NCBI GenBank assembly: GCA_021158625.1
Contig: JAGGUG010000007.1
Coordinates: 1 to 34,463 of the forward strand
Length of the DNA stretch: 34,463 nucleotides
DNA from: Candidatus Omnitrophota bacterium
Lineage (GTDB): Bacteria; Omnitrophota; 4484-213
Reading direction: 5' to 3'
Shown here in pieces: positions 1 to 34,463 of the stretch. The notes under the pieces are model-generated. The model was not told the origin of the DNA. It did not search any database and was given only the letters and a program-made list of their open reading frames with translations. The position numbers and the translations under genes are program-made. Position 1 is the stretch's first letter. The number at the start of each line of letters is the position of its first letter.

Positions 1-1281
1 CCTCTCTTTTATCACCTTCTCATACCCCAATCCTGTAGGATGATAATACTTTTTTGTCGAAGGCAGGTACTCCTGCTCTACAAAATGCCCCTTATAGTTA
101 TGGGCGTATTTATACCCCCCTCGCCCCAATCTCTCTGCTCCTTTATAACTGCTTACTTTGAGATGGGTAGGAACCTCTAAAGTCCTGCCCTCCTGGACAT
201 CTTTGATTGCGGTCTCCAGGCCCTTATAAGCGGCATTGCTCTTGGGGGCGGTAGCGATATAAAGAGCGGCCTGGGCTAAAGGAATTCTTGCCTCGGGTAG
301 TCCAATAAATTCAGAGGCATAGGCAGCAGCATTAGCCACTACTAAGGCATTGGGGTCGGCATTCCCGACATCCTCAGCGGCGCAGATGACAATCCGACGG
401 GCAATAAACCGAATATCCTCTCCGGCCTGAAGCATCTTTGCCAGCCAATAAAGAGTAGCATCAGGGTCAGAGCCCCGCATACTCTTGATAAAGGCAGAAA
501 TGGTATCGTAATGCCCGTCGCCGGCCCTATCATAGACAACCGCTTTCTTTTGCATTGACTCCTGAGCTACTTTTAAGTCATAATAAATCTTTCCATCCCC
601 TTTTGGGGGAGTAGTGAGTGCCCCAATCTCTAAACCATTGAGCGCCCGACGAGCATCCCCGTCGCAAACCTCTGCCAAAAACCCAATTGCTTCTTGAGAA
701 ATAACCAAAGGAAGATCTCCCAAGCCCCTTTCTTTCTCCTTGATTGCTCTATCTAAAATTAACTTAATCTCATCTTTGCTCAAAGGCTTAAACTCGAAGA
801 TAGAGGAACGCGAAAGAAGGGGAGAAATCAAAGAGAAGAAGGGATTGTGGATAGTTGCCCCGATTAGAATTATATTCTGTTCTTCAATATCAAAGAGTAA
901 AACATACTGCTGATTTTTATTAAAATGGTGAATCTCGTCGATGAATAAGATTGTCTTTTTAGTTTGGGTTTGCCTTCTCTGCTGTGCCTCCCGAATAATC
1001 TTCCTTAACTCCTGCACATTAGAAGATATGGCGTTTATAGCTACAAAATGAGCGGCGGTAGTAGTGGCAATAAGATGGGCAAGGGCGGTTTTACCTGTGC
1101 CCGGGGGACCATACAAAATCAGAGAAGAGATACGGTCGGCTTCAATTAGTCGCCTTAACAACTTTCCTTTTCCTAAAATATGCTCCTGACCAACAAACTC
1201 GGCTAAACTCTGCGGCCGCATCCTCAACGCCAGAGGCAAATCCTTATCTTCTTTTTTAGAAAATAAATTGTTCATCTTCAT
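1..1281 (-). CDS. rarA: Replication-associated recombination protein A (RarA/MgsA AAA ATPase), 3' end beyond left edge
   Basis: Manual minus-strand translation from ATG at 1281 or 1275: M(KM)NNLFSKKEDKDLPLALRMRPQSLAEFVGQEHIL...LILYGPPGTGKTALAHLIA...TILFIDEIHHFNKNQQ...GATIHNPFFSLISPLLSRS; Walker A/B and RarA-type motifs. Absent from the ORF track because the frame runs off the window. Confidence 0.93.
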   Translation of the reverse strand, partial: MKMNNLFSKKEDKDLPLALRMRPQSLAEFVGQEHILGKGKLLRRLIEADRISSLILYGPPGTGKTALAHLIATTTAAHFVAINAISSNVQELRKIIREAQQRRQTQTKKTILFIDEIHHFNKNQQYVLLFDIEEQNIILIGATIHNPFFSLISPLLSRSSIFEFKPLSKDEIKLILDRAIKEKERGLGDLPLVISQEAIGFLAEVCDGDARRALNGLEIGALTTPPKGDGKIYYDLKVAQESMQKKAVVYDRAGDGHYDTISAFIKSMRGSDPDATLYWLAKMLQAGEDIRFIARRIVICAAEDVGNADPNALVVANAAAYASEFIGLPEARIPLAQAALYIATAPKSNAAYKGLETAIKDVQEGRTLEVPTHLKVSSYKGAERLGRGGYKYAHNYKGHFVEQEYLPSTKKYYHPTGLGYEKVIKER

Positions 1282-1399
1282 ATGCCTCGCTCCGCTCGGC
1301 ATATGATTTTCACAGATTAAACTCCCGCTGGAAAATCTGTGTAGTCTGAATTTAATCGCTGTAATCAAGCATCGGAATTTAAGTAATTTCAATGCTAAA

Positions 1400-1556
1400 A
1401 AAAATCCCCACCCTGTCGTCCGAAGAAAACTTTTGAACCCGATTTCCAAGGTGGGTGCCCTGTTAGATACGACACATCGCACCTAAACGCAGGCTCCCTC
1501 AATCAGGTGTTGGCTCAAAAATTACTCTTCGTGGGCACGAACAAGGTAGGGAATCT
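1400..1556 (-). ncRNA. ssrS: Probable 6S RNA (SsrS)
   Basis: About 157-nt intergenic RNA upstream of rarA. The minus-strand 5' end (..CCCTACCTTGTT..) and 3' end (..GACAGGGTGGGG..) form a 12-bp closing stem including G-U pairs, and the 3' end is followed by a run of T. Interior has 6S-like alternating helices and bubbles. A 6S gene near rarA is known in other bacteria. No covariance model was run. Confidence 0.65.
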
Positions 1557-1593
1557 ATAAACAATTATACCATATTTTTACCCAAAAGAAAAG

Positions 1594-3756
1594 TCAACGG
1601 CCAGTTGCTCCCAGCTTCTTAAATAACTCGTGGCGAATCTTGCCATCGATACTATTTATCTCTGCATCGGTCAAGGTTCTCTCTTTTCCCTGATACTCTA
1701 TAGAAAAGGCCAAACTCTTATATCCTTTGGGCACCTGTTCTCCTTGATAGATGTCAAATAGGTAAATATTGTTTATCAATTCCCCACCATTTTCCCGAAT
1801 GACGGAAACTATTTCCTTACACTTAACTTCCTCTCTTACCAATAAGGCAATATCACGACGCACACTCGGATACTTAAGAATAGGCTCAAACTCCTTCTTA
1901 AAACTTGCTAACTCCACTAACTGTTTAAACCCCAGTTCAGAGAGATATACATCCTCTCGGAGGTCGTAATGAGCCAGAATATCCTCGTTTACCTTTCCTA
2001 AAACTCCTATTTTTTTATCCCCTACTTTCAGAGCGGCGCAAAGATGAGAAAAAAGGGGGTCATCCTCCTCAACAAATAAATAATTATTCACTCCTAAAGC
2101 CAAAAGCAACTTCTCTACCGCTCCTTTCAACTCATAAAAATCCAATCTCTTCTTCCCCCGCCAACTATCCTCATCATTGCCAAATAGCGCTATCGCTAAA
2201 TGCTCATCCTCGCAGGGCTCTTCTCTTTCTCCATAATAATAAACCTTGCCCAGTTCAAAGATCTTTGCTCTTTTGGCCTGATGGTTAAGGTTCCAAGCGA
2301 GGATATTCAGGGCGTTAAAAAAAAGAAGCGGGCGCATTATCTCCTGCTCGGCGCTTAAAGGATTGGCAATAGAGATAATTCTTCTCTCCTGGTTTCCTCT
2401 ATCAAGAGCTTGCTTAGAAATTAAACTATTACTAATCACCTCCTCAAACCCGGAACTAATCAAAACCTCCTTTACTTTCTTATCTACAATCTTACTTTTC
2501 GCCTCTTTAAAAGAAGAGAGTTCTGCTTTTGGCATTGTCCGGGGGATATTCTGAAAGCCAAATATGCGGGCAATCTCCTCAAGCAAATCGCTTTCCCCCT
2601 CAATATCAGAGCGGAAATAAGGAACCTTTGCCCTCAATTTCTCTCTATCAGAAAAGGTAACCTCAAATTGAAGGTTGCCCAAAATCTCTTTTATTCTCTC
2701 TTCAGAGATATCTATCCCTAAAATCCGCCTGACTTGCTTATAACGCAACTCTACTTCCCTTTCTCCTCTCTTCTCTTCCCCTGCCTGAGCAATTTCCTCT
2801 GATTTACCTTGAGCTAATTCTTCTAATAACTCGGAAGCTCGCTCTGAGGCTAAATCTACTCCTTCTAAATTTACTCCTCTCTCAAAGCGGTAAGAAGATT
2901 CTGTAGAGATAGCTAATTTTCTGCTTGCTTTTCTTACCCGGGAGGGCTTGAAATGGGCACTTTCCAAAAGAATAGTATTTGTCCCCTCATCTATCCCCGA
3001 GTTCTCGCCGCCGATGAGCCCGGCGATTGCCAGTGGGCTCTCAGAATCGGCGATAACCAAAATCTCCTCATCCAATTCCTTTTCTTCCCCATCAAGAGTG
3101 ATAATCTTCTCTCCTTTCTTTGCTCTTCTAATTATTATTTTTTTCATTGGGGATTTGGAATCTGAGACCTGTTTTGGATTTCGGATTTCGGATTTCGGAT
3201 TTACGCCTTTGATTTTCTCAAAGTCAAAGGCGTGCAACGGCTGCCCCATCTCCAACATCACATAATTGGTAATATCCACCACATTATTTATCGGTCTTAA
3301 CCCTAAGTTGAGCAATCGTCTTTGCATCCATTGTGGCGATGGTTGAACCTTTATATTAGTTATTACTCTACCGGTATATCTCAAACATCCCTGTTTATCC
3401 TGAATCTCTATAGATACGGTTTTCGGTTTATACTTACCCTGCGGGTAAGTCCCCTGGCGGTTTTCGGTTTTCGGCCGCAACCCGCTTCCCGCAACCCGCT
3501 TCCCGTTCCCCATTGACCTGAAACCTGCAGCTTGCAGCCTGCAGCCTGTCACTGCCGCCACCTCGCGGGCAATACCCTGCACACTCAAACAGTCCGGGCG
3601 ATTAGGGGTAACCTCAATATCCAGAATCTTATCTCTATCTTCACCCTCAGAGATTGATTTAACCTCCAAACCAGCCATTGTCAATTTCTCGGCTAATTCT
3701 TCTACTGGTAGAGCAACATCTACATAATCTTTTAGCCAATTTAGGCTTACTTTCAT
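1594..3756 (-). CDS. pheT: Phenylalanine--tRNA ligase beta subunit
   Basis: 720 aa; MKVSLNWLKDYVDVALPVEELAEKLTMAGLEV, VTPNRPDCLSVQGIAREVAAVTG, RPINNVVDITNYVMLEMGQPLHAFDF, C-terminal ferredoxin-fold anticodon-binding domain (KYPSVRRDIALLV). Carries two unusual in-frame inserts (see findings). Confidence 0.97.
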   Translation of the reverse strand: MKVSLNWLKDYVDVALPVEELAEKLTMAGLEVKSISEGEDRDKILDIEVTPNRPDCLSVQGIAREVAAVTGCRLQAAGFRSMGNGKRVAGSGLRPKTENRQGTYPQGKYKPKTVSIEIQDKQGCLRYTGRVITNIKVQPSPQWMQRRLLNLGLRPINNVVDITNYVMLEMGQPLHAFDFEKIKGVNPKSEIRNPKQVSDSKSPMKKIIIRRAKKGEKIITLDGEEKELDEEILVIADSESPLAIAGLIGGENSGIDEGTNTILLESAHFKPSRVRKASRKLAISTESSYRFERGVNLEGVDLASERASELLEELAQGKSEEIAQAGEEKRGEREVELRYKQVRRILGIDISEERIKEILGNLQFEVTFSDREKLRAKVPYFRSDIEGESDLLEEIARIFGFQNIPRTMPKAELSSFKEAKSKIVDKKVKEVLISSGFEEVISNSLISKQALDRGNQERRIISIANPLSAEQEIMRPLLFFNALNILAWNLNHQAKRAKIFELGKVYYYGEREEPCEDEHLAIALFGNDEDSWRGKKRLDFYELKGAVEKLLLALGVNNYLFVEEDDPLFSHLCAALKVGDKKIGVLGKVNEDILAHYDLREDVYLSELGFKQLVELASFKKEFEPILKYPSVRRDIALLVREEVKCKEIVSVIRENGGELINNIYLFDIYQGEQVPKGYKSLAFSIEYQGKERTLTDAEINSIDGKIRHELFKKLGATGR

Positions 3757-3760
3757 TGTT

Positions 3761-3963
3761 CACCCTGTTAAATAATTCGCCTTGGCGAATTCCCCCTTTG
3801 GGGGATTAACAGGGTCAACCCTGTAAATAATTTCGCCGAAGGGAATTCTTCCAGAGCGGCATTTAACAGAGTAAATTATAGCAATTTAGGCCTGATATTG
3901 TCAACCCTGTTAATTCCGCCAAGGGCAAAACCCCGACTTATTCGGGATTATTTAACAGGGATC
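3761..3963. repeat. Array of three palindromic units of the 'ccctgttaaat...atttaacaggg' family
   Basis: Three successive units with CCCTGTTAA/TTAACAGGG-type ends and internal hairpins (aattcgccttggcgaatt, ccccctttgggggatt). Confidence 0.8.
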
Positions 3964-3978
3964 AACTCCAGAGGATTT

Positions 3979-4695
3979 TTACCTTAATCTTATCACTGCT
4001 TCAGAAACCTTATCTTCGGCAGTATTTAGAATTGCAAGCCTCAATTCAACATAATCAGCCCGGGGCAGAAATATGAAACCACTTATAAGATAGCCAGGGC
4101 GAATGGTTCTTCTTCCCCAATCCAAATAATGCATCTTTTCGGGAATATAAGAAGCGATGGAATCCCCGCCGAGAGCAGCACCCATAAAGGTGCCCATTGC
4201 AGCTCCTACTCCAGCCATCCTTCCTACCTCTCGACTATCGCCTCCACTGACTGCTCCCAGAGTTGCTCCGGCAACTGCCCCCACTACCGCTCCTGTTCCT
4301 GCTCCTTTCACTGCTCCTTTGGTCGTCTCAGAAGCCCTAATCCTCTCAACAGACTGATGCAAAGCATAAGCATTGTACATCGAGCCATCGTTACGCACGC
4401 CAAAAATTTGGCTTCGGTCTATTTGGACAGTCTGCTCGCTGTTATTTTTGACAATCAACTTTATCGGCAGAATGCCTATCTTTCCTAAATCAACATTAAA
4501 CTGCGCCCTTGACTGTTCCGGTGTGCTCAAAACTTCAGCCGCAATAACCACTCCGCCTACATCGGTACGGGTATAGTAATCACTCGGCGGTCTTATCGGG
4601 GTAACCCTGTCCTGAAAGGTGGCGCAACCGCTAATAATAGAAGCGAGAAAACAGATGACAGAGAACAGAGAAATCAAAAATAACCCTTTTTTCAT
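3979..4695 (-). CDS. Putative lipoprotein with glycine-zipper segment
   Basis: 238 aa; lipobox-like LASIISGCATF; central GAVKGAGTGAVVGAVAGATLGAVSGG glycine-zipper region. Confidence 0.75.
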   Translation of the reverse strand: MKKGLFLISLFSVICFLASIISGCATFQDRVTPIRPPSDYYTRTDVGGVVIAAEVLSTPEQSRAQFNVDLGKIGILPIKLIVKNNSEQTVQIDRSQIFGVRNDGSMYNAYALHQSVERIRASETTKGAVKGAGTGAVVGAVAGATLGAVSGGDSREVGRMAGVGAAMGTFMGAALGGDSIASYIPEKMHYLDWGRRTIRPGYLISGFIFLPRADYVELRLAILNTAEDKVSEAVIRLR

Positions 4696-4729
4696 CTTTC
4701 ACCTCCAAATTTCACCAAAGTGAAATTTG

Positions 4730-5093
4730 ATCCTGAGGGCACAGATCCTTTTCAGGATTAAATTCAGCAGAGTTGAATTTAGCCTATGGGAGTGCCCGAA
4801 GGACCTAAGGTTCTTCGTCGTTCGCTTATGCTCACTCCTCAGGATCAAAAATTTTTACAAGTAAAAATTTTTGGCGGAGAGGGAGAGATTCGAACTCTCG
4901 GTACCTTTCGGTACACGTGTTCTCCAGACACGCGCGCTCGGCCACTACGCGACCTCTCCAATTCGCCTCTGGCGAATTAATCCTGAGGGCACGATCTATG
5001 GGAGTGCCCGAAGGACCTAAGGTCCTTCGTGGAGTTTATGCTGAGTGTAAATGAACTACTCAGGATCAAAAATTTTTACAAGTAAAAATTTTT
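4730..5093. repeat. tRNA-flanking repeat (two copies, 'aggatcaaaaatttttacaagtaaaaattttt' plus 'gtgcccgaaggacctaaggt')
   Basis: Near-identical blocks at about 4783-4872 and 4998-5093, each abutting the encoded CCA of a tRNA; contains the hairpin AAAAATTTTTA-CTTG-TAAAAATTTTT. Confidence 0.75.
4875..4959 (-). tRNA. tRNA-Ser(GGA)
   Basis: Reverse complement GGAGAGGTCGCGTAGTGGCCGAGCGCGCGTGTCTGGAGAACACGTGTACC...CCTCTCCG followed by encoded CCA; anticodon loop CTGGAGA, long variable arm. Confidence 0.96.
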
Positions 5094-5095
5094 GG

Positions 5096-5169
5096 TACGC
5101 CTGAGAGGATTTGAACCTCCGACCTTTGGGTCCGCAACCCAACGCTCTATCCAACTGAGCTACAGGCGC
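5096..5169 (-). tRNA. tRNA-Arg(GCG)
   Basis: Reverse complement GCGCCTGTAGCTCAGTTGGATAGAGCGTTGGGTTGCGGACCCAAAGGTCGGAGGTTCAAATCCTCTCAGGCGTA followed by encoded CCA; anticodon stem TTGGG/CCCAA, loop TTGCGGA gives GCG. Confidence 0.95.
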
Positions 5170-5270
5170 TAATAAGCCACAGGCTTCAAGCTCCAAGCTA
5201 CAGGTTAAAAATCAGAAAATGATTTTCTTTAATCCTTGAAGCCTGAAACCTGCAGCCTGAGGCTTGCAGC

Positions 5271-6662
5271 CTATCCGACTAGCACCTCTCCTTCAGCGTA
5301 CTTATAAGTCAGCGGTTTCGCCTTACTAATCAGAGAGAAACCGACAGCTAAGGGTCCTACCCGTCCAATGAGCATAATGATGGAAAGGGTAAGCTTGCTG
5401 ACAGTGCTTAAAGAAGAGGTTATCCCGGTAGATAATCCCACCGTACCAAAAGCGGAAACAACCTCAAAAAAAATCTTTAAAAAATTCGTTCTTTCAGAAA
5501 CCAGCAATATCAATGTTCCCAAAATTACTACGAGAAGAGCAATAAGCCCGATACCAAAGGCTTTATTAATCGTCTTCTGAGAGATATGGCGATTAAATAG
5601 ATTTACATCCTCCCTACCTCTTAATAAAGCAAAAAGAGAAAGGAACATTATTCCAAAAGTAGTTGTCTTAATTCCCCCTCCTGTGCTTCCCGGGGAAGCG
5701 CCAATAAACATCAGAATAATTATAGTAAGAAGAGTAAAAGAAGGCAACCCCCCAATATTGACTGTACTGAAGCCAGTGCCCGTAGAGGCCGAGATAGTTT
5801 GAAAAAGCGAAGCCAAAAGGGGGTGCTTAAATAGACCTCGAGCAGAAGAAAAAACAGTCACTGCCCCGCTGAGCATAATTAGCGTTGATAATACCATAAC
5901 AAACTTGCTGTGAATTGAGAGACGCCGCGGCCGAAGACGATTAGTTATCTTAGTAAAAAGAGTGCGCAGATCATAGAGGACAAAAAATCCAATGCCCCCG
6001 GCAATACAAATGATGAATAGAGTCAGATTAAGCAGAACATTGCCCTGATAAGAAACAAAACTGTTTGAAAAAGGTGAAAAACCAGCGGTGCAAAAGCCGG
6101 AGATAGCGTGGAAAATCCCCAGATAAATTGCCCGCCCCAGGGAAAAATCCTGCATAAAATTTAATGTCAGGATAACCGCTCCTATGCCCTCAAAAAAGAG
6201 AGTGAATAAAATTACCGACCTAACAAATTTTATTATGTCTTCGGAAAGATGCCCCATTGAAGTATGAAAAAGCATCCTATGCTTCAGGGACAACCTCTTC
6301 CTCATCCCCAGAACAACAGAGACAACAAAAACCATATAGCCCAAACCACCAATCTGCAAAAGAACAAGAATAACTAATTGTCCAAAAAGTGAGTAAAAAG
6401 TCCCGGTGTCCACAACTGTCAGACCGGTGGTAGTAACCGCTGAGGTAGCCGTGAACAGGGCGTTTGTAAAGGTCTGCGAACTGCCCTTGCTCAGGGAAAT
6501 TGGTAAACTCAGCAGGACTACCCCGAGCAAAATAAGCAGAACAAACCCGCTAAGCAGAAAATGAACAGAGGTAAATCCCGTTAAAAAACCCCTCCGTTTC
6601 TCTCTCATAGAATAACTATCCTTGCTATCCGAGGATTTAAATTTTATTTTGGGAAGTTTCAT
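5271..6662 (-). CDS. TrkH/KtrB-family potassium uptake transmembrane protein
   Basis: 463 aa, multi-pass; filter-like TSAVTTTGLTVVDTG, GFCTAGFSPFS, SASTGTGFSTVN, GASPGSTGGGIKTTTF, FGTVGLSTGI. Confidence 0.93.
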   Translation of the reverse strand: MKLPKIKFKSSDSKDSYSMREKRRGFLTGFTSVHFLLSGFVLLILLGVVLLSLPISLSKGSSQTFTNALFTATSAVTTTGLTVVDTGTFYSLFGQLVILVLLQIGGLGYMVFVVSVVLGMRKRLSLKHRMLFHTSMGHLSEDIIKFVRSVILFTLFFEGIGAVILTLNFMQDFSLGRAIYLGIFHAISGFCTAGFSPFSNSFVSYQGNVLLNLTLFIICIAGGIGFFVLYDLRTLFTKITNRLRPRRLSIHSKFVMVLSTLIMLSGAVTVFSSARGLFKHPLLASLFQTISASTGTGFSTVNIGGLPSFTLLTIIILMFIGASPGSTGGGIKTTTFGIMFLSLFALLRGREDVNLFNRHISQKTINKAFGIGLIALLVVILGTLILLVSERTNFLKIFFEVVSAFGTVGLSTGITSSLSTVSKLTLSIIMLIGRVGPLAVGFSLISKAKPLTYKYAEGEVLVG

Positions 6663-6720
6663 TTCTATTTGTGTAAAAAGCGGACATTTCTACTTTGCCC
6701 TGGCGCCAAATGAAAAGCCC

Positions 6721-6749
6721 TTGACAAGACAAAATAAATATGGTATATT
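6721..6749 (+). promoter_or_regulatory. Near-consensus sigma70-type promoter
   Basis: TTGACA (6721-6726), 17-bp spacer, TGn-TATATT (-10 at 6744-6749). Confidence 0.7.
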
Positions 6750-6755
6750 TATAAT

Positions 6756-6808
6756 GCCCTGAGAAATCAGGGTCATCAACTGCCCGTTGAAAAAGACGGG
6801 CTTTTTTT
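6756..6808 (+). ncRNA. Putative ~50-nt small RNA ending in an intrinsic terminator
   Basis: Starts about 7 nt after the -10; CCCTGA-GAAA-TCAGGG hairpin, linker tcatcaact, then GCCCGT-tgaaaaag-ACGGGC-TTTTTTT. No plus-strand ORF. Confidence 0.5.
6782..6808 (+). terminator. Intrinsic terminator
   Basis: GCCCGT tgaaaaag ACGGGC followed by T7; the T-tract is on the plus strand only. Confidence 0.75.
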
Positions 6809-7325
6809 ATTTTAAACGTTCAATATAAGGTTTCAATTTCTTTAAATCTAAATACTTATTACAGCTATCAATAAGTTCTCTGGAAATATGATATTTCGCA
6901 GAAATAACAACAACCCTTTTACCTTCCATTCGTAGCCTTTTGATTAGATAATCAAAATCGCTATCGCCTGAGAATAATACCATTGTATCATAACTATCTT
7001 TTAATAAATATGCATCCAAAGCAATTTCAACATCAAAATTTGCTTTGCGCAAATCTCCCTTGGATTTATCAGTTTCAGTAATGATTTTTAGCGGCTTGGT
7101 TATGAGCTTAAAACCTTGCCGTTTCAGCACTGTAAAAAATTTATCTTGCCGTTCATCATTGTGGCGAACACAATAATGACGGACACCTGCTAACTTTGTT
7201 TTAGTTTTAAAAAATTTATATAACTTCCTATAATCTATCCACCAATCCAAAGATTTTACTGAATTTTCAAGGTTAGCCGCATCTATAAAAACATAAATCC
7301 TGCCTTTAACATATTTCTGAATCAT
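6807..7325 (-). CDS. NYN domain (LabA/DUF88-like) putative nuclease
   Basis: 172 aa; VFIDAANLENSV near N-terminus, DVEIALDAYLL, VLFSGDSDFDYLIKRLRMEGKRVVVIS. Confidence 0.88.
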   Translation of the reverse strand: MIQKYVKGRIYVFIDAANLENSVKSLDWWIDYRKLYKFFKTKTKLAGVRHYCVRHNDERQDKFFTVLKRQGFKLITKPLKIITETDKSKGDLRKANFDVEIALDAYLLKDSYDTMVLFSGDSDFDYLIKRLRMEGKRVVVISAKYHISRELIDSCNKYLDLKKLKPYIERLK

Positions 7326-7515
7326 ATCTTTAACTTTTTTTCTACTCTATTGCCCACATTTTCCTCATACTTAACTTATTTATACATCAGCAGTAACATA
7401 TTTTGCATCTATATTTTTGTCAATAGATTTGTCAAATTTTTCTAACGGGGTAAATTTTATTTTAGGAAGTTTCATATTCAAAAATCAAAACTGATGGCGC
7501 CCAAAGTTAATGTTT

Positions 7516-7830
7516 TTAATCCCCGTAAACAGTGGTTGTATATTCTCCGAACAAACCTAAAATATTCTTTACACTATAATCAACATATTTAACCTTTGTG
7601 ATACCGCCATTTCTTGTGGCTGCCTCTATACTTGCATCACCTGTTGCGATAAGTCCTAATATTGAGGTAGCTGTAGCCGTCCCAACCTTAGAATAAGAAA
7701 TATTACCTGCTGCGGAAACAGGAGCCTTTACCTCAGTATACAATTGTCCCATTGGCAGGAAAGTGGCACACCCAGTCAATAATAATGTACTTACTAAAAT
7801 AAGCATTAACAACAATCCGGCTTTTTTCAT
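7516..7830 (-). CDS. TRL-like (tRNA-associated locus-like) putative lipoprotein
   Basis: 104 aa; lipobox LLLTGCATF; PMGQLYTEVKAPVSA...KVGTATATSILGLIATGDASIEAATRNGGITKVKYVDYSVKNILGLFGEYTTTVYG pattern. Confidence 0.75.
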   Translation of the reverse strand: MKKAGLLLMLILVSTLLLTGCATFLPMGQLYTEVKAPVSAAGNISYSKVGTATATSILGLIATGDASIEAATRNGGITKVKYVDYSVKNILGLFGEYTTTVYGD

Positions 7831-7850
7831 TCTCTTCTCACCTCCCTGTT

Positions 7851-7988
7851 CCTTATAAGGGCAGTTTCCTTATAGAGGCGATAAAGATGCTGCCTCTAAT
7901 GATATCTATAGAGAAGTTGCCCCTATATTACCTTTCCTTCCTCGCCATAAGCGGAAGCCGAAGCCCCGAAGTTTCGGGGCTGAGGATA
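7851..7988. repeat. Two-hairpin dispersed element, nested copy A1
   Basis: ccttataAGGGCA...[ccttatagaggcgataaagatgctgcctct]...TGCCCCTatatta plus agccccgaagtttcggggct hairpin. Confidence 0.75.
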
Positions 7989-8074
7989 GAAATTTACTCC
8001 GGGCGCCATCTAACGGTATCGGTGTATGCCTGCAGACCCAGACATACACCGTAATTGCACCTACCGTAGCTGTC

Positions 8075-8350
8075 TTACCAGGAACGCCGTCCGCCGCGAC
8101 CGCCTTCAGCGCGAGGGCGAGCCTCATTAACATTAAGCGTTCGTCCTCCCAGCTCCTTGCCGTTCATAGCGCTGATTGCCGCCTTGGCTTCCTCCTCAGC
8201 GGGCATCTCTACAAATCCAAACCCTCTGGATTTGCCGGTATATCTGTCTTTGATAATAACAGCAGATTCAATCTGGCCAAAACTTTCAAAGGCCTTACGC
8301 AAATCCTCATCAGTGAGGTCGTATGCCAAATTACTTACATAAATATTCAT
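8075..8350 (-). CDS. RRM-domain RNA-binding protein
   Basis: 91 aa; MNIYVSNLAYDLTDEDLRKAFESFGQIESAVIIKDRYTGKSRGFGFVEM (RNP2 and RNP1), RG-rich C-terminus. Confidence 0.96.
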   Translation of the reverse strand: MNIYVSNLAYDLTDEDLRKAFESFGQIESAVIIKDRYTGKSRGFGFVEMPAEEEAKAAISAMNGKELGGRTLNVNEARPRAEGGRGGRRSW

Positions 8351-8370
8351 TCTAATTTTCTCCTTCCTTT

Positions 8371-8492
8371 ACTCTGTTAATAATTCGCCTGGGCGAAATC
8401 CCCGACATACCTCGGGGGATTTAACAGGGTTCATCCCGTTAAATAGCGGCTTTGCCGCTCCCCCGCGGAAGTGTGGGGGATTTAACAGGGTA
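8371..8492. repeat. Two adjacent palindromic units of the 'tgttaaat...atttaacagg' family
   Basis: ctctgttaataattcgcctgggcgaaat...atttaacaggg and cccgttaaatagcggctttgccgct...atttaacaggg. Confidence 0.75.
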
Positions 8493-8550
8493 AACTTCTC
8501 CTTGTTTTGTTCAATAACACTAAATTTTTCTATATCTTCACCACCTCCTC

Positions 8551-8640
8551 TTCCTTATAGGGACGCCTTCCTTATAGAGACGATAGAGAAGTTGCCTCTA
8601 ACAATACTTATAGGGAAGCTGTCCCCATATTACCTTTCCT
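8551..8640. repeat. Two-hairpin dispersed element, nested copy A2
   Basis: ttccttatagGGACg|ccttccttatagagacgatagagaagttgcctctaacaata|cttatagggaagctGTCCccatattacctt. Confidence 0.75.
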
Positions 8641-8715
8641 TGTAATAGACCCTTCGCTCCGCTCAGGAGCAAAAATTTTTACAAAGTAAGAATTTTGGCG
8701 GAGGGAGTAGGATTC

Positions 8716-8841
8716 ACCCAGCACTTTTTTGACTGGCGGAGAGGGAGGGATTCGAACCCCCGGTGGATATAAAACCCACAGCAGTTTTCAAGACTGCCTC
8801 TTTCAACCACTCAGACACCTCTCCTCAAAAAAGTGCTGGGT
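8716..8841. repeat. 17-bp perfect inverted repeat bracketing tRNA-Ser(UGA)
   Basis: acccagcacttttttga (8716-8732) and its exact reverse complement tcaaaaaagtgctgggt (8825-8841). Confidence 0.95.
8737..8824 (-). tRNA. tRNA-Ser(TGA)
   Basis: GGAGAGGTGTCTGAGTGGTTGAAAGAGGCAGTCTTGAAAACTGCTGTGGGTTTTATATCCACCGGGGGTTCGAATCCCTCCCTCTCCG then CCA; loop CTTGAAA. Confidence 0.96.
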
Positions 8842-8879
8842 TCAAGACCGCTCGGATCAACCACTCTGGCAACCTCCCT

Positions 8880-9023
8880 TTCCTTATAGGGACGCCTTCC
8901 TTATAGAGACGATAGAGAAGTTGCCTCTAACAATACTTATAGAGAAATTGTCCTCATCTTACCTTTCATTGCCCCGACGAAACTCGGAGAGCCGAAGGTT
9001 TGAAACTTTGAGGTTGAGGATAG
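8880..9023. repeat. Two-hairpin dispersed element, nested copy A3
   Basis: ttatagggacgccttccttatagagacgatagagaagttgcctctaacaatacttatagagaaattgtcctcat. Confidence 0.75.
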
Positions 9024-9083
9024 CCCCGAGGTAACGTCGGGGCGCTTTGAGCATTTTGCCCCAAAGACAAACCTGCTGAAAGT

Positions 9084-9749
9084 CTATATCATAGAACGCA
9101 CAATTTGAGACGTCCTCTCTATAAAATCACTAAATGTAATCTGCTTTGACAAACAAGAAAGAATCACTACCAGAATAAGTAGATTAACGATATAAATTAG
9201 GGGGAGGGAAAAAATCCGTCCGCTGCGGACAATATCCTTCTGCCCCTGACCTAAAAAATAAAAAGTCAAAAAAATATGAAACGCCCAGGTAAATCCGACA
9301 AAAAAGAGAAAAAAAGCAAGGTATCTCGTGACATCTAAAAACAGAGCAAGAATAAAATAAAAAGTCACCACAAAAATGGTATAAATAGGAAATAGATAAG
9401 GCGAGAGAGAAATGAAAAAATTTGATTTCGTGCTTCTTACTCTTCCTCCTCTTGAGGAGATATGAAATGCCCTTACCCTCCCCCGACAAAGAAAAACAGA
9501 AATAGCATGGGTCAATTCGTGCCCAAAGATATAAAAAAGAATCGGTTTCTTAAATAAAAAATGGATTAGGGCGTAGCCAGCTATTCCTAATAGAAAATAA
9601 CTTTCTTTGGTTCTGATTGTAAAAGAGGATATCTCTCTTAAAAAGGCAACAGTAAAAACAACACCAATAAAGCCTAAAAGGACTCCCAGAATGATTTTAA
9701 AAAAAGAGATAGAAAAACGCTGAAATCTATTTTTTAAATTCTTTTTCAT
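9084..9749 (-). CDS. Membrane protein with M50-like HExxH motif
   Basis: 221 aa, multi-pass; FGHELTHAISVFLCRGRVRAFHISSRGG with HELTH motif. Confidence 0.7.
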   Translation of the reverse strand: MKKNLKNRFQRFSISFFKIILGVLLGFIGVVFTVAFLREISSFTIRTKESYFLLGIAGYALIHFLFKKPILFYIFGHELTHAISVFLCRGRVRAFHISSRGGRVRSTKSNFFISLSPYLFPIYTIFVVTFYFILALFLDVTRYLAFFLFFVGFTWAFHIFLTFYFLGQGQKDIVRSGRIFSLPLIYIVNLLILVVILSCLSKQITFSDFIERTSQIVRSMI

Positions 9750-10995
9750 TAATGTATTTCTGCAAAGCAGGGGGAATTTTTACGCTCCCATTCTCCTCCT
9801 GATAGTTCTCTAATAAAGCAACAACGGTGCGGGCAAGAGCAATCCCTGAACCATTTAAGGTATGTACATATTTCAGGCCCTCTTTTGTGCGGTATTTTAT
9901 ATTCGCCCGCCGAGCCTGAAAATCTTCAAAGTTGGCACAACTGCTTACTTCCAGCCAGGCATTACTACCGGGGGCAAAAACCTCCAAATCGTAACATTTG
10001 CTGGAGGCAAAACTGAGTTCGGAACTGCAGAGCAAAACCAGGCGGTAAGGAAGCCCTAATCTCTGCAAAACCTCCTCGGCATCGCCCACGAGAGATTCTA
10101 ACTCATCATAAGAATCCTCTGACTTAACAAACTTTACTAACTCTACTTTATCAAATTGATGCACGCGAATTAACCCCTTTGTTTCCCTGCCATAACTCCC
10201 GGCCTCCCGCCGAAAACAAGGTGTATAGGCAACATATTTCAGAGGCAAATTCTGGGCCTCCAAGACTTCATTGCGATGCAGATTGGTGAGAGGCACCTCG
10301 GCCGTGGGAATCAAAAATAAATCGTCTTTTTCAAGACAATACATATCTTCTTCCAATTTAGGCAACTGCCCGGTATTAAACATTGAACTCCGATTTACCA
10401 ACAAAGGCGGCCAAATCTCCTGATAGCCCTTTGCCCTATGCACATCCAAAAAGAAGTTTATGAGTGCCCTTTCTAAAAGTGCGCCCTTTCCTTTAAACAA
10501 AGGAAAATTAGAGCCGCTCATCTTTGCCGCGCGCTTGAAATCTAAAATATCTAAATCCTCTCCTAATTGTAGATGGGTCCTGGGAGAAAAAGAAAATTTT
10601 CTTAACTCTCCCCACTGACGCAGAACTTTATTATCCTCTGAACCTTCTCCCAGAGGCACAGAGGGGTGCGGAAGATTGGGGATACCTGATAACAAAGCCT
10701 CTATCCTCTGCTCAATCTGGCGTAGATTCCCTTCCTTCTCTTTTATCTCTCTTGCCCACTCGCGCACCTCAGCAATCTTCTCCTGAACATCAATATTTTT
10801 TCTTTTTAACCCTGCAATCTCGTCACTTTGTTTATTCCTCTTTGCCCGTAATTCCTCAACCCTGCTCTTTAACTCTCTCGCCTGCGAGTCTAAGTTCAAT
10901 AAAGCATCAAGGCCCACTTTTTCCTTTTTTGCCACCAATCCTTTCTTAACCAATTCTAAATTTTGGCGAATAAATTTAATGCTCAACATTTTCAA
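9727..10995 (-). CDS. serS: Serine--tRNA ligase
   Basis: 422 aa; N-terminal coiled coil, GYQEIWPPLLVN, IPTAEVPLTNLH, PCFRREAGSYGRETKGLIRVHQFDKVELVKF, LNGSGIALARTVVALLEN. Confidence 0.98.
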   Translation of the reverse strand: MKMLSIKFIRQNLELVKKGLVAKKEKVGLDALLNLDSQARELKSRVEELRAKRNKQSDEIAGLKRKNIDVQEKIAEVREWAREIKEKEGNLRQIEQRIEALLSGIPNLPHPSVPLGEGSEDNKVLRQWGELRKFSFSPRTHLQLGEDLDILDFKRAAKMSGSNFPLFKGKGALLERALINFFLDVHRAKGYQEIWPPLLVNRSSMFNTGQLPKLEEDMYCLEKDDLFLIPTAEVPLTNLHRNEVLEAQNLPLKYVAYTPCFRREAGSYGRETKGLIRVHQFDKVELVKFVKSEDSYDELESLVGDAEEVLQRLGLPYRLVLLCSSELSFASSKCYDLEVFAPGSNAWLEVSSCANFEDFQARRANIKYRTKEGLKYVHTLNGSGIALARTVVALLENYQEENGSVKIPPALQKYINEKEFKK

Positions 10996-11090
10996 TTGCC
11001 TTTTTCATTTCCTCAATAAACTCTTTTGTTTAAGAGAAAAGGTTTTTCTCACCACCACTAATATATCAACAGAGGCGTGAAGCGCTTGCC

Positions 11091-11148
11091 CCGTTAAATA
11101 GCGGCTTCGCTGCTCCCCCGACGCTACGTCGGGGGATTTAACGGGGTG
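11091..11148. repeat. Palindromic unit 'ccccgttaaat...atttaacgggg'
   Basis: ccccgttaaatagcggcttcgctgctcccccgacgctacgtcgggggatttaacgggg. Confidence 0.8.
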
Positions 11149-11165
11149 AACATGTAGCTTGAAAC

Positions 11166-12617
11166 TCACCCCTTTACCACTCCCAACGGCTTCATCCGAC
11201 AAACCTTTTTGGAGATGCCCGCACCGGCAACAACATCCACTACATCAGCCACATCCTTATATGCCTGCGGGGCTTCTTCGGCTAATGTCTCTCTGCCGGC
11301 TGTGCGGACAATTATCCCTTTACTTCTTAATTCTTGAGACAGCGCTTTTGCGTTTATTGATTTTATTGCCGCTGTCCGAGACATCACCCTGCCTGCTCCG
11401 TGACAAGTGGAATAAAAAGTCTCTGCGGCTTTCTCTGTACCCACCAACAAAAACGAACATCTCCCCATATCGCCGGGGATAATCACCGGCTGACCGACTC
11501 TTTTATATCTTAAGGGGACATCGGGATGCCCTGGTGGAAAGGCACGCGTTGCCCCTTTTCTGTGCACACAGAGGGTTTTTTCTTCTCCATCAACGATATG
11601 CTTTTCAAACTTGGCAATGTTATGGGCAACATCGTAGATTAAATCCATCCCTAAATCCTGCCACTTCTTACCAAAGAATTTTTCAAAGCCCTTTCGGACC
11701 AAGTGCATCAAACTCTGGCGGTTTGCCCAGGCGTAGTTTGCTGCACAGCACATCGCCGCAAAATAATTCTTTCCTTCCTTGGAATTTAAGGGAGCGCAAA
11801 CAAGCTGGCGGTCGGGAAGTTTTTCTTTATCAAAATAAGGAAGCATCATCTTTAGATAATCATCGCAAACCTGATAGCCAAAACCTCGCGAGCCGGTATG
11901 AATCATTACCGTGATTTGCCCCTTAAATAAATTGAAAACCTCGGCTATCTTTGGCTCATAAACCTCATCGATAACCTGAACCTCGCAAAAGTGATTTCCA
12001 CTGCCCAATGTGCCTACTTGGGCCCTCCCGCGTTCATATGCCCGCTGGGAAATTTTATCCGGGTTCGCTCCTCTTATTGCTCCTCTCTCTTCAGTGAACT
12101 CTAAATCTCTTTCTACGCCATAGCCCCGCCGCACTGCCCAACCAGAGCCCTCTACTATTACTTTTCTTAACTCCTCGTGGGAAATCTTCATTTCACTTTT
12201 TGAACCCAGGCCAGCAGGAACTTCTTGAGCCAAAGTATTTATCAATCCCTCAATTTTGTCTCTTATCTCACCCTGCTTAAGATTAGTGCGGATGAGTCGA
12301 ACTCCGCAGTTTATGTCGAATCCCACACCGCCAGGCGTAATTACCCCTCCATCTTCAGGGTCGGTTGCGGCTACCCCGCCAATGCAAAAACCATAGCCCC
12401 AGTGGATGTCCGGCATTGCCAGAGAATGTTTAACTATACCCGGCAGAAAGGCGGCATTGGCTACCTGCTCGGGCGCATAGTCGCGGAAGATATCTTTTAA
12501 TAATATTTCGTTAGCGTAAATCCTCCCCGGCACACGCATCCCGGATTTATAGCTTTGGGGAATCTCATAACAGTAGTCATTGACTTTTTGTATTGGCCCG
12601 CTCCAAGGTTCTTTCAT
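11166..12617 (-). CDS. rtcB: RtcB RNA-splicing ligase
   Basis: Likely start MKEPWSGPIQKVNDYCYEIPQ at 12617 (tracked ORF to 12686 includes repeat-derived sequence); MPDIHWGYGFCIGGVAA, GGVGFDINCGVRLIRT, LGSGNHFCEVQ, VMIHTGSRGFGYQVCDDY, PGDMGRCSFLLVGT, CHGAGRVMSR. Confidence 0.97.
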   Translation of the reverse strand: MKEPWSGPIQKVNDYCYEIPQSYKSGMRVPGRIYANEILLKDIFRDYAPEQVANAAFLPGIVKHSLAMPDIHWGYGFCIGGVAATDPEDGGVITPGGVGFDINCGVRLIRTNLKQGEIRDKIEGLINTLAQEVPAGLGSKSEMKISHEELRKVIVEGSGWAVRRGYGVERDLEFTEERGAIRGANPDKISQRAYERGRAQVGTLGSGNHFCEVQVIDEVYEPKIAEVFNLFKGQITVMIHTGSRGFGYQVCDDYLKMMLPYFDKEKLPDRQLVCAPLNSKEGKNYFAAMCCAANYAWANRQSLMHLVRKGFEKFFGKKWQDLGMDLIYDVAHNIAKFEKHIVDGEEKTLCVHRKGATRAFPPGHPDVPLRYKRVGQPVIIPGDMGRCSFLLVGTEKAAETFYSTCHGAGRVMSRTAAIKSINAKALSQELRSKGIIVRTAGRETLAEEAPQAYKDVADVVDVVAGAGISKKVCRMKPLGVVKG

Positions 12618-12639
12618 AGGTTTAAAACCGAGCACCAAA

Positions 12640-12816
12640 ACAGTAAAGCACCAAATCACAAATTCCAAATCACAAATAAATCTCAAATTTCAATACTCAA
12701 TGACCGAAACAAAATAAAGCCAATAACGAACTGTTTGAAATTTGGTGCTTGAAATTTATTTGTTATTTGGTGCTTGGTGCTTGGAATTTCTCAACTTTGG
12801 CGAAGCCAAAGTTGAG
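12640..12816. repeat. Long imperfect palindrome plus stop-proximal hairpin, copy C1
   Basis: caccaaatcacaaattccaaatcacaaataaa...tttatttgttatttggtgcttggtgcttggaattt, then the perfect hairpin ctcaactttggc-gaa-gccaaagttgag adjoining the archease stop. Confidence 0.8.
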
Positions 12817-13257
12817 CTATACATCAAAAATCACCTCTACCTGCCAAAGGTCATCTTTCTTCTCTATCTTAAGATTATGATAGGTAACCCCCTTTATTTC
12901 ATTTTTCAGGGAGTGCTTTGTAGAATCAAATTTATCTCCCCCAATCTCTCCTTCTAAATAATTATTATCTAATTTAACAATAGTGAATTCCTTCCCTAAA
13001 ATCTCATCTACATTAAAATGATAAAGCAGTTCTCCCAGCCAACTAACCAGAAGTTCTTCTGCACTCTCTGCCTTGCATTCTATTTTTAGCGATTTTTTAA
13101 CTTCCACCTTGTCTAAATCGGCAATAATAGCAAACATCCCCTGGGCAGAATTAACAAACAACTCTTTTAAATCTCCCCCAAATGCTCTTATACCTATATC
13201 CGCGGTATGCTCAATGACCTCGTATCTTTCCCTGACTTTCTCAGTCTCTCTCCTCAT
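12817..13257 (-). CDS. Archease
   Basis: 146 aa; YEVIEHTADIGIRAFGGDLKELFVNSAQGMFAIIAD, LLVSWLGELLYHFNVDEILGKEF, EIKGVTYHNLKIEKKDDLWQVEVIFDV; adjacent to rtcB. Confidence 0.95.
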   Translation of the reverse strand: MRRETEKVRERYEVIEHTADIGIRAFGGDLKELFVNSAQGMFAIIADLDKVEVKKSLKIECKAESAEELLVSWLGELLYHFNVDEILGKEFTIVKLDNNYLEGEIGGDKFDSTKHSLKNEIKGVTYHNLKIEKKDDLWQVEVIFDV

Positions 13258-13600
13258 TAAAACTCCTCAGTATTGCTTCAATCTTTGGTTTTGTTTCTGG
13301 CAGATTCCTATTTATAATTTCCCAAATAATACCCAAATCAACTCCAAAGTATTCATGAATTGTGATATTCCTTAGCCCAATCATCCTTCTCCAGGGGATA
13401 TCAGGACATTTTTCTCTTACATCTTCTGGAATATTGCTTGACGCCTCACCAATAATTTCAAGATTTCTTATAACTGCGTCCACAACCATCTCATTTTCCG
13501 CAAATGTCTCAGAAGTTAAACCCTTGATGTAGCGTCCAATCTTATTTATAGCCTCCACTATGTCCTCGGCGAACATCTTGTATGACCTTTTTTTATGCAT
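13241..13600 (-). CDS. HepT-like (DUF86, HEPN) ribonuclease toxin
   Basis: 119 aa; RX4HXY motif RNITIHEY; overlaps a minimal nucleotidyltransferase ORF. Confidence 0.9.
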   Translation of the reverse strand: MHKKRSYKMFAEDIVEAINKIGRYIKGLTSETFAENEMVVDAVIRNLEIIGEASSNIPEDVREKCPDIPWRRMIGLRNITIHEYFGVDLGIIWEIINRNLPETKPKIEAILRSFNEERD

Positions 13601-13883
13601 AAACCACCTCCTCCAAGATCTTATGCTTTAGCTGAGATTTCAAGGCTCTCCTTGTAACTAAATCTACTTCTTTGCCCAAAATTTGCTCAAGAAATTCCTT
13701 CAGATCAATAAATTCCCAACCAATTGGAGTATAGAACTCCACTAAAACATCCACATCGCTCTTTTCGGATTCCTCTCCTCTGAGGTAAGAACCAAAAATC
13801 CCTATTTCTTTCACCTTGAACTTCTCTTTCAGGAAAGGTTTATATCTTTTTAGCGTCTCTTCTATCTCTTTTCGCGTTTTCAT
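13593..13883 (-). CDS. MntA-like minimal nucleotidyltransferase antitoxin
   Basis: 96 aa; IGIFGSYLRGEESEKSDVDVLVEF (GSX10DXD). Confidence 0.92.
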   Translation of the reverse strand: MKTRKEIEETLKRYKPFLKEKFKVKEIGIFGSYLRGEESEKSDVDVLVEFYTPIGWEFIDLKEFLEQILGKEVDLVTRRALKSQLKHKILEEVVYA

Positions 13884-13902
13884 TTTCCTGCTCCTTTCCT
13901 CA

Positions 13903-14000
13903 CTCGCCGAATCCTTATAGAGGCGATAGAGAAGTTGCCTCTAATTATACCTGAAGGCGAGAGCCAAAGTCCCCCGACAAGATGTCGGGGAGCTGAGGAT
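13903..14000. repeat. Two-hairpin dispersed element, copy A4
   Basis: tcgccgaatccttatagaggcgatagagaagttgcctctaattatacctgaaggcgaga, then cccccgacaagatgtcggggag. Confidence 0.8.
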
Positions 14001-14117
14001 AAAAGCATAGTTAGCAGAGATTATTTTCATTTGACATAAGATGCCTTTTGATTTTCGCCGTTAGATAAAAAATCCCAGAACCGCATACTCTATTCTCTTT
14101 CTTATATGATGTCTAAC

Positions 14118-14431
14118 TTACTTTTTTCCATCTTTATACAAAACATAAACAATAAATCCTATTGTTATTATTAGGGTAATTATTAACGCTATCCAACCAA
14201 ATTCGTTTAGTTTAGCTACAACACCTCCGTGATGAGAAGATGCTCCTTGTTTACCTATACTCCTTGATACCCAACCATTTTGCCAAGTAGCGTAAGTTCC
14301 TATGGAGGTTACTATTATACTTCCTACTAATATAGCTCCGCCTGTCCACCAAACATATTTTTCTTTTTTAGGAGAGGTATTAATATGATTGCCAACGCCG
14401 AAACTGTCAGTAAAAATAATATTATACTCAT
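14118..14431 (-). CDS. Putative small membrane protein requiring a -1 frameshift at A_AAA_AAG
   Basis: Frame 0 from ATG at 14431: MSIILFLLTVSALAIILIPLLKKK; heptamer at 14363-14369; -1 frame continues EKYVWWTGGAILVGSIIVTSIGTYATWQNGWVSRSIGKQGASSHHGGVVAKLNEFGWIALIITLIITIGFIVYVLYKDGKK*. Neither half is in the ORF track. Confidence 0.5.
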
Positions 14432-14572
14432 AAAAAGTAACTTAGATTTCCGATAACTCTTATTTATACGAACAAAAGTTCGCAACAGGATTTTTGCAAA
14501 ATAGATTTTGCATCTAAATATCTTAAGAGGTTCGGCTTGTCGCGTGAAGCGTGTGGCGTGCAGCGTGAGGCG

Positions 14573-16993
14573 CTACTCCTCTTCAATCACCTTTGCTACC
14601 GCCACCACTTTGTCGCCGGGTTTTAAAGAAACCAACCTTACCCCTTGCGTATTCCTGCTAATCGTTCTAATCTCGCTGGTGGCTGTGCGCACCACCATCC
14701 CCTGCGCAGTAATCAAAATCAACTCGTCCCTATCATTCACCGTCTTTACGCTCACCACATTTCCATTCCTTTTGGTGGTCTTGATATTTATTATTCCCTT
14801 GCCGCCGCGAGATTGCTTTCTATAGGCAGAAAACTCTGTGCGTTTGCCAAAACCCTCTTCAGTAACAGTAAGAATAGTAGCGTTTTTTTCTACGAGCTCC
14901 AAAGAAATCAACTTATCATCCTTGCTTAACCTAATACCTCGGACCCCTTTGGACGCTCTGCCAGTCGCCCTCACCTCTTTTTCGCTAAATCTAATTGCCT
15001 TTCCTTTTTGGCTGGCCAAAAATATCTCATCTTCCCCCCGGCTAATTTTACATCCTATCAATTCATCATCCTTATCCAAATCAATAGCCACAATCCCTCC
15101 CTTACGCGGGTGGCTATAACTTCTTAATTCTGTTTTTTTCACTAAACCGTTCCGGGTAGCCAAAAGCAGGTAGCCCTCCTCAAAACCCTTTACACATATG
15201 CACGAAGCAATCAACTCTCCGGGCGAAAGCTGGAGAAGATTTACAATTGCCCTTCCTTTAGCCATTCTCCCAGCCTCAGGAATCTCAAATACCTTCAGCC
15301 AGTAAACCCTTCCTTTATTGGTAAAAAATAAAATGTAATCGTGAGTGGAAGCAACAAATATATTCTCTAAAAAGTCCTTATCCCTTATCTCAGCCGCCGT
15401 AACCCCCTTGCCACCCCGTCTCTGCCGACGGTAGTGGCTCACCGGGAATCTCTTGATATATCCTAAGTGACTAATAGTAACCAGAACATTCTGCTTGGCA
15501 ATGAGATCCTCAATTTCTAAATCTTCCTCCTCGGCTAAAATCTCTGTCCTTCTTTCATCGCCAAATTTCTCTTCTATCTCGCTTAATTCCTGTTTTATGA
15601 GTTCCCTGACTTTTTGTTTACTCTTTAAGATCAATTTATATTCTTCTATCTTTTTAAGCAGCTCCAGATATTCCTCCTTTATTTTTTTCTTTTCCAGAGC
15701 AGTCAAGCGTTGAAGTTGCATCTCTAAGATTGCCTTTGCCTGGGGCTCGCTCAAAGAAAATTTTTTGATTAAATTTATCTTTGCTTCCTCTACTGTCTTG
15801 GAATTCTTGATTGTTTGAATAACCTCATCTAAATTATTCAGAGCAACGGTTAACCCTTCTAAAATATGGGCGCGTTTCTCGGCTTTCTCTAATTCAAATC
15901 GGGTGCGCCGCGTAATAACATCCTCGCGGTGCTCAATAAAACAATTGAGCATTTGCTTCAGATTCAAAACCAGAGGCTTGCCTTTCACCAGAGCAAGCAT
16001 AATTATACCGAATGTGGAGCGCAGCTGCGTTTGTTTATAGAGCTGATTTAGAACAACCTGGCTATTCGCATCTTTCTTTAATTGAATAACAATGCGCATC
16101 CCCTCCCGGTCGGACTCATCGCGCACATCACTAACTCCCTCAACCCTCTTAGCCTGCACAAGAGCAGCGATACTTTTAATAAGTTCGGCCTTATTCACCT
16201 GATAAGGAATCTCACTAATAATAATCGTCTCCCTGCCTTTTTCTTTCTCGATCCCTGCTCGCCCCTGAATCTTTATCACTCCCCTGCCTGTAGTATATGC
16301 TTGCTTAATTCCCTCTCTACCACAGATAATCCCGCCGGTGGGAAAATCAGGACCCTCTATTCTGGTCATCAGCTTATCTATAGAAACCTCAGGTTCATCT
16401 AAAAGCAGATTAAGCCCTTGGATAACCTCGCTCAGATTATGCGAGGGGATATTCGTAGCCATCCCTACAGCAATCCCCGAAGAGCCGTTAATCAGCAAAT
16501 TGGGAATTCTGGCTGGTAGAACCGAAGGCTCAGTTAAACTATTGTCAAAATTGGGGACAAAATCAACCGTGTTTTTATCGATATCCAAAAGAAGCTGGTC
16601 GGTAATCCTTTGCATTCGCGCCTCAGTATATCTCATCGCCGCCGGGGCATCCCCGTCGATTGACCCAAAATTACCTTGCCCGTCAATTAAGGGGTATCTT
16701 AGAGAAAAATCCTGAACCATTCGCACCAGAGAATCATACACAGCGACATCACCGTGAGGATGGAATTTCCCCAGTGTCTCTCCAACTATGCGGGCGCATT
16801 TTTTATAGGGCTTATTGTGTTCAAGTCCTAAGCCCTGCATTGCATAAAGAATCCTGCGGTGCACCGGTTTCAAGCCATCACGCACATCGGGAAGTGCTCT
16901 CCCCACGATTACACTCATTGAGTAATCAAGGTAAGAGCTTTTCATCTCGTCTTCTATGCAAACTGGAACTATCTTTTCTTTTTGGGTGTACAT
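14573..16993 (-). CDS. gyrA: DNA gyrase subunit A
   Basis: MYTQKEKIVPVCIEDEMKSSYLDYSMSVIVGRALPDVRDGLKPVHRRILYAM, AAMRYTEARM, QRRGGKGV. Likely start 16993; the tracked start at 17059 lies in a repeat. Confidence 0.97.
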   Translation of the reverse strand: MYTQKEKIVPVCIEDEMKSSYLDYSMSVIVGRALPDVRDGLKPVHRRILYAMQGLGLEHNKPYKKCARIVGETLGKFHPHGDVAVYDSLVRMVQDFSLRYPLIDGQGNFGSIDGDAPAAMRYTEARMQRITDQLLLDIDKNTVDFVPNFDNSLTEPSVLPARIPNLLINGSSGIAVGMATNIPSHNLSEVIQGLNLLLDEPEVSIDKLMTRIEGPDFPTGGIICGREGIKQAYTTGRGVIKIQGRAGIEKEKGRETIIISEIPYQVNKAELIKSIAALVQAKRVEGVSDVRDESDREGMRIVIQLKKDANSQVVLNQLYKQTQLRSTFGIIMLALVKGKPLVLNLKQMLNCFIEHREDVITRRTRFELEKAEKRAHILEGLTVALNNLDEVIQTIKNSKTVEEAKINLIKKFSLSEPQAKAILEMQLQRLTALEKKKIKEEYLELLKKIEEYKLILKSKQKVRELIKQELSEIEEKFGDERRTEILAEEEDLEIEDLIAKQNVLVTISHLGYIKRFPVSHYRRQRRGGKGVTAAEIRDKDFLENIFVASTHDYILFFTNKGRVYWLKVFEIPEAGRMAKGRAIVNLLQLSPGELIASCICVKGFEEGYLLLATRNGLVKKTELRSYSHPRKGGIVAIDLDKDDELIGCKISRGEDEIFLASQKGKAIRFSEKEVRATGRASKGVRGIRLSKDDKLISLELVEKNATILTVTEEGFGKRTEFSAYRKQSRGGKGIINIKTTKRNGNVVSVKTVNDRDELILITAQGMVVRTATSEIRTISRNTQGVRLVSLKPGDKVVAVAKVIEEE

Positions 16994-17019
16994 CTCCTCC
17001 TCGCTCGTTTCACTCACTC

Positions 17020-19631
<2,612 letters not shown>

Positions 19632-19673
19632 TTAGAAAAAGGTTTTTAATCTGTGTAATCAAACATCCTTTCT

Positions 19674-19973
19674 TTAAAGGATGTTTCCTATCCTAAACCT
19701 TATCTCCACCAAAAACTCATTCCCTAACGCTTCTTCTATCTTATTTTTCCATTCTTCTTTATTAAAATTTAGATTGGACAGCCATGGTGAACTATCTACC
19801 GCAACTATTAAATCAATCTTCTTTTTACCTCTTCTTATCTCTTTTAATTTGCTGTGCTTCTGGGCTATTAACGGAACAACCTCTTCCCAGATACGCTGAA
19901 TATCCTCTCTCTTCTCACCTTTTATTTGCTCAATAACCTCATCAACTACATCCTTTAAAAGTTGCGGCTGCAT
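19674..19973 (-). CDS. DUF721 (DciA-like) protein
   Basis: 99 aa; DIQRIWEEVVPLIAQKHSKLKEIRRGKKKIDLIVAVDSSPWLSNLNFNKEEWKNKI; directly upstream of gyrB. Confidence 0.75.
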   Translation of the reverse strand: MQPQLLKDVVDEVIEQIKGEKREDIQRIWEEVVPLIAQKHSKLKEIRRGKKKIDLIVAVDSSPWLSNLNFNKEEWKNKIEEALGNEFLVEIRFRIGNIL

Positions 19974-19982
19974 TTTTGGAGA

Positions 19983-20504
19983 TTAATTAAAAAAATCTTT
20001 AAATAAGAAAACAAATCCGGATGGAGAGATCACAAAAATTCCTATTTTAGCTAATTCTTTCTTTTTTAATAAAAAATCATTATCTAAAGTTATAAAAAAA
20101 TCATTATTGCGTGAATCATGAATAGATAGATGTCTAACATCTAAATAGTGCTTCTCTTTCTTATAATTCTTACCAAACAAGATTTGCTTAACAAGATCTT
20201 CTCTTGGTTCAGCTCCTAAATGATTTACTCCTAATTTACCTAAAGTGGGACTACCTAAAATCATTGGACCGGAATTTTTCTGATATTCTTCTGCTTTAAC
20301 AGTCCTCTCCAATGCTGCTTCTTTCTCCTTTTCAGGTAAACCTTCTATTGCGTTCCTGGATCCCTTCACGACATCCGCATCAAAAGCATCAGCATATTCT
20401 ATTTCCAGAAGTCCCTTTTGGAACCAAGAATTAATTTTATCAACTTCCGGAAATGGCTTTCTATTTATTAAGCCTGTATCTAATGAAACCTTAAATTTTT
20501 TCAT
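19983..20504 (-). CDS. PIN-domain-like protein
   Basis: 173 aa; N-terminal KVSLDTGLINRKP, C-terminal DSRNNDFFITLDNDFLLKKKELAKIGIFVISP, consistent with PIN acidic positions. Confidence 0.6.
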   Translation of the reverse strand: MKKFKVSLDTGLINRKPFPEVDKINSWFQKGLLEIEYADAFDADVVKGSRNAIEGLPEKEKEAALERTVKAEEYQKNSGPMILGSPTLGKLGVNHLGAEPREDLVKQILFGKNYKKEKHYLDVRHLSIHDSRNNDFFITLDNDFLLKKKELAKIGIFVISPSGFVFLFKDFFN

Positions 20505-20604
20505 ATAACAAAGTATAACAAACTATTGTATAAAATTACCTTCTGGATACCAAAGCTATATTGAATATAACACCCTCTGTGTTTGCGAAACGCTGCCATT
20601 GGTA

Positions 20605-20880
20605 TTACCCTATCTGCAATTCTTCCTTAACCCTCTCCGAAAGAACCATCTTCACAAAAGATTGATAAGGAATATCATTTTTATGAGCAAGCGTCTTTAA
20701 AGACTCAATTAGCGAGCTAGGCAATCTAATAGAAACAGTTTTTAAAGAAGGCTTTAAATCTGAAAACAAAATTCTTTCTCCTTTGCTGTAATCAACGAAA
20801 TCTGTAGAATCGTGTTCTGCCCAAAACCTCCGCTCATCATTTTCACTCTTGAATTTAGGAATGACTTTTTTGGCTCTCAT
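20605..20880 (-). CDS. BrnA/CopG-type antitoxin
   Basis: Likely start MRAKKVIPKFKSENDERRFWAEHDSTDFVDYSKGERI at 20880; SIRLPSSLIESLKTLAHKNDIPYQSFVKMVL ribbon-helix-helix-like region. Confidence 0.85.
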   Translation of the reverse strand: MRAKKVIPKFKSENDERRFWAEHDSTDFVDYSKGERILFSDLKPSLKTVSIRLPSSLIESLKTLAHKNDIPYQSFVKMVLSERVKEELQIG

Positions 20881-21163
20881 AATAGCACCTCCGTTCTTTC
20901 TTTGACATATCCCTTGCAGAGATAATACGAATTTTATCGCCACGAGGAGTAAAAACCAAAAATAACAGACGCCCCCTGTTCGTTTTTCCTAAAACATAAT
21001 GTCGTTCTTCACCCTTTGAATGGGCTTTATCTGGGAATACTACCAAGGGAATATTAAAGAAAATCTCTTCGCACTCTGCATCAAGGACCCTGTGTTTAAT
21101 CCAATTTTTATTCTTATTTCCCTCGTCCCAATCAAACCCTGCGAATTTTGATAAAATCTTCAA
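20855..21163 (-). CDS. BrnT-family toxin
   Basis: 102 aa; FDWDEGNKNKNWIKHRV, FPDKAHSKGEERHYVLGKTNRGRLLFLVFTPRGDKIRIISARDMSKKERRCY. Confidence 0.9.
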   Translation of the reverse strand: MKILSKFAGFDWDEGNKNKNWIKHRVLDAECEEIFFNIPLVVFPDKAHSKGEERHYVLGKTNRGRLLFLVFTPRGDKIRIISARDMSKKERRCYYESQKSHS

Positions 21164-21268
21164 GATTTATTCCTCTTGAAATTACTTTACCCCGGTAGAA
21201 AACCCCGCGCTTTCTAACAGGATTTACTTTAGGGTGGAGCAATAGAATCTGAGCCTACAGCTTGGGGC

Positions 21269-22375
21269 TTACTCTATCTGCATCGGCATCAACACATAAG
21301 TGAAACTCTCTGCCCTAAATACCCCAGGTTTCTCGCTCTCCTCTAAACTTAATGTCAATTTCTCAAAGGGAATACTGCGAAACATATCCAATAGATAATG
21401 TGGATTAAAACCAATGGTAATCTCTTCTCCTTGATATTCCACGCCAATTTCTTCCTTTGCCTCTCCTAAATCCGGAGTCTCGCTACTGATGAGCATCTTA
21501 TTTTTAGATAGATTAATCTTTATTAAAGAAGATGTAGGAGAACTCAACAAACTCACCCGGCGGGTAGCCGCAAAAATCTCTTCTTTGCTTAACTCAACGA
21601 GTTTATTACTCTCCGAAGGAATAACCTGCTCATAATCGGGAAAGTCCCCTTCAATCAGACGGGAAATTATTGTTGTCCTACCAACAACAAAAGCAATTTG
21701 ATTCTCAATGAGATAAATCTGCACTTCCCCTTCTTCGCCCAACAATCTGTTTAACTCTCGCACTGCTTTTATAGGCAGAATTACTCCCTTCCTCCATAAA
21801 TTCCCTTCTGCTTCCTCTGTCTCTTTTTCGACTAAAGCGAGCCGGCGGCCATCGGTAGCCACTAATTTTAATTTTCCATCTTTAACAACAAATAAAATTC
21901 CATTAAGAACATAACGGCTTTCTTCATTAGAAACTGCAAAGGCAGTCATCGTAAGTAAAGCCTTGAGTTCATTCTGAGAGAGAAGAAGCCTTTCCTTATT
22001 CTCGGTAGAAAAAGAAGGAAGCTGAGGAAAATCATCCGCAGGTAGCCCCATTATCCGATAGAATACCCTCCCGGCTTCAAGTTGAATAATGTTATTTTTC
22101 TTAACAGAAATAGTTATCTCCTCATCGGGCAACTCGCGAGCAATATCGCTAATTTTCTTAGCCGGAATAGTAACTGAACCCCCCTCCTCAACCGTCGCTC
22201 CCTCTATTGAGGCAGAAATTCCCATCTCCAAATCAGTCCCGCTGAATTTGAGCCTTCCTTCTTCGGCTTCAAGCAAGATATTAGATAGAATAGGCAAAGT
22301 TGCTCGCGGGTTGATTACATTACTTACCTTCTGAATCCCCTCTCTCAACAAACTCCTTCTGCACTTAATGTTCAT
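21269..22375 (-). CDS. dnaN: DNA polymerase III beta subunit (sliding clamp)
   Basis: 368 aa; MNIKCRRSLLREGIQKVSNVINPRATLPILSNILLEAEEGRLKFSGTDLEMGI, VATDGRRLALVE, C-terminal FTYVLMPMQIE. Confidence 0.97.
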   Translation of the reverse strand: MNIKCRRSLLREGIQKVSNVINPRATLPILSNILLEAEEGRLKFSGTDLEMGISASIEGATVEEGGSVTIPAKKISDIARELPDEEITISVKKNNIIQLEAGRVFYRIMGLPADDFPQLPSFSTENKERLLLSQNELKALLTMTAFAVSNEESRYVLNGILFVVKDGKLKLVATDGRRLALVEKETEEAEGNLWRKGVILPIKAVRELNRLLGEEGEVQIYLIENQIAFVVGRTTIISRLIEGDFPDYEQVIPSESNKLVELSKEEIFAATRRVSLLSSPTSSLIKINLSKNKMLISSETPDLGEAKEEIGVEYQGEEITIGFNPHYLLDMFRSIPFEKLTLSLEESEKPGVFRAESFTYVLMPMQIE

Positions 22376-22395
22376 GTGACACCTCCTTTCCTTCC

Positions 22396-22493
22396 TCGCC
22401 GAATCCTTATAGAGGCGATAGAGAACTTGCCTCTAATTATACTTGAAGGTGAGAGCCTGCCTGTGCCCCTAAGGGTAAGCGAAGCGAAGGATA
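22396..22493. repeat. Two-hairpin dispersed element, copy A5
   Basis: tcgccgaatccttatagaggcgatagagaacttgcctctaattatacttgaaggtgagag; continues with aggataaaagcatagtta as in A4. Confidence 0.8.
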
Positions 22494-22518
22494 AAAGCAT
22501 AGTTAACAAAAATTACTT

Positions 22519-22908
22519 TCATTCCTCTTCCTTCCTCAATCTACTCAACAATTTCTTAAAATACTCCACATAATCAAAAAGCCGAGAATAGACCTCTTCT
22601 GCATATTTTTCTTTATAAACATGTGCCGTAAGATTGCGGTCGTCTAACATCTTCAGCCAAGTTTCATCGTAATCAATTAATTTAATCTGAAAAGCGGCTT
22701 TAAAACAAGCTCTGGGGGAAAAACATTCTACGCCCTCTTCTTTCGCATATACTTTAATACACTTCTAGCTTAAATCAAAGCAAAGCTCAAATCTCTTTAT
22801 TGCAGAATCGCGCACAACTTCTGTCTTCTCCAATTTTAAAACTTCCTGTAATTTTAAAATTGCTTTTCCAAAATCTTCTAACAAAGGATTATCTGATATA
22901 CTCTGCAT
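22519..22908 (-). pseudogene. HI0074-like HEPN/nucleotidyltransferase-substrate-binding protein with in-frame TAG at codon 48
   Basis: MQSISDNPLLEDFGKAILKLQEVLKLEKTEVVRDSAIKRFELCFDLS*KCIKVYAKEEGVECFSPRACFKAAFQIKLIDYDETWLKMLDDRNLTAHVYKEKYAEEVYSRLFDYVEYFKKLLSRLRKEEE*; frame otherwise intact over 130 codons; TAG at 22765-22767. Confidence 0.8.
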
Positions 22909-23197
22909 ATTTCAATGCCTCCTTTTTAAACTTTTCTGGGACCTCTTTAAAATCAACAAGGTCAAATTTATAAAGTGTGGGCAGATTATCCAATTCCTCT
23001 TCTATCTCTAATTTTGCTTGAATGGGCATCTTTTTTGGTCCTTCTATTCCGATGTCAATATCTGAACGATTGCTATTATCTTTTTTTACTCTTGAGCCAA
23101 AAAAGAAAACCTTATAAGAATTCAAATCCAAGTATCTGCCGATAATCTCCAAAATTTGCTTTTTTAATTTTCTTTCAGGATAAAATTCAATTTTCAT
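22889..23197 (-). CDS. Minimal nucleotidyltransferase, partner of the HI0074-like ORF
   Basis: 102 aa; KVFFFGSRVKKDNSNRSDIDIGIEG. Confidence 0.88.
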   Translation of the reverse strand: MKIEFYPERKLKKQILEIIGRYLDLNSYKVFFFGSRVKKDNSNRSDIDIGIEGPKKMPIQAKLEIEEELDNLPTLYKFDLVDFKEVPEKFKKEALKYAEYIR

Positions 23198-23252
23198 CTT
23201 TTACTATAACTCCGTTATAGTTGATTACAGCGATTAAGAAAGATTACGGCGA

Positions 23253-24116
23253 TTAAAATATTCTTTCCATCACTTCTTCAACTAAATTATTCTTACCCAA
23301 AGGCATAAGATGCACGCCCTGACAAAGAGGGCGCATCTGCTTGATTAACTCCAAGGCAATTCTTACTGTCTCCTTTTCTTTATCTATTGCTGTCTCTATT
23401 CTCTTCATAATCTCCTGGGGAATGGAAATTCCAGGTATATTTTTATTTAAGTAATCGGCTGCTTTGGGGCTTTTTAAAAAGATAATTCCAGCCAAAATTG
23501 GAACATTAAATTTTTCTACTTTTTTCATAAATTCGGCAAATTTAGAAACATTAAATATCGGCTGGGTTTGAAAAAACCTTACCCCCGCTCTGATTTTTCT
23601 CTCCATCTTGCTGATTTGAAAATCAAGATTTTCAGCATTGGGGTCAACAGCCGCCCCGCAAAAGAATTGCGGTGAACCCTGCAATTCCCTTTCGGCTAAA
23701 TCATAACCTTCTGCCATCTTTCTTATCATCTCTAAAATCCCTATGGAATCCAAATCAAACACCGGCTTTGCCTCTTTCTGATCACCGTAACTTGGAGGAT
23801 CACCGCTTAGGACAAGGATATTTCTAATCCCTAAAACAGAAGCACTCAGAATATCTGACTGCAAGGCTAAGCGATTGCGGTGGCTGCCGGTTATTTGAAA
23901 AATCGGCTCGCCACCTCTTTGTTTAATCAAATAAGATAGACAGAGCGACCCCAACCGCATCACCCCTCCAGCCATATCCGTAACATTAATTGCGTCTATT
24001 TTATCCTTTAAAGAATCAACAGCAGATAATGTTGACTGAACATTTGTTCCTTTGGGCGGAGTGACCTCGGCAGTAATTACAAACTTTCCTTTATCCAATT
24101 TCTCTTGAAAATTCAT
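23253..24116 (-). CDS. metF: Methylenetetrahydrofolate reductase
   Basis: 287 aa; FVITAEVTPPKGTNV, DAINVTDMAGGVMRLGSL, LVLSGDPPSYGDQ, CGAAVDPNAENLDFQISKMERKIRAGVRFFQTQPIF. Confidence 0.93.
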   Translation of the reverse strand: MNFQEKLDKGKFVITAEVTPPKGTNVQSTLSAVDSLKDKIDAINVTDMAGGVMRLGSLCLSYLIKQRGGEPIFQITGSHRNRLALQSDILSASVLGIRNILVLSGDPPSYGDQKEAKPVFDLDSIGILEMIRKMAEGYDLAERELQGSPQFFCGAAVDPNAENLDFQISKMERKIRAGVRFFQTQPIFNVSKFAEFMKKVEKFNVPILAGIIFLKSPKAADYLNKNIPGISIPQEIMKRIETAIDKEKETVRIALELIKQMRPLCQGVHLMPLGKNNLVEEVMERIF

Positions 24117-24137
24117 TATTAGCTAAATGATTACAAC

Positions 24138-24242
24138 GATTCGCCCCGTTAGATAGATATAAGAACATAAAAGAACCCTTATAAGAAAGAAATCTTACTA
24201 AATAATTCTTTCAAGAGAGAGTTATTATCTAACGGGGCGAAA
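24138..24242. repeat. MITE-like element with 16-bp terminal inverted repeats
   Basis: ttcgccccgttagata ... tatctaacggggcgaa with a non-palindromic AT-rich interior; no ORF. Confidence 0.75.
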
Positions 24243-24317
24243 TGACGATTACGGCGATGTACTTCGTTGTAATCCTACCTTTATGGGTGTAATCGCATTT
24301 TTTATCGCTGCAATCAA

Positions 24318-24461
24318 TTATTTATTCCCTAAAATTCTAAAAAGCGAAGTCCCGCAATCAGGGCATTTCCCCTTCATTGCCTTTCTACCATTCTTTAAGG
24401 TAACCTCCTGAGCGTCTTTCATCTCCTTCTTTGCCTTACATTTTACGCAATATGCTTCCAT
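24318..24461 (-). CDS. Small zinc-ribbon protein (DUF5679-like)
   Basis: Manual translation: MEAYCVKCKAKKEMKDAQEVTLKNGRKAMKGKCPDCGTSLFRILGNK*; two CxxC motifs. Below the ORF-track length cutoff. Confidence 0.8.
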   Translation of the reverse strand: MEAYCVKCKAKKEMKDAQEVTLKNGRKAMKGKCPDCGTSLFRILGNK

Positions 24462-24479
24462 TTTTTCACCCCCTCTTTC

Positions 24480-24617
24480 TTTATAGGGACGCCTTCCTTA
24501 TAGAGGCGATAGAGAAGTTGCCTCTAACAATACTTATAGAGAAGTTGTCCCCATATTACCTTTCCTTCCTCGCGAAGCGAGCCCTGTACCGTTCTGGTGC
24601 AGGGCGAGAGCCGAAGT
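24480..24617. repeat. Two-hairpin dispersed element, nested copy A6
   Basis: ttatagggacgccttccttatagaggcgatagagaagttgcctctaacaatacttatagagaagttgtccccatattacctt. Confidence 0.75.
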
Positions 24618-24634
24618 TCCCCGTTAAATAATTT

Positions 24635-24979
24635 TCATATCACCTTTCTTACTTCCTTCCCTATCTCATCCAAGCCAAACGGCTGTTTTTTTAGCTTAAT
24701 ACAGAGTTGCTTTAGTTGCTCTAAAGTCCCCATCAGGAGACAATCTGTTTCTTTAATCTTTCCGCTGATTACCTCTCGGTGCACGGCTGCCTCTGCCCCT
24801 AAAGAAAGTGCTTCCTGTTTTAAGATATTTGCCGCTTCTCTTTTAATTCCTTCTAATTTAATTATCCTGAACAAAGCCTTAGTTGCCATAATCTCAATTC
24901 CTCTTTTATCTACACCAATCTTTTTCAACTCCTGCCTAACCTCTTTCAGATTGTTTAAAAAGAGAATGGATATTCTCAC
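24635..24979 (-). CDS. Orphan N-terminal region of a dihydropteroate synthase-like (FolP) protein
   Basis: 114 aa; ANILKQEALSLGAEAAVHREVISGKIKETDCLLMGTLEQLKQLCIKLKKQPFGLDEIG resembles FolP N-terminal extensions; no catalytic barrel follows; located after ftsH, a common folP neighbourhood. Confidence 0.5.
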   Translation of the reverse strand: MRISILFLNNLKEVRQELKKIGVDKRGIEIMATKALFRIIKLEGIKREAANILKQEALSLGAEAAVHREVISGKIKETDCLLMGTLEQLKQLCIKLKKQPFGLDEIGKEVRKVI

Positions 24980-24990
24980 GCTTCACGGCT

Positions 24991-26967
24991 TCACGCTTCA
25001 CGCTTCACGCTTTTAGAATCCTTATCTTTAGCGTCTGGCGTGTGGCGTGCAGCCCTATCATCTTTCTCTTCCTGGCCAATCCCCACAATCTCCCTCACCT
25101 CTTTGCCGCTGAGAACCTCTTTTTTTAATAGGGTAGAAGCAAGTAATTCTAACCTTTCCCGATATTTGCTCAGGAGTTTCTTTGCCCGCTGATAACACTC
25201 ATCAATAATCCGACGCACCTCTTCATCGATAATCTGAGCCGTCTTTTCACTATAATTTCTTTCATCTAAAATATCCCGCCCTAAAAATAACTGCTTTTTC
25301 CTTTTACCAAAGGTTAGATTACCCAATCTGCTCATCCCAAACTCACAGACCATCTGACGGGCTATTTCAGTAGCTACCTCTAAATCATTCTGGGCACCAC
25401 TAGTAATCTCTTCGTTCATCAACTCTTCAGATGCCCGTCCTCCTAATAAAACTGTGAGCTTATCCAAGAGTTCTTTCCTGCTGATCAAATAACGGTCTTT
25501 AAGAGGCATCTGCATCGTGTATCCGAGAGCAGATGTTCCTCTCGGGAGAATAGAAACCTTATGCAACTGCTCTTCATCTAAAATAAGCAGAGATAGCAAG
25601 GCGTGTCCAGATTCGTGAGCGCTGATAACTTTCTTTTCCTTTTCGCTGATTACTCTGCTTTTTCTTTCCGGACCAGCCATTACCCGCTCAATAGATGCCT
25701 CTAATTCTTCCATTCCTACTACCTCTTTATTATGACGCACGGCCAATAAGGCGGCTTCGTTGGCTAAATTGGCCAGATCTGCCCCGGAAAATCCCGGTGT
25801 CTGACAGGCGATAGAGTTCAAATCTACATCCTCAGCCAACTTAATCTTGCGGGTATGTACCTTTAAAATCCCTTCTCTCCCTTTTATGTCCGGTTTATCA
25901 ATGACAATCTGACGGTCAAATCTCCCTGGCCTTAGCAAAGCAATATCAAGAACATCGGGTCGGTTGGTTGCCCCAATAAGAATAACCCCTTCGCGGGTAT
26001 CAAAACCGTCCATCTCCACCAACAAGGCATTCAGGGTTTGTTCCCTTTCATCGTGAACCGCCCCAATCCCGGCAAATCTCTGCCTGCCTACGGCATCAAT
26101 CTCATCAATGAAGATTATGCAACCCTTATTTTCGGCTTTAGCCGCCTTTCTTGCCTGGTCAAAAAGGTCACGCACCCGTGATGCCCCCACTCCTACAAAC
26201 ATCTCTACAAAATCCGAGCCACTGATAGAGAAGAAGGGAACCCCGGCTTCCCCAGCCACTGCTCGGGCTAAAATCGTTTTTCCACAGCCTGGAGGCCCCA
26301 TCAGCAAAACACCCTTGGGGATCTTTCCTCCTAACTTCTGGAATTTTTTAGGGTTTTTCAAAAACTCGACGATTTCCTGAAGTTCTTCTTTAGCCTCATC
26401 TACCCCGGCTACATCCTCAAAGGTGGTCTTTACTATATCCTGAGAAAGCTTTGCTCTGCTTTTGCCAAAAGAAAAGAGCCGTCCTGCTCCTTGCTGTATC
26501 CCCTTATGCGCCATAAACCAGATAAACATAATAAATAAACCTATTGGCAATAGAGAGAAGAAAAGGGAAGAGAAGAATGTCCTCTGCGGACCAATCTCAA
26601 AATCAGGAACATTCTCTCTAATCGCCTTTATCAATTCTGTATCGCTTTCTGGAACATAAACCCGATAGAACTTCCCATTAGCAAGTTCGCCCTGGATAAG
26701 TTCGCCTATCTTATAACAAGATTTAATTTCCCCTCTTTCTCTATTCTGCAAAACCATGGCATAAAATTCAGGATAAGAAAGAGGTTGGGGGCTGAGTCTA
26801 TCTGCTAACGGTGAAAACTTATAAAGATAGATAAAAAAGAGTCCAATAATCAACCAGATAATCAAACCTCGCCAGTCGGGTTTTCTATACTCCTGCTTGT
26901 TCTCCTTTTCAGAATCAATGTCAGTAGGACCAAGGCCATCAAGTTTAGGTTTAATTGGGTTAGGCAT
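24991..26967 (-). CDS. ftsH: ATP-dependent zinc metalloprotease FtsH
   Basis: 658 aa; [80 protein letters not shown]. Confidence 0.98.
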
Positions 26968-27047
26968 CTTTCTAACTCCCTTCTTTGCTTAACACTTCTA
27001 TCTTATCATTTTTCTGCTCGTTTCCCGTTAGAAAGCCCCACCCCTTT

Positions 27048-28061
27048 CTAACGGCGTTTACCTTTGCTTGCCTTGACAAAGACAATTCTATCATATTCCT
27101 TTTGAATCCTGAGCTGCGGTAAATCCAAAAATAAATTCTTTTTGTTTTTATTTATCAAGCCATCCAACGATTGCCAATGCTGATAGGTAATTTGTCTTGT
27201 ATCCCCCTTTGCCTTCTTAATCGCCAAACGCAAAATCCTTTTTTGTAGGGCAGGATGAAAATTGTCCAGCTTGTCTAAAGAAAGAATAACTTTTTTCTTC
27301 GCACATTGGCTAACCCGAGAGAAAGCCTCTCTGCTTATCTCCTGTAAATACTCATTCTCCTCTCTTAGATTCTCGGCGGTGTTAAATAAAATCTGTCCGA
27401 TGCGCGGATTGTATCTTTCTAAATAGGGAAGCAGGCGATGGCGAACTCTATTTCTTAAATAAACCGTTTCTCTATTGCTGCTATCCTCTCTAAACTTTAT
27501 TTTTTTCTGCTTTAAAAAATCCAAAATTTCTTTTCGAGAGGTCTCAATCAGTGGACGCACAATACTTGCTCCCTTAGCAATCATTCTTTTGGGAGACATC
27601 CCGCCCAAACCCTGGCTACCGCCGCCGCGCAAAAGGCGCATCAAGACCGTCTCTATCTGGTCGTCCTTGTTATGCCCTAAGGCAATTTTAGTCGCTCCCT
27701 TCTTCTTTGCCGTCTCTTCCAGAAATTTATATCTTAAGTCCCTTGCCGCTTCTTCCAAAGAGAGTTTTCTTCTCTTAGCGTAAGCCGGAACATCTCTTTT
27801 TTTTGCAATAAAAGGCAAATTTAATTGCTGAGCAATTCTTTGGACAAATAAAACATCTGTTTCGGCTTCTTGTCCGCGAATTTGATGATTAAAATGGGCA
27901 ACAAATAATTCCAAATTATATTCTTCTTTGAGAGAAGATAGAAGAAATAAAAGAGCAACCGAATCTGCTCCGCCGGAAACTGCAACAATTACCTTATCGT
28001 TTTCAGAGAAGAGATTGTATTTTTTGATTGTTGCTTTTATTTTGTCAATAAAATTTAACAT
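27048..28061 (-). CDS. tilS: tRNA(Ile)-lysidine synthase
   Basis: 337 aa; VIVAVSGGADSVALLFLL (PP-loop), AHFNHQIRGQEAETD, ALGHNKDDQIETVLMRLLRGGG. Confidence 0.96.
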   Translation of the reverse strand: MLNFIDKIKATIKKYNLFSENDKVIVAVSGGADSVALLFLLSSLKEEYNLELFVAHFNHQIRGQEAETDVLFVQRIAQQLNLPFIAKKRDVPAYAKRRKLSLEEAARDLRYKFLEETAKKKGATKIALGHNKDDQIETVLMRLLRGGGSQGLGGMSPKRMIAKGASIVRPLIETSRKEILDFLKQKKIKFREDSSNRETVYLRNRVRHRLLPYLERYNPRIGQILFNTAENLREENEYLQEISREAFSRVSQCAKKKVILSLDKLDNFHPALQKRILRLAIKKAKGDTRQITYQHWQSLDGLINKNKKNLFLDLPQLRIQKEYDRIVFVKASKGKRR

Positions 28062-28100
28062 TTATGGATTTGTCTTTTTAAATCTTTCGTTCCTCATTCA

Positions 28101-28250
28101 TCATTTAATAATCAATTCATCCATCTTCTCCAAAATTTTAAGTTTTTTAAGAAATGGAAGTTTTCTTTGTTTTTGAATAATCTTGGCTCGCTCTTGAGAA
28201 AAAACCTTCCAGAATTCTTTGGGCGTTTTTGAATTAAGAAGTTTCTTCAT
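28101..28250 (-). CDS. Small basic protein translationally coupled to a nucleotidyltransferase-like ORF
   Basis: MKKLLNSKTPKEFWKVFSQERAKIIQKQRKLPFLKKLKILEKMDELIIK*; ATGA overlap with the upstream ORF at 28247-28250. Confidence 0.6.
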   Translation of the reverse strand: MKKLLNSKTPKEFWKVFSQERAKIIQKQRKLPFLKKLKILEKMDELIIK

Positions 28251-28765
28251 CTTTTCTCGGCAATTTTCTTAAATCTTGCATAAATCGGATACTGTTTATC
28301 GTCAAATTTTCTAAGCAATCTTTTTAGCAAATCCATATCGGCAAAAGACAGAAGTTCTTTTATCGCAAACTTATCTTTTTCTCTGACTGATATAAGTAAA
28401 GTAGCGATAAGATATTCCGCAGTAAGTATTTTTGTCCTTACTCCATTAACCTTTATCTTTTTACTTTTTTTTACCGCTTCTTCAAATAAAGGATGAATAA
28501 AAGTGGGTAAAAACTGCACAGGCACATCTTTTATAACTATAAAAACATTTTCTATCTTGCATTTCCTTTGGCGAAAGTAACTATAGATATTGTGAAAATT
28601 CTCCATAGCATCGATTAAAATGAAGATATCAAGGTCATATGTAGCTTGCGGTTCAAGATAGTAGTTTTTCGCTATGCCACCGCCTATAGCATAATCTTTA
28701 ATTACTTTTTTCTTTTTAAGGCTGTTTATTTCGCTTATAACCCCTAAAATTCCTTTAACTTTCAT
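28247..28765 (-). CDS. Nucleotidyltransferase-fold protein (AbiEii-like)
   Basis: 172 aa; YAIGGGIAKNYYLEPQATYDLDIFILI, KTKILTAEYLIATLLISVREKDKFAIKELL-type layout. Confidence 0.7.
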   Translation of the reverse strand: MKVKGILGVISEINSLKKKKVIKDYAIGGGIAKNYYLEPQATYDLDIFILIDAMENFHNIYSYFRQRKCKIENVFIVIKDVPVQFLPTFIHPLFEEAVKKSKKIKVNGVRTKILTAEYLIATLLISVREKDKFAIKELLSFADMDLLKRLLRKFDDKQYPIYARFKKIAEKR

Positions 28766-28849
28766 TTACAAAAACCTCTTGGCATTCTCCTTACACCTCA
28801 CTTTACTTCTACGAAGCCAAATACATAAGTATTTGGCGAAGTAGAGTGG

Positions 28850-28896
28850 TGGCGGTGATTGGAATCGAGCCAATGACATAACGGGTATGAGCCCCG
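28850..28896 (-). pseudogene. 3'-half tRNA-Met remnant
   Basis: Reverse complement ggctcatacccgttatgtcattggctcgattccaatcaccgcca-cca; T-arm, acceptor 3' strand and CCA present; 5' half replaced by ccatagtttctaacgg. Confidence 0.65.
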
Positions 28897-28909
28897 TTAG
28901 AAACTATGG

Positions 28910-28983
28910 TGACGAAGGCTGGATTTGAACCAGCGACATAGCGGGTATGAGCCGCTTGCTCTACCAGACTGAGCTACTCCGTC
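28910..28983 (-). tRNA. tRNA-Met(CAT), elongator-like
   Basis: GACGGAGTAGCTCAGTCTGGTAGAGCAAGCGGCTCATACCCGCTATGTCGCTGGTTCAAATCCAGCCTTCGTCA then CCA; loop CTCATAC. Confidence 0.93.
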
Positions 28984-28991
28984 TTTCCTTA

Positions 28992-29084
28992 CTCGCCGAA
29001 TCCTTATAGAGGCGATAGAGAAATTGTCTCTAATTATACTTGAAGGCGAGAGCCGAAGCCCCGAAACTTCGGGGCTGAGGATAG
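28992..29084. repeat. Two-hairpin dispersed element, copy A7
   Basis: tcgccgaatccttatagaggcgatagagaaattgtctctaattatacttgaaggcgagagccgaagccccgaaacttcggggctgaggata. Confidence 0.85.
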
Positions 29085-29213
29085 TTTTTATTTCTCTCGC
29101 TTCGCAAAATTTGATCCTGAACCCCGACGCAATGTCGGAGTGAAGGACCTAGTTATTTCAGTTCAGTTCCTTCGTCGTCTCGACTTTCGTCGCGACTCCT
29201 CAAAATCAAAAAT

Positions 29214-30368
29214 TTACTTCATAAACTTTTGCTGAATTTGAAAAACCTTACCTTCGGTCTGGATAGAAGGAGCAATGATAATCTCGGTAAGCTGCATCTC
29301 GCGGATATTTCTTGCTCCCACATTCCCCATTGAGGTCTTTAATGCCCCAACAAGGTTCTGTGAACCATCGTCTAATCTTGCCGGGCCAAAAAGAATCTCT
29401 TTAAGCGTCCCGGTTGTCCCCACACGAATACGCGTCCCCCGCGGAAGATTAGCATGAGGAGTTGCCATTCCCCAATGATAACCTCTGCCCGGCGCCTCCT
29501 TTGCCCGGGCAAAAGCCGAACCAACCATCACTGCATCTGCTCCACAGGCAAAGGCTTTACAGATATCACCACCACGCACCATCCCGCCATCGGCAATAAT
29601 TGGGATATACTCTCCTTTCTGCTTATAATAAAAATCACGTGCTGCGGCGCAATCGCAGATAGCCGTGACCTGCGGCACACCAATCCCCAAAACACCGCGG
29701 GTTGTGCAGGCTGCTCCCGGTCCAATCCCGATTAGGAGCCCGCTTGTGCCTGTCCCTAATAACTCTAAAGCAGTCTTATAAGTAACACAATTTCCAATAA
29801 TCACCGGAATTTTCATCTGCTTACAGAATCTGGAGAAATCAAGGCTTTTGTATTGGGAAGAAATATGACGCAGCGTGGTAACCGTCGCCTGAACCACAAA
29901 TATATCTGCGCCGGCTTCCTCAGCGAGTTTGCCAAATCGCTCTGCCCGTTGAGGAATAGAACTTACCACTGCCGGCACGCCGGCTTTTTTTATCTCTTCA
30001 ATTCTCTGGCTAATTAGTTTCTCTTTGATTGGCTCTAAATAAATACTCTGAACCAATTCAGTAGCCTGCTCTGAAGAGGCTCTGGCAATCTTCTCTAAGA
30101 CTTCTTCGGGCTCCTCATATCTGGTCTGAATTCCCTCTAAATTCAAAACCGCAAGTCCCCCTAATTTGCCCATCTCAATAGCAAACCTAACATCAACCAC
30201 ACCATCCATTGCCGCTGCGATTATCGGAACAGGATATCTCTTTCCATCAATTTCCCAAGAGATATCTACTTCCTCGGGATTGATAGTAACTGTCCCCGGC
30301 ACTAAAGACACCTCATCAAAACCATAACACCTGCGGGCTTTTCTGCCCTGTCCAATCCACATTCCCAT
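29214..30368 (-). CDS. IMP dehydrogenase/GMP reductase-family protein (GuaB3-like, no CBS insert)
   Basis: 384 aa; MGMWIGQGRKARRCYGFDEVSLVPG, GPGAACTTRGVLGIGVPQVTAI, IIADGGMVRGGDICKAFACGADAVMVGSAFA. Confidence 0.9.
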   Translation of the reverse strand: MGMWIGQGRKARRCYGFDEVSLVPGTVTINPEEVDISWEIDGKRYPVPIIAAAMDGVVDVRFAIEMGKLGGLAVLNLEGIQTRYEEPEEVLEKIARASSEQATELVQSIYLEPIKEKLISQRIEEIKKAGVPAVVSSIPQRAERFGKLAEEAGADIFVVQATVTTLRHISSQYKSLDFSRFCKQMKIPVIIGNCVTYKTALELLGTGTSGLLIGIGPGAACTTRGVLGIGVPQVTAICDCAAARDFYYKQKGEYIPIIADGGMVRGGDICKAFACGADAVMVGSAFARAKEAPGRGYHWGMATPHANLPRGTRIRVGTTGTLKEILFGPARLDDGSQNLVGALKTSMGNVGARNIREMQLTEIIIAPSIQTEGKVFQIQQKFMK

Positions 30369-30400
30369 GATTCCTCCTGCTATAACTTCGTTATAGCTAA

Positions 30401-31126
30401 TTAGACATCCGTTTCGACGGATGTCTCATAGAGTATCCGCGAGCAACTGTTGCAAAATATCAATTCTTCACCCATCTTTATTTCTTCAATAACCTGAGGA
30501 GTAAGCATAAAACGACACTCTCCGCAGGCGCCATCTTTCACTGCTGACATTGCCTTTCCACCTTTTTTAACCAAAATCCTTTCATACTGAGAAAGAAGTG
30601 AAGGTTCGATACGGGCAACAAACGGTTCTTTCTTTTTATTCAACTCCTTTATCTTCTCGTCGATCTCCTGACAGCGTCTCTCTGCCAGCTCTTCCTCTTG
30701 CCTGAGTTTCTCCCTTTCTTTGTTTAAATCTTCTTTCTGCTGCAAAAAGGTCTTGTTTATCTCTTCAACCTCATCCAACAAACCGATTATTTTTTCTTCC
30801 AATAGAGAAACATCGGCCTTTAGATTTTTAATCTCTGCCTCTAAAGAACTATACTCCTTATTCGTCTTCACCTGATATAATTGCACATTGTGTTTTTTGA
30901 TTGTCTCTTCTTTACTCTTCAAATCCCCTTCCATTTTCTTAATTTCTAACTGTCTATTCTTTAGTTTCTGCTCGGTTTGCTTAACTTTTTCCTCTCTTTC
31001 TTTATATTCCTGCTTCAGTAAATTTAACTCCTCGGGAACCTTTTTTCTTTCAGCATTCAACTCATAAATCTGGCTATCCAGTGCTTGCAGTTTAACTAAA
31101 ATTTTAATTTGCTGTTTTAGGTCCAA
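30401..31126 (-). CDS. Coiled-coil protein with C4-type zinc ribbon
   Basis: 241 aa; long coiled coil, then DGACGECRFMLTPQVIEEIKMGEELIFCNSCSRILYE. TTG start. Confidence 0.9.
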   Translation of the reverse strand: MDLKQQIKILVKLQALDSQIYELNAERKKVPEELNLLKQEYKEREEKVKQTEQKLKNRQLEIKKMEGDLKSKEETIKKHNVQLYQVKTNKEYSSLEAEIKNLKADVSLLEEKIIGLLDEVEEINKTFLQQKEDLNKEREKLRQEEELAERRCQEIDEKIKELNKKKEPFVARIEPSLLSQYERILVKKGGKAMSAVKDGACGECRFMLTPQVIEEIKMGEELIFCNSCSRILYETSVETDV

Positions 31127-31290
31127 TTTACTCCTTTAATGATGTCCCAGCAAAAATAAATACCAGTAAAGAGGCAAATCACTCCTGTTATGATACGAAA
31201 TAAGGTAGGAAAAGAAGCCCAAAGAGAAAAACGAACCAATACAATGCCTCCAACTATTAAAATAATCCCTGCAATTTCTCGACCTGACAT
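31117..31290 (-). CDS. Small two-helix membrane protein
   Basis: Manual translation: MSGREIAGIILIVGGIVLVRFSLWASFPTLFRIITGVICLFTGIYFCWDIIKGVNWT*; overlaps the next gene by 10 nt. Confidence 0.6.
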   Translation of the reverse strand: MSGREIAGIILIVGGIVLVRFSLWASFPTLFRIITGVICLFTGIYFCWDIIKGVNWT

Positions 31291-31401
31291 AATTTAATTA
31301 TTAACTCCTTAAAAACTGGGATTTACCATTCGTCGAAAGCTAACAACAGCGAAAGTTCGCTCCCGCAAACCTTTCTATCCTCCTCGCTTGCCCGCTCGCG
31401 C

Positions 31402-31475
31402 ACTCCTCGGCTCGCGCCTTCAGGTATAATTAGAGGCAACTTCTCTATTGCCTCTATACAAGGATTCGGCGAGCA
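31402..31475. repeat. Two-hairpin dispersed element, inverted copy A8
   Basis: cgccttcaggtataattagaggcaacttctctattgcctctatacaaggattcggcgag, opposite orientation to A1-A7. Confidence 0.8.
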
Positions 31476-31483
31476 AGGGTTGG

Positions 31484-31557
31484 TGGACGATGCAGGATTT
31501 GAACCTGCGACCTCGTCGATGTGAGCGACGCGCTCTAACCAACTGAGCTAATCGTCC
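31484..31557 (-). tRNA. tRNA-Val(CAC)
   Basis: GGACGATTAGCTCAGTTGGTTAGAGCGCGTCGCTCACATCGACGAGGTCGCAGGTTCAAATCCTGCATCGTCCA then CCA; loop CTCACAT. Confidence 0.96.
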
Positions 31558-31560
31558 TAT

Positions 31561-32205
31561 CTATATCTTCCCTTTTGTAGAAGGAACACCTTTGCGTCGA
31601 GGATCAATTTGCGTTGCCTTATCCAAAGCAATCCCTAAGGCTTTAAAAATTGCCTCTAATGTGTGGTGCAAATCCGAAGTTGGTTTAAGAGTGATATGGA
31701 TATTTATCCCGCAGTTATTTGCAAAAGATTGCAAAAAATGCTTAGCATCCTCAAAGGTATATTTCTCTTCCGATTTTAAATTCTCAATAAATTGTTCCAC
31801 ACCTGTTAAATCATTCCAACTTAAACGAGAAGGCATAAAAGTTTCAAAATTTAAAGAGGATCGCCCGCTTATATCCAGAGTTACCTGCGCCAAAGCCTCA
31901 TCCATCGGCACTGCCGCAAAACCGATTCTCCTTATTCCCTTTTTATCTCCCAACGCCTCTTTAAATGCCTCACCTAAACAAATTCCGATATCCTCGTTTG
32001 TGTGGTGAATACCAACCTCAAGGTCGCCCTCTGCTTTAATCTCTAAGTCAAACAAACCCCAGTAAGTAAATAATTCCAGCATATGGTTTAAAAAGGGAAT
32101 TTTGGTATCTATATCTGCTTTTCCTTCCCCATCTATGTTTAGTGTCAATTTAATGCTGGTTTCTTTGGTTTTGCGGATTTTCTTCGCTATTCTTGTTTTC
32201 ACCAT
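31561..32205 (-). CDS. hisB: Imidazoleglycerol-phosphate dehydratase
   Basis: Likely start MVKTRIAKKIRKTKETSIKLTLNIDGEG at 32205; IPFLNHMLELFTYWG, HHTNEDIGICLGEAF, HFLQSFANNCGINIHI. Confidence 0.95.
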   Translation of the reverse strand: MVKTRIAKKIRKTKETSIKLTLNIDGEGKADIDTKIPFLNHMLELFTYWGLFDLEIKAEGDLEVGIHHTNEDIGICLGEAFKEALGDKKGIRRIGFAAVPMDEALAQVTLDISGRSSLNFETFMPSRLSWNDLTGVEQFIENLKSEEKYTFEDAKHFLQSFANNCGINIHITLKPTSDLHHTLEAIFKALGIALDKATQIDPRRKGVPSTKGKI

Positions 32206-33454
32206 TTCTCCCTCTGCTCTTTGTTTTCTCACCTTGAATGAACCTTACTTCTACTGATTCTTTATGCCTTGGCATCCCTTCTATCTCGGCTAATTTACCG
32301 ATGGCTTCCCTTGCTCTCTCCAACCCCTTTCGGGAATAAGAGATATAATGCGAACTCTTCATAAAGCTATCAATACTTAAACAAGAATGAAAATGGGCCC
32401 TTCCCTGGGTAGGCAGGATATGACTTGGTCCGGCAAAATAATCCCCTACGGTTACCGGTGAATATCTGCCCACAAATATCGCCCCGGCATTCTTTATCAA
32501 GGGAAGAAATTCCTTTGCCTTAGTAAGCATAACCTCAAGATGCTCAGGGGCAAGTAGATTAACCACCTCAGCAGCCTCGTTAATATTTTCTACCAAGACT
32601 ATCCACCCTTTCTGCAACTCTCTCTTCACTTTCTCAGCAAGTCTCTGGGAAGTAGTTACCAATATCCCCTTACCTTCTTTATGCTCCTGTTGGGCAAGGA
32701 GGTCAGCGACTACAAAAGAGGTGGGGGCACTCTCATCGGCTATAATCACCACTTCACTGGGTCCGGCAAGCATATCAATATCAACGAATCCAAAAACCTG
32801 CCTTTTTGCCTCCTGGACATAGGCATTCCCCGGACCAACAATCTTATCTACTTTTCTAATTGTCTGGGTGCCAATGGCTAAACCAGCAATTGCCTGCGCT
32901 CCACCCACCCGATAAATTTCTTTTATCTCTAATAAATTCGCCACCACCAAGATATGGGCATCAATCTCTTTGTGCTCATCTGGGGGAGAGGCAAGGGCAA
33001 TTTCCTTTACCCCGGCGAGCTTTGCCGGGATTACGGACATATACACCGTAGAGATTAAAGGGGCGCTGCCGCCGGGAATATAAATCCCTACCCGATTTAT
33101 TGGATGCACAATCCGACCCAAAACAACACCGTCTTTTCTTGTTTTAAAAGACCTCTTCTTTTCTTTTTTATAAAACTCACTCACATTATCTATCGCTGAG
33201 CGCAATAAAGGAACAAAATCACAATCTATCCGCTGATAAGCCCTGTTTATATCTCCCTCACTAACCCTTATTCTCTTAAGAGGAAGCTTAACCTTATCAA
33301 ATTCCTTTGTCCACCTCAATAATGCCTTATCCCCATTCCTGGCTACATCCTTGATTACCCTCCGCACTACTCTGCTTATCTTCTCGTCTGGGGAATAACT
33401 TAGAAGCGAGGAAATCTTTTCCCGATTGTTTTTATTATAAGTGATTATTTCCAT
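32150..33454 (-). CDS. hisD: Histidinol dehydrogenase
   Basis: 434 aa; YIPGGSAPLISTVYMSVIPAKLAGV, VGGAQAIAGLAIGTQTI, DMLAGPSEVVIIAD, GPSHILPTQGRAHFHSCLS. Confidence 0.97.
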   Translation of the reverse strand: MEIITYNKNNREKISSLLSYSPDEKISRVVRRVIKDVARNGDKALLRWTKEFDKVKLPLKRIRVSEGDINRAYQRIDCDFVPLLRSAIDNVSEFYKKEKKRSFKTRKDGVVLGRIVHPINRVGIYIPGGSAPLISTVYMSVIPAKLAGVKEIALASPPDEHKEIDAHILVVANLLEIKEIYRVGGAQAIAGLAIGTQTIRKVDKIVGPGNAYVQEAKRQVFGFVDIDMLAGPSEVVIIADESAPTSFVVADLLAQQEHKEGKGILVTTSQRLAEKVKRELQKGWIVLVENINEAAEVVNLLAPEHLEVMLTKAKEFLPLIKNAGAIFVGRYSPVTVGDYFAGPSHILPTQGRAHFHSCLSIDSFMKSSHYISYSRKGLERAREAIGKLAEIEGMPRHKESVEVRFIQGEKTKSRGRNGENKNSEENPQNQRNQH

Positions 33455-33465
33455 CCTTCTACTCT

Positions 33466-34463
33466 TTACTCTCTTACCTCTTTTAGTTTCTGCCGAATAA
33501 GTTCCGCCCTCTTGATATCCCTTTGATAGGCGTTTAGTTTCTTTCCCTCTATCTTTTGCAGATGGGCTGGCTGGGTGAGCAAAAAGAGCTCGTTTATTTT
33601 CTTTAACTGAACATCTTTTAAGATATCTAAATCTGCTCCTAAACGCACCATTGAGAGCAGATTCATTGTCTCTCCGCTGTTGATGAAATAGGAGTTCTTT
33701 AAGAGCCCATAAGCCCGCCAGATTTGGTTGTAGAGAATCTCGCGATTTTGTTTCAAGAGAAGTTTTCTCCTTTCCTCTTCATAATTAATAATCTGACGCA
33801 CCACCCTTTCTAAGTTATCAATAATATCCTCTTCACTCCTGCCTAAAGTAATCTGATTGGAGAATTGAAAAAAGTTTCCACTTGCCTCTGTCCCCTCGCC
33901 ATAAAGCCCGCGGGCAACAATCCCTAATTTGGAAAGCGTCTGCAAAATACTTCCTATCTGCTTACTCATCACCAGTGCCGGCAGATGGAGCATCAGAGAG
34001 GCGCGCATCCCCGTGCCTACATTTGTCGGGCAGGCAGTGAGATAACCCCACTGCGGGCTAAAGGCATAGTTTAATTTCTGCTCTAACTGCTCGTCTAATT
34101 CATTAATCAGTCGCCAGGCATCACTCAGATTAAAGCCCGATTGGAAGACCTGAATTCGCAGATGGTCTTCCTCATTGAGCATTACGCTGATAATCTCTTT
34201 CTCGCTAATAACTACCGCCTTGGAGTCCCTGCCCCTCGTCTGCTCCCGACTAATCAAATGCCTCTCTAATAAAAATTGTTTATCAAGGGCATCCAACCTA
34301 TCAAGCTCAGCAAAAAGGCCGTTCTTTAAATATTTAATTTGGAAAATAGCATCTTTCATCAGAGAGAGAACCTCTTTTCTCTCTTTTTTATCGGCCCACT
34401 GGGGAAAGGAAAAATCCCTCAGATTCCTTGCCAGACGAATTCTGCTACTAATCACAATATGCG
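33466..34463 (-). CDS. mcsB: Protein-arginine kinase McsB (ATP:guanido phosphotransferase), 5' end beyond right edge
   Basis: Frame open through the right edge (..AHIVISSRIRLARNLRDFSFP); GYLTACPTNVGTGMRASLMLHLPAL, GLYGEGTEASGNFFQFSNQITLG. Confidence 0.93.
   Translation of the reverse strand, partial: HIVISSRIRLARNLRDFSFPQWADKKERKEVLSLMKDAIFQIKYLKNGLFAELDRLDALDKQFLLERHLISREQTRGRDSKAVVISEKEIISVMLNEEDHLRIQVFQSGFNLSDAWRLINELDEQLEQKLNYAFSPQWGYLTACPTNVGTGMRASLMLHLPALVMSKQIGSILQTLSKLGIVARGLYGEGTEASGNFFQFSNQITLGRSEEDIIDNLERVVRQIINYEEERRKLLLKQNREILYNQIWRAYGLLKNSYFINSGETMNLLSMVRLGADLDILKDVQLKKINELFLLTQPAHLQKIEGKKLNAYQRDIKRAELIRQKLKEVRE

What the first reader, a model, noticed from the sequence alone, without database searches (positions are those of the whole stretch)
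8698..8877. tRNA-Ser(UGA) bracketed by a perfect 17-bp inverted repeat inside the split remains of another tRNA-Ser
Seen directly: the tRNA (8737-8824) lies between acccagcacttttttga (8716-8732) and its exact reverse complement (8825-8841). On the transcribed strand the 5' arm abuts tRNA nucleotide 1 and the 3' arm begins 2 nt after CCA, so the precursor would carry a 17-bp helix nearly continuous with the acceptor stem. Outside the repeat are a tRNA-Ser-like 5' half (GGGAGGTTGCCAGAGTGGTTGATCCGAGCGGTCTTGAA) and a degenerate 3' end (GAATCCTACTCCCTCCGCCA) that itself abuts the AT hairpin found after other tRNAs here. Inference: either a tRNA-carrying mini-cassette with terminal inverted repeats landed in a tRNA-Ser gene, or this is a novel precursor architecture affecting RNase P/RNase Z or RtcB processing.
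Basis: partly seen in the sequence, partly recalled or inferred. Interest (0 to 1): 0.75.

Follow-up and report, generated by a model that had tools for sequence, protein, structure and literature searches.

The report
tRNA replaced inside a broken tRNA
In an uncultured Omnitrophota bacterium the only tRNA that reads serine UCA codons sits inside the remains of the older tRNA it replaced, most likely the scar of a selfish DNA element that breaks tRNA genes and supplies a working substitute.

Summary
In detail: an intact tRNA-Ser(UGA) lies between a perfect 17-bp inverted repeat, inside two pieces of another tRNA-Ser. A sister genus carries the unbroken older gene, also tRNA-Ser(UGA), at the same chromosomal place; its last 20 nt equal the outer 3' piece exactly. 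The nesting is therefore an insertion into, and functional replacement of, the native gene. The inner tRNA is the only tRNA-Ser(UGA) found in this genome. Two congeners show other states. One keeps the 5' half and arm but has lost the 3' arm, so the bracketing helix is dispensable there. The other keeps a GIY-YIG nuclease gene between the broken half and the same inner tRNA. Across Omnitrophota, 32 of 103 GIY-YIG genes lie within 400 bp of an intact tRNA (about 3 expected), and 14 end directly at one. Eight of those 14 have a 5' fragment of the same tRNA upstream. A second nested case with an inverted repeat (tRNA-Leu) was found. The arms match a hairpin repeat family dispersed in this genome. 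Best reading: a decayed tRNA-targeting GIY-YIG element that carried a replacement tRNA. Nuclease activity and mobility are inferred. RtcB splicing or a special precursor is not supported.

The parts
8842..8878 (-). 5' half of the native (broken) tRNA-Ser(UGA), positions 1 to about 37, ending in the anticodon loop (...GCGGTCTTGAA)
   Evidence: Aligns with the 5' half of the intact native gene in G003 (L055 696-733) and the broken halves in G001 and G002
8825..8841 (-). 5' arm of the 17-bp inverted repeat, ACCCAGCACTTTTTTGA, abutting nt 1 of the inner tRNA
   Evidence: the repeat finder; identical in G002; same family as dispersed hairpins and MITE-like repeats
8734..8824 (-). intact inner (replacement) tRNA-Ser(UGA) with CCA, the only tRNA-Ser(UGA) among 41 distinct tRNAs found in this genome
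8716..8732 (-). 3' arm of the inverted repeat, TCAAAAAAGTGCTGGGT, one base (G8733) after CCA
   Evidence: absent from G002
8696..8715 (-). 3' end of the native tRNA-Ser(UGA) from the T-loop to CCA (GAATCCTACTCCCTCCGCCA)
   Evidence: 20/20 identical to the end of the G003 native gene
8666..8695 (-). AT-rich hairpin following the native tRNA 3' end (native gene's downstream flank; approximate bounds)
   Evidence: same hairpin follows tRNA-Ser(GGA) and tRNA-Arg(GCG) in the window; follows the inner CCA directly in G002
8872..8971 (-). 100-nt dispersed repeat upstream of the native 5' half; a second copy lies downstream at 8543-8642
   Evidence: 92% identical copies; many copies in G000 and G002
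9084..9749 (-). conserved upstream neighbour: 221-aa membrane protein, no Pfam hit, HELTH motif
   Evidence: syntenic marker; 96, 73 and 71% identical in G002, G001, G003
9727..10995 (-). seryl-tRNA synthetase gene, two genes upstream of the tRNA
   Evidence: Pfam; SerRS also lies upstream in G002
8075..8350 (-). conserved downstream neighbour: RRM RNA-binding protein
   Evidence: Pfam; same position in G002 and G003

Best explanation
The structure is the scar of a tRNA-gene-targeting selfish element. In an ancestor of this genus the native tRNA-Ser(UGA) gene was broken, with ends now in its anticodon loop and T-loop, and a complete, divergent tRNA-Ser(UGA) was installed between the pieces. 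The inferred agent is a free-standing GIY-YIG homing nuclease, still present at this place in congener G001, that cuts the tRNA gene and is copied in together with an intact tRNA that restores decoding. In the window lineage the nuclease gene is gone. What remains is the rescue tRNA, the two native stumps and the two halves of a dispersed hairpin repeat (the 17-bp arms) at the borders. Shown: nesting, empty site, replacement, GIY-YIG in G001, recurrence in the phylum. Inferred: cleavage, homing, loss of the nuclease gene here, and the route by which the hairpin arms came to bracket the tRNA.
For: Empty site: G003 has an intact native tRNA-Ser(UGA) between the same two neighbours, and the acceptor strand of the G001 stump (GGAGGGA) pairs fully with the window's 3' stump (TCCCTCC). 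Filled states: G002 and G001, where a 93-aa GIY-YIG ORF (PF01541, 54.7 bits) lies between the stump and the same inner tRNA, with its stop codon inside that tRNA. Recurrence: 32/103 GIY-YIG ORFs within 400 bp of an intact tRNA, P about 3e-24; 14 directly upstream of one, P about 1.5e-20, 8 of them with a 5' fragment of the same tRNA (Gln, Pro, Asn, Glu, Asp, Lys, Arg, Ser), most reaching the anticodon arm. Target specificity: GIY-YIGs next to tRNA-Gln in three families form one clade (100/99), and the G001 protein groups (100/100) with one next to a tRNA-Ser in another family. The published SegB cleavage motif RAWTSGAAC (PMC13096335) is the reverse complement of the tRNA T-loop, where the outer 3' piece begins.
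Against: The window and G002 contain no GIY-YIG gene at this place. The right-hand junction is seen in one MAG only. About 29 nt of the native gene are missing, so the event was not a clean insertion. No cleavage, mobility or expression data exist. Most Omnitrophota GIY-YIG genes (73 of 103) are not directly next to a tRNA on the same strand. In the other loci the outer fragment is identical to the intact tRNA, so the substitute there is not recoded.
Confidence: 0.58

Rival explanations
1. A non-autonomous hairpin element (MITE- or REP-like, termini TTGAACCCAGCAC...GTGCTGGGTTCAA) that had captured a tRNA-Ser(UGA) recombined into the native gene at short matches to its ends (TTGAA in the anticodon loop, GGGTTC in the T-arm), without any homing nuclease; the G001 GIY-YIG arrived separately.
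For: The arms match dispersed hairpins and about 110-bp repeats with ends CCCAGCACTTATTTAC in G000, G002 and G003; flanks read CATTGAACCCAGCACTT. Hairpin repeats sit in the loops of many tRNA fragments. A second bracketed nested tRNA, tRNA-Leu in L208, has unrelated arms.
Against: No other copy of an element with this interior was found in the genome. Arms resemble but do not equal the MITE ends. All three congeners are broken in or near the same loop, and one carries the nuclease gene.
Confidence: 0.22
2. Ordinary tandem duplication or divergence of tRNA-Ser genes followed by decay and deletion, with no mobile element.
For: Tandem tRNA-Ser genes occur in other Omnitrophota (L006), and dispersed 100-nt repeats flank the locus, so local rearrangement is plausible.
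Against: The two outer pieces flank the inner gene and are parts of one gene type. The inner tRNA is only 74% identical to the native one. Nested breaks recur next to nuclease genes across families.
Confidence: 0.12
3. A functional precursor architecture: the 17-bp leader-trailer helix regulates processing by RNase P, RNase Z, RNase III or RtcB.
For: RNA folding puts the 17-bp helix directly on the acceptor stem with a GCCAG bulge, z = -5.7. RtcB is encoded nearby (11166-12686).
Against: G002 (neighbour protein 96% identical) has lost the 3' arm and keeps the tRNA. G001 has neither arm. Of the 110 tRNA loci in hand only L208 has a comparable helix. The outer pieces lack the 3' anticodon stem, variable arm and T-stem 5' strand.
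Confidence: 0.04
4. Assembly artefact joining two tRNA-Ser loci or a palindromic chimera.
For: The window is a MAG contig, repeats flank the locus, and the right junction is seen once.
Against: The left junction and 5' arm are identical in a separate assembly (G002). The 3' piece carries the native gene's own downstream hairpin. No second tRNA-Ser(UGA) copy was found in the genome.
Confidence: 0.04

Closest known systems
T4/T6 SegB, free-standing GIY-YIG homing endonuclease of phage tRNA arrays (PMC2988022; PMC13096335)
   Same: GIY-YIG domain; gene lies among tRNA genes; cuts inside tRNA genes, and its published motif RAWTSGAAC is the reverse complement of the T-loop, the start of the outer 3' pieces here.
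   Different: Phage versus bacterial chromosome. In the passages read, SegB is linked to exchange and amplification of tRNA arrays, with no report of a native tRNA left split around a replacement tRNA. No nuclease gene remains in the window.
Caldiarchaeum tRNA-Thr(GGU) disruption (PMC3293823)
   Same: A 5' tRNA fragment lies upstream of a complete tRNA of the same identity, with a putative mobile element between them.
   Different: Archaeal, 1.8-kb element with a DNA recombinase, and the intact tRNA has introns; no GIY-YIG and no inverted-repeat bracket.
GIY-YIG-encoding insertions in rRNA genes of CPR bacteria (PMC11270868)
   Same: GIY-YIG ORFs inside structural RNA genes of uncultured bacteria, in sequences matching neither group I nor group II introns.
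   Different: rRNA, not tRNA; no replacement copy described in the passages read.
REP/MITE-type palindromic repeats
   Same: The 17-nt arms belong to a dispersed hairpin family with similar termini.
   Different: Here the loop is a complete tRNA gene, and no second copy with that interior was found.
Archaeal split (trans-spliced) tRNA genes (PMC3218864)
   Same: tRNA halves separated in the genome and a base-paired helix at the break.
   Different: The halves here do not add up to a tRNA and an intact gene does the work.

Membership tests
Free-standing GIY-YIG homing element (SegB-like) | GIY-YIG nuclease gene in the element | tested here: not met
   No such gene between the stumps in the window (126 bp) or G002; met in congener G001
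Free-standing GIY-YIG homing element (SegB-like) | Insertion interrupts the target; relatives have the uninterrupted site | tested here: met
   G003 intact native tRNA-Ser(UGA) at the orthologous place
Free-standing GIY-YIG homing element (SegB-like) | Non-random association with a specific target gene | tested here: met
   tRNA adjacency enrichment; Gln clade and Ser pair; met for the family, not for the window itself
Free-standing GIY-YIG homing element (SegB-like) | DNA cleavage at the target and super-Mendelian inheritance | not testable with these tools
   needs protein and crosses
Split / trans-spliced tRNA gene | Fragments together make one complete tRNA | tested here: not met
   about 29 nt (3' anticodon stem, variable arm, T-stem 5' strand) missing relative to G003
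tRNA intron removed by splicing (RtcB) | Exons join to a functional tRNA | tested here: not met
   same as above; RtcB nearby is not evidence by itself
Transposon/MITE with terminal inverted repeats | Terminal inverted repeats | tested here: met
   17/17 arms
Transposon/MITE with terminal inverted repeats | Several copies with the same interior | tested here: not met
   exact arm core found elsewhere only in a hairpin at tRNA-Gly; related repeats have other interiors
Transposon/MITE with terminal inverted repeats | Target-site duplication | tested here: inconclusive
   GAA on both sides, but the native positions differ (37 versus T-loop); L208 shows CAG on both sides
tRNA-integrating island (tyrosine recombinase) | Integrase gene and duplicated tRNA 3' end as att site | tested here: not met
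   no ORF inside the cassette; the neighbours tested are housekeeping genes; the outer 3' end belongs to the native gene, not a copy of the inner one

The most novel reading that the evidence does not exclude
Omnitrophota, and perhaps other bacteria, host a family of chromosomal selfish elements that pair a GIY-YIG nuclease cutting one tRNA gene with an intact copy of that same tRNA: a natural 'cleave and rescue' element. The window preserves one late state, in which a divergent rescue tRNA has permanently replaced the host's essential tRNA-Ser(UGA) and the nuclease is gone.
Probability: 0.4. Interest if true: 0.82.

Novelty: new variant of a known kind. Interest (0 to 1): 0.62.

Why it matters
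It would explain how an essential tRNA gene can be replaced at its own locus by a divergent one, and would make a long-standing puzzle, tRNA fragments lying beside intact tRNAs, directly testable with single small proteins. A nuclease that carries the rescue for the gene it breaks would be a natural counterpart of engineered cleave-and-rescue systems, here in bacterial chromosomes and aimed at many different tRNAs. It also warns annotators that tRNA-like fragments and bracketing helices near tRNAs can be scars rather than processing signals.

Tried and rejected
Rfam at gathering and E-value thresholds gave only tRNA at the locus; the sX4 and plastid hits are below gathering and rest on the tRNA itself. 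The roughly 180-nt structured segment after some tRNAs (L133) has no Rfam match. A splicing or split-tRNA reading was rejected because the outer pieces lack about 29 nt. A role for the helix was rejected because G002 lacks it. Paper searches for GIY-YIG with tRNA in CPR or Omnitrophota found no prior description; the library holds only open-licence papers, so absence is weak. A search of another phylum for GIY-YIG/tRNA adjacency was not possible. A survey of a closed Omnitrophota genome (G072, 38 tRNAs) found no bracketing repeat above 8 bp and two tRNAs with 3' fragments.

Full report
What is there. On the - strand the window reads: dispersed 100-nt repeat, 5' half of a tRNA-Ser (8878-8841), 17-nt arm (8841-8825), intact tRNA-Ser(UGA) with CCA (8824-8734), one G, 17-nt arm' (8732-8716), 3' end of a tRNA-Ser (8715-8696), AT hairpin. 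The inverted repeat is perfect and far beyond chance (about 2e-7 per tRNA). The inner tRNA scores 58.1 bits as a tRNA and is the only tRNA-Ser(UGA) among the 41 distinct tRNAs found in this 90%-complete genome. The genome is a Candidatus Omnitrophota MAG, judged from its named close relatives.

Empty site and replacement. In sister-genus genome G003 the same neighbours (the 221-aa protein upstream, the RRM gene downstream) flank an intact tRNA-Ser(UGA), GGAGGGATGGCTGAGCGGACGAAAGCGGCGGTCTTGAAAACCGTTAGGTGATGAGCCTCGTGGGTTCGAATCCTACTCCCTCCGCCA. Its last 20 nt equal the window's outer 3' piece. The outer 5' pieces in the window, G002 and G001 align with its 5' half, and the G001 acceptor strand GGAGGGA pairs fully with TCCCTCC of the window's 3' piece. 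Both outer pieces are therefore parts of one native tRNA-Ser(UGA) type, and the native segment between anticodon loop and T-loop (about 29 nt) is missing. The inner tRNA is only 74% identical to the native one and closest (85%) to the tRNA-Ser(UGA) of another Omnitrophota family. A tRNA-Ser(UGA) at this chromosomal place is also conserved in more distant Omnitrophota, so the locus is an old home for this essential gene.

Three states in one genus. G002 (221-aa neighbour 96% identical to the window's) has the 5' half, the identical 5' arm and the inner tRNA, but the inner CCA runs straight into the native downstream hairpin. This fits a deletion between the two CTCCGCCA copies, and it means the bracketing helix is not needed for the tRNA. 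G001 has the 5' half broken in the anticodon loop by hairpin repeats, then a 93-aa GIY-YIG ORF (PF01541, 54.7 bits), then the same inner tRNA (95% identical); the ORF stop codon lies inside the tRNA.

Recurrence. A phylum-wide sample gave 103 GIY-YIG ORFs in fetched loci. Of these, 32 lie within 400 bp of an intact tRNA against about 3 expected (P about 3e-24). Fourteen end directly upstream of an intact same-strand tRNA against about 0.25 expected (P about 1.5e-20). Eight of the 14 have a 5' fragment of the same tRNA upstream (Gln, Pro, Asn, Glu, Asp, Lys, Arg, Ser), mostly ending in or near the anticodon arm and often with hairpin repeats sitting in the fragment's loops. The expectation uses the tRNA density of one closed genome (G072), and the ORFs are the best-scoring hits, so the P values are rough. 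In a protein tree, 12 of 15 such genes fall in one supported clade of 29. GIY-YIGs beside tRNA-Gln in three different families form a 100/99 clade, and the G001 protein pairs at 100/100 (61% identity) with one beside a tRNA-Ser in another family. This target-by-clade pattern is what homing to particular tRNA genes predicts; few alignment columns limit the tree.

A second nested, bracketed tRNA. In G021 (L208) an intact tRNA-Leu(UAG), bracketed by a 15-bp inverted repeat, lies inside an identical tRNA-Leu split in the D-loop; its arms are unrelated in sequence to the window's. A 3'-fragment class starting in the T-loop also exists (L133, L141, L198; closed genome G072: Lys, Arg).

Where the arms come from. 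CCCAGCACTT(T/A)TT is the end of a family of short hairpins, one directly after tRNA-Gly in this genome and two after tRNA-Arg genes in G002, and of about 110-bp MITE-like repeats. Some copies read CATTGAACCCAGCACTT, so TTGAA of the anticodon loop and GGGTTC of the T-arm match the repeat's ends. How a tRNA came to lie between the two arms is not shown.

Mechanism, with its status. Shown: native gene broken, different isoacceptor-matched tRNA installed, nuclease gene at the site in one congener, statistical and phylogenetic association of such nucleases with particular tRNA genes. Inferred: the nuclease cuts the tRNA gene, repair copies in nuclease plus intact tRNA, and the nuclease is later lost. 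Literature support by analogy: SegB is a free-standing GIY-YIG enzyme inserted among phage tRNA genes (PMC2988022); it cuts within tRNA genes with motif RAWTSGAAC (PMC13096335), the reverse complement of the T-loop, which is where the window's 3' stump starts.

The strand does fold into a 17-bp helix stacked on the acceptor stem, but loss of one arm in G002, absence of both in G001, and rarity elsewhere argue that it is a by-product.

Limits. MAG data; the right junction is seen once; no expression or biochemical data; the literature library is partial.

Noticed in passing
window 28849-28983 (-): tRNA-Met(CAT) 28907-28983 is followed by the 3' half, from the anticodon stem to CCA, of a second tRNA-Met-like gene. 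Its acceptor end (CACCGCC) fits the sister-genus tRNA-Met type (GGCGGTG, L312), not the intact one: a second possible replaced tRNA in the same window.
   Followed up: partly
L025 381-485 (own genome, C76): A 15-nt 5' fragment (positions 18-32) of tRNA-Phe lies just upstream of the intact tRNA-Phe.
   Followed up: no
window 8543-8642, 8872-8971, 7840-7939, 24467-24567: A dispersed repeat of about 100 nt, abundant in G000 and G002, whose 8543-8642 copy runs into AGGAGGTG; a possible mobile leader or promoter repeat.
   Followed up: no
L133 1131-1312, L141 562-731, L198 862-1001: Between an intact tRNA and a duplicated tRNA 3' end starting in the T-loop lie about 140-180 nt; L133 and L141 share GAAGGGAGC..GACCT(T/A)ATGGGAGC..GGCGCC. 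No Rfam match for the L133 segment; often followed by a GIY-YIG gene of a different clade. Possibly an undescribed RNA element that inserts in tRNA T-loops.
   Followed up: partly
L206, L185, L208, L160, L133, L192, L193: Hairpin repeats sit precisely in D-loops and anticodon loops of tRNA gene fragments, as if palindromic elements prefer tRNA loops.
   Followed up: partly
G000, G002, G003 (L061, L062, L072, L074 and others): Roughly 110-bp MITE-like repeats with ends CCCAGCACTTATTTAC in intergenic DNA.
   Followed up: no
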